Positions 1-54,064 of a stretch of 54,064 nucleotides of DNA are shown here, one piece after another. Below the pieces are notes generated by a model. That model was not told where the DNA came from, ran no database searches, and worked only from the letters and a program-made list of their open reading frames with translations. The stretch is from a virus: positions 1 through 54,064 of IMG/VR virus record IMGVR_UViG_3300047472_000443, one strand, 5' to 3'. Made by a program: the position numbers and the translations under genes. Positions within the stretch are counted from its first letter, which is position 1. The number at the start of each line of letters is the position of its first letter.

Positions 1-675
1 ATGGCGAGTTCGAACGCAATCGATTGGCCAACCGTGCAGACACGGATCGGCGCCTCGCCCGACGGCAATCCCGGCCCGATCACTTACGGCCTGATCGTCG
101 ATATCGTCGGATCGAAATGCGATGCGGTGGCGAAGAGCCTTGCTCAACATGCCGCCCCGTACGGTATGACTACACCGGCGCGCCTGGCCGAATTCCTTGC
201 GCAGATCGCCAACGAGACCGGCGGGTTCGTACGCTGGGACGAGAATTTGAACTACAGCGTGACCGGCATGGTCAAAACCTGGCCGACGCACTTCACCCAA
301 GCCAAGGCGCTCGTCTGCTACGGCCATCCGGATCAGATCGCCGAATGCGCATATGGCGGGCGGATGGGCAATGGCCCCGAAGGCTGCGGCGACGGCTGGA
401 CTTATCGCGGCCGCGGCGCGCTGCAACTCACCGGCAAGGCGGCCTATGCCAAGTTCGGGCAAGTGCTGGGCCTTGATCTCGTTGCGCATCCCGAGCTGGC
501 CGCCGACCCGTTCGATTCAACCCTGATCGCGCTGGAATTTTTCAAGGAGTTGAAGGTCAACGACGCCGTCGATCAGGGCGATTTCACCAAGGCGCGGCAG
601 TTGACCAATGGCGGCACGATCGGGCTCGAGAATGTCGCGCTGCTGAGGCAGAAATTGCTCTCTGTGTTGGCATGA
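1..675 (+). CDS. GH19 chitinase-like endolysin
   Basis: A 224-residue glycoside hydrolase family 19 protein of the phage-lysozyme/chitinase type, expected to cut glycan chains of peptidoglycan. The catalytic glutamate is probably E72 in NETGGF and the second acid E81 in WDENLNYS; the family substrate-groove motif YRGRGALQLTGKAAY follows at about 136-150. Length fits phage GH19 lysins that lack extra wall-binding domains. No signal peptide is visible, so export would need a holin. It lies on the plus strand, apart from the minus-strand lysis cassette at 7.6-9.5 kb, which has its own M15 endopeptidase, so it may belong to a neighbouring element that begins left of the window. The window starts at its ATG, so its ribosome binding site cannot be seen. 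Confidence 0.9.
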   Translation: MASSNAIDWPTVQTRIGASPDGNPGPITYGLIVDIVGSKCDAVAKSLAQHAAPYGMTTPARLAEFLAQIANETGGFVRWDENLNYSVTGMVKTWPTHFTQAKALVCYGHPDQIAECAYGGRMGNGPEGCGDGWTYRGRGALQLTGKAAYAKFGQVLGLDLVAHPELAADPFDSTLIALEFFKELKVNDAVDQGDFTKARQLTNGGTIGLENVALLRQKLLSVLA

Positions 676-784
676 GCCCTCCCCTCCCGGGAGGGGAGCA
701 TCGTAGCGTATCAAACGAAAACGATGCTTCGCGCTGGTAGCGGAGGACCGCGACCAGCATAACCACCCGGCCCGTTCCTTTAAG
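676..784. repeat. Multi-hairpin intergenic repeat (REP-like)
   Basis: Right after the lysin stop come three consecutive inverted repeats. There is a perfect 20-bp palindrome at 679-698, an 8-bp stem AGCATCGT/ACGATGCT at 697-704 and 721-728, and a 6-bp stem GCTGGT/ACCAGC at 733-738 and 753-758. These are followed by AACCACCCGGCCCGTTCC at 761-778. The last block occurs again, inverted, at the right end of the window (about 53999-54016). I recall this arrangement as a repeated intergenic element of sphingomonads, but that is memory, not a search. The rest of the gap to 1006 is GC-rich and I see no gene in it. Confidence 0.55.
733..747 (+). other. Candidate left attachment core (15 bp)
   Basis: GCTGGTAGCGGAGGA here is identical and in the same orientation to 54019-54033. 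There it covers the 3' acceptor end and CCA of a tRNA next to the serine recombinase stop. A direct repeat of this kind is what prophage ends look like. However, the same bases are part of the hairpin repeat at 676-784, so the match may be incidental. Confidence 0.3.
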
Positions 785-1006
785 GCTTGAACCGACGGGC
801 CGCGCGGGCGGCCCACTCCCCCGATTTACGATCGCAGCTGGGGCTCTCCCGGGCCCGAGCGCCGCCGCGCGTGCGCGGGCCGCCGTGAGGCCCCTCCCCT
901 TCTAAAAATCGTCACCGCACCTGGCGACGGCTGAGCCCCCCCGCTCCAGCCGGCGCTTTCGTGCATCCATCGTCCTTAGAACGGCCGAAAGGCCGCGGAG
1001 GCCGAA

Positions 1007-1087
1007 ATGAGCTTCTTTATGCCCGCGATCAGCCCTGCTGATCGCGAACCTATTGCTGCACTCTGGTTCCGGGTGACCGGCCAATGA
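1007..1087 (+). CDS. 26-residue leader ORF coupled to the next gene
   Basis: ATG at 1007, preceded by a GGAGG-like purine run (about 997-1001), opens a 26-codon ORF (MSFFMPAISPADREPIAALW...). Its TGA overlaps the ATG of the winged-helix gene (ATGA, 1084-1087). The overlap suggests translational coupling, so this could be a leader or a tiny protein in its own right. No family is recognised. Confidence 0.35.
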   Translation: MSFFMPAISPADREPIAALWFRVTGQ

Positions 1088-1740
1088 CGGCAGCCGCAGC
1101 AGCGCGTCCGACGGGATCCCGCGTCCACCGCTACACAAAGACGCTGCGAGGCGAGGAAGGTGGCTTTTTCCGCCCGATCAGCCGGCGAAACGCGAGCAGG
1201 ATCATGCAGGCGGCCGAGAAATTCGAAATGCTCGCGCGCATGCGGGAGCGCCGGGCCCGATCAAGGAAGAAGAATGGCGAGCTGGGCTACGTCGCGATCG
1301 CGGTGTTGCGCGCCCTGCTGTTCCGGTACCAGGACTTCCGGACGGGCCAGATCGATCCCGCGCTGGACACCATAGCCCATTACACAGGGCACAGCGTTGC
1401 GGCGGTGCACGCCGCGATCAAGCGCCTGCGAACACACGGCTTCCTGCAGTGGCTGCGGCGTTATATTCATACGGGGAGAGAGGGGGTCCGTGGGCCCCAG
1501 GTCGAGCAGACCTCGAATGCCTATCAGGTCACGCTGCCAAAGCGGCTAAACGTGCCGATGGCGCCACCGCCAGACGACGATGTGCAGCGGCGCCGCATGG
1601 AGGCCGCTGATACGGAGAGGATGCTCGCGAGCCTGCCGCTGCACGAGCTGCCGGGCCAATTGGTCACCGACGAAGGATTAGCCGGGATCTTGGCCCGGCT
1701 CGGCCGGGCAATCGCTTCAAATGAACGTGGTTCAAATTAA
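1084..1740 (+). CDS. Winged-helix protein, possible replication or regulatory protein
   Basis: A 218-residue basic protein. Residues about 60-125 read as a winged helix-turn-helix: a first helix (GYVAIAVLRALLFRYQDF), a helix-turn-helix around IDPALDTIAHYTGHSVAAVHAAIKRL, and a wing. Such domains occur in plasmid and phage replication initiators and in transcription regulators of alphaproteobacteria; the sequence alone does not decide between them. The start is the ATG that overlaps the stop of the 26-residue ORF. No replication iterons are obvious immediately beside it. The C-terminal 50 residues look helical and acidic/basic mixed. Confidence 0.6.
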   Translation: MTAAAAARPTGSRVHRYTKTLRGEEGGFFRPISRRNASRIMQAAEKFEMLARMRERRARSRKKNGELGYVAIAVLRALLFRYQDFRTGQIDPALDTIAHYTGHSVAAVHAAIKRLRTHGFLQWLRRYIHTGREGVRGPQVEQTSNAYQVTLPKRLNVPMAPPPDDDVQRRRMEAADTERMLASLPLHELPGQLVTDEGLAGILARLGRAIASNERGSN

Positions 1741-1866
1741 AGCGATGAATCACAGCCGGAAGTCTCAGGATATACGGAGAAGCTTCGCTTCGCGCAGTTA
1801 GTGGCATTTCCCCCGAACCGGTCGACCTCCGTAGCGGATCACCAAGCCACCACTGTTCGGCAGGGA

Positions 1867-1904
1867 GTGCCGGCTTGCGCCGGCACGTGCTCTCCGGAGA
1901 GAGC
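1867..1904. repeat. Two tandem hairpins
   Basis: A perfect 8-bp stem GTGCCGGC/GCCGGCAC with a TTGC loop (1867-1886) is followed directly by GCTCTC/GAGAGC with a CGGA loop (1889-1904). There is no T-run, so neither is a classical terminator on either strand. They lie in the gene-free stretch 1741-2306, whose other contents are the integrase remnant at 2015-2098 and the AT-rich repeats at 2227-2279. Confidence 0.45.
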
Positions 1905-2014
1905 ATGCGAAATCCTGAGCTATGGAACCGGGCGTCGCGCGATTTTCGACCGCGTGGGCGCCCAGAGCGGGCCGCCGGGCGCGATTTCACGGGGAGAGGG
2001 AAAACGGGGATGCG

Positions 2015-2098
2015 AGGCCCTGCGCGATTATAAAGGCTCATTTCTGTCCAATCGCTCGCCGGCGCTCGATCTGCTGATCGCGTCGTAAGCGGCCGCGA
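2015..2098 (-). pseudogene. Remnant of a P4-type integrase 3' end
   Basis: About 80 bp closely match the 3' end of the intact integrase at 3779-3860 (roughly 70 of the first 76 bases identical by eye). On the minus strand it reads RDQQIERRRAIGQK and then an in-frame TGA, against RDQQIERRRAIGQEWADI in the intact gene, so it is a dead copy. The rest of the gene is absent. The two copies are in the same orientation and bracket the toxin-antitoxin pair and the 43-residue gene. Confidence 0.75.
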
Positions 2099-2226
2099 CA
2101 CAAGCATCGTGCTCTACACGTCGATTCGGGCGCTTGGTCCGCTGCCCGGCGGCCGAAGCAGCGAGCGAGCGGCTGTTTTAAGGCCAGGTTAACCACCCTA
2201 ATTGAACTAAGCGTTAGGAGTTACGT

Positions 2227-2279
2227 TTATTGCGTATGTTTCGCTTATTTCACTTATTGCGTTTATGTCGCTTATTACC
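2227..2279. promoter_or_regulatory. AT-rich direct repeats upstream of the toxin-antitoxin pair
   Basis: Two imperfect tandem units of 26-27 bp, each beginning TTATTGCG and containing TATGT(TT)CGCTTATT, end 27 bases before the antitoxin ATG. The AT-rich composition contrasts sharply with the surrounding DNA. Position and repetition suggest the operator/promoter region that toxin-antitoxin complexes autoregulate; that role is inferred. Confidence 0.45.
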
Positions 2280-2306
2280 TATAAACCTCTCGGAGGGAGA
2301 CACACC

Positions 2307-2810
2307 ATGGCCGCGCTCGCGATCAAGCTCGACGACGTACACGAGCCGAGTTCTGAAGACATTGAAGCGGCGCGGACCGCTGCCCGCCAGCTGTCGACCT
2401 TCAACAAAGGCAAGCCGGTCAGCTTTACCATGGCCCCAAGCTCGGAAGGCGAAGGCGAAGCCAAGCCCGACCCGATCAGCTTACCTGCCAACATTTTTCG
2501 AGTGCTGATCAATATGCTGGTCGAGATGGGTAACGGCAATGCCGTTGCCGTCGTTCCCGTCACTGCTGAACTTACAACTCAACAGGCTGCCGATATTCTC
2601 AATGTGTCGCGACCGCATCTGGTCAAATTGCTTGAGGCCGAAAAGATACCGTTTCGCATGGTCGGAACACATAGGAAACTACGTGCACAAGACGTGCTTT
2701 GCTATCGAGATAAGACCAGCTTTGAGCAGCGTGCTGCCTTGAGTCAGATGGTGAATTTCGATGAAGAGTTTGGTTTGGATGATGAGCCTATAGCGGCGAA
2801 AGACGACTAA
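2307..2810 (+). CDS. Antitoxin, excisionase/HTH type, of a PIN toxin pair
   Basis: A 167-residue protein with a MerR/excisionase-like helix-turn-helix at about 92-140 (LTTQQAADILNVSRPHLVKLLE, then IPFRMVGTHRKLRAQDVLCY). The N-terminal part is probably flexible. Upstream antitoxins of PIN-domain toxins in this architecture bind their promoter through this domain and cap the toxin with another segment, here perhaps the acidic C-terminus. ATG 2307 is chosen because CGGAGGGAG ends 7 bases before it; an in-frame upstream start at 2265 lies in the repeats. The stop overlaps the toxin start (TAATG), so the two are translationally coupled. Confidence 0.75.
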   Translation: MAALAIKLDDVHEPSSEDIEAARTAARQLSTFNKGKPVSFTMAPSSEGEGEAKPDPISLPANIFRVLINMLVEMGNGNAVAVVPVTAELTTQQAADILNVSRPHLVKLLEAEKIPFRMVGTHRKLRAQDVLCYRDKTSFEQRAALSQMVNFDEEFGLDDEPIAAKDD

Positions 2811-3385
2811 TGCTTATCGGGCGCTACTCGGCATTCCTGGACGCAAACGTCCTCCACCCGGCTTTCCTGCGGGGGGCGTTGCTCTGGTTTGCTGAGGAGC
2901 TCCTTTTCCGACCGGCTTGGTCGGCCGCGGTCCTTGAGGAATGGCAGCGCAGCCTTTTGCGGAGGCTGCCGGATCTTACCGCCGAAAAGCTCGATCTCGT
3001 CCAAGCTCAAATGACCAAGGCGTTTCCGGATGCCGAGATATTTGGGTTCGAAAAAATTACCGAGGCTTTGGATCTGCCCGACGTTGACGACCGCCACGTG
3101 CTGGCAGCGGCGATTGTCGGAAAAAGTCACGGGATAATCACTGCCAATTTGAAGCACTTCCCGGCGGATAAGGTTTCGCCGTTCGGCATCGAGGTCGTTC
3201 ACCCTGACGATTTTATCGTCAATATCGTTGACCTTCACCCAGCCAGAGCTCTGGCTGCCTGCAAGCGGCATCGCGCAGCCATGTCAAAGTCGATGCCTTC
3301 GCCTGATGAATATCTTCAACGGTTCGTCGCCTGCGGCTTGGTCCAAGCTCACGCTCGTCTCGCCGGCAATAAGGATCTTTTATAG
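2810..3385 (+). CDS. PIN-domain toxin (putative ribonuclease)
   Basis: A 191-residue PIN-domain protein, expected to be a Mg-dependent RNase that the product of the preceding gene neutralises. Visible motifs are the first conserved aspartate in AFLDANVL (D11), the acidic pair in DVDDRHVLAAAI (about 91-94), and the final block GIITANLKHFPAD, where N replaces the more common D. It begins at the ATG that overlaps the antitoxin TAA by one base. The C-terminal 50 residues extend beyond the minimal PIN fold. It may stabilise the element in the host or defend it against competing phages; the sequence does not show which. Confidence 0.8.
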   Translation: MLIGRYSAFLDANVLHPAFLRGALLWFAEELLFRPAWSAAVLEEWQRSLLRRLPDLTAEKLDLVQAQMTKAFPDAEIFGFEKITEALDLPDVDDRHVLAAAIVGKSHGIITANLKHFPADKVSPFGIEVVHPDDFIVNIVDLHPARALAACKRHRAAMSKSMPSPDEYLQRFVACGLVQAHARLAGNKDLL

Positions 3386-3558
3386 AAAAATGGAGCGCGG
3401 CAAGCCGCGCCCCACAGGTTCTCTGTACAGCATTGCGGTCCCTGTACGGGAATGCGGACATCCAGAGGTTAGCACCGCGCGCTTAGCACGGCTTAGGATG
3501 TACGCAATATGTAGGACCGCTTTCTCGACGGAACGTCGATTTAAAGAAAGTGAAAAAC

Positions 3559-3690
3559 ATGTCTAAGCCTAAAGTACCGACTCAGGACGCTTTTCGAAGC
3601 TCCGACACCGGCCGCTTCGTGACGGAACGCTTCGCTGAGCGTCATCCGAAGACGACGGAACACGAGCGCATCAAGCATCCTAAGGACTAA
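3559..3690 (+). CDS. Conserved 43-residue small protein
   Basis: ATG at 3559 after AAAGAAAGTG opens a 43-codon gene. Its product contains FRSSDTGRFVTERFAERHPKTT..RI, a pattern I know from many short uncharacterised proteobacterial proteins (SxTGRFV..xxAxxHPxTT). Function is unknown. A stem-loop terminator follows 8 bases after the stop. It lies between the toxin gene and the convergent integrase. Confidence 0.6.
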   Translation: MSKPKVPTQDAFRSSDTGRFVTERFAERHPKTTEHERIKHPKD

Positions 3691-3698
3691 AATTTGGC

Positions 3699-3724
3699 GG
3701 GGCAGCTGGAAAGCTGCCCCGTTT
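3699..3724 (+). terminator. Stem-loop terminator
   Basis: GGGGCAGCT/AGCTGCCCC forms a perfect 9-bp stem with a GGAA loop (3699-3720), followed by GTTTC. It closes the small gene at 3559 and may also serve the convergent integrase from the other side. Confidence 0.65.
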
Positions 3725-3747
3725 CAATGGTTCTGATCGCCGCTGCG

Positions 3748-5037
3748 TCAGTGCGGCAAGAGCTCAGCGGCCAGCAAAAGGCCCTGCGCGATTATATCGG
3801 CCCATTCCTGTCCGATCGCTCGCCGGCGCTCGATCTGCTGATCGCGGTCGTAGGCAGCGGCGACGTCGTTCGCGAGCTGGTGCGCGAGCATCAGCTCGAT
3901 CGTATCGAGATCCTCCTGGCATTTCCGCGCGCGCGCCAGCGCCTTCATCGTGGTGCTGAACGTCGCCCGCCAGCCGTGCGGCACATGCCGTCCGGCAAAG
4001 CCGGCCTCGTTGTACATCGCGCCGATTGTGTTCTTGCCGATCGGCTTGCCGGCCGCCGCGGGAAACGCAAGCTCGCCGGCGCTAACGCCTGCGCCGGCGA
4101 GCGATCGCGCTGCGCGCAGGACGTCGACTGCCTGGCGCGATAGGGGCACAAGGTGGTCGAAATCAGCGAGGGCTTTTTTGCCCACGCTGAGCTTCATCCG
4201 CGCGGCCGGGATCCGCCATAATGGCGAGGACGGGGATGATACCCGATCTTCCCAATCGATTCCTTCAAATTCTTCCCAGATCGCCCCACGAACCACCGCA
4301 GCGCGCACCGAGGTGAGCGCGAGGAACCGCGACGCCAGCTTGACGATCGCCGGCGCACTGGACGCCTCGGCCGATACCAGGACCGCGCGCGCCTGATCCG
4401 GATCCGTCAGCGCCGGTTGCCGGCGCTTCGGCCGCGCCGCCTTCAGCGCCTTCTTCGTCGGTACCGCGGGATTTGTCTCGAGCAGTCCCTCGCCAATCGC
4501 GAAGTCGAAAACCGCGACGATGCGCGTCTGAACGCGCTTCGCGGTCTCGAGCGCTCCGCGCGCTTCGATCGCACGGATCGCGGCGAGCACGATCGGCGTC
4601 TTGATCATGCAAATTTGCAAGGCGCCGATCGTCGGGAAGACATCGCGCTCCAGGCTCTCGATGACGTCGGCAGCATGTACCGTCGACCACCCGCCCAGCT
4701 GCTCGGCATGCCACGCCCGCGCGAGCTGCTCGAATGTGCCATCGTCGGTATTGGCAGCGGCGGCCGCCTCGATCGTGCGCTGGCGGGCGCCGGCGGGATT
4801 GACGCCTTGGCGCAGCTGCCGGCGCGCGTCGTCGCGCAGCTCGCGCGCCTGGGCGAGAGAGATCTCAGGCACGCGGCCGAACACGAGCAGCTGCTCCTTC
4901 CCGCGATAGCGGAAAGACATGCGCATCGTCCTGGTACCGGTCGACGCGACGTGGAGGAAAAGCCCTCCACCGTCGGCGATCTTGTAGGCGCGATCGCGCG
5001 GCTGCGCCGCGCGGATCCCAGCCGCGGTCAGTTTCAT
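3748..5037 (-). CDS. P4-type tyrosine integrase
   Basis: A full-length 429-residue phage integrase. It has the N-terminal DUF4102 arm-binding domain (MKLTAAGIRAAQPRDRAYKI...), a core-binding domain (about 100-200) and a catalytic domain. The catalytic set is visible: R245 in LTSVR, H354 and R357 in PHGWR, H386 in LAHQ, and the tyrosine nucleophile Y396 in AAAYDR. Enzymes of this family usually recombine at tRNA 3' ends. No attachment site is obvious next to it, and the same region carries a large serine recombinase at the other end. Its 3' end is duplicated as a dead fragment at 2015-2098. Confidence 0.9.
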   Translation of the reverse strand: MKLTAAGIRAAQPRDRAYKIADGGGLFLHVASTGTRTMRMSFRYRGKEQLLVFGRVPEISLAQARELRDDARRQLRQGVNPAGARQRTIEAAAAANTDDGTFEQLARAWHAEQLGGWSTVHAADVIESLERDVFPTIGALQICMIKTPIVLAAIRAIEARGALETAKRVQTRIVAVFDFAIGEGLLETNPAVPTKKALKAARPKRRQPALTDPDQARAVLVSAEASSAPAIVKLASRFLALTSVRAAVVRGAIWEEFEGIDWEDRVSSPSSPLWRIPAARMKLSVGKKALADFDHLVPLSRQAVDVLRAARSLAGAGVSAGELAFPAAAGKPIGKNTIGAMYNEAGFAGRHVPHGWRATFSTTMKALARARKCQEDLDTIELMLAHQLANDVAAAYDRDQQIERRRAIGQEWADIIAQGLLLAAELLPH

Positions 5038-5106
5038 AATGGAGTGCTTTCGCCGGTGACGGAGCTTTAAGCTGAAGCTACACCTCAGCCGATGGGGAGG
5101 AGCGGC

Positions 5107-5832
5107 ATGCTCAGTTTAACTATCGGGAAGGCGGATCAAGGTATGGATTGGCTACAATGGTCATCGTCGATCATTGGCTCGATCGCTTGGCCGATCGCCC
5201 TCGTGGTGGCAGCCTATCTTTTAAGGAAACATCTGGCTGAATTGCTGGTCAACATTTCGGAGCTGACCTGGGGCGACAAGAAAGTGACCTTCAAAAAGGG
5301 GTTGGATAATTTGGAACGTCAGGTCGAAACTGCGCCATCCCGAAACCAAGAAGAGCAGCCCCCGCATGCAATCGAACACGGATCTCCCGCGGCTCCAGAG
5401 CATATCGCGATAGGCGACAAGGCTGAGGCAGAGATCGTTCCCGCTGGCGATCAGGCTGCTGAGCGTGCCACCCAACAGGATCAGGATCGCCTCTGGGTGC
5501 GGATGCTCGAGTTATCGCCCGCTGTGGCTGTTCTCGAAACCTGGTCAGATATCGAGAGAAGGATCGACCGTTTCCTCACGCACATCGGGGCGATGGTTGA
5601 CAAAAATCAATCAGTCATTGCCCGCGCAAAGGCACTGTACGATGCGCGGCTCCTGAGCAACGAGGGGATGAAAACGCTGGTGGAACTGCACCGGCTGAGG
5701 AACGCTGCGGCACAGGGTGTACCGGTCTCGGCTATCGATGCCGCTCGCTTTAAGAGTCTGGCCGATAAAATGCTCGCGTTCATCACCAACGGACGCGACG
5801 CCATGATGTTGAAGCCAGACCATGAGTTGTGA
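5107..5832 (+). CDS. Membrane-anchored protein of unknown function
   Basis: A 241-residue protein with one clear transmembrane segment near the N-terminus (SIIGSIAWPIALVVAAYLL, about 20-40), then a basic stretch, a polar linker rich in E, A and P (about 70-125) and a helical C-terminal domain (about 130-240). The topology is that of a small inner-membrane anchor with a cytoplasmic domain. ATG 5107 is chosen because GGGGAGGAG lies 5 bases upstream; a start at 5092 would place that site inside the gene. It diverges from the integrase and stands alone, which fits an accessory or exclusion gene. No family is recognised. Confidence 0.65.
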   Translation: MLSLTIGKADQGMDWLQWSSSIIGSIAWPIALVVAAYLLRKHLAELLVNISELTWGDKKVTFKKGLDNLERQVETAPSRNQEEQPPHAIEHGSPAAPEHIAIGDKAEAEIVPAGDQAAERATQQDQDRLWVRMLELSPAVAVLETWSDIERRIDRFLTHIGAMVDKNQSVIARAKALYDARLLSNEGMKTLVELHRLRNAAAQGVPVSAIDAARFKSLADKMLAFITNGRDAMMLKPDHEL

Positions 5833-5836
5833 GAGA

Positions 5837-5859
5837 GGGACGGAGAAGTCCTCCGTCCC
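5837..5859 (+). terminator. Stem-loop after the membrane-protein gene
   Basis: GGGACGGAG/CTCCGTCCC is a perfect 9-bp stem with a five-base loop, starting 5 bases after the stop codon. It lacks a T-run, so it is a weak or factor-dependent terminator. Confidence 0.4.
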
Positions 5860-5974
5860 GGGACCACTCGAAATCGGCAGTTTTGTGACAAAATCGAGCA
5901 ACGCGCTGCGCGCCCGTACCCTACATCGTACCCGCACTTGAGGCAGCATAGATCTCCGACGCGTTCAGCGCCGG

Positions 5975-6220
5975 ATGAGTGACGATCGCCCTACCGCCAG
6001 CGAGCTCGAGGAGCTGCTCGCTACCATGCTCGCCGGCGTCGTAGGCGGCGACGAGAACGACTGGAAGCGCGCGATCGGCGCGGTCGAGGTCCTCGACATC
6101 GTTTGGCATCCGAAGTGCAACTGGACGGTTAACCCGACCGGCTCGATCGAACAGGTCGCCGCGATCGGGGCGGCGGCCGCGGTTCTCGCGGACGCCCACC
6201 CCTATGCGCGGAAGATCTGA
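5975..6220 (+). CDS. Small hypothetical protein
   Basis: An 81-residue ORF with sensible composition (MSDDRPTASELEELLATMLAG...), predicted mostly helical, with no motif recognised. There is no good Shine-Dalgarno. Its stop abuts the convergent methyltransferase gene with no gap. It could be a real small phage protein or chance; the first is slightly favoured because no other frame is coherent here. Confidence 0.45.
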   Translation: MSDDRPTASELEELLATMLAGVVGGDENDWKRAIGAVEVLDIVWHPKCNWTVNPTGSIEQVAAIGAAAAVLADAHPYARKI

Positions 6221-7030
6221 TCAGCGCCGGTTGGTGATGATCAGCTCTCGCACCTTTTTCGCGCCGCCCGTCGACGCCGTGCTCAGCGACCAGCTGGTTT
6301 CGACTTCTTGGATCTCGAACCGATCGAACACCTCACGCGCGAGCGGCGCGTCGTTGATCGAGAGAACGAAACTGCCGGCGATGCCGGCGAGCTGGTCGGC
6401 CAAGCGCTCGAAATCAGCTGGTGTGAACCCGTCGCCATAATCGGCTTCGCAATTCACGTAGGGCGGGTCGAGATAGAAAAGCGTTTCGGCCGCGTCATAT
6501 CGCTCGATTAACGGCGCGTAGGACAGTTGCTCGATCACGACGCCGGCGAGACGGTCGTGGATCTCCGCCAGCATCGGCTCCAACTTCGTGACGTCGAAGC
6601 GCCCCGGGTTGCGCACGCTGACGCCGAAATTGCGGCCGGTGACCTTACCGCCAAACGATAGCCGCTGCAGATACAGGAAGCGCGCTGCGCGTTCGAGATC
6701 GGTCAGCGCTCTGGCGTCCATGCGACGCAGGCGGTCGAATTCGGCGCGGCTGGTCAGCTGCCACTTCAGCATATCCATGAACGCCTCGTAGTGGCGCTGC
6801 AGGATCCGGAAGAGTGTCGCGACGTCGCCGGACAGATCGTTGATCACCTCGGCCGGCGGCTGGTAGTCGCGGCGGAGGAAGATGCCGCCCATGCCGACGA
6901 ACGGCTCGACGTAGGTCCGGTGCGGGATATTTGCCAAAATGGCGCAGATTCTTTTGGCCAGATTGCGCTTTCCCCCGAGGTAAGGCGCAGGCGGGCTCAC
7001 CGGCTTAACGCCGGTCAATATGGACTCCAT
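6221..7030 (-). CDS. D12-class N6-adenine DNA methyltransferase (Dam-like)
   Basis: A 269-residue class D12 adenine methyltransferase. The AdoMet-binding block VEPFVGMGG lies at 41-49, preceded by APYLGGKR at 15-22, and the catalytic DPPY motif is at 188-191. Length matches Dam-type phage enzymes. No partner restriction gene is present, so it is an orphan methylase that probably protects phage DNA or changes gene expression. The target cannot be told from the sequence; GATC is plausible for the family. It lies downstream of the lysis cassette on the same strand, separated from it by a divergent small gene. Confidence 0.9.
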   Translation of the reverse strand: MESILTGVKPVSPPAPYLGGKRNLAKRICAILANIPHRTYVEPFVGMGGIFLRRDYQPPAEVINDLSGDVATLFRILQRHYEAFMDMLKWQLTSRAEFDRLRRMDARALTDLERAARFLYLQRLSFGGKVTGRNFGVSVRNPGRFDVTKLEPMLAEIHDRLAGVVIEQLSYAPLIERYDAAETLFYLDPPYVNCEADYGDGFTPADFERLADQLAGIAGSFVLSINDAPLAREVFDRFEIQEVETSWSLSTASTGGAKKVRELIITNRR

Positions 7031-7303
7031 GATGTTTTTTGCTCACGAGAACCCCGCCCGGTGCACGGGTAGCGGGGCGATGCGGCACGGCCGGCCGCTA
7101 GTGACGGGTCGTAAGCCCGTTGGTTTCCCGGTTGGCGCCGGGAACCCCCGCTCCGGTCGATCGACCTGCGGTGGTGTCCTATAATCTCTGATTTCCGGGC
7201 CCGCCGCAAGCGGACCGAGCTTGGGGCCGGCGCGCGCGGTCGCGCTGCTCGTCCACATTAAAATATGTGCCGATCGAGTCGACCGCTTGCCAATGTTCTA
7301 TCG

Positions 7304-7618
7304 ATGTTCTCATTGGCGACGGTGAATTCGCCCAAGCTACCTGCCGACGTGATCGAGGCGCTGCGCGTCGTCGCTGCCGCTCTCGACGTCCGCGATGGCG
7401 AACCCATATCGCAACCGCCGATTCGAGCGGCGCTGCGCGTCCTCCTGCCTTATTGCCGGGAGCGCTGGCCACTCGATCAATTCTGGGATGCTTTGAATTT
7501 CGGCGTGAAGCTCGGTCGATCTCAGTCTTTTATCGCATCGCTGAACGGCATTCACCGCCAGATGGGCCTTCCGCCCGGTTGGAAAGCGCCAGACCGTCCC
7601 GGTGGCCTCGACCTTTAG
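7304..7618 (+). CDS. Small hypothetical protein
   Basis: A 104-residue ORF with coding-like composition (PADVIEALRVVAAALDV..., CRERWPLDQFWDALNFGVKL). No family is recognised. ATG 7304 and an upstream ATG 7265 are both possible and neither has a convincing ribosome binding site. A TATAAT hexamer at 7180-7185 is the nearest promoter-like element, without a good -35. The stop overlaps the end of the convergent Rz1 gene. The upstream gap 7031-7303 holds short GC-rich stems and no other ORF that I trust. Confidence 0.45.
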   Translation: MFSLATVNSPKLPADVIEALRVVAAALDVRDGEPISQPPIRAALRVLLPYCRERWPLDQFWDALNFGVKLGRSQSFIASLNGIHRQMGLPPGWKAPDRPGGLDL

Positions 7619-7962
7619 AAAAGTCCGAGGATCTTCTTCGGTTTCGCCATAGCGGCGGCCTTTGCCTGCCAATCAGCGCACGTCGCGAGGATCCCCTTCA
7701 CCCCCGCCTTGTTGGCGTTGGCCTTGTCGAGCTGTCCCGTCTGGCGATCGCCGAAGCTGATCCACTCGCCGCTCGAGGCATCAGCGGGGAGCGCTGCTCC
7801 CGGGGTCGGCTGCAGCAGCCCCGACGCTTCCACCATTTGGCCGCAAGGCAGCGCACCCTGGGTCAGCGCTATATGCGGTGCGCATGCAGAGAGCGGCGCG
7901 ACCAGCGCGATCGAGAGCTGGGTCAACCGATACTGAAGCACCAGGTGCAGTTTCAATCGCAT
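7615..7962 (-). CDS. Rz1-like outer-membrane spanin lipoprotein
   Basis: A 115-residue protein beginning MRLKLHLVLQYRLTQLSIAL with a lipobox-like LSAC (cysteine at about 27), as expected of an Rz1-type o-spanin that is lipidated and held in the outer membrane. Its start (7962) lies inside the Rz-like gene (7781-8254) in another frame and it runs 166 bases beyond that gene's end. The mature part is moderately proline-poor for an Rz1 and longer than the lambda protein. Identification rests on the lipobox and the overlapping arrangement. An ATG at 8010 in the same frame would hide the signal peptide, so 7962 is preferred. Confidence 0.65.
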   Translation of the reverse strand: MRLKLHLVLQYRLTQLSIALVAPLSACAPHIALTQGALPCGQMVEASGLLQPTPGAALPADASSGEWISFGDRQTGQLDKANANKAGVKGILATCADWQAKAAAMAKPKKILGLF

Positions 7963-8254
7963 GCGTGTTCTCCCGGGACAGCGCATCGATCGCGGCGATC
8001 GTGCGGGCATTGTCGGTGACGATGTGCAGGGTTTGCTGGGCGGCGCCGGCGGTCGCGGTGCTCGTCGCCGCTTCGACCTTGGCGGTCGCGGCTTTCACCT
8101 CGGCCACGTGGGCCCGGCCGAAGACGAGCCACCAGAGGAGGGCGATCGCGCCGATCGCGAGCCAGCCCGCGATCAAATACAGTATCGGTTTGACGAGGCG
8201 CGTTTCGGGGACGGCCGTCTCGACGACCTCCTCGGCTAGATTGACCAGGCTCAT
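7781..8254 (-). CDS. Rz-like inner-membrane spanin
   Basis: A 157-residue protein with one transmembrane segment (ILYLIAGWLAIGAIALLWWLVF, about 25-46) followed by an Ala/Glu-rich coiled-coil-like stretch (about 48-95). This is the layout of an i-spanin, which pairs with a lipoprotein to fuse inner and outer membranes at the end of lysis. The N-terminus is longer (about 24 residues) than in lambda Rz. Its ATG overlaps the stop of the upstream membrane-protein gene (ATGA), and the Rz1-like gene starts inside it. A cysteine near 125 (CMRTAY) could support dimers. Confidence 0.65.
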   Translation of the reverse strand: MSLVNLAEEVVETAVPETRLVKPILYLIAGWLAIGAIALLWWLVFGRAHVAEVKAATAKVEAATSTATAGAAQQTLHIVTDNARTIAAIDALSRENTHAIETAPGASVSVDPALDRAGRAALCMRTAYSADPGCAALRPNGGSVGAAAADPGSSAPR

Positions 8255-8559
8255 GGCCGAACCTCCGCCGGCACATCTTCATCCTGGCCGCCGTCCGTGT
8301 CGGCCGAGAGGCCATCGCGGCCGGCATGGATGCTCAGAGATCGCTTGCCGAGCACGTAGGAAAAGCCGGTAAGCGTGATGCCGATCAGCACGAGCGCACC
8401 GTAGAGCGCGTAGGCGATCGGCCACGGGCCATCGGACTTCTCGGCCGTCAACCGGGCCAGGTACCAGGCGAAGCCCGTCGTGGCGGCGCCGCCGGCGCCG
8501 AGAAAGAGCAATGCGATGAGCATGCGCCAATCGCGGGGCGGCCAGACAGGAGGGCTCAT
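8251..8559 (-). CDS. Small two-helix membrane protein of the lysis cassette
   Basis: A 102-residue protein with two hydrophobic helices (MLIALLFLGAGGAATTGFAWYL at about 13-34; AYALYGALVLIGITLTGFSYVL at about 48-70) and a charged C-terminal tail. It overlaps both neighbours by four bases (ATGA), between the M15 endopeptidase and Rz. It could be a second holin, an antiholin or a pinholin partner of the protein at 9202-9537. Confidence 0.6.
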   Translation of the reverse strand: MSPPVWPPRDWRMLIALLFLGAGGAATTGFAWYLARLTAEKSDGPWPIAYALYGALVLIGITLTGFSYVLGKRSLSIHAGRDGLSADTDGGQDEDVPAEVRP

Positions 8560-9023
8560 ATCCGCAGCCCTGACAGAGCGGCCTGCCCCCGCCCGCTGGG
8601 GATCGTCAGGATCTGGCGCCGCTGGGGCCCGTTCGGCCGACGCGAGACGTGAACCCAGCCGGACAACGGATCGCCCAGATGGTACGCCTCGAGGATCAGC
8701 TGATCGAAATCGAGATCGCTCTGCGCGATATCCTGAGCCAGCTCGTAGCGCGAACGACCATCGTTGATGTCGGCGGCTTGCCCAAGGACGTGCTGGCTGG
8801 TGTCGGCCGAGCCGACGAGCCGGTTGACGGGCAGGCTGCGGAAGCCGCTGGTAAGAATAAGCGGCCGGCCGACCTTGCGTCGCAACGGCTCAAGAATATT
8901 GGCGCAGAGCGACCGTGCGTTTGCCAACGCGATCGACCCCATGACGTTCACGATACCGTGCGCAACGGCGGTTTCACTATGCTCGAACTCGGCACGCGAA
9001 AAATTGGGAGAGAGCATTTCCAT
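8556..9023 (-). CDS. M15-family peptidase endolysin
   Basis: A 155-residue D-Ala-D-Ala carboxypeptidase-like protein (peptidase M15_3). The zinc ligands are visible as H78 and D85 in SQHVLGQAADI and H125 in GWVHVSR. The SGFRS...VNRLVG block (about 59-71) is typical of phage L-Ala-D-Glu or D-Ala-D-Ala endopeptidases. It would cleave peptidoglycan cross-links or stems during lysis. A GGAG lies 7 bases before the ATG. It is the main lysin of the late operon, with holin genes on both sides. Confidence 0.85.
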   Translation of the reverse strand: MEMLSPNFSRAEFEHSETAVAHGIVNVMGSIALANARSLCANILEPLRRKVGRPLILTSGFRSLPVNRLVGSADTSQHVLGQAADINDGRSRYELAQDIAQSDLDFDQLILEAYHLGDPLSGWVHVSRRPNGPQRRQILTIPSGRGQAALSGLRI

Positions 9024-9047
9024 CGGGGTCTCCTTCAGGAGTGAAAT

Positions 9048-9212
9048 TCAGAGGTGCTCGATCACCAGGTGCAGCGGCGCCGGCGGCGCTTCGCGGCCGA
9101 GCTCGATGACGAATTCGCGCGCGATCTCCGCGGCGACCTCGTCGTAAACCTGCGCCACGCCGATCACGCCCGCGGCGAGCGCGTCGATCGGCGCCGATGG
9201 TTCATTCGCCAC
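9048..9212 (-). CDS. 54-residue small protein between holin and lysin
   Basis: A GTG-start ORF whose first codons overlap the last 11 bases of the holin gene and which ends 24 bases before the endolysin ATG. The product (MANEPSAPIDALAAGVIGVA...REAPPAPLHLVIEHL) is helical in its first half. No function is recognised. Tight packing in an operon of overlapping genes supports it. Confidence 0.55.
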   Translation of the reverse strand: MANEPSAPIDALAAGVIGVAQVYDEVAAEIAREFVIELGREAPPAPLHLVIEHL

Positions 9213-9537
9213 CGGAAACGACATCCAGGGCGGCCTTGAAGCGCTTCTCGAAATGCTCGCGCGCGATGCGGATCAGGCGCTGCGAGGTCACCGCGGTCAT
9301 CGCGCCGGCGACGCTCGCATTGGTCCCATGCAGATGCAGGGCCTCCGAGATGGCAATCGCCATTACCGCGATCAGGCCGAGCTGGAGCAGATCGCCAAGG
9401 ATGCTGCGCCAAGTCATCGGCGTGCCGTTCTTCAGCATCTCACCATATTTCGCGGCCGTGCCGAGAAGTACGCCCATTGCAGGCGCGGCGATGCGCGCGA
9501 TCGCCGCCAAAAGCGGCTCGCCCCAACCGTTTGTCAT
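9202..9537 (-). CDS. Holin
   Basis: A 111-residue membrane protein with a hydrophobic N-terminal helix (LLAAIARIAAPAMGVLLG), a central helix (LLQLGLIAVMAIAISEAL) and a third weakly hydrophobic segment (SVAGAMTAVTS), ending in a basic tail. Size, helix number and position upstream of the endolysin fit a three-helix LydA/lambda-type holin that sets the lysis time by forming inner-membrane holes. A dual start is possible (M1 and an internal ATG at about residue 21), but the codons do not prove it. Confidence 0.65.
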   Translation of the reverse strand: MTNGWGEPLLAAIARIAAPAMGVLLGTAAKYGEMLKNGTPMTWRSILGDLLQLGLIAVMAIAISEALHLHGTNASVAGAMTAVTSQRLIRIAREHFEKRFKAALDVVSGGE

Positions 9538-9628
9538 TATGAATCCCCGCTGTTCGCGGCTCAGGCGAGGCCGAGCTGCTTTATTGACGACGCGAGCGAC
9601 GTCAGCCGGTGCGAAACCAATCTCGAAT

Positions 9629-11446
9629 TTAATCGACGACCTTCATGATCGCCATCTGGCTCAGAGTGATCGTTACATCGACGGGCGTCGTCGTCTTGCC
9701 AGCAATCGTATAATTGAGTGTGGCAGAAGTGATCGGCCCAGTGTCTCCGGTGCCGACAAGGCCAGCATTCCCGGAAATCTCGGTTTGATATGCCGCGTGG
9801 CTGCCATCGTAATAAGCGTTCTTGATGAACATCGGATAGGCGGAATTGTTGCCATAGCCTGCGCCGGTCCCGGCGAGGCCGGCGTTTATCGTGGCATTCG
9901 GGTGGGCCGACGTGGCGATGATACCGGTCAAGGCCGCGTTATAGATATCGCCGGCCGCGATCACGAGCTTGGTGCGCGCCATCGCCCGCAGATTGTCAGT
10001 GTTTGGGGCAATGCCAGCCGTAAGGATCGCGTTGGTTTTCGCCAAAAACTGGAGAGACCAGTCGGCAGTAGGGTTGCCGGTGATGTGGATTGCGACCTCA
10101 TTGCCCGAGTTCCCACCGGCGCCGCATGTCACGGTGTACTGCATTCCGGTGAAATTGGTGGTGATGAAACGGAAGCCGTTGGGAACCGTGCCGCTGGTCG
10201 GCGCGGTGGGAGAATAGTCACCACCGGTGCAGGTGGTGAAGGTGCCGTTCTGGGTCAGCGCTGCACCGACCGTGGCCTGTGTTGCCGTCGTGACGATCGA
10301 TGAGCCATAATCATAGGTGGCAGGGATGACGGCTCCGACACGAGCGGCGATCTGTTGACCTTCTGCAACGGCGAATGTCGAGGTTTGATGAAGGCCATCC
10401 GGCGCAAAGCCAGCCTTGATCTGATAATTGGTCGTGTCGCTGAGAACGGCAGTTACGGGATCGTTGAACGTATCAACACCGATGACATGCGTGTTCGCAT
10501 AGGCGGCGTTGCCGCTATCGTAGCTATACCGCAGCAGGCTCCCGGCATAGCTGGCGAACTGGCTGGGATTGCTCGCGACACTGTTGATGGCGCCCAGCGT
10601 GGTGGTGCCGCGTCGCGTGTCGTTGATCAGGATGATCGTCTTGGGCAGTCCGCCATAGAGCGGGAGAGGCTGATCGGTCGCCTCGCCGTTCGGGCGATAA
10701 TTCGGATAGGGGAAGCCGGGCGTGGTCAGCGCGGTGATCGCCGCGCCCATCGCGGTCAAATCCGTGCTCGCTCCCGAGCTGTTGGTCCCGAGCGGGCCGA
10801 GAAAGATAATGGCCGCTTCGTTCGCAGCGGTCTCGGCGATCGTGCTACCGCCAGTATAGCCAATCGTGACGCCCGACGTCGAAGATACGGTCTGCGCGGC
10901 GCCGTCGATCGTATAGACGCCGCTGCCGCCGCTGGTACCGCTGACGAAAGCCGTGATATTGGCGGTGGTGATCGCGCCTTGGGCAAGGATGCGCGTGGTG
11001 CCGGGCAGGATCGGGTAGCTGCCCGCGCCGACAGTGATCGTGGCCTGATTGCCAGTGATCGACACAGTCGAGGTGTTGACGCTGATCGCGCGCGGCCAGC
11101 CAAGGGCCTGTGCGGCGGTTTCGCCGCCAATGCCCATGTTGATCTGACTTCCGAACCTGATCCGGTTGCCCAGATAGGTCGGAACTTGCGTGTAGGACGT
11201 GCTCAGGCCGAGCGTCTGATTGCTGCCAGCATTCGTGCCCGAAACTACCGCACCGCCGCCCATGGCGGTACGGCTGTCCCCCTGCATGGGGATCATGTGC
11301 AGATTGTACGGCTGGATGAAGGCTGGGCCGGAAGGATGAAAGATCGCCGACCTGAGAGGTGGCGTGGTGACCGGCCCGGCGAGCGCCGCAGCCGCCAGTC
11401 CAGCCGATCCGGCAAGAAAGACCGAGCCCTTGAGCAGCGCGCGCAT
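9629..11446 (-). CDS. SGNH/GDSL-like hydrolase with signal peptide, tail-associated
   Basis: A 605-residue protein. The N-terminus is a textbook Sec signal (MRALLKGSVFLAGSAGLAAA, cleavage near ALA-GP). SGNH features are the block-I GDS (S58 in MQGDSRT), a glycine in MGIGGET (about 107), N222 in GTN, and the D350/H353 pair in APDGLHQ. Such enzymes de-O-acetylate surface polysaccharides. A beta-rich insertion (about 120-200) separates blocks II and III, and the C-terminal 200 residues look like a fibre or spike module. A secreted signal on a virion tail gene is unusual; the protein may instead modify the lysogen's own envelope. Confidence 0.7.
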   Translation of the reverse strand: MRALLKGSVFLAGSAGLAAAALAGPVTTPPLRSAIFHPSGPAFIQPYNLHMIPMQGDSRTAMGGGAVVSGTNAGSNQTLGLSTSYTQVPTYLGNRIRFGSQINMGIGGETAAQALGWPRAISVNTSTVSITGNQATITVGAGSYPILPGTTRILAQGAITTANITAFVSGTSGGSGVYTIDGAAQTVSSTSGVTIGYTGGSTIAETAANEAAIIFLGPLGTNSSGASTDLTAMGAAITALTTPGFPYPNYRPNGEATDQPLPLYGGLPKTIILINDTRRGTTTLGAINSVASNPSQFASYAGSLLRYSYDSGNAAYANTHVIGVDTFNDPVTAVLSDTTNYQIKAGFAPDGLHQTSTFAVAEGQQIAARVGAVIPATYDYGSSIVTTATQATVGAALTQNGTFTTCTGGDYSPTAPTSGTVPNGFRFITTNFTGMQYTVTCGAGGNSGNEVAIHITGNPTADWSLQFLAKTNAILTAGIAPNTDNLRAMARTKLVIAAGDIYNAALTGIIATSAHPNATINAGLAGTGAGYGNNSAYPMFIKNAYYDGSHAAYQTEISGNAGLVGTGDTGPITSATLNYTIAGKTTTPVDVTITLSQMAIMKVVD

Positions 11447-11447
11447 C

Positions 11448-12425
11448 CTAGTTCGCCTGAGTGACTTCGGCCGCGACCGTGAATGTCTCTGCCGAGGTTG
11501 GGGTATAAGCGGCGCGCGCCTCGATCAAAGCATAGAGGTTGGCGCTGCCCGAGGTCGAGAACCCGCAGACGTTCCGGCTCGGCGCGGCCGATCCCTTCGC
11601 GCCATCGGTAAATGCCAGATCCATGACGATGTCGACGTAGCAGATATGGAGCGCCGCCACGCCGCTGACCAGGAAGACGCCGTTGTCCCCGTTGGTGATC
11701 GTCGCCGGGATATTGCGGAAGATGTGAACCCGGAAGGTGGCGTTCGTCAGGGTTGCCGACGATTTGGTGAGGCGCAGGCCGGTGAGCCAGCCATTGGCGC
11801 CAGTCACCCGCGCGGCGCCAGTGATGGTGATCGGGACAACCGAACCAGCGGTGGTGCTGTTCGCGACCAGATCGCCAGAAGCGTAGACCGCGGTATCGGC
11901 AGGACGATTGAATGAGCCGCCGACGATCGGCGCCTGTTCCGCTGTGATGACAGGGCGGCCGTTGTCGACCCCCTGGGTCGAGATAACATCGGCCGAAGGC
12001 GTGCCAGCCGTGCCGGGCGCGGCCTGCTTGGCCGAGGTCGCGGCGCCATTCGGCAGCGGTAGCGCGCCGTTGATGTTGACATACTGGCGCCCGCTGGCGT
12101 CGGTCAGGAAGCGCCGAAGGTTGGTGCCATCCCAGCCGCCGGTGACCGCGATCGTCGTCGGGATCGTGGTCGATCCGTTCGTGCCGGTATAGCTGGGGTC
12201 TCCACCGCTTCCAGGGGTTCCGGCGCAGCCGCTATCGCAGATGAAATGCCCCGGGTTCGCTGAGGTGAGAAATTCGGTCGCCGTGTGGTCGACCAGCATG
12301 GCGCCGACACCCGGCACCTTGTTGCCCACGGCGTTATTGACCTGTGGCACGTTGGTTTGCGCAATCGACGGCGCGCAAGACAAGAGCGCGAGCGCCAAGG
12401 CGCCCGCGCGGAGCAGGTTTTTCAT
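11448..12425 (-). CDS. Tail-region protein with signal peptide, function unknown
   Basis: A 325-residue protein starting MKNLLRAGALALALLSCAPS, a Sec signal with possible lipobox (LLSC) or cleavage after AQ. The body is rich in G, T, S and A and predicted to be beta, as in fibre and receptor-binding proteins; the last 170 residues resemble a jelly-roll-like domain. Its stop lies one base before the next gene. Together with the adjacent hydrolase it forms a pair of apparently exported products inside the tail-fibre cluster. Confidence 0.55.
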   Translation of the reverse strand: MKNLLRAGALALALLSCAPSIAQTNVPQVNNAVGNKVPGVGAMLVDHTATEFLTSANPGHFICDSGCAGTPGSGGDPSYTGTNGSTTIPTTIAVTGGWDGTNLRRFLTDASGRQYVNINGALPLPNGAATSAKQAAPGTAGTPSADVISTQGVDNGRPVITAEQAPIVGGSFNRPADTAVYASGDLVANSTTAGSVVPITITGAARVTGANGWLTGLRLTKSSATLTNATFRVHIFRNIPATITNGDNGVFLVSGVAALHICYVDIVMDLAFTDGAKGSAAPSRNVCGFSTSGSANLYALIEARAAYTPTSAETFTVAAEVTQAN

Positions 12426-12448
12426 CGTGGATCCTTTGATGTGGGTTG

Positions 12449-13330
12449 CTAGGCCGCCAGGGCCTGGATCGCTTTCACCCAGTCAGGCTTGTCCTGGATT
12501 GCCGCGAAGGCCGACGCGGCGAGTACGTCATGGCCTCCGGAGGCCCCGGTACCCCGGGTGCGAACGCTGTTGAGGTGATAGTCCCCGGGCGGGCTATTGT
12601 AGGCCGACCAGCACCAGGAGCCGATCGCCTCTTGACCGGCGCCGTTGCCGATCAAGCCACGCATGTAGGCAAGGTTGTCGACATAAATGATGTCGAGACC
12701 AAGCGCCAAGGCGTCCTGCACGGCGAGCCTCTGGAGCGTGCGCCAGTTGCTCGCGGTACCCAGTTCGGCGTTGAGCGTATCTCCGCCCGGATAGTTTTGC
12801 ATATGCTCACCCATCACGATGAGGCGCTTGCAGCCGGCCGCGGTGGCCGCGGCGATCATAGACGCGAAGTCGGCCTCGCCATCCATCGTGACGGCGGTCC
12901 CGCTGGCGGGAGCCGAGCCCAGGGCCGGCACCGTTACCGTGTCGGACGAGATCGCCGTGATCTTCCGCTTTTGGCCCCCGATGATGATACCGGAGCCGCT
13001 GGAATATTGAGCGCCGAAGCCCGCCTGCAGGGGCACGACCGTCGATGTCGCCCCCGCCGCTACGGTTGTCGTCCCATTGTTGTTGTTGGTCCCGGCCCGG
13101 ATGAAGGCGAAATCCGGTTTGCCGTATTTCGAAAAAGCGTTGTTCCGCCCGACCATCTGGCCGGTGCTGGTCCCCGGTATCGCGAAGTTGCGAGCGATGA
13201 CCGGGACGCCATAGGCAGCCTCAATCAATCCCTTCAGCACGAAGAGCCATTCGTCAGTCGAGGTCAGCCCGTAGAGCGGGGCAGCGTGCGAAAGGCTGTC
13301 GCCCTGCGCGACGATGTAGAGCGGCGCCAT
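12449..13330 (-). CDS. SGNH/GDSL-like hydrolase, tail-associated
   Basis: A 293-residue protein with block-I GDSL (S12 in VAQGDSLSH), block-III GTN (in RAGTNNNNG, about 79-81) and a C-terminal histidine in GGHDVLAAS (about 269) as likely catalytic base. It has no signal peptide, unlike the larger hydrolase at 9629. Phage tail esterases of this fold strip acetyl groups from capsule or O-antigen. A beta insertion lies between blocks III and V (about 95-150). It is packed between two fibre-like genes. Confidence 0.75.
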   Translation of the reverse strand: MAPLYIVAQGDSLSHAAPLYGLTSTDEWLFVLKGLIEAAYGVPVIARNFAIPGTSTGQMVGRNNAFSKYGKPDFAFIRAGTNNNNGTTTVAAGATSTVVPLQAGFGAQYSSGSGIIIGGQKRKITAISSDTVTVPALGSAPASGTAVTMDGEADFASMIAAATAAGCKRLIVMGEHMQNYPGGDTLNAELGTASNWRTLQRLAVQDALALGLDIIYVDNLAYMRGLIGNGAGQEAIGSWCWSAYNSPPGDYHLNSVRTRGTGASGGHDVLAASAFAAIQDKPDWVKAIQALAA

Positions 13331-13331
13331 G

Positions 13332-14228
13332 TTATTGCTCTCCGATCGGCTTGATCATCATCGTGCCGGTGCCGCTATAGGCGACGCGATAGCCATCGGG
13401 GACGGGCGCCGGAAACATGAACGGACCGGAGACGCCCGCCGCGACTGTGAACCGGGCAATCTCGATCGTGTCCGAGCCCAGGTTAGAATAAACGAGAATG
13501 TCACCGGCAATGCTGGCGTGCACGTTCTTGTAATAGAAGCCGGTAAACTGCGAGAAATCGAGACCACTATTGATGCCGAATGAGGTTGGCGTGGTGGTCA
13601 GCAAGGTCCAGACGGCATCGATATTCATACCGCGCTTCGGCGCCGAATAGCCTGCCGACGCGTCGACCAACCAACCAAGCAGCGTGAGCGTGCGATCCAC
13701 GAGAGGATCCGCGGGGATCTCGATCTCCACGTATTTCTCGCCGTCACCGAGATCGGTTCCCAACGTAATGTCTCGATAGACGCCCCTGAGCGCATGCGGC
13801 TGCTGCGTGTCCGTGATAAGCGCCTGGCTGTAGTCCGGCTTGACCGGATAGCAGTCGATGCGGGCGCTAAAAGGCGTCGGCATATTTGCCGCGCCAAGGC
13901 CGCGCGAAAGTCGAAGGCCGACCCTCGGCCCGCGAATGAACGCACCAACCTTCAGCCAATTCTGAAAAGTCGTTGAAGCCGGCACCGTGCAGACCAGGCC
14001 GCTTTGCGTGCCGTCGTCATTGTCCCGCAGCTTGGCGTTGTAGTTAAAGGTCGCCGCGCCAAAGGTGGTGACCATAGTGCTGGGCGCGCTGACCAGCGTG
14101 TTCGAAATGGGAACGGCCAAGACCCGGGCGGAAGCAAGGCGTAGGGCCGTCATCTCGCCAGTGAGCGTCGCCAGGGTCTCTGCAAGCTTGTTGCGGGCGG
14201 CACCATATGCGGGGGCATTGAAACCCAT
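13332..14228 (-). CDS. Tail-fibre-region protein, function unknown
   Basis: A 298-residue protein. A helical start (LAETLATLTGEMTALRLASA) is followed by a long beta-rich part with aromatic and glycine residues, and a short beta C-terminal domain (about 215-298). It has no signal peptide. Position between fibre genes suggests a virion surface or receptor-binding role. Confidence 0.5.
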   Translation of the reverse strand: MGFNAPAYGAARNKLAETLATLTGEMTALRLASARVLAVPISNTLVSAPSTMVTTFGAATFNYNAKLRDNDDGTQSGLVCTVPASTTFQNWLKVGAFIRGPRVGLRLSRGLGAANMPTPFSARIDCYPVKPDYSQALITDTQQPHALRGVYRDITLGTDLGDGEKYVEIEIPADPLVDRTLTLLGWLVDASAGYSAPKRGMNIDAVWTLLTTTPTSFGINSGLDFSQFTGFYYKNVHASIAGDILVYSNLGSDTIEIARFTVAAGVSGPFMFPAPVPDGYRVAYSGTGTMMIKPIGEQ

Positions 14229-14232
14229 TGGA

Positions 14233-14742
14233 TCAAGCCCTCATGATGGTGATGGCATCGCCGACGTTGAGGCCGACGATGAAAAGGTCGCCTTTGGGGC
14301 ATTCTCGCCCGACATACGGGTTGGGAACCCCGCCGATCATGTCGAAGCCCGTTGTGTCCCCGGGGGCGAGAACGAACGTGCAGTCCGCTGGCGGGTTGAA
14401 GACCAATGCCTTGCGATTGGGATCGTCGGGCACGATCGGCGTGGTGCCGTCGATATGCTCCTCGGTGAGCGAGGGGATCGAGGCCTTGGTGTAGAGCAGC
14501 GGCGCCGCGATCGCGTCGATCCTTGCGCCGAGGGTGGCGAGAACATCTTCGATCATGTTGAGCACATCCCAGGCAGGCTGCTGGAGCAGCGCGATGAAGG
14601 CTTCGGGCGTGTTTTCGTCGATCAGGCCGGCATCGAACGCAACCTGTTGCGCCGACCGCCCGATCGGCCCGGGCGTGCCCAGGAAGAGGCTGGTCTGACG
14701 ATCGCCGTTGATCACGGTGATACGGGTTCCACCGGCGCTCAA
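14233..14742 (-). CDS. Tail-fibre-region protein, function unknown
   Basis: A 169-residue protein. The start is a TTG overlapping the TGA of the upstream gene (TTGA), consistent with coupling. A helical stretch (about 25-80) is followed by a compact beta C-terminus with DNPNR-like turns. No family is recognised. Confidence 0.5.
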   Translation of the reverse strand: MSAGGTRITVINGDRQTSLFLGTPGPIGRSAQQVAFDAGLIDENTPEAFIALLQQPAWDVLNMIEDVLATLGARIDAIAAPLLYTKASIPSLTEEHIDGTTPIVPDDPNRKALVFNPPADCTFVLAPGDTTGFDMIGGVPNPYVGRECPKGDLFIVGLNVGDAITIMRA

Positions 14743-15071
14743 AGCGTCACCCGCGCGCTGAAGAAAACCCGCACCGTCTCGGTGGAGCTGGAGAAATCTC
14801 CGTTCCCGTCACGGTACCGAATATCCCAGGTCCACCAGCCGGTGACGAAGTCGGTAGTCTCGCAACGGAGGTCGAAGCGGCCCCGATTTGCCGTCTGATC
14901 GAGGATAGCGACCGCGAGCTGCACGCGGCGATCGTTGTCCGGGCTCAGCAGCGTGCTGGTCGGGGTGATCAAGGCATCGGTCAAGTCGACAGGAGCGCCC
15001 GAGCCATCTTCATATGTGCATTCCGCATAGAAGGTGTCCCCCACCTTCGTTGAATAGATGGGGCTGGCCAT
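14739..15071 (-). CDS. Small beta-rich tail protein
   Basis: A 110-residue protein with an immunoglobulin-like or BppU-type pattern (VGDTFYAECTYEDGSGAPVDLTDA then WTWDIRYRDGNGD). Proteins like this form N-terminal attachment domains of tail-fibre accessory proteins. ATG 15071 is chosen over the TTG at 15074 because AGAGGAGG ends 7 bases upstream. Confidence 0.6.
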   Translation of the reverse strand: MASPIYSTKVGDTFYAECTYEDGSGAPVDLTDALITPTSTLLSPDNDRRVQLAVAILDQTANRGRFDLRCETTDFVTGWWTWDIRYRDGNGDFSSSTETVRVFFSARVTL

Positions 15072-15099
15072 CAAAGACCTCCTCTTGAAGGGAGCGATT

Positions 15100-15681
15100 T
15101 CAGGCCGGGTAACCGGCGGTGATATCGATGGCGGCGACGGCGTCGGTCGTGGTCGCGGCGTTGATCAGAGCGCGCAGAGCAACAGATGCGCTCTTGCAGG
15201 CGGCGAGATAGCTGCTGACTTCATAGCCAAGATCGACCAGCTGCTCGGCGGTCATGTCCTGTGCGCTGTTGTCGGCCATGATGAAAGTGATCGGGAACGG
15301 CTGCCCTGCCGCGATCTTGATTGCCGCCATGGTCGCGTATTTGTCGATCCAAGTCTGACTGGCTTCGTCGGTCTGAACGCGGCCGAGCGTTGTGTTGCAG
15401 CCTGCCACCATCCGTCGCCGGCAGATTTCCTTCGCTTCGCTCCAGCGCACCGTCTTCGCTGCTGCCAGCAATACCGCAGGGTCATAGGTGCGGGCCCGAA
15501 AGCCGATGACCGCCCCGGCGAGGTACGTCTCGATGTCCTCGACATCCCCGCTGCCGGTGTAGGCGATCGCAGCCGTTCCGTCGGTGAACGGTCCGGCCAT
15601 TATCGCATCCGCCGATGGCGCGCGCCGGCGCTGGAGCGTCTCGCCGGTCGCCGTGTCGTAGACACAACCCTGCGCGATCAT
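15100..15681 (-). CDS. DUF4376-like tail-fibre assembly protein
   Basis: A 193-residue protein whose C-terminal half resembles the DUF4376 domain of phage fibre-assembly or fibre-associated proteins (WSEAKEICRRRMVAGCNTTL, then the helix around DEASQTWIDKYA). The N-terminal 70 residues carry a short beta domain. Its ATG overlaps the stop of the Ala/Ser-rich fibre gene (ATGA). Confidence 0.6.
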   Translation of the reverse strand: MIAQGCVYDTATGETLQRRRAPSADAIMAGPFTDGTAAIAYTGSGDVEDIETYLAGAVIGFRARTYDPAVLLAAAKTVRWSEAKEICRRRMVAGCNTTLGRVQTDEASQTWIDKYATMAAIKIAAGQPFPITFIMADNSAQDMTAEQLVDLGYEVSSYLAACKSASVALRALINAATTTDAVAAIDITAGYPA

Positions 15682-17528
15682 TTCGAGAAAATCCGGTTCA
15701 CCGAGATTTTCCCGCCGGTGACGATGTAGGTGTAGCTCCCGCCGGAAGCGCCAGCCATCAAGGAATAGACGATCGATCCGCTGCCATGGCCGATGTCGTT
15801 AATCGTCAGATCCCAAGTCGTCGTGCTGTTGCCGGCACCGCCGTTATTGTAATTGTTCAGCTCGCGAACGTAGACCGGTGAGCCGCCGTTCACCGTTCGC
15901 ATAATATAGAGATAATTTGCCGGGCCGCCGGTGGTGAAGGAGACGGTGACCGAGACCGAGACGAACACGGTGTCGTTCGAACCAACCGCGATGGCCGCCG
16001 CGCTACAAAGCGTGACATTGCTCGCGTTGATCGTGGCCGAACCTGATTGCGTACCGGACGAGCCGGTGTTGAGCGCCCCGCTGACGATCGCGGCCAGATC
16101 GACACCCTGATCGGTCTCGAAGACATGCGCGGTCACGCTACCGGTGACCAGCAGGTTCCCGGACATCAGCACGTTGTCGGCGTCGATCAGGAATTGAGTC
16201 CGCCCGTCGACATTCGCCAGCTGCAGGCGCGCCGTGCCATCGGGCAGGACCTCGGCGACCTCCCAATAAGTGACGACCTGGCCCTGGATGGTAGCGATGA
16301 CGCCGGCCTGTTCGGACACGGTTCCCGACACCCCGTCGATCGAGGCGCTGAGCGATGTATTCGTGCTCGCCTGCGCGCTTTGGTTGCTGGCTACGGTCTC
16401 GGAGAGCGTGTGAACCTGGGCAAGCGCGCCGTCATTGCTCGAGGCGGCAAGATCCGCGCTTGCCTGGGCGGCGGCGGCCGAAGCGGTCGCGGACGCCGCT
16501 TGCGAAGTCGCGGTCGATGCCGAACTCGACGCGCTGCCTTCGGAAACCGAGGCGGAGTTCGCGCTGGTCGAGGCGGATGTGGCCGCGGTACCGGCATCGG
16601 TCGCCGAGGCGCTCGCAGCCGAAGCTGATGATCCTGCTGCGGTCGCATGATCGCCGGCGGCGTCGCGCGCGTCAGCGGCGAGGCCGGCATAGGTCGCGGC
16701 CGAGGACGCACTGCCGGCTGCGCCGGTTGCACTCGTCGATGCTTCGGATGCCTTCGTGCTGGCGGTGCCGGCCGAGGTGCTTGCATCGCCGGCGGACGTC
16801 GCCGCGGACGTAGCGCTGCCGTTTGCCGCGCTGGCGCTGGCGCCCGCAGCTGTTTCTGATGCGGACGCGCTCGAGGCCGAGCCAGCAGCGGCCGCTGCTG
16901 AGTTGCCGGCATTCCCGGCCGATGCGCCGGCATTGACCTCCGACGTACGCGCGGCGCTTGCCGAAGATCCTGCCGCTGTTTCCGAGGCAGCGGCCCCGGC
17001 CGCGCTCGTTGCAGCGGCAGAGGCGGCATTCGTCGCATCGCTCGCTTTGGTGTCGGCCGTGACGGCATCGGCGGCGGCCGCAGACGCGGAACTACCGGCG
17101 GCCGTGGCCGCAGTGTTTGCAGTGTTCGCTGAGCCAACAGCGGCCGACGCGCTCCCCGCGGCGCCGGCAGCAGCAGATGACGCGTCGTTCGCGGCCGTCA
17201 CGGCTAAGGCGCGTGCAGCATCGGCAGCGGTATATGCGCCGCCTGCGTCGCTCGCGGCCTGGTCGGCGATCGCCTGCGCGTTCGAGGCGGCCGTCGAGGC
17301 AGCCTGCGCCGCAAGCTTCGCGGCTGCCGCGGCATCAGCGTCGCTCGAAGCGAGGTTCGCGAACTCTTGTGCGGCGTCAACCGCTGGGGCCGCAGCCGCT
17401 GCGCCTGCGGGACCACCGGCCGCGGCGCCGGCGGCCGATGCACTTTCCAGCACATCGCCGAGCGGTACGAGTATCGGGTCGCCCCCAGCGCTGAAGCTGG
17501 CGAACGAGGAATCGGCGGGCGCGCCCAT
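15678..17528 (-). CDS. Long Ala/Ser-rich tail fibre (side-tail-fibre/J-tail type)
   Basis: A 616-residue fibre. Residues about 35-400 are almost entirely A, S, T, G, N and D with a quasi-repeating pattern (ASASETAAGASASAANGS), as in lambda Stf-like shafts. Residues about 400-470 (GVIATIQGQVVTYWEVAEV...FLIDADNVLMSGNLLVTGSV) resemble the DUF1983 module of gpJ-type proteins, and the last 120 residues form a beta tip. The start MGAPADSS at 17528 overlaps the preceding stop (TAATG); an upstream in-frame ATG at 17603 would lie inside that gene. Base composition of the shaft creates long empty frames on the other strand. Confidence 0.75.
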   Translation of the reverse strand: MGAPADSSFASFSAGGDPILVPLGDVLESASAAGAAAGGPAGAAAAAPAVDAAQEFANLASSDADAAAAAKLAAQAASTAASNAQAIADQAASDAGGAYTAADAARALAVTAANDASSAAAGAAGSASAAVGSANTANTAATAAGSSASAAAADAVTADTKASDATNAASAAATSAAGAAASETAAGSSASAARTSEVNAGASAGNAGNSAAAAAGSASSASASETAAGASASAANGSATSAATSAGDASTSAGTASTKASEASTSATGAAGSASSAATYAGLAADARDAAGDHATAAGSSASAASASATDAGTAATSASTSANSASVSEGSASSSASTATSQAASATASAAAAQASADLAASSNDGALAQVHTLSETVASNQSAQASTNTSLSASIDGVSGTVSEQAGVIATIQGQVVTYWEVAEVLPDGTARLQLANVDGRTQFLIDADNVLMSGNLLVTGSVTAHVFETDQGVDLAAIVSGALNTGSSGTQSGSATINASNVTLCSAAAIAVGSNDTVFVSVSVTVSFTTGGPANYLYIMRTVNGGSPVYVRELNNYNNGGAGNSTTTWDLTINDIGHGSGSIVYSLMAGASGGSYTYIVTGGKISVNRIFSK

Positions 17529-18463
17529 TACTTGCCTGTCGCCTCCCAGCGGAGCTTCTTCGAACCGGAGAAGGATTGGGCGGCATCTGTGGAATCGATC
17601 CACCCGGTCGCCCCGGTGGTCGTCGGCTCATCGAACATGGCGACAAGCGGGTGGAAGGTCGTCGGGCCCGAGCTGAAGGGATCGCAACTACCGGTGATCG
17701 ATCCGCAACCAGACGCGAAAGGCGTCGGAAAATCGAAGCTGAAGCTGCGGGTGTTCGTGCCTCCGGACAGCACTTCCGAGCCCCATTGTCTGATGAAACC
17801 ACCAGGCAGAGTCGTCCAGCCGCGATCCCAGGTTCCCCCGTAGGGCATTGCTGCAGCTAGCCCTGCCGGCGTGACGGCGACCGTGTCGTCGGTACCAGCG
17901 AGGATCTGAGCGCCGGTCGCCTTATTGAGCGTGAGCGTGCGATTGGCGGACCCGTTGCCGCCGCCGGTGATCAGCCCGCCCCCGGAGATCGTCCAGCTGG
18001 TGAGCATCCGCAGGCCGAGGGCGGTAGTAACGGACGCGGCATAATTCGCGTCGTCTCCAACCGCGTCGGCGAGTTCTTTGAGCGTGTTAAGCGCAGCGGG
18101 CGCTCCCCCGATCAAGGCGTTGATCAGGTAGTTCACCAGCGCCATCGCCGAATGTGGCGTCATCGCCTTCGTGGTGAGCGTCCCGGCGATGCCCTCGGCA
18201 TCGCTCGCGAACGGGATCGTCGCGCCGATGATCTCGACGATCGCCGCGAGCAGCTGGCCGTGGTCGGTCTTCGACAGCGTTATGCCGGCGTTGAGGATGA
18301 CTGCGACCAGCTCCTCCTGGATCATGTTCGCCCAATCGGCCGTGACGATCGTCGGCGCCTGCGGCACCGCGGGATCGCCCCGGCCGAAGAATCCCGGCGT
18401 GCCGAAAACGGCCGTTGGCGCCGGCAGTGTGGCCACCGCCGTCGCTCCATCGATGCGCTGCAT
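17528..18463 (-). CDS. Tail fibre with gp53-like C-terminal domain
   Basis: A 311-residue fibre protein. The N-terminal part (about 1-60) is a tail attachment region; GGAPAALNTLKELADAVGDD (about 118-137) is the repeat found in many T4/P2-like fibres. The C-terminus (YGGTWDRGWTTLPGGFIRQWG...F.FPTPFASGC) has the pattern of the gp53-like or putative receptor-binding domain of myophage fibres. It directly follows the DUF2313 baseplate gene, the usual order in Mu-type phages. Confidence 0.75.
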   Translation of the reverse strand: MQRIDGATAVATLPAPTAVFGTPGFFGRGDPAVPQAPTIVTADWANMIQEELVAVILNAGITLSKTDHGQLLAAIVEIIGATIPFASDAEGIAGTLTTKAMTPHSAMALVNYLINALIGGAPAALNTLKELADAVGDDANYAASVTTALGLRMLTSWTISGGGLITGGGNGSANRTLTLNKATGAQILAGTDDTVAVTPAGLAAAMPYGGTWDRGWTTLPGGFIRQWGSEVLSGGTNTRSFSFDFPTPFASGCGSITGSCDPFSSGPTTFHPLVAMFDEPTTTGATGWIDSTDAAQSFSGSKKLRWEATGK

Positions 18464-18470
18464 GGTGACC

Positions 18471-19013
18471 TCAGATCAGAATGATGGTGGTTTCGGCGGG
18501 TTTGATCGCGTCGAGCTCGGCCTTGAGCACTGCGACATCGAGGCCGCCGGGATTGCTGGTGACATGGACCGACCAGACGTCGGTCCAGCTCGAATCATAG
18601 ACCGGGGTCTCGACGGTTGAGACGTCGACACGGAACGTGGCGTAATTGCCAATGGCGATGACGAAGCCGAGCTGCGCCGCGAAGTCGATGAAACGCTGCC
18701 GCGATTGGCCCACGGCTCCGACCAGGCGCGCGACGACTTGGCTGCGGCGCTGGTCGTCAGTCCCACCGGGCCCAACGATCGGATCCGGCAATCCGAGCGA
18801 TGCTTCCCATTCAGGCAGCAGCTGCTCGGTGGTGGCCGGGAAGGCGTCGACAAGCAGATCGGATGCGGCTTCGTCGGACCGGTACAGCGACAGAGCGAGC
18901 GCTCCGAGCACCCTGCCCTGCACCGACGACGGATCGTCGGACCAAGCCGGCCCTCGGGGCATGAGCCTTAGCGCAGCCCCTGTGTAATCATCGGCCGAGA
19001 ACCGGGCCGTCAT
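18471..19013 (-). CDS. DUF2313 baseplate protein (Mu gp48/YmfQ type)
   Basis: A 180-residue protein of the DUF2313 family that finishes the baseplate and links to the fibres. Diagnostic features are ALRLMPRGPAW near the N-terminus, LVDAFPATTEQLLPEWEASLGLPD (about 55-78) and the C-terminal LKAELDAIKPAETTIIL. Starts at an ATG overlapping the gp47-like stop (ATGA). Confidence 0.85.
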   Translation of the reverse strand: MTARFSADDYTGAALRLMPRGPAWSDDPSSVQGRVLGALALSLYRSDEAASDLLVDAFPATTEQLLPEWEASLGLPDPIVGPGGTDDQRRSQVVARLVGAVGQSRQRFIDFAAQLGFVIAIGNYATFRVDVSTVETPVYDSSWTDVWSVHVTSNPGGLDVAVLKAELDAIKPAETTIILI

Positions 19014-20149
19014 ACGTACCCGATCGAGCCGAGCACTGGCAGCCGGCCGATGTCCGACACGATGTTGCCCGCTGACCCCGGCGTAACCGATCCGTTGCTA
19101 GCCGTAATGGCGGTGATGACGAACCCGGCCGAGCCATTGACCGCGGCGATCGCGCCCTCGATCACCGAAACGTTGGTGACCCCGCCAGGCGTCGCATTCA
19201 GCAGCAGCGCGCTGGTGACGGCCGCGGCGATCGCGTTGCGCAACGAGCTCGGCGCCGACGACAGGCCGGCGATCGTCAGCGCGATCGTGTTCGGCCGCGG
19301 CGCTACCGCATAGACGATCGGCGTGACCGGCTGTTTGAGGAAGATGGCATTCGCAAGCAGAAGTTGATCGCCGATCGCGGCGGTATCGCGCAGCTCGCCG
19401 GCTGCAACACCGTTGGTCCCCTGCGGAAAGCCGCCATGAGCAGCTTCCGCATCATCCATCATGAAATAGAGGACGATCGTACCGGGGCCCATGCCGGCCG
19501 GCACCACCCAGCAACGGGTGACACCCGGGACAGCGCGCGACCATTCATCATAGTCCGATCCCGAACCGCCCTGCGGCGGCTGGGCGAAAACGGCAAGCAT
19601 GCGGCTTCTCAGGCTATCGTCATTCTCAATTTCTGCGCCACCAGTAAGCGGGCCCGACGCGACGGCCGAGGCACTGACACCTGAGATCGACTTGACCAGG
19701 CTCAGACCGGTCGCGTCGGGCGCGTTGCCCGCGACGCCGGCGGCCGAGGCCGCGATCGCGACGGTCGCGCCGCTCCCGCCCAGCGTCGCTTCGGCCGTGG
19801 TGGCATAAGCGAAGCCGTCGTTGCGCAAGAGCGCGGTACCGGCCGGAATCACGGTGCCAGAGGTACCGGCAAGCTGGGCGCTGCCCGTTGCCGATGTGGC
19901 AGGCTTGCGCGTCACGCCTTTCAGCCCTGCCCAGCCCTCGAGATAAACATCGGTCGCGGTGAAGGGCGTGGCCTGTTTGGCGATGTAATCGATATAGCCA
20001 TAATGGCCGTTGGCGAGCGCGGCCTGGATGGCCGCTGTGATCTTGAGATTGCTGAAGCGGAGCAGCACCTCGGCGCCGTCGAGCGCAGAATCGATGTCGG
20101 CCGCCGTCTGCTCGCGCAGCGCGGTGAGGGTCGGCCGGTCAAATGGCAT
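19010..20149 (-). CDS. Baseplate J-like protein (Mu gp47 type)
   Basis: A 379-residue baseplate wedge protein of the J/gp47 family: MPFDRPTLTALREQTAADID at the start, GWAGLKGVTRKPATSATGSAQ and AGTALLRNDGFAYAT in the beta-rich middle, and RSRMLAVFAQPPQGGSGSDYDEWSRAVPGVTRCWV at about 205-240, the family hallmark. The start at 20149 overlaps the upstream TGA (TGATG); longer in-frame starts run into the upstream gene. Confidence 0.9.
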   Translation of the reverse strand: MPFDRPTLTALREQTAADIDSALDGAEVLLRFSNLKITAAIQAALANGHYGYIDYIAKQATPFTATDVYLEGWAGLKGVTRKPATSATGSAQLAGTSGTVIPAGTALLRNDGFAYATTAEATLGGSGATVAIAASAAGVAGNAPDATGLSLVKSISGVSASAVASGPLTGGAEIENDDSLRSRMLAVFAQPPQGGSGSDYDEWSRAVPGVTRCWVVPAGMGPGTIVLYFMMDDAEAAHGGFPQGTNGVAAGELRDTAAIGDQLLLANAIFLKQPVTPIVYAVAPRPNTIALTIAGLSSAPSSLRNAIAAAVTSALLLNATPGGVTNVSVIEGAIAAVNGSAGFVITAITASNGSVTPGSAGNIVSDIGRLPVLGSIGYV

Positions 20150-20676
20150 CAGAGATCCTTCCAGGCCCAGTCGAATGCGGTGGCGACGGAGGATCCATCC
20201 TGGCGGCGCACAGTGACCTGGCAGCCGAGAAAGCCCGGCCTGGTCCATTCGGTCACGATATCGACCGCGGCCGCGACGCCGTCCTCGATCAACCACGCCA
20301 GCGCGGCCGTTATGTCTGCCTTCACCAGCAGCAAGGTCTGCGGCGTTTGCTTCGCGCGCAGGCGAAGCCAGAGCTTCGAGCCGATCGAGCTGTCGCCCCA
20401 CCATCCCCGCGGATCTCCGGATCCGTCGAGTATCTGGTCGTCGGGATCGGCGACCGCATCGGTGAAGATGCTGATCAGCACGGCGGTCTGCAGATCCAGA
20501 TCGGCCAGCAGACCCGCCCCTGGCTGTGCGCCGGCAGCTTTTACCGCCACGGCGAAACCGTCGGGCCCGATCACCGGGTTGCCATTCGCATCGGCCACGA
20601 AGGCAAATGCAGGCGCAGGGAGGCTCCAGTCACCGCGGCTCGTACCGGGATCCCAAATGGTCGCAATGTCGCCCAT
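20149..20676 (-). CDS. Phage GP46-family baseplate protein
   Basis: A 175-residue GP46-like protein. Signature regions are LQTAVLISIFTDAVADPDDQ and DPRGWWGDS..GSKLWL (about 60-110), typical of the Mu gp46 family that forms the baseplate wedge with gp47. Confidence 0.85.
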   Translation of the reverse strand: MGDIATIWDPGTSRGDWSLPAPAFAFVADANGNPVIGPDGFAVAVKAAGAQPGAGLLADLDLQTAVLISIFTDAVADPDDQILDGSGDPRGWWGDSSIGSKLWLRLRAKQTPQTLLLVKADITAALAWLIEDGVAAAVDIVTEWTRPGFLGCQVTVRRQDGSSVATAFDWAWKDL

Positions 20677-20685
20677 GGCCGCCCC

Positions 20686-21234
20686 TCAGGCTTGCAGATT
20701 GGGCGGCCCGACGCCCCAGGTGCTGGCGCCGCCGACTGGCGGGTGATCATGCTCGTTATATTTGTCGTGCAGATCGTTGAGGCTGACGGGAACGCCGCCA
20801 GCGCGGCTGATGATGTCGCCGGTCGTCTCGATGTCGCAGTCCGCGTGAATCTTCGTGGCGTTGGTGATCGTCACCTCGCCGCCAGCGGCATCGATCTCAA
20901 TCCCTTGATCGGTCAGAGTGATCTTGGCGCCGCGCACGTCATAAAGCGCTGCATCGCCGGGCTTCAGGTTCTTCAGCCGCGATGGTCGATGCGACGTCGC
21001 GATCACGATCGACTGCGTTCGCAGGCCATTTCGGCGAAGTACGAGGACCTCGGCGCCGTCGGGTGGAACGCTCGCGAAGCCGAATTCGGCCACCCGGCGC
21101 ACCTTTTCGAGGATCCTGTCGGACCCACCGCCGCCGGTCGCGCCTTCGGTGATCTGCAGCAGCTGCAGGTCGCCGCTATCGTCCGCCAAGGTCGATCGGC
21201 CGATGCCCACCATATTGAGCAGCCGCTCGATCAT
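20686..21234 (-). CDS. Baseplate spike/hub protein (Mu gp45 type)
   Basis: A 182-residue protein of the Mu gp45/baseplate-assembly V type. It begins with MIERLLNMVGIG and a beta OB-like region (VRRVAEFGFASVPPDGAEVLVLR), then a beta-helix-like tail (ALYDVRGAKITLTDQGIEIDA...) ending in HDHPPVGG, a histidine motif that in gp45/gpV spikes can hold iron at the tip. This would be the membrane-piercing central spike. Confidence 0.85.
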   Translation of the reverse strand: MIERLLNMVGIGRSTLADDSGDLQLLQITEGATGGGGSDRILEKVRRVAEFGFASVPPDGAEVLVLRRNGLRTQSIVIATSHRPSRLKNLKPGDAALYDVRGAKITLTDQGIEIDAAGGEVTITNATKIHADCDIETTGDIISRAGGVPVSLNDLHDKYNEHDHPPVGGASTWGVGPPNLQA

Positions 21235-22295
21235 GATGTCGAAGCCGGTTTGAGCTCGGCCGTGTTGGTCGGCAGCAGCGAAATCGGCTCGAGGAGGAAT
21301 GCCGTCTTCGGCAGCATGACAAGATCGGCATGCGTGCCGTCGGCATCGCGCCGGAAAGTTACCTCCGAAATGCAGAGCTGCTTATCAGGGATGCGGCCCG
21401 GCAAGTCGACCGGGATCAGCGTGTTTGGAGCCCAGAGCGCGCCGTCCCCGTCGCGCCAATTGTCGACCGTTGCAGTTACCATCGTCGACCGGCCGGCGCG
21501 GCGGGCGATCTCCCACTGCGCCTTACGGATCGTGAAATCCTGCGCATTTTCGCTGGCAACATCGCCCAGCACGATATCCAGCTGGCGATGGCGCTTCACG
21601 TTCGGGTCCATCTCCCGATGGAAGAAGTCGTCGCCCTGCAGGTCGTCGAAAGAGGCCACCGCGAACGAAGAGCAGACCACGTCGCTGTAGCGCTGGTCAA
21701 TCGCATTCGAATACGACCAGTCTTCGACGTTCTGGCCGTACACCACGCCGCCCTTGGCGGTTTTGCTGCCGATCGCCGCTAGCAGCAGGCGGCCATCTGG
21801 CCCTTCGTAAGCCAGCAGCCCCGCATTTTGGGCAACCCGCTGGACGATTGCCGCGCCTGCCTCGCCGTAATTTAGTGCCCAACCAACCACTTGTGGTCCA
21901 GCCGCCGCACCATTCGCGAGGGCAACGGTGATCCCGTATGGCTGCGCGAGCTTTTGCGCGATCGACAGCGCGTCGCCGCTGATCAGTCCCGTCGGCCACT
22001 CGGCCGAGCAGTCGACGAGGTCACAGCACAGCCCGCGCCCGGATAGACTCAGCGCGTGCGACGCCGCGTCCCCCCCGCCGCCATCTCGGTCGACCCAACC
22101 GGTGATGACCAGATCGTTACCAAGGTAGATCTGGCACCGATCGCCGGCCGCAACCGGCGGCAAATCGCCTGTCGCCGGGGTGCTCAACGCGATCGAGAAA
22201 TTGTTCGGAAAGCCTTCGCAGCGGAGCGTGACAGAGATCGAGGTCCAGCCCGAGATCTTCTTGCCATTGGCAACCAGCACCAGATCATCGCTCAT
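21231..22295 (-). CDS. Baseplate hub protein (Mu gp44/gpD type)
   Basis: A 354-residue hub protein of the Mu gp44, P2 gpD and T4 gp27 group, identified by MSDDLVLVANGKKISGWTSISVTL at the start, the HALSLSGRGLCCDLVDCSAEW block (about 75-95) and VTATVDNWRDGDGALWAPNTLIPV near the C-terminus. The start at 22295 overlaps the upstream TGA (ATGA). Confidence 0.85.
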   Translation of the reverse strand: MSDDLVLVANGKKISGWTSISVTLRCEGFPNNFSIALSTPATGDLPPVAAGDRCQIYLGNDLVITGWVDRDGGGGDAASHALSLSGRGLCCDLVDCSAEWPTGLISGDALSIAQKLAQPYGITVALANGAAAGPQVVGWALNYGEAGAAIVQRVAQNAGLLAYEGPDGRLLLAAIGSKTAKGGVVYGQNVEDWSYSNAIDQRYSDVVCSSFAVASFDDLQGDDFFHREMDPNVKRHRQLDIVLGDVASENAQDFTIRKAQWEIARRAGRSTMVTATVDNWRDGDGALWAPNTLIPVDLPGRIPDKQLCISEVTFRRDADGTHADLVMLPKTAFLLEPISLLPTNTAELKPASTS

Positions 22296-23608
22296 GCCGC
22301 GAGAGCCCGGATCCGGGTCGGCATGAACAATGGCGAGACACAATCGGCTTCACCGACCAGTTCATCGGCGCGCGCCGCATCACGATAGAGCCGCTGCGCC
22401 AGCGCCAACGCCGGCAGCGGGCCCGGTAACACGAATTCTCGAATATGAGTCAGCGATGCGCCGCGCCCCTTAAGATCGGCCACCACCGTGACGCGCAGCG
22501 CACGCAACGCCGCAAATAGGTCGTCTTCACCAGCATCGCCTGCGCGCAGGATCGCATCATCGATGACGCCGGTGACATAGACGAGCTTGGCGAACGCATC
22601 ATCGTAGCTGGCGGGCTCATACCCGGCGATCGCGCGTACGATCTCGAGCACGACGAGCAACTGGTAGAGCCCTGCGACCGCTTCACCGATATCGGTACTG
22701 GCCGCCAGACCGGTGGGCGTGAAGTTCAGCAGCTGATCGAGTAGCCGCAGCGCGTCCGCCGGATCGGCGCAAGCGGAGGCCAAACGCGACACCAACGCCG
22801 CGGCCGCATCGGCATAATCTTGTTCGGTCGTGGTCACGGTCAATTCGTTGACGACTTGGTCAACGGCGCCGGCGGCTTGCGCGATCGCGGCTCGCTGGCC
22901 CGCCGCAAGCTCCACCAGCTGGGGAAGCGTGTCGGCCGACGTCGTGTCGATCGTGGTCAGATAGCCTTGAGTGGCACCGCGACTATAGCGGCCGAAATTA
23001 CCGGCTAGGTTCGCGGCGAGGCGCGTCAGCGCAGTCGCATCGGCGCCCAGAGCAGAGACCTTGCCGGTCCATGCCGTCGACGAAGTCTGCAGCGCGCCGC
23101 TCCCGTCATCGGTCTTCGTCAGAAGCGCGACTGCGCGCACCGCGTCGGCCGCGACCGCGAGGGCGGTTATGACGTCGGTCGAGATCCCGAGTGAGCTGAT
23201 AAGAAGGCTGGGTAGCCCCTGCTTGCCAGCTTCGACGAAGCTGAAATCTACGGTGCTGTAGGTCCCGGCATCGAGCGCCTCGCTGATAGCACAGGATTCG
23301 CAGACGACGGTGAGGAGACCAAGGGTCGGATGCGTGAGCACGCCACTGCCTTTGGCCTCCGCGACGGCGGCAAGAGCAAGGCGCTGCACCTGAATGGGGC
23401 CGCCGAGATAGACGAGATCGTTCGTGACTATGAAACCGCGGAACCGATATCGGCGGGCGCCCCGCCCCATATCCTCGGCCCAGGGATCATCGCGGCCCGG
23501 ATATTGATGCAAGGCGATGCGCCGGCCGAGCTCGGTCGAGATATTCTCGACCGCGAATGGTACGCCGCGAAAAGATGCCGGGAGAAGCCCGCTGCTGAAA
23601 AGCGCCAT
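22292..23608 (-). CDS. DNA circularisation protein (Mu N/gp43 type)
   Basis: A 438-residue protein with the DNA-circularisation N-terminal domain: LLPASFRGVPFAVENISTELGRR, then HQYPGRDDPWAEDMGR and YRFRGFIVTND. In Mu, protein N is a tail component also linked to protection of injected DNA ends. The C-terminal half is helical. Confidence 0.85.
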   Translation of the reverse strand: MALFSSGLLPASFRGVPFAVENISTELGRRIALHQYPGRDDPWAEDMGRGARRYRFRGFIVTNDLVYLGGPIQVQRLALAAVAEAKGSGVLTHPTLGLLTVVCESCAISEALDAGTYSTVDFSFVEAGKQGLPSLLISSLGISTDVITALAVAADAVRAVALLTKTDDGSGALQTSSTAWTGKVSALGADATALTRLAANLAGNFGRYSRGATQGYLTTIDTTSADTLPQLVELAAGQRAAIAQAAGAVDQVVNELTVTTTEQDYADAAAALVSRLASACADPADALRLLDQLLNFTPTGLAASTDIGEAVAGLYQLLVVLEIVRAIAGYEPASYDDAFAKLVYVTGVIDDAILRAGDAGEDDLFAALRALRVTVVADLKGRGASLTHIREFVLPGPLPALALAQRLYRDAARADELVGEADCVSPLFMPTRIRALAA

Positions 23609-23676
23609 TTTGGCTCCTTCGGCGGTCGACTCCCCATAGCCGCTCGTCTTACGGCAGACTTGGGAGGTAGGCCTTC

Positions 23677-23946
23677 ATGTTATGGTCGAGTTTGGCGGTT
23701 GGCTTGCAGCTAGTGATCAGCGTTCAATCTGCACTTCCACCTGAACCGCCCGCGCTGGCGGCGATCGATAGATCCTTCGTGTGCCCTGAAAAGCTACCGG
23801 ATAACGCGATGAGACTGACCGCGGATCAGCTATTCATCGACGCCATGAAACGAGCGGCGCCAGATGCCTCGCCGGAACAAGTCGGCTTTTTTAGGGAACA
23901 CCTTCTCCGGAATCACAATTGCGCGGGCTGGGTCTCCAAAAACTAG
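23677..23946 (+). CDS. Small secreted protein, candidate moron
   Basis: An 89-residue protein on the strand opposite to the tail operon, squeezed between the circularisation and tape-measure genes. The first 19 residues (MLWSSLAVGLQLVISVQSA) look like a signal peptide; the mature part has two cysteines (FVCPEK and NHNCAGW) that could form a disulfide. The opposite orientation in a late-gene gap is the mark of a moron expressed from the prophage. I know no family for it. Shine-Dalgarno: GGGAGGTAGG lies about 9 bases upstream. Confidence 0.6.
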   Translation: MLWSSLAVGLQLVISVQSALPPEPPALAAIDRSFVCPEKLPDNAMRLTADQLFIDAMKRAAPDASPEQVGFFREHLLRNHNCAGWVSKN

Positions 23947-23952
23947 GTCAGA

Positions 23953-25668
23953 CTACCGACCGATTGGCGCATGCGAGATCGCGACGGCGTCTCCAGAGGT
24001 CGCCGTCACCTTAGCGCCTTTGGGCAAACCTTCTATTCTCAGTGCGATCTCGACTTTGCGTTCCATCAGGCCATGGACTTCCGCGAGCGACCGGTCGCGA
24101 CCACTCTTATCGTAGAAAATTGACCTATTAGCCGCGGCTTCATCCGGAAATGCGGCAGCGGCCGAGCCATTGGGATTTTGGCGTTCGCGTCGAAAAAAGC
24201 GCGATGCACCGGCTGCGCCGAGAAAGTTGCCCATGTAGAGATCGCCCGCATCTGGCGCATGACCGAGTGCTGCCGCCAGAACTGGTTTATTGTCATTCGC
24301 GAGAGCTGCGGCCATGATCGTGCTGATTTTGCGATCGGTACGAAGGGCGAGTATGTTCGCCTTTTCACTTGGTGTGGCACCGCGGGCTAGAGCGTCTGAC
24401 GCCCAACCGATCCCCGCTTCGGCGCCATGCTTCCGAACCATCCCCAGCCATGTAGATTTCGTAAACTGGTAAAGGCCGACGGCGCTGGAAGTCGACGCTC
24501 GAGCGTTCGGATTGTTGTTACTCTCAACTTTCGCCACAGCGGCCAAATAGCGCGACATGCTGTCAGACGACACGGTCGCCGCCCGCTCGATCGCCGCGCC
24601 GCCCCGCTCAATCTTTGCGGCGGCCGGAGCGAAGGTGCTTTTCACGACACCGGAAAAAGATTCACCGCCTTTTACGATCCCCTTGGCGGCCGAGATCGCC
24701 ATGTCATAGCCAGGCTCAGCTGCATCAGCAGCTGCACTGCCCAGCTCGCCGACGCCCCGGTCCTTGATCTGCCCGACGATCGCGCTCTTCCGGTAAAGCA
24801 GCTTCGCCCGGGATATGTCGCCAGGAGAAGCAATATAGGCGGTTTGCTCCGCGTCGCTCATGTCGGCCGACAGCGCCGCCCCACCCTGCGCGAACGCGGG
24901 GAGTGCGGCCTCGCCGATACCGAGCATCCGCGCCGCAGTGCGCCGGCCCGAAGAGTTCTGACGCGCGATCGCGTCAGCGATCTTCGGCAACATCGCCCCG
25001 ACATTGGCCGTGCCGTCGGGATTGCGATCGAGCTTGATGCCAAGCTTGGTGAGCACGCCCAAGGCATCTCGATTTCGGCCATACGCCGCATCGTTAAGGG
25101 TCTGCGATAGGCCGCCCAGCGCCCCGGTCGCCGTGCCCTTGTCGACGCCGACACGTTCCGACGCCGCCGTGAATTTCTGCAAGGCGTCGGTCGCGACACC
25201 AATTGTTTCGGCGGTCCTTCCGATCTGCGATGCGCCTTTCGACCAGCCATCGACCAGCTTGAAAGCGGCATATCCGGCAGCAGCCAATATACCGATTGTC
25301 GCACCGGCGGCGACACCGACCACGCCGATCGCGCCGCTCAAAGCGCTGCCCTCGGTAGCGGCCGCGCCGAAACCTTCGCCAGCAGCAGAGGCGGCATCCC
25401 CAATCGCACCGAGGCGCGATGCGAAGCCCGACGTGATTGATCGGCCGCCAAATATCCTGGCGCCGGCCTGTTCGACCTGGCCGAGCGTCCGGATCATTCC
25501 GCGCGAGCTTCGCGCAACGGAATCCTGTGCTGCCTTGGCTTGGTATTTATTGACCGCGCCGGCGCGCTTGGGGATCTGCCCGACGCGCTTCTCGGCTGAG
25601 GCGACGCCTTTGGCCGTTTTGTCGTCAGCGGTGATCGCGACCGCGAACCGGCCTTGAGGTTGGCTCAT
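23953..25668 (-). CDS. Tail tape-measure protein with lytic transglycosylase domain
   Basis: A 571-residue tape measure that sets tail length and is ejected first. Hydrophobic stretch at about 108-135 (GAIGVVGVAAGATIGILAAAGYAAF). A soluble-lytic-transglycosylase-like domain occupies about 370-480, with catalytic E382 in VAKVESNNNPNA followed by VGLYQFTKSTW; it probably opens peptidoglycan during DNA entry. It is short for a contractile tail tape measure. The start codon overlaps the stop of the frameshifted chaperone extension (ATGA). Confidence 0.85.
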   Translation of the reverse strand: MSQPQGRFAVAITADDKTAKGVASAEKRVGQIPKRAGAVNKYQAKAAQDSVARSSRGMIRTLGQVEQAGARIFGGRSITSGFASRLGAIGDAASAAGEGFGAAATEGSALSGAIGVVGVAAGATIGILAAAGYAAFKLVDGWSKGASQIGRTAETIGVATDALQKFTAASERVGVDKGTATGALGGLSQTLNDAAYGRNRDALGVLTKLGIKLDRNPDGTANVGAMLPKIADAIARQNSSGRRTAARMLGIGEAALPAFAQGGAALSADMSDAEQTAYIASPGDISRAKLLYRKSAIVGQIKDRGVGELGSAAADAAEPGYDMAISAAKGIVKGGESFSGVVKSTFAPAAAKIERGGAAIERAATVSSDSMSRYLAAVAKVESNNNPNARASTSSAVGLYQFTKSTWLGMVRKHGAEAGIGWASDALARGATPSEKANILALRTDRKISTIMAAALANDNKPVLAAALGHAPDAGDLYMGNFLGAAGASRFFRRERQNPNGSAAAAFPDEAAANRSIFYDKSGRDRSLAEVHGLMERKVEIALRIEGLPKGAKVTATSGDAVAISHAPIGR

Positions 25669-25814
25669 TCGCTGGGGCCTTCCTCAATCATGCCTGCAGC
25701 GCGGAGCCAATCGCGCAGCACCGACCAAGGTCGGGTCGCCACTTCATCGGGAAATTTGCCGTACCGATGGCCCAGAGCGTCGAGCGCTTCGCGCCAGTCG
25801 ACCGGCCTCAGTCC
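25665..25814 (-). CDS. Minus-1 frameshift extension of the tail assembly chaperone
   Basis: This frame has no start of its own. Reading continues from the chaperone after a -1 slip at 25814-25820 and gives 49 codons (GLRPVDWREALDALGHRYGK...RDWLRAAGMIEEGPSE), ending at a TGA that overlaps the tape-measure ATG. The fusion is about 140 residues. This is the conserved G/GT-type arrangement upstream of tape-measure genes, where a minor longer chaperone binds the tape measure while the shorter form binds tube subunits. Confidence 0.8.
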   Translation of the reverse strand, partial: GLRPVDWREALDALGHRYGKFPDEVATRPWSVLRDWLRAAGMIEEGPSE

Positions 25815-26080
25815 AAAAAAGCGCCGATCCTGCGGGCCGCTTTATTGAACAGCCGAGCCGGTAGCTTCTCGATCACCGATTTTGGAATGCCGGAAACGGT
25901 GGAGATCGCCACGACGTCCGCCTCGACCCCAACGAGCTTGTCCCACATCATCATCTGGCCGGCTGTCGGTTCGGTGATGGTGATGTGGGTGACGGGGCCG
26001 GTCGGCCCCTCGAGCGGGCGCTTCAGCGTAATGACGAGATCTTCATCCAGATCGAGGGCGGCTTCAGTTTTCAGTGACAT
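25808..26080 (-). CDS. Tail assembly chaperone (Mu gp41 type)
   Basis: A 90-residue protein of the phage tail assembly family (DEDLVITLKRPLEGPTGPVT...AGQMMMWDKLVGVEADVVAI). It ends RRIGAFLD just past a slippery heptamer. ATG 26080 is chosen; a TTG at 26083 is one codon upstream. It overlaps the tail-tube gene by 17 bases. It also serves as the N-terminal part of the frameshift product. Confidence 0.8.
   Translation of the reverse strand: MSLKTEAALDLDEDLVITLKRPLEGPTGPVTHITITEPTAGQMMMWDKLVGVEADVVAISTVSGIPKSVIEKLPARLFNKAARRIGAFLD
25814..25820 (-). promoter_or_regulatory. Slippery heptamer T_TTT_TTG
   Basis: In the zero frame the codons read GCT TTT TTG GAC TGA. The heptamer T TTT TTG allows both tRNAs to re-pair after a -1 slip, and the stop codon follows two codons later. 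The -1 frame is open for 49 codons directly to the tape-measure start. Confidence 0.75.
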
Positions 26081-26435
26081 CAAGGCCCTCCCACTGAATG
26101 TCGAAGGTGCCTTCGTCGGTGTTTACCGAGGGCGGGTCGCCAACGCGCCACATATTGCGGCCGATGATGGTCTTGCCGTTGGCGAGCTCGGCCACGACGC
26201 TGATATCGGTGGCGGCACCCAAGGTCTGCACTGAGATCGAGCCGTTATCGCGCAATGTCGCCTTGATCATGCCGGCCTCGGGCGTCTCCTTGAAGCCGTG
26301 GATCCCATCCACGCCCTTCAAGGTCTCGCGAGTAGCGTTCGTCGGCCGATATTCGAACTGGCCGACGAGCATGACGCTCTTACCGTCGAGCGTCAGGTAG
26401 GCCGTACCGGCCAGCAGATTGGTGGTCGTCGCCAT
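26064..26435 (-). CDS. Tail tube protein (Mu gpM type)
   Basis: A 123-residue tube protein: MATTTNLLAGTAYLTLDGKS then RETLKGVDGIHGFKETP and WRVGDPPSVNTDEGTFDIQWEG, the pattern of the Mu-like tail tube family. It forms the inner tube within the sheath and follows the sheath gene by 11 bases. Confidence 0.9.
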   Translation of the reverse strand: MATTTNLLAGTAYLTLDGKSVMLVGQFEYRPTNATRETLKGVDGIHGFKETPEAGMIKATLRDNGSISVQTLGAATDISVVAELANGKTIIGRNMWRVGDPPSVNTDEGTFDIQWEGLDVTEN

Positions 26436-26446
26436 GGGCTACTTCC

Positions 26447-27934
26447 TTACGAAAGGCGGAACTGGACCAGCGTCGCGAACACGCGCAGCTGACCGATCAG
26501 CGTGATGGGGAGGAGCACGTCGACGCGGCTCGGGTTCTGGGTATTGGCGGTCACCGTCACTGCGGCCGCGAAGGCGTCGCTGTTCTGCACCAGGCCGAGA
26601 TCCTCGAGCTCGCGATAAGTGGCGATCATCTCGGCCTTGATGGTCGAAGGCGTGACGACGCCGGCGCTGGCGGGGTATCGCTTGCCATCCGAGCCGAGCT
26701 TTACGCGCGCGAACTTCGTGCTCACGACCCCGCTGAAGAAGCGGAGAACCGCCATCAGCGTGAACATCGTCTCGACTTCGAGATAAGAATTGTCCGGCTG
26801 GCCTTGGCCGTTGGTCTGATAGGTCGTGATCAGGTTTTCGATCGTGACCGTGCCGCTATTGTCGACTTTGAAGGTCGAAATTCCATCGTAAAGCAGCAGA
26901 TTGCGCTGGCTCTGGAGGAACCTCGACGGAATGGGCGGAGCCAAGACGCCGGCGACCGCAAGGGTCTGCAGCGGTACTGCGGGATCGGCACGAAGGCTGA
27001 CGGCCGACGCGCCGGCGACGGCGGCAGCCCATACGTAATTGGGCGACGGGGAATCGTACGCGCCGATGCAGGTGAGGTGCTGATCGTTCATCGTGGCGCC
27101 AAGGCTCGCAAGCGCGCCCTGGGATGCGCGCACCGCGATGAAGCAATGTCCGTATATCTGCGAAGACCAGGCCCAGCGGCCGGTCGTATCGTTCAAAAGG
27201 CTGCTGATCGCGGTACGCGATGTCACATCGATATAGGGGCTGATGATGATATCGAACGGCGTGTCGGCCAGAGCGGCCAGCGCATTCGTAAGCGTTGGGT
27301 TAGTGGCCCCGCTCGCCATTGCGACCACGGTCGGCGTGATCCCTGTCGGAAGCGCCTCGCCTCCCGCCGATCCGCGGTAGTTCACGCGGATATCGATATC
27401 GTTGCCGCAGGCGCCCTTGTTCTTCGCGGTCAGGTTGACCTTCGAGGTCACCGATCCGTCAATGACCGCGGTGACAGGCAGATCAATCGCTGCGGTGATC
27501 GCAGCAACCGTAGCGGTCGCGAGCTGGGCCGCGGTCATCGCGCTCGTCACGACGATGCTGACGAGCTGTCCCGCAATGTACAGGCTCAGAACGCCGGCGG
27601 CGGTTGCTGGGCCGGCGAAGGCGATCGATCCGGTTGCGGCGACAGCCGAGCCATCATCGGCGACCGGCAGGTACCAGAGCTCACCAAAGACGTCATTGGC
27701 ACGATAGGCGGCGACCATTGCGGCCAGGATCGATCCGGCGCCGCCAGCAATGCGCGCTTCCGCCGCACTGATGCTCAGCGCCGGCACATTCGCGGTCAGC
27801 GTGCTCGATCCCGTCACCTGGCCGATGATCAAAGCGCGAAGCGGCTGCGACGCGGTGTTGGCCTGGCTGGCATCGAGTTCGGCAAAGAAGCCGGGCGTGC
27901 GAAGGTTCGGGGGTATATTCTTGAACGAAATCAT
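26447..27934 (-). CDS. Tail sheath protein (Mu gpL type)
   Basis: A 495-residue contractile sheath subunit, starting MISFKNIPPNLRTPGFFAELD. The central DTPFDIIISPYIDVTSRTAI (about 222-240) and C-terminal LEVETMFTLMAVLRFFSGVV...KRYPASAGVVTPSTIKAEMI are characteristic. Its presence makes the virion a myophage with contractile tail. Confidence 0.92.
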   Translation of the reverse strand: MISFKNIPPNLRTPGFFAELDASQANTASQPLRALIIGQVTGSSTLTANVPALSISAAEARIAGGAGSILAAMVAAYRANDVFGELWYLPVADDGSAVAATGSIAFAGPATAAGVLSLYIAGQLVSIVVTSAMTAAQLATATVAAITAAIDLPVTAVIDGSVTSKVNLTAKNKGACGNDIDIRVNYRGSAGGEALPTGITPTVVAMASGATNPTLTNALAALADTPFDIIISPYIDVTSRTAISSLLNDTTGRWAWSSQIYGHCFIAVRASQGALASLGATMNDQHLTCIGAYDSPSPNYVWAAAVAGASAVSLRADPAVPLQTLAVAGVLAPPIPSRFLQSQRNLLLYDGISTFKVDNSGTVTIENLITTYQTNGQGQPDNSYLEVETMFTLMAVLRFFSGVVSTKFARVKLGSDGKRYPASAGVVTPSTIKAEMIATYRELEDLGLVQNSDAFAAAVTVTANTQNPSRVDVLLPITLIGQLRVFATLVQFRLS

Positions 27935-28128
27935 TGTTCGCTGTCCTCATTCTGAGAGGGGGCGACATCGTCGCCGGCGGGCGCCAGTTCGGGCGCGTGG
28001 AGCATGTCGCCATCCCTGATCAGGCGCGACCAGTAGGGCTCGGTTTCGTTAACGATCGCACCAGGCTCGACGGCTCGACGGGTCGCGGGGTCGCGCACGA
28101 GCGCGCCCAAGGCGGGTTTGACGATCAT
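27931..28128 (-). CDS. DUF2635 protein (Mu gp38 type)
   Basis: A 65-residue protein of the DUF2635 family found just upstream of Mu-type sheath genes: MIVKPALGALVRDPATRRAV, then ETEPYWSRLIRDGDM. Overlaps the sheath start (ATGA). Role in the virion is unknown. Confidence 0.85.
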   Translation of the reverse strand: MIVKPALGALVRDPATRRAVEPGAIVNETEPYWSRLIRDGDMLHAPELAPAGDDVAPSQNEDSEQ

Positions 28129-28136
28129 GGCAGATC

Positions 28137-28703
28137 CTATTGCGAGAGGGAGATGGTAAGCCCGACACCGGTGAGGTTGGTCACCTCGGCCGAGATCTCC
28201 TCGAGCGGCGCGCTCGCGAGCGGCGCGAAATCCTCTTCCGACTGCATGAATTGCATGCCGATATCGGTCTGGATCCCGGCCAGATGGGTTTCACCATCGG
28301 AGGTAAAAGTGAGCGCGGATCGAATGAACGGGATCTGCTGCAGCTTGCCGGTCAGGGGATAGCTGTTGACGACCGCGGTCATGTTCTGGCGGGCAAGCTT
28401 CCAGAGCGCTGCTTCAGCCGCAGCCCCACCACCATCCTCGTCCGATGCCGGGGCGCTGACCTGGCTGATGATCCGCACGGTGGCGTTCACAGTGAAGATC
28501 AAGCCGCCCTTGCCGTCGGTCTGCATGTCTTCGCTCAGCACCCGCAATTTGGTGGCAGGATATTGCTGATCCCAGATCGGCCAGTCGCCGGGCCGATAGA
28601 CCCGGTGTTCGGCCGACGTCGCGAACGTGGCGGGATTGGTGCTGCAGCCGGGGCCGATCAGGGCGGCGAGCGTCAGATCGAGGAGATCTTCGGTGGTCGT
28701 CAT
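28137..28703 (-). CDS. Mu gp37-like tail terminator protein
   Basis: A 188-residue protein in the gp37 position of the Mu-type tail operon, with a beta-alpha pattern (YPATKLRVLSEDMQTDGKGG, AEAALWKLARQNMTAVVNSY). Probably caps the tail tube or joins it to the head. Overlaps the upstream gene by four bases. Confidence 0.65.
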   Translation of the reverse strand: MTTTEDLLDLTLAALIGPGCSTNPATFATSAEHRVYRPGDWPIWDQQYPATKLRVLSEDMQTDGKGGLIFTVNATVRIISQVSAPASDEDGGGAAAEAALWKLARQNMTAVVNSYPLTGKLQQIPFIRSALTFTSDGETHLAGIQTDIGMQFMQSEEDFAPLASAPLEEISAEVTNLTGVGLTISLSQ

Positions 28704-29053
28704 GACGCGGCTACCATCAGCATGAGCTGGGCCTCGCCGTGTCCGTCTTCCTGCACCTCACGTACGATGAAGGTAAGGCCGACGCTCGGGATGTAGACGC
28801 GGTTTCCTTGCGCCGGCGGCACGGCGAAAAGCGCGAGCCGCACGCCGAGGACCGGGCGCCTAGTGGAATTCGCAACCCCGTCATCGCTGACGGTCACGGC
28901 GGAATATTCGCGGTCGAAAACGGCGTCAGCGAGGCGAAAGCTCTCGTTGGTTGTGAGCGTGTAGAGCGGCCAAGTCGACTTATCGACCGGGACGCCCTCG
29001 CCGAAGATCCCCATTACGGGGGCGAGGACGAGGGCATCCCAATCGATCGCCAT
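28700..29053 (-). CDS. Head-tail attachment protein (FII-like)
   Basis: A 117-residue protein resembling lambda gpFII-type attachment proteins: MAIDWDALVLAPVMGIFGE at the start, FDREYSAVTVSDDGVANSTRR in the middle and a C-terminal strand-rich half. It follows the capsid gene by 5 bases. Confidence 0.7.
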   Translation of the reverse strand: MAIDWDALVLAPVMGIFGEGVPVDKSTWPLYTLTTNESFRLADAVFDREYSAVTVSDDGVANSTRRPVLGVRLALFAVPPAQGNRVYIPSVGLTFIVREVQEDGHGEAQLMLMVAAS

Positions 29054-29058
29054 GGCGC

Positions 29059-30090
29059 TTACGCGTCGACGGTGCCGGTGCGCAGCACCTCGGGGCGCTT
29101 ACAGATATGCAGCGGATAGGCATAAGCCTCCTGGCGCCAGAAGCTGTTGCGGTCGCGATCGATGATCGGAACGACGTAGCGATCCTTGCCAGGGGTATTG
29201 ATCCACTCGAAGCTTTCGCCCGGTGCCAGAGCGCGCTCGAAGATGCCGGGTGCGTTCTCGGGGAAGAACTTCACCTTGTCGTCGGGGATCTTAATCGAGG
29301 TGTTATCGTCGGATCCGCGATAGTTGATCCATTCGATGCCGGCGAAACTGAACGCCTTGTAGGCGCCGCCCTCGCGCAGCTCGGTCGCATCCGACCAGTT
29401 CTTGTACGTCTTTTCGACGTCCACGTGGGTGGTGAACTTGTCGTAGAAATTGTCGCCGCAGAGCGCGGTGACCGTCGTCATTGGGCTGAAGGCGCCCTGC
29501 GACGAACGTGCCATCGATCGAAGGAGCGCGTTACAGATCGGGCGGAGTGTATATTCGGTGTTCGACGGCAGGTGGAACGCGATCTCGGCCGGCTGCGCGA
29601 ACTCGAACTCGTCGAACCAATTGTACCAGACGCTGCCATCGGCATCGAGCAGCAGGCCCTGGACGGCCGCCAGCCGGTGATATTCCTCGGTGTAGTCGAG
29701 GGTCGTGAGAATGCCGGTCGGGCCCGAGAGGCGACGTGCCACCTCGGTCTGGACCTGCATAAGGACGGTCTCCTGGCCGAACTCGCGAACGTTCTGCAGC
29801 TCGTGGCTCCAGATCGTGTCGCCCTTGAAGATGCGCGGCACGTCGAAATAGCGCATCTTGCGGCGCTCGGTCGTGCGCTCGCTGTTGGTCGATTCACCGC
29901 GCTGGCTCATCGGCACCACGGTGAGGATGCCGTTGCGCTCCTCGACCGCGAGCGCGGTGGTGCGGATCGGGTTATCGGTGAAGATCTTGCGATCGCCGAG
30001 GACAGTGGGGACATGCGGAAGCCGCTCGACCTGGCTGGTCAGCTCGACTTCGGAAAAGGCGTCGTTGCGGAAGATATTGATGATCGACAT
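29059..30090 (-). CDS. Major capsid protein (lambda gpE type)
   Basis: A 343-residue major capsid protein of the gpE family: MSIINIFRNDAFSEVELTSQ, DNPIRTTALAVEERNGIL, and the C-terminal FPENAPGIFERALAPGESFE. The start at 30090 is set by GGAG 8 bases upstream and by length; an in-frame extension to 30297 has non-coding character. Confidence 0.92.
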   Translation of the reverse strand: MSIINIFRNDAFSEVELTSQVERLPHVPTVLGDRKIFTDNPIRTTALAVEERNGILTVVPMSQRGESTNSERTTERRKMRYFDVPRIFKGDTIWSHELQNVREFGQETVLMQVQTEVARRLSGPTGILTTLDYTEEYHRLAAVQGLLLDADGSVWYNWFDEFEFAQPAEIAFHLPSNTEYTLRPICNALLRSMARSSQGAFSPMTTVTALCGDNFYDKFTTHVDVEKTYKNWSDATELREGGAYKAFSFAGIEWINYRGSDDNTSIKIPDDKVKFFPENAPGIFERALAPGESFEWINTPGKDRYVVPIIDRDRNSFWRQEAYAYPLHICKRPEVLRTGTVDA

Positions 30091-30215
30091 GGGGCTGGCT
30101 CCATCGAGGGGCTGCGCCGTGGCTGGAGCGCAACCGGAAGCGCCGGCGCGGGAAGACCCGTCCGTGAGCGCGGTTTGGTTAGGAAGCGGCGCGGCCTGGT
30201 CGGCCGCGCCCGGGT

Positions 30216-30878
30216 TCAGATGCTGAGGATGCCGAGCTTCGCGAGCTGGGCGAGTGCGGCGGTCTGCTGCGGCGTCGTGGTGACGTTCGCGCCCCACAGC
30301 AGCTCGGCGATCTGCACCTTCATCGGACCACGGACATTCCCGACGGCGCGCTTGTCGGCGGACGTCGCATCGCGATATCCGCTCCAGAGGATCGCCGCGG
30401 CGTTCTGCAGGCCGTTGGTGGCGGTGGGATCGAACGGGCCATATTTGACCGCGGTAACGGACACGGTGACCTTGTGGCTGTCACCTGCGACGAAGGCGGT
30501 ACCGCCTGCCGTGATCGTAAAGCCGATGCCGCCAGCCGAGAATGCGACGCCGGTCGTACCGTGGCCGATTTCGACGCCGCCCGGATCGCTCACGACGAAG
30601 TGGGTGGCATCGTCGAATTCGACGACGTAATCGCCTGCCCGGGCTGCGCCGCCGACAGTGATCGCGCCGAAGGTGCCATTGCCGGTATTGGTGCCGAGGG
30701 CGGCCGCGACGGCGGTGCCGGTGATGATTGCGCCGAGCACGAGGCCGGCGATGCAGACGCCGCTACCCGATACGAGCAGGATGCGTTCACGGGTGATCAT
30801 GCCGTTGCTGGCATCCCATACGACGTAGCCGCCTTCGCGGCGATTTTCGACAAGCGGAGTGACGGTTGGAACACCCAT
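30216..30878 (-). CDS. Head decoration protein (gpD type) with inserted domain
   Basis: A 220-residue protein. The outer parts match lambda gpD-like decoration proteins (REGGYVVWDASNGMITRERI at the N-terminus; YGPFDPTATNGLQNAAAILW and ILWSGYRDATSADKRAVGNV at the C-terminus). Between them, about 45-145, is a glycine-rich beta insertion (AALGTNTGNGTFGAITVGGA...) that roughly doubles the length relative to lambda gpD and would protrude from the capsid. AAGGAG lies 7 bases before the ATG. Confidence 0.85.
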   Translation of the reverse strand: MGVPTVTPLVENRREGGYVVWDASNGMITRERILLVSGSGVCIAGLVLGAIITGTAVAAALGTNTGNGTFGAITVGGAARAGDYVVEFDDATHFVVSDPGGVEIGHGTTGVAFSAGGIGFTITAGGTAFVAGDSHKVTVSVTAVKYGPFDPTATNGLQNAAAILWSGYRDATSADKRAVGNVRGPMKVQIAELLWGANVTTTPQQTAALAQLAKLGILSI

Positions 30879-30958
30879 GATCGGGCTCCTTCTTCAGATG
30901 CGGGCGGCCGGCGATCGCCGGCGGCGCGCGGAGGTTTCGGGAAGGTCGAGCGCAAGGC

Positions 30959-31717
30959 TCAGCGGGTGGTTTTCACGCCGATCTTGGCGAAGGCGGCGCC
31001 CCAGCTCTGATTCACGGCCTGCTTGCCCGTGGGCGTTTCGGCGTCGCTGCCCAGGCGAGTGTTGCGGGACTGGCGATCGGTGCGCGCATGCCGGTTGCGC
31101 GGTTCGTCCTCGTCGCGATCATCACGGCCGTTGGCAGCCTGGCCCTTGAGGACCTGAATCGCCTCGAGCCGCGTCATGCGGGTATCGCAGGCCAGCGACA
31201 GGGCGAGTGTGAGGTTGTTGGCCGCGGCCTTGTTGCCGAGGATCGCGGCAATACGAGACTGCTCACGGAGGCGGGCGGAGGCCTTGGCGCTCCGGCCGTT
31301 CATTTCCTCCTTGTCGTCGTCATCCTCGCAATCGTCGTCATCGTCGGACGCGCGACCCTTCTTGCCCTTGGGTTCGTCGGCATCGTCATCATCGTCGGCG
31401 CCCTTGGCTTTGCCGCGCTTGCCCTTCGGTGCGTCGTCGACGTCATCGTCGTCATCGCCATCGGATGCGCGACCCTTCTTGCCCTTGGGCTCGTCGTCGC
31501 CGTCGTCGCCATCATCCTCGGCACCCTTGGCTTTGCCGCGCTTGCCCTTCGGTGCGTCGTCGACATCATCATCGTCGTCATTCTCGGCGGCGCGACCCTT
31601 TTTGCCCTTGGGCTGGTCGTCCTGCTGATCGTCCTCGGCCGCGCGACGCGACGGGCGCGAGAAACCGGCGAAATGCGCGAAACGGCTCGCGCCCGCCATG
31701 AGCTGGCTGGTCTTCAT
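30959..31717 (-). CDS. Repeat-rich polyampholyte protein of the head module
   Basis: A 252-residue protein. Residues about 35-140 alternate basic PKGK(K/R)G(R/K)A blocks with long aspartate runs (DDDDDVDD), in tandem units of 39 and 41 residues. The C-terminal part (about 140-190, ASARLREQSRIAAILGNKAA) is helical and ordinary. It lies between the S49 protease and the decoration protein, where scaffolds are often found, so a scaffold, cleavage substrate or packaged internal protein is possible. ATG 31717 is preferred over GTG 31723 because GGAG sits 5 bases upstream. I know no family with this repeat. Confidence 0.65.
   Translation of the reverse strand: MKTSQLMAGASRFAHFAGFSRPSRRAAEDDQQDDQPKGKKGRAAENDDDDDVDDAPKGKRGKAKGAEDDGDDGDDEPKGKKGRASDGDDDDDVDDAPKGKRGKAKGADDDDDADEPKGKKGRASDDDDDCEDDDDKEEMNGRSAKASARLREQSRIAAILGNKAAANNLTLALSLACDTRMTRLEAIQVLKGQAANGRDDRDEDEPRNRHARTDRQSRNTRLGSDAETPTGKQAVNQSWGAAFAKIGVKTTR
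31351..31610 (-). repeat. Tandem coding repeats of 117 and 123 bp
   Basis: The block CGCGACCCTT(C/T)TTGCCCTTGG recurs at 31351, 31468 and 31591, giving periods of 117 and 123 bp, both multiples of three. A second block (TTGCCGCGCTTGCCCTTCGG) alternates with it. They encode the basic and acidic stretches of the protein at 30959-31717. Confidence 0.8.
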
Positions 31718-31768
31718 GATCACTCCATTATGATTGGCGCGAAGCCTGCCGGGCCGGGGCCCCGGCTA

Positions 31769-32653
31769 TCAGTCCAGCTGCTTGAGCAGCGCCCGGAATG
31801 CCTCGTCCGGCGCGGCAACCGCGTCGGCAAAGCCGATGTCGACGCCTTCGGCGCCGAGGAAAGTTCCCGCTTCGGTGGCCGACACGTCTTTCGCGGACAT
31901 GCCGCGGTTACGCGCGACGGTGGCGTCGAAGATCTTGCCCACAGAATCGATGTCCGACTGCAGGCGCTTCAGCGCCCCCTCAGAAAGCTCGATCACCTCG
32001 CTGCCTTCACCCTTGAAGGCGCCCTTCGTGATGAGTGTGGGGGTGATCCCCTGGTTCGCCATCCACTTCGCGATGCTGAGATGCTGGTAGATGACGCCGA
32101 CCGAGCCGGTGCCGCCGGTTCGCGGCACCCACAGGCGGCCGGGATCCACGGCCGAGGCCAAAGCGTAAGCGGCGGAATAGGCATTCTCGCCAAGGATCGC
32201 GGCGATCGGCTTCGTGCCTCGGGCCCGGTAGATCGTATCGACCAGGTCGAAACAGCCCGCGACCTCGCCACCCGGGCTATCGATATCGAACGCGATCGCG
32301 TCGATGTCGGAGTCCGCGAGGGCATGCATGAACTGCAGGCGGATCCGGTCGAAACCGGAGACGCCGAACATATCGCCGTAATACCAAAACCACCCGAGGC
32401 GCTGGATCAGGACACCCCGGATCGGGATCACCGCGACGCCGGCGATCACGTCATAGGGCCGGTCTTGGCCGGCTTCGCGGCCGCGGCCCGTGCTGCCCCA
32501 CTCATCGGACCCGACATCGATCGAAGCCTCGGCTCGGGCCGTGAACGCCATCGAACGCTCGAGCAGCTGCAGCGCGAGCGGCTGGGCCGCCGGCAGCAGC
32601 GCAAGCGTCGAATTGAACAGGCGGGTCGCGATATGGCGAGGAAAGCTGCTCAT
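31769..32653 (-). CDS. S49-family prohead protease
   Basis: A 294-residue S49 (SppA-like) peptidase as used for capsid maturation. IAFDIDSPGGEVAGCFDLVD (about 119-138) precedes the nucleophile serine in NAYSAAYALASA (about 158), and TGSVGVIYQHLSIAKWM follows. The general base lysine would lie in ITKGAFK (about 205). In lambda the homologue C also encodes the scaffold; here the downstream repeat protein may supply that role. Confidence 0.88.
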   Translation of the reverse strand: MSSFPRHIATRLFNSTLALLPAAQPLALQLLERSMAFTARAEASIDVGSDEWGSTGRGREAGQDRPYDVIAGVAVIPIRGVLIQRLGWFWYYGDMFGVSGFDRIRLQFMHALADSDIDAIAFDIDSPGGEVAGCFDLVDTIYRARGTKPIAAILGENAYSAAYALASAVDPGRLWVPRTGGTGSVGVIYQHLSIAKWMANQGITPTLITKGAFKGEGSEVIELSEGALKRLQSDIDSVGKIFDATVARNRGMSAKDVSATEAGTFLGAEGVDIGFADAVAAPDEAFRALLKQLD

Positions 32654-32967
32654 GCGCGCTTACCGCGGCGGCGAGCCATTTCAGGCGCGAGATCTGTTGC
32701 TTCTAAAATCGGGGGTCGCGCATCTGCTACAGCTTCAGCCAGCGCGATTAACTGATCGTCATCGATGGGCCCGATGACCGCAGCCTCCGGCCCCATCAGC
32801 GCATCGATGCGCGCTTCGATCTCTTCCGGCTTTTCCGCAACGCGGAGCGTTTCGCTGCCCAGCAGGTGAATGGCGCAGCCGCCCGGGGCTTCGTCGAGAT
32901 AGGCGATCGCCGCTACGGCGAGGCGCAGCACTCGGCCGCCCGCAAAGCGGGACACATCGATAAACAT
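32650..32967 (-). CDS. Small protein between portal and protease
   Basis: A 105-residue protein whose start overlaps the portal stop (TGATG) and whose stop overlaps the protease ATG. The first 65 residues have a small beta barrel-like pattern (MFIDVSRFAGGRVLRLAVAA...ETLRVAEKPEEIEARIDAL) faintly recalling FlbD-like proteins. Function unknown. Confidence 0.65.
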   Translation of the reverse strand: MFIDVSRFAGGRVLRLAVAAIAYLDEAPGGCAIHLLGSETLRVAEKPEEIEARIDALMGPEAAVIGPIDDDQLIALAEAVADARPPILEATDLAPEMARRRGKRA

Positions 32968-34652
32968 CAGGGTTGGGCCCTCGCGGGAGGTTGCGACGCC
33001 ATGCTCGCGGTATATTCGTTGCCGAACCATTCCGGCCGCGGCAGCCCGAGCTTGAGCATGCGGTTATATTCGATCGCGCGCTGCTCGAGGCTCTCTTCCC
33101 AATCGAGGCCCTGCTTCGCGCATTCGTCTTCCAGAGTGGAAAGACCGGCATCGAGGCCGAGCACGACGCCTTGGCGCTCCGCCACAGGGTCGACCCAGCC
33201 CCGCGCAGCGCCGAGCCAGCGGCCGCGGGCATAAGCGGTCCGCATCTCGAGGTAAGATGGCGCGTTCCGGGGCAACGGCAGCTCGCCGCGCTCGAAAGGC
33301 TCCTCGAGCCAAGTCGCCATCATCGGGGTGGCGGTGTTGAGATCGAATTCGTCGGTGCGGCGATGATAGGTCTTTTCCGACTGGGCAACGCCGGCGCGGG
33401 CGGATGACCAGCTCGAGTCCGAATAGTCGTTGTGGATCTCCTCGGCCGAGGTGCCGAGGACAACCGAGAGCGCGCGATGCATTTCATGCGCGAAGGGGGT
33501 GATGTCCGTTTGGCCGCCACCGGGGGCCACCGATTTGATATCTTCACCCGGCGCCAGTGTGGCGAGGCGCGCGTCGGTGACGTTGAGGTCGCGCTCGTCG
33601 TGGAAGCCGACGCGCATGTCCTGGTACCAGCCGAATGCCTTTTCGTCGTCATCCTCGTTGTCGAGGGCGCTCCGCACCATTTCAAAGTCGTAAGGCGACG
33701 TGACGTAGAGGCCGAAGGCCGCTGCGACATTCTCGGCCTGCAGCTTGATCCCGTAGAGACGGGCCAGCATCTTGAGCTTGCTGATGACCGGCGCGAAGAT
33801 CGAGACGCCGCGGTTCTGGCCAAAGCGGTCCGCGTCATAATCGTGATAGACCCGGCGCCAGCCATCGGGATCCTCGCGGGCGACCTTGTCCCACTGCTGG
33901 CTCTCGACCGCATTATACCAGTCATTCTGGTGAGCGCGCCGGACATGATAGGCGATAGCGACGCCATCGGTGTCCAGCTCGACGCCGCCGCGCATGCTGT
34001 GGGTGTCGGGCTGCTGATAGGGATTTGAGAGCCGATCGGGATCGATGCCCTCGAAACAGGTGCCATAGGCAGCGCCGCCGGCGCCCATGCGATCTTCGCG
34101 CCATTGCGCAACGATCAGGCTTTCGCCGTCGACGAGCTTGTGGCCGAGCGCCAGCCGGAACTGCTGCGAGATCGTCAGCCGGCGATTGACGTCGCTGTAG
34201 CGGCCGAGATCTTCGGAATAGTTGCGCCACAGCGCCTCGAGCACCTGGCGATACTCGTTGGCCCAGACCGCATCGAAGCCCTTCGCATGTAGGGCGAGGG
34301 CACGGTAATCGGGCTTCGAAACGAAACGGTAGGAGACGCCGATCGTGGAATCGAGGATCCTGCTGATCGCGCCGTTCGCCCAGGCATCATTGCGGCGGAG
34401 ATCCCGCGCGCGTGCCGCCATGCGATCGCGATAGGGCGTGATCTCCGAATCCGGCGAACGGATCCACGGGTTCCAGTCGCCGAGCTCTTTCGAGGAGATA
34501 TCGGCGGCATCGTACGGAAAGAATTGCGGCATCGACCCCTGCAGGGATCCCTGCATGCGGCCGCCGCGACGGGCGCCCTGGCGGATGCGCTCGATTGCGG
34601 CCGGCGCGATCGGGCGCCCACCGCTGTCGACCAGCGCCGGCGGCCTTACCAT
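32967..34652 (-). CDS. Portal protein (lambda gpB type)
   Basis: A 561-residue lambda-family portal. Recognisable blocks are RDLRRNDAWANGAISRILDSTIG (about 84-106), GHKLVDGESLIVAQW (about 169-183), and GQTDITPFAHEMHRALSVVLG...EEIHNDYSDSSWSSARAG (about 380-420). It forms the dodecameric DNA channel. Overlaps gpW by three bases (TGATG). Confidence 0.9.
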   Translation of the reverse strand: MVRPPALVDSGGRPIAPAAIERIRQGARRGGRMQGSLQGSMPQFFPYDAADISSKELGDWNPWIRSPDSEITPYRDRMAARARDLRRNDAWANGAISRILDSTIGVSYRFVSKPDYRALALHAKGFDAVWANEYRQVLEALWRNYSEDLGRYSDVNRRLTISQQFRLALGHKLVDGESLIVAQWREDRMGAGGAAYGTCFEGIDPDRLSNPYQQPDTHSMRGGVELDTDGVAIAYHVRRAHQNDWYNAVESQQWDKVAREDPDGWRRVYHDYDADRFGQNRGVSIFAPVISKLKMLARLYGIKLQAENVAAAFGLYVTSPYDFEMVRSALDNEDDDEKAFGWYQDMRVGFHDERDLNVTDARLATLAPGEDIKSVAPGGGQTDITPFAHEMHRALSVVLGTSAEEIHNDYSDSSWSSARAGVAQSEKTYHRRTDEFDLNTATPMMATWLEEPFERGELPLPRNAPSYLEMRTAYARGRWLGAARGWVDPVAERQGVVLGLDAGLSTLEDECAKQGLDWEESLEQRAIEYNRMLKLGLPRPEWFGNEYTASMASQPPARAQP

Positions 34653-34915
34653 CAGAAGCGCACGCCGATCGCGCTACGTGGCGAGCAGGCGATACCGAGC
34701 TGCGCCTGCAGCTGACGGATCGCCATCGCGAGTTGGCCGATCGTCGCCGCAGTGTAAGCGACGCTCTTGGCGCCGTCGCCCTGCGTATAGGTCGCCGTCT
34801 GGACCTTTCGGCCCGCAGACAGGTCGAGATAATCCTGCTGCATCTGCGCCAGGTTCTGGCGAAGAACAGTGGTATCCATGCCGGCCAGGAGGCTGCGGCT
34901 GGGATCGTAGCGCAT
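34652..34915 (-). CDS. gpW-like head-tail connector
   Basis: An 87-residue gpW-family protein: LRQNLAQMQQDYLDLSAGRK, VAYTAATIGQLAMAIRQLQA. In lambda gpW stabilises packaged DNA at the portal. CAGGAG precedes the ATG by 5 bases. Confidence 0.88.
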   Translation of the reverse strand: MRYDPSRSLLAGMDTTVLRQNLAQMQQDYLDLSAGRKVQTATYTQGDGAKSVAYTAATIGQLAMAIRQLQAQLGIACSPRSAIGVRF

Positions 34916-34927
34916 AGGTTCTCCTGG

Positions 34928-37123
34928 TCAGGCGAGGCGGCGACCGATGCGCTTGCCGTCGGGGCGTCCGCGGTGGCGGGCGGCAGGCAAAGTCGACGTC
35001 GGCTCGGCCGCGGCGGGTTCGGCGCGGGCCGGCTCGTTGGTTGGCGGTATGGCGGAGGTCGCCGGAAACTTATCGGGCGCGGCGGATGCCGGCGCTGACG
35101 ATGGCGTCTGCAGCTCGATCGTCATGCGGGCGCCGACCTTTTCCGCTTCGCGATTCAGCTTGAAGCCGCGGTGCATGAGGCCGTGAAGCGCCGCATAAGC
35201 GTAGACGCGGATATCGAGCGCCTCATTGGCGCGGCCGTCGGGCAACGTCCAAACGCGATATTTGTGGCCGCCGCGTTCCTTGATCTCGATCCGCTCAGAC
35301 GTGAGCTGGGCGAAATATCCGGCGTCGCGATCGACGCTGAAGTGCATGTAACCGGGACCGGGGCGGTCCCGCGGCAGGTAGCTGAGAAGGATCGTGTCCT
35401 TAGCGGCGTTGACGCCAAGCACGATGGGCCGGAACGTCTTCTTCGAACGCGAGGTCGGCCGCTTCGTCGGCCAGACCGGATTGCGCTGGCCGCTCGTTGC
35501 AGACTCGCCGCGTATCGCCCAGATTTGGCGGCCGAGGTTCGCCTTGGCGAAATCATAGACGGGCGTGGCATGGTGGCCGCCGGAGTCGATACAGGCGGCG
35601 GCGATCGCGAACGGGCGACCATCGGCGCGATACCATTTCCGCTTCAGAAACTCGTCGAGTGCTTCCCTGGTCGATGGGTCGGAAAACTCACCGTCGATGA
35701 CGTGATGCTCAATCGACCAGCTTTCCTCATCGCGGCCCCAGCCGACGATCTCGATCTCGACACGATAATCCTGCGTGTCGATGCCGGCGGTGAGGATAGC
35801 GACGCCATCGGGAACTGCTGCGGCCCACACTTCACGGCGGGCGAGCAGCGATTCACCATCGATCTGTTTGCCCGTGTTCTTGCGGTAGGTGAGCGCAAGT
35901 TGGGTGTTGTAGAACGATAGCTTGCCGTCTTCATCGACCGCCGCCAGCCATTTGGCAGCCATCTCGGGCGGGGCATCATTCGCCCACGGGCTATAAAGCT
36001 TCGACGCCTGAAAGCCGGCATGCTTGTTCGAGACGGCCCAGCCGCTGCAATGCCGGCATTTCGCGCGATAGACGGCGTGCCGGCGGCCGGCCCACCAATG
36101 CCAGACGCGGTCGACCGATCCGGTATCGGCCTCGGCCCACGCGACAGCGTAGGATTCGAGTGGCCGCTGCAGCTCGCCGCAGCATTCGAACGACCTGGTC
36201 TGGTGCCAGCGGATCGTACCGAGGGCGCGCTGACGCTGCCCCTCTGACCAGCCGACACCGCAAGCCTCGCAATAAATCCGCGCCGTTTCCGGGCGGTGGG
36301 TCTTGCCGTCCTTGCCCTTGTCCCAATGAACATGAGCGAAGAAGTCGAGGAACTGGCGATGATCGCATTCCGGGCAGGTAACCGATGCGCGGCGCTGGTC
36401 CGACTGGTTGTACCGGACTTCGATCTTGCTTTCGCCGGTGATCGTCGGCGAGCAAACGCATATGCTGAGCGAATTGGATTCGAAGGTCGCCAGCCGCTCT
36501 TCGGCGATGACGATCGGGTCACCTTCCTTGATTGGAAGGTATTTATCGACCTCGTCGCACAGCAGGATCCGGATCGGCCGGCGGGCCAGATTGTCCGGGC
36601 TGCCGGCGCCGACGATCCCGAGGAAGCCGCCCGGGAAGGCCTTGTAATCGATCGTGTCGCCCGACGACCGGCTTTTCGAAGAGCCGATCAGCCCCTTCAG
36701 CGCCGGCGTCGCCTTGATGAAGGGCGCAACGCGCTCCTTCGAAAACTGCAGTGCCGCCGCGTCCTTCGGCTGGACGATCAGCATCGGGCAGGGATCGAGG
36801 TGGGCGTGGAAGCCCACGATGTTCTCGATCAGCGTAGATTTCAGCAGCTGGGTCGCCACCATGGCGCTCAGCTTGCGGACGCCGGGCTCGGTGACGGCGA
36901 GCATGGGCCCGCGCGCGATCTCGACGCGGCCGGTGCGATACCGGCCCGACGTGCTGCCCGCTTCCTTGGCGAGCCTGCGGTAGCGATCAGCCCAATCGGG
37001 CAGGCTGATCCTTGGTGGTGGTGTCCAGCCGCGGCGGCCGGCACGTCTCAGTCGATCAGTCTTCGCCGTCCGCGGTAAAGTCGAGATCTGGCTCGCCGAG
37101 CTCCTCGAGCTGCTGGTGAACAT
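34928..37123 (-). CDS. Terminase large subunit (GpA family)
   Basis: A 731-residue lambda gpA-family terminase. It carries the N-terminal ATPase region (GPMLAVTEPGVRKLSAMVATQLLKST, in place of a classical Walker A; Walker B-like RILLCDEVDKY at about 183-193), zinc-type cysteines (TCPECDHRQF, YCEACGVGW, CRHCSGW), and a nuclease region (TAGIDTQDYRVEIEIVGWG at about 449-467; IDSGGH). GpA enzymes cut at cos. The start at 37123 overlaps the small-subunit gene by 68 bases with no clear ribosome site, so the true start may be a little downstream. Confidence 0.92.
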   Translation of the reverse strand: MFTSSSRSSASQISTLPRTAKTDRLRRAGRRGWTPPPRISLPDWADRYRRLAKEAGSTSGRYRTGRVEIARGPMLAVTEPGVRKLSAMVATQLLKSTLIENIVGFHAHLDPCPMLIVQPKDAAALQFSKERVAPFIKATPALKGLIGSSKSRSSGDTIDYKAFPGGFLGIVGAGSPDNLARRPIRILLCDEVDKYLPIKEGDPIVIAEERLATFESNSLSICVCSPTITGESKIEVRYNQSDQRRASVTCPECDHRQFLDFFAHVHWDKGKDGKTHRPETARIYCEACGVGWSEGQRQRALGTIRWHQTRSFECCGELQRPLESYAVAWAEADTGSVDRVWHWWAGRRHAVYRAKCRHCSGWAVSNKHAGFQASKLYSPWANDAPPEMAAKWLAAVDEDGKLSFYNTQLALTYRKNTGKQIDGESLLARREVWAAAVPDGVAILTAGIDTQDYRVEIEIVGWGRDEESWSIEHHVIDGEFSDPSTREALDEFLKRKWYRADGRPFAIAAACIDSGGHHATPVYDFAKANLGRQIWAIRGESATSGQRNPVWPTKRPTSRSKKTFRPIVLGVNAAKDTILLSYLPRDRPGPGYMHFSVDRDAGYFAQLTSERIEIKERGGHKYRVWTLPDGRANEALDIRVYAYAALHGLMHRGFKLNREAEKVGARMTIELQTPSSAPASAAPDKFPATSAIPPTNEPARAEPAAAEPTSTLPAARHRGRPDGKRIGRRLA

Positions 37124-37703
37124 ACGGCTTCAGCGCCTCCACCACGACCGCGGTCTCTAAGCCGAGATCCGCGGCGAGGAGCGGGCCGATACGCGTTGGC
37201 CACCCTTCCCAGGCATCTCGAGCCTGGCGGCGATCGTCGAAGAGGATGCTCTCGGCGGTCTCGATATCGACCAGCTTGCCGGCGTCCTTTTGCGCAGAGA
37301 GCAGATGCTTCAGCGCGAGTGCGTTTTCCTTGATCGCGTTGGCTTGGACCTTCGATCGAAACTTGCCCTCGAGCAGTTGCTCGATGAAGCCGCCGGCGAT
37401 CTCGTCATCGATCTCACCGTCCTCGGCCGCGGCGCGCAGATCGGTGACAACCTCGTCAACCGCTGCGGCAACTTCTGGCCGGATCTTGCGCCGGTTGCCG
37501 GTTGCGGTTGCAGGAGCTGGTTGCCCCTCCCCCGCCGCGACTTTGAAACGGCCCAGGCCAGCGTTGCGCAAGCGTTTGTCCGACGCTTTCACGTCGACCA
37601 GATCGCCGGAAAAAACCAACGCTCCCCGTGACTTCCATTTTGCGGCTGCTTGTCGGCTCGCGCCGTGCGTCGCCGCGAAAGCGGTGAGCGAGAGAAGCGT
37701 CAT
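37056..37703 (-). CDS. Terminase small subunit
   Basis: A 215-residue DNA-recognition subunit placed directly before the GpA gene. The N-terminal helix-turn-helix (LTAFAATHGASRQAAAKWKSRG) is followed by a linker, a helical oligomerisation region (about 75-150) and an acidic C-terminus (LEELGEPDLDFTADGED), which would contact the large subunit. Confidence 0.8.
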   Translation of the reverse strand: MTLLSLTAFAATHGASRQAAAKWKSRGALVFSGDLVDVKASDKRLRNAGLGRFKVAAGEGQPAPATATGNRRKIRPEVAAAVDEVVTDLRAAAEDGEIDDEIAGGFIEQLLEGKFRSKVQANAIKENALALKHLLSAQKDAGKLVDIETAESILFDDRRQARDAWEGWPTRIGPLLAADLGLETAVVVEALKPYVHQQLEELGEPDLDFTADGED

Positions 37704-37824
37704 CCCCCTCCCCTCCGCGCAACCGGTTGCCCCCCCGCAACCACTTTTTCAGGTTCGTAGCTGGGCAGAAGCCGGGGGGGTGCAATACCCTCGATCGGGC
37801 AGGGCCGCGGAAGGACCCGTCGAA

Positions 37825-37855
37825 GGGGGGTGGGGGGGGTCAGGCAGGGAGGGGG
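37825..37855 (+). other. G-run cluster (G-quadruplex motif) upstream of terminase
   Basis: Runs of 6, 8, 3 and 5 guanines are separated by loops of 1, 7 and 1 bases, which meets the usual quadruplex pattern; another run of seven G lies at 37775-37781. It covers the end of the small gene 37840-38169 and the leader of the terminase small subunit. A cos or packaging-initiation site would be expected in this neighbourhood, but I cannot identify one. Confidence 0.5.
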
Positions 37856-38169
37856 TCGGCGCCGGGCAGGTCGGGCGGCGTCCGATGGAGGACGCGACAG
37901 CTCGGGGCGCCGGGCGGCGGGGCGATGAGGGTGGCGGCGGCGGTGAAGGTCGGGTCGCCTGGGACCATCAGATCGATGGGCTCGCCGGGAGCCAAGGGGC
38001 TGCCGTCCCATGCGGCAAGGCGCCGCGGCCGCGGCATGCTAGGGACGAACGGCATGAAGTGAATGCGCTCGACGCCCCAGCGGTCGCCGTGGACGGCCGT
38101 CACGTAGACCTCACGGCTGAACAGCGAGGCGATCGCGCCAACCAAATGAACGATAAACCAAGGGATCAT
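37840..38169 (-). CDS. Small hypothetical protein upstream of terminase
   Basis: A 109-residue ORF with a hydrophobic start (MIPWFIVHLVGAIASLF) that could be a membrane anchor or signal, and a proline-rich C-terminus that includes the G-run cluster. It overlaps the upstream gene by about 59 bases, more than usual here. Confidence 0.45.
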   Translation of the reverse strand: MIPWFIVHLVGAIASLFSREVYVTAVHGDRWGVERIHFMPFVPSMPRPRRLAAWDGSPLAPGEPIDLMVPGDPTFTAAATLIAPPPGAPSCRVLHRTPPDLPGADPLPA

Positions 38170-38443
38170 GAGGAGCTCTAGGTCGGGAGGACGCAGTGAG
38201 GACGTCGTATTGCGCGGGCGTGATGATCACGATGTCGCCCAAAACGATCACGTCAGTCGGTTCGCGGTACGTGAAGGTCATATGGGGCGGATGCTTCCGC
38301 CTCCATGCTTTGCGGGTGCCTCGACGCCCTTGTCTCTTCGGCGGCACTTTCGGCCGGACCCAAGCCAGGGGCAGATCTCGCGCCGTGCGCATCTGCTCCT
38401 GAGCACTTTTAACAACGAACCGAAGGCCCCCGAACATCATCAT
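38111..38443 (-). CDS. Small hypothetical basic protein
   Basis: A 110-residue ORF whose ATG overlaps the TGA of the preceding gene (a GTG three bases upstream is an alternative). The middle is very basic (KVPPKRQGRRGTRKAWRRKH), followed by a beta-like stretch (EPTDVIVLGDIVIITPAQYD). Unknown role. Confidence 0.45.
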   Translation of the reverse strand: MMMFGGLRFVVKSAQEQMRTARDLPLAWVRPKVPPKRQGRRGTRKAWRRKHPPHMTFTYREPTDVIVLGDIVIITPAQYDVLTASSRPRAPHDPLVYRSFGWRDRLAVQP

Positions 38444-39066
38444 CACCGTGCGGTAGCGAGCGCTTTGCGCATCGCGTTGTCGAATTCCCGCGCCGCATTG
38501 GCGCGGATGTAAGCCTGCGCCCGCTCGTAGAACGGGAAATGCTTCGGCGCCGGCGTCGTGTCGTCGAAGGCAACGAGCAGCTTCAAATGGCCCTTGCCAG
38601 CCTTGCCGCCGGGGCGCTGCCAGATGCCGCTTATAGCGCGGCCGCTCTTCGTGACGATCTTGCCCTTGAAGACGCTGGGCTTCGCCATCAGCCGCGCGAT
38701 CGTGTTGCGCGGCAGGTTGCCATATTGGTTGGTACGCTGGTCGACCGGCACCAGCATCGCCTGCTTGGTACCGAGTGATCGCGGGCCACCGTCCACATAG
38801 GGCTCGAGATATTCGGACTGGATGTCCTTGGGAAACACGATCGCGACCAGATCCGACTTCTTCGCCGGCACGATCGCGAAAGCCTTTTGCGTGAATGGCG
38901 TCGGGCTGTCGAACGTCTCGACAACCTGCTCGGCCTCGGCCAGCTGAACGCCCTTGGCGAGGCCGGTCAGCGCCAGGGCGGACGCAAATGGAACCTGCTT
39001 GGCATGGAGGGCAACGAAGGCGCGCTGCAGGGGCTTCAGATCGCCCTTGATGCTGACGGCGATCAC
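38443..39066 (-). CDS. Phage protein resembling minor tail protein Z
   Basis: A 207-residue protein: MIAVSIKGDLKPLQRAFVAL, VPFASALALTGLAKGVQLAE, FDSPTPFTQKAFAI and NQYGNLPRNTIARL. This pattern occurs in prophage proteins often annotated as gpZ-like or simply hypothetical, usually near the terminase. GTG start at 39066 overlaps the upstream stop (GTGA). Confidence 0.6.
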   Translation of the reverse strand: MIAVSIKGDLKPLQRAFVALHAKQVPFASALALTGLAKGVQLAEAEQVVETFDSPTPFTQKAFAIVPAKKSDLVAIVFPKDIQSEYLEPYVDGGPRSLGTKQAMLVPVDQRTNQYGNLPRNTIARLMAKPSVFKGKIVTKSGRAISGIWQRPGGKAGKGHLKLLVAFDDTTPAPKHFPFYERAQAYIRANAAREFDNAMRKALATAR

Positions 39067-39239
39067 CGCGTCAGCGCTTCGATCTCGTCCGCCAGCGTAT
39101 CGCGGCGATCATAATAGCGACGCGGATCCGCAAAGTCCTGCTGCAGCCGTTGCACACGTCGCGCTATATCGCGCAGCTCAGCCCGAACTGCGGGCGGAAG
39201 CGGCTCCCGCGCGCAGCTCGGCCGAGACGCGCTACCCAC
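39063..39239 (-). CDS. 58-residue small protein, coiled-coil-like
   Basis: A GTG-start ORF at 39239 that overlaps the end of the preceding small gene. The product is mostly one long helix (VRAELRDIARRVQRLQQDFA then RRYYDRRDTLADEIEALTR). An in-frame ATG further upstream would give a longer N-terminus of non-coding character. Confidence 0.5.
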   Translation of the reverse strand: MGSASRPSCAREPLPPAVRAELRDIARRVQRLQQDFADPRRYYDRRDTLADEIEALTR

Positions 39240-39420
39240 GGAAAACCGAGCCGAGCAGCCGAACCTTGCGCTCGACCGTGATGGTGACACTCGCCACGGC
39301 CAGATTATCCGACTGGAGGCCAGCAAGATGGTCGCAGGCGTCGGAAGCGCTCGAGAACGCGAACGGCGTGGCGCAGCGGCCTTGGCTGTCCACGATCTCG
39401 AAATGCTCCGAGGGTGTCAT
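39232..39420 (-). CDS. 62-residue small protein
   Basis: ATG at 39420 gives MTPSEHFEIVDSQGRCATPF...VASVTITVERKVRLLGSVFRG, a small alpha-beta protein of unknown function. It lies in a run of overlapping small genes between Gam and terminase. Confidence 0.5.
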   Translation of the reverse strand: MTPSEHFEIVDSQGRCATPFAFSSASDACDHLAGLQSDNLAVASVTITVERKVRLLGSVFRG

Positions 39421-39434
39421 GATCGGTGCGTGTT

Positions 39435-39743
39435 TCACTGATGGATTCCGACAAAGCAACGGTAAGCAGCGGCGCCCAGCCCGGCAGCGATCTCCAGCGG
39501 ATGATCCTGTTCGGCCTCATAGCCCAACGCAGCCATCAATTCGCCCAGCAGCGCGACACCGCGGCTGACGGGCGGCACATCATTGTCGTTGGCGCTGCGT
39601 TGCTGACGATCGACGTCGCGGCGGAGCATTTCGATCTGCACGCGCCGCACGAGTCGGATCGCATCGGCCAGATCGACGGGATGCATGGCGCCAAACTGGG
39701 CGACGCGGACCGCGCGCATTTGGCGGGCCCGATAGCTGCCCAT
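39435..39743 (-). CDS. Hypothetical protein downstream of Gam
   Basis: A 102-residue helical protein. Its ATG overlaps the Gam stop (TGATG). Contains LADAIRLVRRVQIEMLRRDV and a tail ending in C-V-G. No family is recognised. Confidence 0.55.
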   Translation of the reverse strand: MGSYRARQMRAVRVAQFGAMHPVDLADAIRLVRRVQIEMLRRDVDRQQRSANDNDVPPVSRGVALLGELMAALGYEAEQDHPLEIAAGLGAAAYRCFVGIHQ

Positions 39744-40270
39744 CAGGCAGCCTTGCCGATCGGAGCGCCTTCGATCCGCTCGAGCACGAATTGCTCGGCC
39801 TGATCGATGCGAAAGCCGATCTCCGCCAGCCTGCCGGGCCGATCCGTTTTGAGCTTGGCGGCGATCGCCTGGCGATTGAGCGCCGGCGTCATACGAACAA
39901 ACTGCGTTGCCAGCCGCGCGCCCTTGAGGGCCACGATCGCAGCCGCATCATCTGCGAAATCGAAGGAGACCTTGGCCGAGCCGGTCTTGCTGCCGATCAT
40001 GCAGCCGCCGAGCTCGGCGGTCTTGCGCTTGCCGGCCAGATGCTGGGCGCCGTCTTTCTTCCACCAAGGCTCGATCGCGGTGCGGAGCTCCTCGAGCTCC
40101 TTCAGATGCGGCTCGATCTTTTTGTCGGCGGCGGCATTGATGCCGGCGAGATCCTCGGCGCGCTGCGCCTCGGCCGCGGCGATCGTCGCCCCGATGGAAG
40201 CGAAGCGCTCGAGCAGCGGCAACGCCGCCGCGAGGGTACGCGGAACGCGCACCGTGACCGGTTTCGTCAT
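39743..40270 (-). CDS. gam: Mu Gam-like host-nuclease inhibitor
   Basis: A 175-residue Gam-family protein, which binds double-strand DNA ends and shields them from RecBCD/AddAB; the family is related to eukaryotic Ku. Evidence is the long helical N-terminus (IGATIAAAEAQRAEDLAGIN...KKIEPHLKELEELRTAIEPW) and the beta block TAELGGCMIGSKTGSAKVSF, characteristic of Gam. ATG 40270 has AGGA 6 bases upstream. It follows directly after a terminator hairpin, so it is probably expressed by antitermination or read-through from the promoter at 40384-40410. Confidence 0.8.
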   Translation of the reverse strand: MTKPVTVRVPRTLAAALPLLERFASIGATIAAAEAQRAEDLAGINAAADKKIEPHLKELEELRTAIEPWWKKDGAQHLAGKRKTAELGGCMIGSKTGSAKVSFDFADDAAAIVALKGARLATQFVRMTPALNRQAIAAKLKTDRPGRLAEIGFRIDQAEQFVLERIEGAPIGKAA

Positions 40271-40283
40271 GCGGGATCCTGGA

Positions 40284-40313
40284 AAAGAAAAAGCCCGCCG
40301 GGTGGGGCGGGCT
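40284..40313 (-). terminator. Leader terminator before gam
   Basis: On the minus strand AGCCCGCC and GGCGGGCT (40313-40306 and 40299-40292) form an 8-bp GC stem with a 6-base loop, followed by TTTTTCTT (40291-40284). It is a good intrinsic terminator, located 14 bases before the gam ATG. Confidence 0.8.
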
Positions 40314-40383
40314 TCGAAGGGTTCTGCAGGGAGGCCGGTCACGGTGTGCCGATTCGGACGCAGTGAGGCACAGAAGCAATTTC

Positions 40384-40410
40384 GCTATATATTCTGCCGA
40401 TCGGCGTCAA
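40384..40410 (-). promoter_or_regulatory. Candidate late promoter
   Basis: On the minus strand TTGACG (40410-40405) and an AT-rich -10 (TATAGC at 40389-40384, spacer 15; TATATA overlaps it) lie at the very end of the upstream gene. A transcript would start near 40377 and meet the terminator about 65 bases later. Confidence 0.45.
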
Positions 40411-41360
40411 GTCGTCTCGTTTGCCGCCTCGACGGCATCCGTGCCGAACACATAGCCCCACGGCCAGCCGAGCCGCACCTCGAGCGGAACACCGGCATAG
40501 GTCAGCCCCTCGATCGCTGCGAGCTCTACCGGATCAGCCGGGCAATCGACGTCGAGTTCCTTGAAAAGCCGCATCAGCGTGCGTGGCGCGATCAGGATGC
40601 AGCTGACGACGGCACCGGTGCCGCTATGGGCGGCGCGGAGCAGCTGCTCGTCGAGATCCGCGCAGATCGATCCGCGCCGTTCGGTCTCCGGCTCGGCGGC
40701 CGCCGGTCCTGCCGATGTCGGTACCGACTCCAGTCTCGGCGCCGGAGGTGCATCGATCGGCAGCAGTGACGCGATTCCGCCATGCAACAGGTTGGCGCAG
40801 AACTTGAGCGCGATCCGCGTCTTATTCTCGGCCTGACTACGCTGGAGGTCGAAGACCTGGGTGGCGATGCCGCTGATCACTTCGCCGCGGCAGACGATCG
40901 CCTCGAATATGGTCACATAGCGCGCGGGGATGAAGCTCCTGCCGAAATGATAATCCTCGCGGGCATGCATCTGTGCCGAATAGCGCGCGACCAGATCGAA
41001 ACAGCCATCGCCGCCGCCACTGCCACCGCCTTCGTAATTGGCGGTACATTTGATCGTGTCGAAGCCGAGCGCGTAGCGGTCCGCATACCATTCGCAGGCT
41101 GCCGCCTCGTGCGGCTCGAGGACGCCCGACCGTTTCAACCGCTCGATCGATGTCAGTCGCCGGACCGTTTCCTTGATCGGCGTCGGGCCGTTGCCGATCG
41201 CTGGCACCTGCGCCAGCTCGAGGTGATCGGTGTTGCGCTGCGCATCCGGAACGCCGGCGACGCGCGCTGCGTCGACGATTTTCAGGTGATGACGCTCAAT
41301 CGCCTTCGCCTGCCGCTGCTCCATCGTTTGCGGCGCCGGCCGCTTCTTCGCTTTCCCCAT
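40407..41360 (-). CDS. Phage regulatory protein candidate in the Q position
   Basis: A 317-residue protein of unknown family. The start is basic (MGKAKKRPAPQTMEQRQAKA), a central region (about 95-190) has ERLKRSGVLEPHEAAACEWY, a Gly-rich loop with cysteines (KCTANYEGGGSGGGDGCFD), and the helical RGEVISGIATQVFDL...ALKFCANLL. The central part faintly recalls DUF6456/RinA-like phage regulators. It sits directly before a promoter-terminator pair and the late genes, as lambda Q does; the antiterminator role is inference from position only. It overlaps the winged-helix gene by 65 bases. Confidence 0.5.
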   Translation of the reverse strand: MGKAKKRPAPQTMEQRQAKAIERHHLKIVDAARVAGVPDAQRNTDHLELAQVPAIGNGPTPIKETVRRLTSIERLKRSGVLEPHEAAACEWYADRYALGFDTIKCTANYEGGGSGGGDGCFDLVARYSAQMHAREDYHFGRSFIPARYVTIFEAIVCRGEVISGIATQVFDLQRSQAENKTRIALKFCANLLHGGIASLLPIDAPPAPRLESVPTSAGPAAAEPETERRGSICADLDEQLLRAAHSGTGAVVSCILIAPRTLMRLFKELDVDCPADPVELAAIEGLTYAGVPLEVRLGWPWGYVFGTDAVEAANETT

Positions 41361-41778
41361 GCCGCTCGCTCCCCGCTGCATGGTCAATCTGATCCAGCAG
41401 GGCCGCCAAGTCGTGTTCGCAATTTGTCCCGATCGGAACGGGCGTATAGGCTTTGGCGAGCGGCGCGGCCTTCACCCTCTGCCATTCGATCCGGCCGCCG
41501 CGCGATATGACCGCCAGCTCGAGCTCGAGGTCGGAAAGATTGGCAGCGCGGTCGGTAAGCATGGACCCACGCGGGACACCGGGTTGCACCTCGAGGAGGC
41601 CTTGATGCTGAAGGCGGCGCAGCGACCGCCCGACTTCGGTGCGGCGCACACCACTGTCGTTGGATATCTCGCTCAGGCTCGGTGCGGCGCCGCTGCGACG
41701 GAAATGACGGCGGATTGCTTCGATCACGCGAAGGTCGGCCGAGGCGCTTCGCCGCAGCGATAGATTGCCAGCATCCAT
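41296..41778 (-). CDS. Winged-helix transcription regulator
   Basis: A 160-residue protein with a clear winged helix at about 15-75 (ADLRVIEAIRRHFRRSGAAP, SLSEISNDSGVRRTEVGRSL, RRLQHQGLLEVQPG). ATG 41778 is preferred to GTG 41796 because CGGAG lies 4 bases upstream. It heads the leftward lytic operon and probably controls the late switch together with the next gene. Confidence 0.65.
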   Translation of the reverse strand: MDAGNLSLRRSASADLRVIEAIRRHFRRSGAAPSLSEISNDSGVRRTEVGRSLRRLQHQGLLEVQPGVPRGSMLTDRAANLSDLELELAVISRGGRIEWQRVKAAPLAKAYTPVPIGTNCEHDLAALLDQIDHAAGSERHGESEEAAGAANDGAAAGEGD

Positions 41779-41850
41779 GATCTCCGTCAGCTGCACGCTG
41801 CGAAGATAATGGTTTATCGCTCTGAATGCACGGCCCGCCGCCCGATGCGA

Positions 41851-42150
41851 TCAAGCCGTCGCTACGGCGGCCGGCGCGATCGCCATCTGCAGGTCGAGCG
41901 CCTTCAGCACCTTACGCAGCGTCTCGAGCGTCGGGTTACCCTCGTCCGAAAGCGTGCGCTAGAGCGCCTGTCGCTTCACCCCGGTCTCTTCGGCGATCGC
42001 CGACATGCCCCGGGCGCGGGCAATGATGCCGGGGGCATGGGCCAGATAGCCGGGGTCACCTTGCGCGATCGCGTCGCGCAGCAACTCGGCCTGGTCTTCC
42101 GGATCGCGGAAATGCTCCGCGCTGTCATAGTCGATGAGCTTAGTCGCCAT
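41851..42150 (-). pseudogene. HigA-type antitoxin gene interrupted by an amber codon
   Basis: The first 63 codons (MATKLIDYDSAEHFRDPEDQ...GIIARARGMSAIAEETGVKRQAL) match the addiction-module antidote family (COG3636-like). TAG at 41959-41961 stands exactly where the family has a conserved tyrosine (RExLYKALS). The same frame then continues with RTLSDEGNPTLETLRKVLKA...LDLQMAIAPA to TGA at 41851. One base change (TAT/TAC to TAG) explains it. The fragment lacks half of the HTH domain, so it should not repress unless amber is suppressed. Confidence 0.8.
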
Positions 42151-42243
42151 CTGGTCGGTTACCTTTCAAGGCGAGGCCCGGGAGCGCGCTCCTGGATCGC
42201 CATTCTCAACATGCGGGACCACTGATTTCTCAGATCCCGCGTC

Positions 42244-42396
42244 TCATTCGAGATCGGCTGCCATCTCCTTCGCCTTGGCGATGTCCCGGTCTTGCGAGCC
42301 CTCGTTCGCGTGTCGCGCACGAGCTGGTGTCTTTGGGATGACGTCGTCGCGCGCGCCTGCGGTGACCGAACCCGGCGAGGCCCCGTCATTCGCCAT
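42244..42396 (-). CDS. 50-residue ORF between the paralog pair and the broken antitoxin
   Basis: ATG at 42396, 9 bases after the stop of the preceding paralog gene, gives MANDGASPGSVTAGARDDVI...EGSQDRDIAKAKEMAADLE. The last 18 residues resemble the C-terminus of HigB toxins (STQDxDIAxAKxLA), which normally precede HigA. It may be what is left of a HigB gene fused to new 5' sequence, or an independent small protein. Confidence 0.4.
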   Translation of the reverse strand: MANDGASPGSVTAGARDDVIPKTPARARHANEGSQDRDIAKAKEMAADLE

Positions 42397-42405
42397 CAAA
42401 ACGAC

Positions 42406-43239
42406 TTACCTCTCGAGCGTGGTGCGAGAATTACTGACGCGCAGCCAAGCATCAAGGGCTTGTGCGGCATCATGGGTCATCACAACTTCTTTGTCCCAGT
42501 TCGTCGTCCTGAACACGCCATACCGGTTGTACTCTCGCATAAACTGATCTGCGAGGAAAAGTCTGGCCGTTGTAGTGTACTCGCCCACCGCGAACTCGCG
42601 AGCAGAAACGAATTTTACGGGCCGAAAATCGACGTTGCGGCCGTCATCGCGCATCGAAGCGTCATAGATAAAGAGGGTGGTTCCGTCTGCCATATCGGAT
42701 TTGCTAACCGCCGCAGCCGTGATGCGAAACGTGCCGTAGAGCGCGTCTTGCTCGGCTTCCTGCTGCCGAGCAAACCTAAGCGGGGGATAATCTGGAAAAG
42801 AGATCATGATCGGTCCAACAGGGTCCCGCTGAGCCAATTGACCCCGCAAATCATCGAGAGAGAGAATTACCCGGCCTGACATGGCAGCCGCGGCGTCCGC
42901 CATCGCCTCTTTGATCATCGAAGCGCCATGCTCGCTTAACGGTAATGCCGTGGCTATCCCACTTGCAACCAGGGCGCCGACCATCGGTTTCGCGAATTCG
43001 AATATCGCGATCGCCGCTCCGGTGGTTCTGATGGGGCTGCCCCTGAATTCATCGGCTGCCCATCTAAACCATAACTTGAAGGACCCGGCCTCGGCCCGGA
43101 CAAAGTACACTTCCGGATTGACGGCCCCAAAGCTTGTTGCCGCCCCGTTCAGCGCCTTGGCCAAGGGCAACAATTCGTCTGCCGTCATCCCGCGCTGAGA
43201 ATCAAGGCCGCCAAACTCGATCAGAATTGCGTCATTCAT
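42406..43239 (-). CDS. Unknown protein, second of a tandem paralog pair downstream of the repressor
   Basis: A 277-residue protein. The N-terminal domain (about 1-70: MNDAILIEFGGLDSQRGMTA...LPLAKALNGAA...VRAEAGSFKLWFRW) is clearly related to that of the product at 43428. A hydrophobic segment follows (about 75-105, TTGAAIAIFEFAKPMVGALV). The C-terminal half (about 125-275) is beta-rich with PIMISFPDYPPLRFARQQEA and DNA-independent character. GGGGAGG lies 5 bases before ATG 43239. It belongs to the repressor-led leftward unit, so it should be made in the lysogen. No family is recognised. Confidence 0.65.
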   Translation of the reverse strand: MNDAILIEFGGLDSQRGMTADELLPLAKALNGAATSFGAVNPEVYFVRAEAGSFKLWFRWAADEFRGSPIRTTGAAIAIFEFAKPMVGALVASGIATALPLSEHGASMIKEAMADAAAAMSGRVILSLDDLRGQLAQRDPVGPIMISFPDYPPLRFARQQEAEQDALYGTFRITAAAVSKSDMADGTTLFIYDASMRDDGRNVDFRPVKFVSAREFAVGEYTTTARLFLADQFMREYNRYGVFRTTNWDKEVVMTHDAAQALDAWLRVSNSRTTLER

Positions 43240-43349
43240 CATCGCCTCCCCACCCGATAAGCTTCGAGCCACGTGTCCATCTGCTCGACTGCGACCTCGA
43301 CCAACTTAAAATGCGCAGGCTCAAGGCAACCTCCTGCGTTCTCCTGCAC
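43239..43349 (-). CDS. 36-residue ORF between the paralogs
   Basis: GTG at 43349 (preceded by GGGGGAG) opens a short ORF (MQENAGGCLEPAHFKLVEVA...MDTWLEAYRVGRR) whose TGA overlaps the tandem ATG codons of the downstream paralog (ATGATG). Stop-start overlap and amphipathic composition favour a translated coupling ORF. No other support. Confidence 0.3.
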   Translation of the reverse strand: MQENAGGCLEPAHFKLVEVAVEQMDTWLEAYRVGRR

Positions 43350-43427
43350 CTCCCCCAGGCGCTCCGGTTGTCACGCTGAAGATCAGCATCAGGCTCAGCG
43401 CCCCCGCCAAAATTGGGCCGCTATCCC

Positions 43428-44360
43428 TTACCGAAACGCCGCCCTGCCGGTCACGACGAACACGCCATCTGCGGCTACATATTCGACTGGTACATCACCG
43501 ACCGTAATGATCCCACGGGTCCCGGCCTCGTGAGCCGATAGAATGACACCCGTAACCGAAACAGGCGGCGCGTCGGGGCCTGGCATTTCCAGCGTGGAGC
43601 GCCAGACCACAACGACTGTTACCGGCTCTGTTTGCTCGTCTCCGCTTTCGTCGATGGTAAGTGCCTCAATTGTTCCCAAAGCGGCGTCCACTTTTTTCGA
43701 CCCATCGATCATGACATCGCTAAACGGCGCATGGATTTGTAATAATCCTGTAAAACGATGCTCATGATCCAGTCGATTATTTGCGATTCTCGCCTTTGGC
43801 CTGGATGCGAGCAAACCCGGCCCGCGGTAAGAAGGCATTTCGATCCGAACGCTCGGGCAGTCCGGAACGCGGAATACCACCGACCCAGCACCCAACTTGA
43901 GCACCGTAACGCAAAAGTTACTCGCAGCGTGCCTCGCGTTCTCAGGCGCTGATTTGCCAGACTGGACAATGGCAATAATCTCCGGGGAGGCGTTCGTGGC
44001 GGGCGCCTCCGGCGCCGCGTATCCATGGAACAGCATTGACCCGACCAAAGCATGGTAGGCCCCGGCAAGGGCTTTAGCGGCGGTTCCGGTCACAGTTGCC
44101 GCACCAACGAGAACGGCTAGTCCTTTGCCCGTTTCCGTCAGCGGGTCTTTTAGAAATTTCCGTTGCATGACCTTGAAGGCCAATTTTAGCGAACCACGCT
44201 CCGCAGCGACCAAATGTAATGTCAGCGCCGGTGATTTATCAAAGTGTGCTAACTGGATAGCGCTTTTCAGCGCATCTGCCAGCGAAGCGAAATCTTCTGG
44301 CGAAATCCCCCGTTCCGTCGGGTCGATATCGACAAATTCAATTATAATGACGTCGTTCAT
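43428..44360 (-). CDS. Unknown protein, first of a tandem paralog pair downstream of the repressor
   Basis: A 310-residue protein. N-terminal domain about 1-72 (MNDVIIIEFVDIDPTERGIS, PEDFASLADALKSAIQ, LVAAERGSLKLAFKV) shares at least MND..I.IEF, D..RG, LA.AL, AE.GS.KL.F with the gene at 42406. A hydrophobic stretch at about 78-112 (GLAVLVGAATVTGTAAKALA) could insert in a membrane. The rest is beta-rich, with a C-terminal barrel-like region (VTGVILSAHEAGTRGIITVG). It begins 59 bases after the repressor stop on the same strand. AT content is higher than in late genes, which suggests recent acquisition. Confidence 0.65.
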   Translation of the reverse strand: MNDVIIIEFVDIDPTERGISPEDFASLADALKSAIQLAHFDKSPALTLHLVAAERGSLKLAFKVMQRKFLKDPLTETGKGLAVLVGAATVTGTAAKALAGAYHALVGSMLFHGYAAPEAPATNASPEIIAIVQSGKSAPENARHAASNFCVTVLKLGAGSVVFRVPDCPSVRIEMPSYRGPGLLASRPKARIANNRLDHEHRFTGLLQIHAPFSDVMIDGSKKVDAALGTIEALTIDESGDEQTEPVTVVVVWRSTLEMPGPDAPPVSVTGVILSAHEAGTRGIITVGDVPVEYVAADGVFVVTGRAAFR

Positions 44361-44419
44361 CAGCTAGCCCCCCCTTGGCGTCATAATGCTTTGCCGCGAG
44401 CGTTCGCCGGCTATCGCTT

Positions 44420-44821
44420 TCAGTCGCCCTTGCCTTCTTTCGAAAGTTTGAAATCCTCAGCGTCGGGCTCGTGCAGCGTGCCCCCGGCCGGCGGCCCAGC
44501 CTTCATGGCACGGGCGACCTGCAGCAGGGCGCGGCGATCGGCAGCAGATAGACCTTCGAAGTGATCCACCAGTTCGCGGGTGTCGGCCTTGAGGTCTGGC
44601 ACGGCGGGAAGATCCGCGCCGGGGTCGTCCGTATCGCCCATCAAATAGGCGGGCGTTGTCCCGAGTTCACGCGCAATTCGGTGAAGGTGTTTTGACCCTT
44701 GGGTTTCGCCGGAAAGTAGCCGGGAAATCGATTGCTGACTGACATGAACACGGCGCGCCAGCTCGCTCTGCGAAAGATCGCGCTCACTCATTCTTGTCCG
44801 CAGGCGGCCGGGATCGAGCAC
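44420..44821 (-). CDS. CI-like XRE repressor
   Basis: A 133-residue protein with an N-terminal XRE helix-turn-helix (LSQSELARRVHVSQQSISRL, about 16-35) and a short C-terminal region (ELVDHFEGLSAADRRALLQV) but no LexA-type peptidase, so induction would not be by RecA self-cleavage. GTG 44821 is needed to include the first helix; ATG 44791 would truncate it. Divergent from the Cro-like gene across a 110-bp operator region. Confidence 0.8.
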   Translation of the reverse strand: MLDPGRLRTRMSERDLSQSELARRVHVSQQSISRLLSGETQGSKHLHRIARELGTTPAYLMGDTDDPGADLPAVPDLKADTRELVDHFEGLSAADRRALLQVARAMKAGPPAGGTLHEPDAEDFKLSKEGKGD

Positions 44822-44931
44822 GGCTAACCTACTTACCCAAAAAGTTGTAGGTCGCGACCACCGTTATCGGTTGACCGACCTACACGCTAGGTTGTAGCTC
44901 CGCGACATCAATCGAATCGGAGCCCGAATCG
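44822..44931. promoter_or_regulatory. Divergent operator/promoter region of the immunity switch
   Basis: GTTGTAGGTCG (44844-44854) and CGACCTACAC (44876-44885) form an imperfect inverted repeat. Related half-sites appear as AACCTACTT (44826-44834) and AGGTTGTAG (44889-44897). A rightward -35 TTGACC at 44871-44876 overlaps them. These are likely the operators for the repressor and the Cro-like protein. Confidence 0.6.
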
Positions 44932-45384
44932 ATGAGCGTCGCCGCCGTAACCTTCCCCAATGCTGCTGAAGCCCTGCGGGCGGCCGTCGATCTGATCGGT
45001 TCCCAAGCGGCCACCGGACGTCTTTTGGGGGTAAGTCAGCAAACCGTCGGCAAATGGCTCGAGCTCGGAAAATCGCTTCCGCCCAAGCATGTCCTCACGG
45101 TTGAGGAGGCCACCGGGATCTCCCGTTACGATCTCGCGCCCGATATCTATCCTCGCCCGGGCGCGGAAACGGCCGACCCCAGCCTGTTCGATCGCTTCGG
45201 CGGGCCACCGGCGATGGCAGAGGCGCTCGATCTTCCGCTCGCCACGATCATCCGCTGGCAACAGGACCGGCTCATTCCGGCCGATCAGCAGCCCCACGTA
45301 TTGCGGACTGCGGCGCAGCTCGAAATCGCGGTGACAGCCGAGGACGTCGTGTTCCCCTTCCCCGCCGATCGGCAAGCTGCTTGA
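44932..45384 (+). CDS. Cro/YdaS-like regulator with two HTH modules
   Basis: A 150-residue protein. The first half (AVDLIGSQAATGRLLGVSQQ, TVGKWLELGKSLPPKHVLTV, then ISRYDLAPDIYP) matches YdaS/Cro-type regulators. The second half (LFDRFGGPPAMAEALDLPLA, TIIRWQQDRLIPADQQPHVL) reads as another Cro-like helix-turn-helix. A tandem fusion of this kind could bind two adjacent half-sites as a monomer. First gene of the rightward early operon. Confidence 0.75.
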   Translation: MSVAAVTFPNAAEALRAAVDLIGSQAATGRLLGVSQQTVGKWLELGKSLPPKHVLTVEEATGISRYDLAPDIYPRPGAETADPSLFDRFGGPPAMAEALDLPLATIIRWQQDRLIPADQQPHVLRTAAQLEIAVTAEDVVFPFPADRQAA

Positions 45385-45632
45385 TGGTTGAGATAGCGCC
45401 ATCGCGGGCCGACCAATTAGCCCATCTGCAGCAGCAGATCGCGTACGGTCGGCACGCGATTTCGTCCGATGACGTCATCGCGCTGGTCGGCGCCGCGGTT
45501 GCGGTGCTCGGCACGATCGAGGGCTTGCCCGACGATCCGAACCTGACGGTCGAGACGACCGCGCGCCTCCTTCGCCCGACTTCGGAAAGCCTCCGGGCCA
45601 TCCTCGTCCGCGCCGGGGCGATCCGCGCATGA
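45384..45632 (+). CDS. Early hypothetical protein
   Basis: An 82-residue helical protein (MVEIAPSRADQLAHLQQQIA...SSDDVIALVGAAVAVLGTIE). The ATG overlaps the Cro-like stop (TGATG). No family is recognised. Confidence 0.6.
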   Translation: MVEIAPSRADQLAHLQQQIAYGRHAISSDDVIALVGAAVAVLGTIEGLPDDPNLTVETTARLLRPTSESLRAILVRAGAIRA

Positions 45633-46072
45633 CCTGGGCGCGCGAACCCATGTCGATGCAGCAGGCCGTGCTGGATGCGGTCGAGGTGCTCGGCTGGCCC
45701 GCGCTGTGCAAGGTGGTCGGATTGTCCGAGCGTGCAATCCGCAAATGGTCGGAGCCGGCCTGCAACCGCTACCCGCCGGCCGATATCGTCCTCGCGATCG
45801 ATCTCGCCTGCATCAGGGCCGGGGTACCGGTCCCGCCGTTTCAGGCGATCTTCGATCTGCATTACCAGATGGCGAAAGCGCAGGCCTCGGTCGCGATCGC
45901 GACGCGCGCCGAACGCCTCGCCGCCGCGCTCAGCGAAGTCGGCGAGGCGTTCGCCCATCAAACGCTAGCTATGGCGCCCGGGGCGGATCCGCGCACCCGT
46001 ACCCGCGTACGCCAGGAAACCCAGGAGGCGATCGTCGCCCTTGCGCGCCTGGGGGACGGCTTCGATGGCTGA
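45629..46072 (+). CDS. CII/CP76-like phage regulator
   Basis: A 147-residue protein with a helix-turn-helix (MQQAVLDAVEVLGWPALCKV, VGLSERAIRKWSEPACNRYP) and a helical C-terminus ending in ETQEAIVALARLGDG, like the CP76/CII group of phage regulators. Overlaps its neighbour by ATGA. Confidence 0.55.
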   Translation: MTWAREPMSMQQAVLDAVEVLGWPALCKVVGLSERAIRKWSEPACNRYPPADIVLAIDLACIRAGVPVPPFQAIFDLHYQMAKAQASVAIATRAERLAAALSEVGEAFAHQTLAMAPGADPRTRTRVRQETQEAIVALARLGDGFDG

Positions 46073-46448
46073 GCCATCGCCCGCCGCCGTCGAAGTCCTG
46101 GCGATCACGTCGGGGACCTATCTGCGCATGCGCCGCGAAGCGCAGGGGCTGACGATCGAGCAGGTCGCGCAGATCTGCATGTCCGACGGGGTCGGAATGG
46201 CGGCCGCCGTTGCGGCGATCGAGGACGCTGAGGCCGATCGGAACCCGTTTGAAGGGGCGGACCTGATCCGCCTGCTGCAGGCGTTCAGCTTCGCGCCCAG
46301 CATCTATTGGCAGATCCTCGAAGGCCTGCCCTTCCCGCCGCTTTGCCGCGTCTGCGCCTGCAGCTGGGACGATGCCTGTGTGGGCCGCTGCGCCTGGACC
46401 GATCCCAGCCATTCGCTCTGCACGAACTGCGTGGGGAGCCCGTTATGA
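46065..46448 (+). CDS. HTH protein with C-terminal zinc-binding cysteine motif
   Basis: A 127-residue protein. XRE-like helix-turn-helix at about 15-70 (YLRMRREAQGLTIEQVAQI, ADLIRLLQAFSF). The C-terminus CRVCACSWDDACVGRCAW...LCTNC has six or seven cysteines in the order seen in small phage zinc proteins. Probably an early regulator. Confidence 0.65.
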   Translation: MAEPSPAAVEVLAITSGTYLRMRREAQGLTIEQVAQICMSDGVGMAAAVAAIEDAEADRNPFEGADLIRLLQAFSFAPSIYWQILEGLPFPPLCRVCACSWDDACVGRCAWTDPSHSLCTNCVGSPL

Positions 46449-46633
46449 ACGACCGGATCGAGGCCGAGATCAAGCTATCGATGGAGCGGATCCGCGCGGC
46501 CCGTGAGCAGCGCGATCGCGTCAACGAAAACCGCGCCCGCGTCCAGTGCGATAACCGCCGCATCCGCGTCGCGATCGGCGGCCTCATACTCATCTGGATC
46601 GTGCTGATCCTGCTTTTCTGGAGGTTCGGTTGA
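46445..46633 (+). CDS. Small membrane protein
   Basis: A 62-residue protein with an amphipathic, charged N-terminal helix (about 1-40) and a C-terminal transmembrane helix (VAIGGLILIWIVLILLFWRF). The cytoplasmic part is probably helical. Overlaps both neighbours. Confidence 0.6.
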   Translation: MNDRIEAEIKLSMERIRAAREQRDRVNENRARVQCDNRRIRVAIGGLILIWIVLILLFWRFG

Positions 46634-46878
46634 TGCAGACGCTCGCGCCCGCCCGGCACGTCGATCAGCTGCCCAAGGGCACCGACGCGATCAGCCGCCT
46701 GATCAGTTTCGGCGATCGCACGATCAGCGCGCTGCTGCTGCGCGAAGCAGGTCGTGGCCAGCCGATGCCGGAGCCCGATCTCGTCGTCTGCGATGCCGAA
46801 GGTCGCCCGATCGAGAGGGTCCGGATCGATCGCGAGCCGGGCACCAATCGCTTCGCGATCGTCCTGCTGCCGGCATGA
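46633..46878 (+). CDS. Early hypothetical protein
   Basis: An 81-residue protein (MQTLAPARHVDQLPKGTDAI...DREPGTNRFAIVLLPA), helical then beta, of unknown role. TGATG overlap upstream and ATGA overlap downstream. Confidence 0.55.
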   Translation: MQTLAPARHVDQLPKGTDAISRLISFGDRTISALLLREAGRGQPMPEPDLVVCDAEGRPIERVRIDREPGTNRFAIVLLPA

Positions 46879-47177
46879 GCACGGCCGCCGCCATTCCTTT
46901 CAACCGACCCGGGACGAGGCTGCAACCTCGCCCCGGGCCTCACCCACGTCACGGAGACAGACCGATGACCCGAGCGTTGACCCGTCCTAGCCGACGGCTG
47001 CCGGTTGTGCAGCCCCTCCTCGCCCCGAAATCTCCGCCATTTTACATGCGCGGTGACAATGGCGAGATCCTCGTCACCCTGCTCGCCGCCGGCGCGATCG
47101 TCACGGCCGCGGCCGGTGCCGGCGCGCTCGTCGCCGCGGTCGCCGTTGCGGCCATCCGCTGGGCCATTCCGGTATGA
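46875..47177 (+). CDS. Small protein with C-terminal membrane helix
   Basis: A 100-residue protein. The first half is basic and proline-rich (FNRPGTRLQPRPGPHPRHGD), the second has a long hydrophobic segment (VTLLAAGAIVTAAAGAGALV AAVAVAA at about 66-92). A downstream ATG at 46965 could be the true start. Confidence 0.5.
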   Translation: MSTAAAIPFNRPGTRLQPRPGPHPRHGDRPMTRALTRPSRRLPVVQPLLAPKSPPFYMRGDNGEILVTLLAAGAIVTAAAGAGALVAAVAVAAIRWAIPV

Positions 47178-48730
47178 GCCGGACGCCCTCCCGCATCGAT
47201 CGGCTGCGCGCCGAGCATAAGGCTGGCGCCAATATCGCCGGCAAGCTCCCGGCCCGGCCGAACAAGCCCCGGGCCCGGCCGGCTGCGACCGATCAGATCG
47301 GTGCCGGCACCGAGGCGATCCGGCTGGTGCCGCTCAACCTGCTCTCGATTTCAACGCACAACGTCCGGACCGCCAACGCCGAGGAGGATATAGGCAGCCT
47401 CGCCGATTCGATTCACAATCTCGGCCTGATTGCGAACCTCGCTGCTCACCCCGAGCTCGGCGAAGGGTACGGTGTGTACGCCGGCGGACGCCGCTTGCGC
47501 GCGCTGTGGCACAACCGCGATCTCGGCAGGATCCCGTTCGATTGGCCGGTGCCGATCCGGCTGGGCACCGCCGACGAGGCGCGCGAGGTCAGCCTCGCCG
47601 AGAACGTCCAGCGCCTGCCAATGAACCCCGTTGACGAATTCGAGGCCTATTCGCGCCTCGTCGCCGATCACGCCGACGAGACGGATCCCGCCGCTTTCGT
47701 CGCGAAGCGCTTCCACAAGACGCGGATCTATGTCGAGCAGCGCCTCCGGCTCGCCGCGCTCGCGCCCGAGATCCTCGATGCGCTGCGCGATGGCGAGATC
47801 CGCCTCGAGAGCGCGAACGCCTATGCAGGATTCGACGACCAGCATCTGCAGGCGGTCGTCTATCGCGCCGAGGAATTCCGGACCTTCGGGCGCCACGAAC
47901 CCCGCAATATCCGCGATGCGATGCGGCTCCGCACTTACCCGGCCACGATCCGGCAGGCGCGCTATGTCGGGCTCGATGCCTACGAGCGTGCCGGCGGTCG
48001 CACCGATCGCGATCTTTTCATGGGGCAGGAAGAAGGCGATCGCCTGCTCGATCCATCTATCCTCGATCGACTGGCGCGCGAGAAAGCGGAAGCAGAATTG
48101 CCAGCATCCATCGCACGCGACGGATTCGGCAAGGGCGAGCTGGTCGATGGCTTCGCCGAGCTGCATGCGGTGGCGATGCCGCGGCCGCCTAAGGGCTTCA
48201 CACTGGGCGCGGTGGTACCGACCAATGCCGCGGCGCGCTTGCATGCGCTGCTCTCTCCGGGCGAGAGGCAGACGTGCGCCGGCATTTACGCACTCGATGT
48301 CGGCGATGACGGTCTGGTCTGTGTCGGCTGGTTCGCGCCGATCGCCCCGCCGGCGCCGGCGCCGAACCTGCCCCCGAAGGATCCGCCAGCGGATCTGCGG
48401 TCAAGCCTTCCGCCCGAAAAACAAAAGCGCATGGACGCCGCGATCGGCATCATCGACGGCACCACGGCCGCCACTCGGGCCGACAAGGAGCGCGCCGATC
48501 GGGTGCGCCGGCTGGCGGGCCACATCGCCGTCGCACGCGCGATCGGCGATGTGCTGGATGGCAAGGCCTTCATGCCGGCCGACGTCCTGTGGGTCCCGAC
48601 GATCGCGCAAGTCGAAGGCGATCCCGACACGCTACTGGTGGCGGTCCAGATCCGCCTCCCGCGCGCGGAATTCGAGGCCGCGATGCCCGACGCCGAAACC
48701 CGGCTCGCCGACGAGGAGACCGTGCGATGA
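47174..48730 (+). CDS. ParB-like DNA-binding protein
   Basis: A 518-residue ParB/RepB/Spo0J-family protein. The N-terminal ParB domain holds VRTANAEEDIGSLADSIHNL, GLIANLAAHPE, the CTP-binding box YGVYAGGRRLRAL (about 96-108) and SLAENVQR (about 139-146). A helix-turn-helix follows (FVAKRFHKTRIYVEQRLRLA) and a C-terminal region of phage type replaces the usual dimer domain. No ParA is next to it, so it may act as a regulator, clamp or single-protein segregation factor. Confidence 0.85.
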   Translation: MSRTPSRIDRLRAEHKAGANIAGKLPARPNKPRARPAATDQIGAGTEAIRLVPLNLLSISTHNVRTANAEEDIGSLADSIHNLGLIANLAAHPELGEGYGVYAGGRRLRALWHNRDLGRIPFDWPVPIRLGTADEAREVSLAENVQRLPMNPVDEFEAYSRLVADHADETDPAAFVAKRFHKTRIYVEQRLRLAALAPEILDALRDGEIRLESANAYAGFDDQHLQAVVYRAEEFRTFGRHEPRNIRDAMRLRTYPATIRQARYVGLDAYERAGGRTDRDLFMGQEEGDRLLDPSILDRLAREKAEAELPASIARDGFGKGELVDGFAELHAVAMPRPPKGFTLGAVVPTNAAARLHALLSPGERQTCAGIYALDVGDDGLVCVGWFAPIAPPAPAPNLPPKDPPADLRSSLPPEKQKRMDAAIGIIDGTTAATRADKERADRVRRLAGHIAVARAIGDVLDGKAFMPADVLWVPTIAQVEGDPDTLLVAVQIRLPRAEFEAAMPDAETRLADEETVR

Positions 48731-49218
48731 CGGACTGGCCCGATTGGCGGGTCTCCAGCCTCACCCCGATCATGGTGGTTGAGGTCTGCGGACCGGACGA
48801 GGTGCGCGACGTCGCGTTCTTCCGCATCCCTGACAACGGACTGCTGCGTTCCGCAGAAGGCGAACGCGCCGTCAAGCGCGCCCGGCTCGGCGCGGCCGCC
48901 CCGGCGCTGGCAAAAGCGCTCGAGGCGGCGCTCCTCGCCCTTCGCAGCTATCAGCAGGGCAACGGCTCGCCCGAGCTGGCCGAGGAGATCGTGGAATTCG
49001 GCGATCGGGTGATCGCCACGGCGCTCGGGCTGATCCCGGAGCAAACGTCAGGACAGGCCATCTCGGCCGAGAGGTCGAAGGCCGATGAGATGTGCCTCGA
49101 CGTAAAATGCGGCTGGACCGGCCTGTGGACGCATCTGGTCCGGGAACGCTGCCCGATATGCGGCGGCGAAGCCCAGCCCATGATGCGCGTGCTCGGCGAG
49201 GGCGATGCCGATGTCTGA
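48727..49218 (+). CDS. Early protein with C-terminal zinc ribbon
   Basis: A 163-residue protein. The C-terminus CLDVKCGWTGLWTHL..ERCPICGGE is a zinc-ribbon pattern. The helical middle has ALAKALEAALLALRSYQQ. The family is not recognised. ATG 48727 overlaps the ParB-like stop. Confidence 0.6.
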   Translation: MTDWPDWRVSSLTPIMVVEVCGPDEVRDVAFFRIPDNGLLRSAEGERAVKRARLGAAAPALAKALEAALLALRSYQQGNGSPELAEEIVEFGDRVIATALGLIPEQTSGQAISAERSKADEMCLDVKCGWTGLWTHLVRERCPICGGEAQPMMRVLGEGDADV

Positions 49219-49450
49219 GAATGTGGCGGCAAACCAGCTGCGCCTTTTCATCGAGCGGATCGAGCGGCTCGAGGAAGAGAAGAAGGGCATGGCGGACGAT
49301 ATCCGCGATGTTTACGCCGAGGCGAAATCCCAAGGCTACGACGCGAAGACGATGCGCGCGATCGTGCGCCTGCGGAAGATGGAGAAGCACGCCCGGGACG
49401 AGGCAGAGACGCTGCTCGATACCTACAAAGCCGCGCTGGGGCTGGACTAA
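49211..49450 (+). CDS. gapR: GapR-family DNA-binding protein (DUF2312)
   Basis: A 79-residue protein matching GapR: SENVAANQLRLFIERIERLEEE then DIRDVYAEAKSQGYDAKTMR and KMEKHARDEAETLLDTY. In Caulobacter GapR clamps overtwisted DNA ahead of forks. ATG 49211 fits the family start and has GAGG 8 bases upstream; ATG 49205 is an alternative. A phage copy may assist replication or transcription of its own genome. Confidence 0.85.
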   Translation: MSENVAANQLRLFIERIERLEEEKKGMADDIRDVYAEAKSQGYDAKTMRAIVRLRKMEKHARDEAETLLDTYKAALGLD

Positions 49451-49800
49451 TGAGCCGACGCGACACTCGCCCGGTCAGGAGCCCCATGCCGGCGCACCTC
49501 GTGCCGATATTCGATGAGGCGTCGGCCGAGATCCAACGCATCAGCGAGGCTGCGTTTGCTGCGGCCCTGGCTTCTGGTCCGCATCGCGATCAGGCAGAGC
49601 TGATCAACGACGCGCATTCGATTCAGGCGGAACTCGCAGCGGTGGCGTCGTCGGTCTTCCTGCTCCGACTCTGCGCCTGCCGCCCAATGTACGGGGCCGA
49701 TGTCGTTTGGGCGATCGCCCGCCAGGACGTGATCCAGCGGATCGACCAGCAAGCTACGTTCGCCATCGCGGCGATCGCCGCACGCGGGGGCTTGCGATGA
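49450..49800 (+). CDS. Early hypothetical protein
   Basis: A 116-residue mostly helical protein (LVPIFDEASAEIQRISEAAF, VIQRIDQQATFAIAAIAARG). No family is recognised. One-base overlap upstream (TAATG) and ATGA downstream. Confidence 0.55.
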   Translation: MSRRDTRPVRSPMPAHLVPIFDEASAEIQRISEAAFAAALASGPHRDQAELINDAHSIQAELAAVASSVFLLRLCACRPMYGADVVWAIARQDVIQRIDQQATFAIAAIAARGGLR

Positions 49801-50288
49801 CCGACATCGTCACCACGCCCACCAAGGAAAGCCAGTACGGTCGATCTTGGGCGGTCGATATAGCCGCTGTCGCCGAGGCCTCAAAGCTCGGCTCGGGCGC
49901 CACGATCGGCTGCTGGATCGTCGAGGCCCGCTGGGCGCATCCGCTTTGGCACTCCTACTATTTCACCCTGATTCATCTCAGGCCGGTGTCGGACTGTCCC
50001 GATCCGGTGGTCGCTCTGCCCGGTGCGACACACGAATTCGGCGTGTTCGCGATGAACCCCGAGATCGATCGCGAGCCTCAATTGCGCGATCGCCGCGCTG
50101 CGCTGCTCCATCCGGTGAACTTCGCCGCCCAGCTGATCGAGCCGTCGGATGATGCGGCGATTGCCCGCATCGAGGATGCTATCGACCGGGTCATTCGCGG
50201 GCTGCTGAACCCCGACACGGACGCCCTGCAGAGCTGGATCGCCCTGTTCGGCGATTCGCTGATCCGGCCGGAATATCGCGGACAATGA
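49797..50288 (+). CDS. Early hypothetical protein
   Basis: A 163-residue alpha-beta protein (TIGCWIVEARWAHPLWHSYY, FTLIHLRPVSDCPDPVVALP, AIARIEDAIDRVIRGLLNPD). No family is recognised. It overlaps the ATPase gene by ATGA and could be its partner. Confidence 0.6.
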   Translation: MTDIVTTPTKESQYGRSWAVDIAAVAEASKLGSGATIGCWIVEARWAHPLWHSYYFTLIHLRPVSDCPDPVVALPGATHEFGVFAMNPEIDREPQLRDRRAALLHPVNFAAQLIEPSDDAAIARIEDAIDRVIRGLLNPDTDALQSWIALFGDSLIRPEYRGQ

Positions 50289-52102
50289 CGTCGCATCCTG
50301 TCTCGATAGAATTGCTCGAGGAATTCCACCTCCTCGAGGTCGGCACGACGCGCAGCGGCAAGACGTACCTCCTGCGGGGGTTGCTTGAGCGGTTGTATCG
50401 CGCCGATCGGCGTGTCGCCGCGGTCGACAAGCTCGGCAACCATTGGGGGCTGACGCACTCGGCCGATGGCCAAAGGCCCGGGCTCGACTTCATCATTTTC
50501 GGCGGCCGCCACGCGCATCTGCCGATGACGCCGGCGGACGGCGCGTTCCTCGGCAGGATGCTGGTCGAGCGCAGCTTTCCCGCGATCTTCGATGTCAGCC
50601 AGTGGAAACCGCACGAACAGGAAAGCTGGGTGGCGGATTTCGCTGACGCCGTCTTCGAGCACAATTACGGTCGCGGCCCGCTCCATCTGTCATTCGACGA
50701 GGCGCAGTCATGGGCGCCACAGGGCGCCGGCGCGCTATCGACAGCTTCGATCCGTCGGCTGGCCGAGCAAGGCGCCGGCAACGGTATCCTGCTGATCCTG
50801 GCGGTCCAACGGCTTGCCCGCCTCGATATCACAGTGCGGAACCTCGCCCAGGCCGTGATCGCGTTGCGCCAGCCCGGCACGCAGGATCGGCGCGCGCTGC
50901 GCGATCTCGTCGAGGCCAGCCTGGATGATGCCAAGGCGTTCGACGCCGCGCTGCCCCAGCTCGGCACCGGTGAGGGGTTCCTTTGGACGCCGGGCTCCGG
51001 CGAGATCATCCGGGCGCGCTTCCCAACGAACACCACCTTCGATTCGAGCCGCACCCCCAAGCATGGTGACCTCGCGCCGGCGCCGATCGGCGCGATGTCG
51101 GCGATCGTCGAGGATCTGCGCGCCGCTTTGGGATCGCCAGAGGGCCCGGTGAAAGGATCTGCAGAGGTGCGGGTGGCAGAGCTCGAGCGCCAACTTTCAT
51201 CGGTACGGGCGCAGCTCCAGCATGAGCAAGATCAGCGCAACGCGATAGTGATGATCGGGCAGCGGGCAACGGCAGCGCTATTCAAGGTTGTCGAAGTCGC
51301 GCTCGAAGAAGCGGATTGCGCCAACGGCAGCCTTCGCGAGCTGCTCGGAATTGAGAACTTGGCCGCTGGCGCTTCCGATCCCTCTGGCGTCCCCTCTCCG
51401 GGCGGCGAGGACGTGGCGGGCGAAGGCTTTGGTCAGCGATCGTCCGCCACGGACATTTCGAACCTGGCCGTGCACCCCCCTGGGCACGGCGAAGGCGCAG
51501 CGGGCGGGGAGGCCGTATTCTTCCCGCCCGCTGACAGCGACACACATTCCGAGGTCCCGGCAGTTGTTGCCGAGCCCGCGGTGGGCGGGCGATCTGAGGG
51601 GGTCTCTCCGCCCACCGCGCATACTCGCCGGCGATCGCCGACACAGCCCCCCGCCCGGCCCGCCATGGCCGAGCGCATCGTGGCAAAACTCATTGAAGTC
51701 GCGCCGGCGCGCCTTACCTGGCGGCAACTCGCGTCCCTCCTCGGATATTCGCCGGACGGCGGCTATTTTCGCGCAGGAAAACGGGCAGCGTTGGAAACCA
51801 GCGAAATCGTCGAAGACGGCGATTGCGTCCGCGCCGTCGTCCGCGGCCGCAAGCGCGCGCTCGATCGAGCAGGGGCCATCGACCTGTGGCGATCGGTCCT
51901 GCAGGATCCCGCGCCGCGGATTATCGACGCGCTCATCACCATGGGTGCCGGCACCAAAGCCGATCTTGCAACCTGGCTTGGCTACTCTTCATCCGGTGGC
52001 CATTTTCGCAAGGGCCTCGCGCTTCTGCGCCAGAACGGCGTCGCGATCGAGAGCGGCGACGTCGTGCGCCTCGCTGACCCACTACCGGGGCAGAGCGCAT
52101 GA
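50285..52102 (+). CDS. HerA/FtsK-like ATPase with C-terminal winged helices
   Basis: A 605-residue P-loop protein of the HerA/FtsK/VirB4 type: Walker A GTTRSGKT at 20-27, Walker B LHLSFDEAQ at 133-141 and a sensor glutamine in LAVQRLARLD (about 175). These motors pump DNA in rings. A coiled coil (about 280-310), a low-complexity linker (about 350-460), and two winged-helix-like repeats (RQLASLLGYSPDGGYFRAGK; LATWLGYSSSGGHFRKG) complete it. It is encoded next to the ParB-like and GapR genes, so a role in phage DNA replication or segregation is likely; a role in packaging is unlikely because terminase is present. Confidence 0.75.
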   Translation: MTSHPVSIELLEEFHLLEVGTTRSGKTYLLRGLLERLYRADRRVAAVDKLGNHWGLTHSADGQRPGLDFIIFGGRHAHLPMTPADGAFLGRMLVERSFPAIFDVSQWKPHEQESWVADFADAVFEHNYGRGPLHLSFDEAQSWAPQGAGALSTASIRRLAEQGAGNGILLILAVQRLARLDITVRNLAQAVIALRQPGTQDRRALRDLVEASLDDAKAFDAALPQLGTGEGFLWTPGSGEIIRARFPTNTTFDSSRTPKHGDLAPAPIGAMSAIVEDLRAALGSPEGPVKGSAEVRVAELERQLSSVRAQLQHEQDQRNAIVMIGQRATAALFKVVEVALEEADCANGSLRELLGIENLAAGASDPSGVPSPGGEDVAGEGFGQRSSATDISNLAVHPPGHGEGAAGGEAVFFPPADSDTHSEVPAVVAEPAVGGRSEGVSPPTAHTRRRSPTQPPARPAMAERIVAKLIEVAPARLTWRQLASLLGYSPDGGYFRAGKRAALETSEIVEDGDCVRAVVRGRKRALDRAGAIDLWRSVLQDPAPRIIDALITMGAGTKADLATWLGYSSSGGHFRKGLALLRQNGVAIESGDVVRLADPLPGQSA

Positions 52103-52338
52103 GCCGCGACGACCGCGACACAATCGTCAGCCGCGATGTGATAGCAGGCTGTTTCACCTGCCACGGCAGCGAAGCTCACTGGCGCGGTGCGCAGGCTCAA
52201 GGCACCGCCGCCCGGCATCACGATCTCACCGGCCATCCAACTTGGTGCGATGTGGCCATGTCTGTCCGCTACGGCCGCGCGCCGGCGAACGATGGGCAAC
52301 TCGACATCGAGACGGCGATAGCCGCGGTGCCCGCATGA
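52099..52338 (+). CDS. Small zinc-finger-like protein
   Basis: A 79-residue protein with CFTCHGSEAHWRG followed by AARHHDLTGHPTW, i.e. a C-x2-C and two histidines spaced as in treble-clef or C2H2 phage proteins. Overlaps the ATPase stop (ATGA). Function unknown. Confidence 0.6.
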   Translation: MSRDDRDTIVSRDVIAGCFTCHGSEAHWRGAQAQGTAARHHDLTGHPTWCDVAMSVRYGRAPANDGQLDIETAIAAVPA

Positions 52339-52604
52339 GCCTTCACCCGGCAATCGAACAAATGGTGCGCACATTTGCCCGCGGGCTTGCTGCGGCGGAT
52401 GTTGCGCGCGCCACTACTGATTCCCGGAGCCCCGCATGCGCTGCGCCATCTACGCCCGTTTCTCAACCGACCTCCAAAATCCCAGATCGGCCGAGGACCA
52501 AGCGCGGATCTGCCGCGAGCGCGCAGAGCGCGAAGGCTGGACAGTCTTCGAAACCTACCTCGATCTCGCCATCTCGGGATCCAGCAACAGGCGACCCGGC
52601 ATGA
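52335..52604 (+). CDS. Small protein overlapping the recombinase start
   Basis: ATG at 52335 (ATGA overlap) gives MSLHPAIEQMVRTFARGLAA, a plausible helical start. The frame runs on to 52604 inside the recombinase gene with proline/serine-rich nonsense-like sequence. Either a small early gene truncated by the recombinase, or a genuine overlap. Confidence 0.35.
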   Translation: MSLHPAIEQMVRTFARGLAAADVARATTDSRSPACAAPSTPVSQPTSKIPDRPRTKRGSAASAQSAKAGQSSKPTSISPSRDPATGDPA

Positions 52605-54064
52605 CGCAGATGCTCGCGGATGCCGCGTCCGGCTGCTTCGACATCGTGATCGCTGAGGATCTCGACCGGATTTCCCGCGATCAGGAGGATATCGCCGGCA
52701 TCTACAAAAGGTTTCGCTTCGCCGGCGTCCAGCTGTTCACCTTGAGCGACGGTCAGGTCAGCGAGATCCACATCGGCCTCAAGGGCACGATGAACGCGCT
52801 CGAGCTGCGCAAGATGGCCGACAAGATCCGCCGCGGCCAGAAGAGCGCGGTCGAGCGTGGAAAGATCTCCGGCGGTATCTGCTACGGCTACCGGGCGGCG
52901 CCGGTGCTGCACGAGGACGGCAGGCTTGAGCGCGGGCTGCGCGAGATCGTGCCGGAAGAAGCCGAAGTGGTCCGCAGGATCTACCGCGAGTTTCTCAACG
53001 ATCGCAGCCCAAAGGCAATCGCGCACGGGCTCAATGCCGACCGCATCCCCTCGCCGATGGGCGGTGAGTGGCGCGCGCCGGCGATCACCGGCTCGCGCGG
53101 GCGGCTGATCGGCGTGCTTCGCAACCCGATCTACTCCGGGCGCTTCGCCTACAATCGCGTGCGCATGCTCACGGATCCGCAAAGCCGGAACCGCGTCTCG
53201 CGGCTCAATGATCGGGCTGACATCGTGTGGAACGACGTTCCCGAACTCGCGATCGTCGCCCCGGCCGACTGGCAGGCGGTCCAGGAGCGGATCGATGCCG
53301 CCGCCGAGCTCCCGCTTTACGTGCGCAGCAAGATCCGCCCGCGCCGATTGCTGTCCGGCCTGGTGAAGTGCGGTGAGTGCGGCGGAAATTACACGGTCAT
53401 CGGCTCGGAGCGCTGGGGCTGCTCACGTCATCGCGAAGCGGGCACCTGCTCCAATGGACGTCGCATCGCCACGCACGAACTCGAGCAGCGCGTATTGGCC
53501 GGTCTGAAGCAAAAGCTGCTCTCGGCCGAGGCCGTGGATATCCTCGTGCGGCAATACCACACGGACCGGCAAGCGGAGCTGAAGCGGGTTGCGCGCACCA
53601 GGTCGGCGATCGATCTGCGTCTGCAGGCGGCCGAGGCGGCGATCAAACGGCTGGTGGCGGCGATCGCCGACGGCGCCGCGGGCTTTGCCGAGATCGAGCA
53701 GGTACTGCGGGAGAAGAAATCCGAGCGCGACGCGCTCAAGGCCGATCGTGAAGAGCTGGCAGCCGCCGCGGTGATCGCGCTCCACCCGCAAATCGCGGAA
53801 ACCTATCGGGCGATGATTTCATCGCTCTCCCTGACAACGGGAAATGCAGAAGCTGACCACGACCTTGCGGTGCAAATCCGCGCGCTGGTGGACACGATCA
53901 CGATTCGGCCAACCGAAAGGGGGCCGCTCGACATCGACGTTCTGGGATCGCTGCAGGCTGTCCTGGATATGGCAAACCACTCCCGGCCCGCTCCAAGGGG
54001 AACGGGCCGGGTGGTTGTGCTGGTAGCGGAGGAGGGACTTGAACCCCCGACACGCGGATTATGA
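52436..54064 (+). CDS. Large serine recombinase (integrase)
   Basis: A 542-residue serine recombinase. The resolvase domain has nucleophile S10 in YARFSTDLQ, then RPGMTQMLADAASGCFDIVI and EDLDRISRD. The recombinase domain covers about 150-270 (GICYGYRAAP, KAIAHGLNADRIPSPMGG). A zinc ribbon lies at about 312-340 (CGECGGNYTV...CSRHREAGTC). A coiled coil (about 375-440) sets the direction of recombination. The last 13 residues, VAEEGLEPPTRGL, and the stop are antisense to a tRNA 3' half, so the true C-terminus depends on which attachment site is occupied. It is the most likely integrase of the 45-kb phage. Confidence 0.9.
   Translation: MRCAIYARFSTDLQNPRSAEDQARICRERAEREGWTVFETYLDLAISGSSNRRPGMTQMLADAASGCFDIVIAEDLDRISRDQEDIAGIYKRFRFAGVQLFTLSDGQVSEIHIGLKGTMNALELRKMADKIRRGQKSAVERGKISGGICYGYRAAPVLHEDGRLERGLREIVPEEAEVVRRIYREFLNDRSPKAIAHGLNADRIPSPMGGEWRAPAITGSRGRLIGVLRNPIYSGRFAYNRVRMLTDPQSRNRVSRLNDRADIVWNDVPELAIVAPADWQAVQERIDAAAELPLYVRSKIRPRRLLSGLVKCGECGGNYTVIGSERWGCSRHREAGTCSNGRRIATHELEQRVLAGLKQKLLSAEAVDILVRQYHTDRQAELKRVARTRSAIDLRLQAAEAAIKRLVAAIADGAAGFAEIEQVLREKKSERDALKADREELAAAAVIALHPQIAETYRAMISSLSLTTGNAEADHDLAVQIRALVDTITIRPTERGPLDIDVLGSLQAVLDMANHSRPAPRGTGRVVVLVAEEGLEPPTRGL
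53999..54016 (-). repeat. Inverted copy of the block at 761-778
   Basis: GGAACGGGCCGGGTGGTT is the exact reverse complement of 761-778. After two bases it continues GCTGGTAGCGG, which is close to the reverse complement at 747-758. The two window ends therefore share a partial sphingomonad-like repeat in opposite orientation. Confidence 0.6.
54021..54064 (-). tRNA. 3' half of a tRNA with anticodon CAT (partial)
   Basis: The reverse complement reads U33, anticodon CAT, AA, anticodon stem TCCGC, variable GTGTC, T-arm GGGGG-TTCAAGT-CCCTC, acceptor CTCCGCT, A73 and CCA, exactly positions 33-76. The T-stem pairs completely (one G-T). Elongator methionine or lysidine-isoleucine tRNA cannot be told apart without the 5' half, which lies past the window. 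The serine recombinase stop codon occupies U33-C34-A35 on the opposite strand. This is the likely attachment site. Confidence 0.85.

Follow-up and report, generated by a model that had tools for sequence, protein, structure and literature searches.

Tandem paralogous genes behind a CI-like repressor in a Sphingomonas-type phage: prophage cargo with a probable remote link to the LAPAL/40A superfamily

The pair and its surroundings

What do two adjacent genes, placed behind a phage repressor as rexA and rexB are in lambda, do for the phage that carries them? The question is raised by an IMG/VR virus record (IMGVR_UViG_3300047472_000443), the 54,064 nucleotides of which were analyzed in full and are called the window below. 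Its terminase shares 69-84% identity with the counterparts in the nearest relatives, which include Sphingomonas and Novosphingobium prophages, and the window is best explained as a temperate Sphingomonas-type phage carrying the pair, P0002 and P0001, as cargo. The order on the minus strand is CI, a gap of 59 bp, P0002 (43428-44360, 310 aa), a gap of 188 bp, and P0001 (42406-43239, 277 aa). Coordinates, strand, lengths and order of both genes had been given correctly in a first-pass annotation made from the sequence, which had also placed the pair in the rexAB position; it indeed lies directly downstream of CI and on the same strand. Shine-Dalgarno-like sequences precede both genes (for P0001, GGGGAGG before the ATG at 43239).

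The CI-like repressor (44420-44821, minus strand, 133 aa, GTG start) was recognized by Pfam HTH_3 (E 2.1e-10) and by PHROG repressor families; orthologs occupy the equivalent place in syntenic phages, and the gene is presumed to be the first of the lysogeny operon. A Cro/YdaS-like regulator (44932-45384, plus strand; Pfam YdaS, E 8.6e-20; P22_Cro, E 1.6e-7) diverges from it, and the control region between the two (44822-44931) contains a 9-nt perfect inverted repeat (44846-44854 / 44876-44884) that is operator-like and may function as an operator. On the other side, the cargo slot is bordered by a LexA-type winged-helix regulator (41296-41796, minus strand; LexA_DNA_bind, E 6.6e-8); its homologs lie past the slot in the relatives L003/L007 and L008, and similar genes are present in other relatives. 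Elsewhere, the element has both a tyrosine integrase and a large serine recombinase (window 3748-5037 and 52436-54064, the latter at the far right end). Near the left end (2265-3385, plus strand), two neighboring genes of 181 and 191 aa have an unusually low GC3; the second resembles a PIN-type protein, and both are possibly further cargo.

The tandem paralogy proposed for P0001 and P0002 was borne out by BLASTP, which aligned their N-terminal domains (residues 1 to about 75 in P0002) with 34% identity over the first ~100 residues (E 3e-10). In a tblastn search of the window with P0002, P0001 was the only match besides P0002 itself (E 1.9e-8). Both N-domains are built from a strand, a LADAL/LAKAL helix (LAxAL motif) and an AExGSxKLxF strand, and in each protein a hydrophobic segment follows right behind (73-96 in P0001, 80-99 in P0002, with a weaker second one in P0002), as had been described; its mean Kyte-Doolittle value of 1.57 is borderline for a membrane helix. 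The C-terminal halves had been called unlike each other, and no mutual similarity was detected between them by BLASTP; that of P0002 has no detectable relatives. Also the lower GC content was confirmed, with 0.567 in the pair region vs. 0.642 in the late genes and 0.641 in the window, and only about 1% of equal-sized windows were equally low.

In the stretch that separates P0001 from the LexA-type regulator, a HigA-type antitoxin gene (41959-42150, minus strand; dnstrm_HI1420, E 2.3e-10) is interrupted by an in-frame TAG, beyond which similar coding sequence resumes. It has no obvious toxin gene upstream and looks like a decayed addiction module. With this gene just downstream, and with HicB in the corresponding region of a relative, two small adjacent genes could themselves be taken for a toxin-antitoxin or addiction pair. 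We consider this very improbable, as the paralogs are similar in size, unlike type II pairs, are separated by 188 bp, and matched no toxin-antitoxin family.

A variable slot behind the repressor

The region was compared among syntenic relatives (L003/L007, L005, L008, L010, L011, L012, L014, and L018), which retain CI, Cro, the downstream winged-helix gene and the packaging genes with varying completeness. The slot after CI holds a DUF2628-like membrane protein in L003 and L008, a lipoprotein-like gene in L005, and in L010 (3753-4214) and L011 (1319-1780) a protein with a WYL domain (E 3.2e-10) and a hydrophobic segment at its C-terminus, possibly another cargo or defense gene; the slot region of L011 also includes a HicB-containing module. 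Some syntenic Sphingomonas/Novosphingobium phages have nothing obvious there. As the contents differ or are missing among syntenic relatives, the pair is dispensable cargo in a variable slot, and low GC together with the variable slot supports its nature as cargo.

The packaging genes (34928-41796) are encoded on the strand that also carries the pair, and position alone is therefore no proof of lysogenic expression. P0002 and P0001 might belong to the late or DNA-packaging transcripts and serve a lytic or structural function, a reading that we regard as unlikely; since the slot varies or stands empty among phages with terminases of 70-84% identity, the pair is dispensable for virions. A role in lysogeny other than protection deserves more weight, although we hold it to be the case with rather low probability: the pair could provide a host-surface or stress trait or tune the decision between lysis and lysogeny. 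Position and low GC suit any lysogenic cargo, none of the WYL, lipoprotein-like and DUF2628-like proteins in the slot of the relatives has a proven defense role, and RexA of lambda binds and represses PRM (PMC12894663).

Relatives of the N-terminal domain

Close homologs of the pair were found neither in the viral contigs, genome contigs, phages and plasmids searched nor in a sample of 399 genomes representing the nearest host's family, and a profile search with the N-domain gave no homologs in 299 order and 299 phylum genomes. Beyond the window, the pair was absent from all genomes and phages searched. A weak match in L021 lay antisense to a glucose-6-phosphate dehydrogenase-like gene, and many weak matches of P0001 were located on its alanine-rich segment; these were attributed to chance, as were the PDB sequence matches of P0001, the best of which were to YopH phosphatases (E 0.098). 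Nothing convincing for the pair came from strict scans with Pfam, PHROG and PADLOC. NCBIfam matches of P0002 to the flavin reductase FerA and to PepB were rejected, as they were not in register with the N-domain and no other test agreed with them. The AlphaFold model of P0002, built from two sequences, reached a pLDDT of 31 and was dropped as a query for fold searches.

Two genes at this position relative to CI could be divergent homologs of RexA and RexB. Lambda RexA, however, showed no similarity to the pair by BLASTP or by profile comparison (hhalign), and neither protein was matched by the RexA model (PF15969) or the PADLOC RexA/RexB models, which detected the lambda proteins with E 9e-61 or lower; lambda RexA itself scored 1e-97 and 9e-110 in these scans. 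According to hydropathy, the pair also has no four-helix membrane partner of the RexB type. Homology to RexAB is thus barely credible, and the comparison with rexAB in the first-pass annotation applies to the position and not to membership in that system.

A different link was obtained with the NCBIfam model LAPAL_fam (NF053583). It matched P0002 with E 0.029 for the whole protein and E 0.0039 for the N-domain, positions 26-99 being colinear with 26-99, and when it was run against all six frames of the whole window the P0002 place was the sole match (E 5.8e-4). The N-domain of P0002 scored 16.6 bits and did not reach the cut-off of 60; the PDC-S42 model did not match the pair, nor did Pfam DUF7946 (PF25678), with either full proteins or N-domains. 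With a simple HMM made from the two proteins, 40A-type proteins ranked high, but not significantly, and profile-profile comparison with controls was therefore used instead. Against a LAPAL profile of eight sequences, the N-domain of the pair scored 29.4 over 84 colinear columns (hhalign, P 1.4e-4), while none of 300 column shuffles exceeded 17.8, none of 300 block shuffles exceeded 23.2, and the reversed profile scored 10.7. P0002 alone scored 23.0, and 27.9 with DUF7946 members added, vs. maxima of 20.2 and 17.7 for 325 real phage-protein decoys; P0001 alone was not significant against the LAPAL profile. The comparison with the Gram-positive LAPAL branch alone gave P 0.051, and that with the 40A-type profile of phage phi80 gave P 0.065, which is no direct significant match. 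The C-termini of the pair did not match those of LAPAL proteins (hhalign, P 0.26 and 0.41). The hydrophobic segment is equally placed in P0001, P0002, 40A and ORF19 of phage A2.

Judged from these profiles, the N-domain of the pair is probably, though not provenly, a remote homolog of the LAPAL/40A superfamily. As no match rose above a family cut-off, the pair was not filed as a member of LAPAL/PDC-S42. The earlier statement that no family could be recognized holds for strict searches; at the level of the superfamily, a remote link to LAPAL/40A can be assigned.

LAPAL_fam NF053583 corresponds to PADLOC PDC-S42 and to phrog_3243 (ORF19 of phage A2 vs. PDC-S42, E 6.6e-77). PDC-S42 is a candidate defense family of PADLOC; PDC denotes such candidates, a term on which the 2022 PADLOC web-server paper is silent. 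Members include L039-L043, ORF19 of Lactobacillus phage A2, ORF27 of Listeria phage vB_LmoS_188, PMBT6 and Bbif-1, and they share a layout of a strand, a LAPxLLAL helix, a KATxxGSFxVDL strand and a hydrophobic helix (residues 82-108 in the structure model of A2 ORF19, overall pLDDT 72.5); the LADAL/LAKAL and AExGSxKLxF motifs of the pair take the corresponding positions. The gene is flanked by lysin and int in phage A2, adjoins int in PMBT6, and closes the lysis block in other prophages; in vB_LmoS_188 it is located downstream of a CI-type gene and before int, next to a gene for a "putative superinfection immunity protein." NCBI labels NF053583 a "putative phage structural protein" (members L039, L077, L078, and L079), which would favor a late role for the pair. 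We rejected this name, as it clashes with the position beside int/att or downstream of CI and with the identity to PDC-S42. LAPAL and 40A genes adjoin int/att or cI and not structural genes, so the name probably stems from proximity to the late operon, and the same location speaks against a late role for P0002 and P0001.

Gene 40A of phage phi80 (L050, 4953-5819; phrog_5147, Pfam DUF7946 + DUF7947) matched phrog_3243 (5.9e-8) and PDC-S42 (1.1e-5), and in the same kind of profile test it aligned with full-length LAPAL over 87 N-terminal columns (P 6.9e-5). By these sequence comparisons 40A is a relative of LAPAL/PDC-S42, if a remote one. In phi80 it lies between cI and OL, which is the site of rexA/rexB in lambda. 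Genes of the 40A type stand directly after different CI-type repressors in six further loci (L058, L061-L063, L072, and L074) and one small gene away from the repressor in L065 and L070; L060, L051 and L075 are exceptions to this arrangement. Of 5,426 complete Escherichia coli genomes, 62 contain the 40A gene; laboratory strains account for many of these, and the phi80 40A gene is carried by the cloning strains DH5alpha, DH10B and NEB10-beta.

When the A2 ORF19 model was used to search for similar folds, a protein of 184 aa from Mycobacterium phage Pipsqueaks was retrieved (E 1.2e-7). Its length fits gp31 of this cluster N phage, encoded in the variable region between the lysis genes and the integrase, and gp31 corresponds to the C-domain of LAPAL (hhalign, P 1.8e-8; PDC-S42, E 7.3e-13). 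At this place (L099, 4200-5304), the annotated gp31 covers the C-domain only, and the unannotated gap just before it contains an N-domain-like stretch in another frame, which suggests a frameshifted or mis-annotated gene. Lysogen-expressed defenses of cluster N phages map to the variable region (PMC7542560). For gp31 itself, no assignment to a defense role was found. When the LAPAL model was compared with PDB folds, most matches were local ones to OB-folds (SSB, Rfa1; best E 9e-3), and these were set aside because the part of LAPAL able to form such a fold is not common to the pair. A literature search returned no report on DUF7946 or a "LAPAL motif," and nothing on-topic for phi80 40A in lysogens; to our knowledge, there is no published phage-challenge result for any superfamily member.

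Proposed function and comparison with known systems

Two of these results argue against a host-surface, stress or lysis-lysogeny role of the pair, namely that its nearest remote family is a defense candidate of PADLOC and that superfamily members recur at exclusion or defense loci. By analogy of position and build, we propose that P0002 and P0001 may be membrane-tethered paralogs that are expressed in the lysogen and act in superinfection exclusion, a proposal to which we assign an even chance. The position of the genes would permit co-transcription with CI in the lysogen. As paralogs, their N-domains may assemble together, and the hydrophobic helix, given its borderline hydropathy, might tether the complex at the inner membrane. 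The C-terminal parts would then share the labor, recognizing an incoming heterotypic phage and stopping the infection, either by exclusion of the phage or by abortion of the infected cell.

More tentatively, and with the balance somewhat against it, the pair could be a two-subunit, membrane-tethered exclusion system that arose by duplication of a DUF7946/LAPAL-type N-domain, while the C-termini diverged into sensor and effector; it would then belong to a general class of exclusion systems at the rex position (the 40A/PDC-S42 superfamily, including phi80 40A) that is unrelated to RexAB. What stood of the earlier interpretation is the rex-like position, the tandem paralogy and the cargo nature, to which the remote PDC-S42/40A link is added; RexAB membership fell. 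The orphan pair is now tied to a widespread candidate superfamily of prophage cargo, whose members occupy the rex site in phi80, lysogeny or int/att regions in temperate phages of Gram-positive hosts, and the defense region in a mycobacteriophage; the pair may well add a variant to the protective functions that prophages encode. Should the members of this superfamily exclude phages, the site of rex would serve exclusion in general, with unrelated proteins as occupants, and DH5alpha, DH10B and NEB10-beta would already carry a testable member in 40A.

RexAB-type systems (lambda; gp30/31 of Sbash; gp44/43 of CarolAnn; RexABpp of Pseudomonas putida) consist, as does the pair, of two genes in the lysogeny region, and those of lambda, CarolAnn and P. 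putida adjoin the repressor or are co-expressed with it (PMC6426596, PMC12894663). They combine a cytoplasmic sensor of the RexA type with a four-helix membrane protein, whereas P0002 and P0001 are paralogs with one main, borderline hydrophobic segment each. RexABpp provides a precedent for exclusion genes in a comparable position that have no BLAST-recognizable families (PMC12894663). Pipsqueaks gp31 differs from the pair in that its annotated copy has no N-domain and the host is Gram-positive. LAPAL/PDC-S42 proteins are encoded by single genes instead of tandem paralogs, their C-terminal domain is not recognizably common with the pair, and the sequence of the pair falls under every curated cut-off of the family; yet they share a colinear N-domain with a LAPAL-type helix and a GSF-type strand, a hydrophobic helix at about residues 80-105, a length of about 300 aa and a cargo site in temperate phages. 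Phi80 40A, although one gene only, is like the pair in lying directly after cI and in its layout of N-domain, hydrophobic segment and C-domain.
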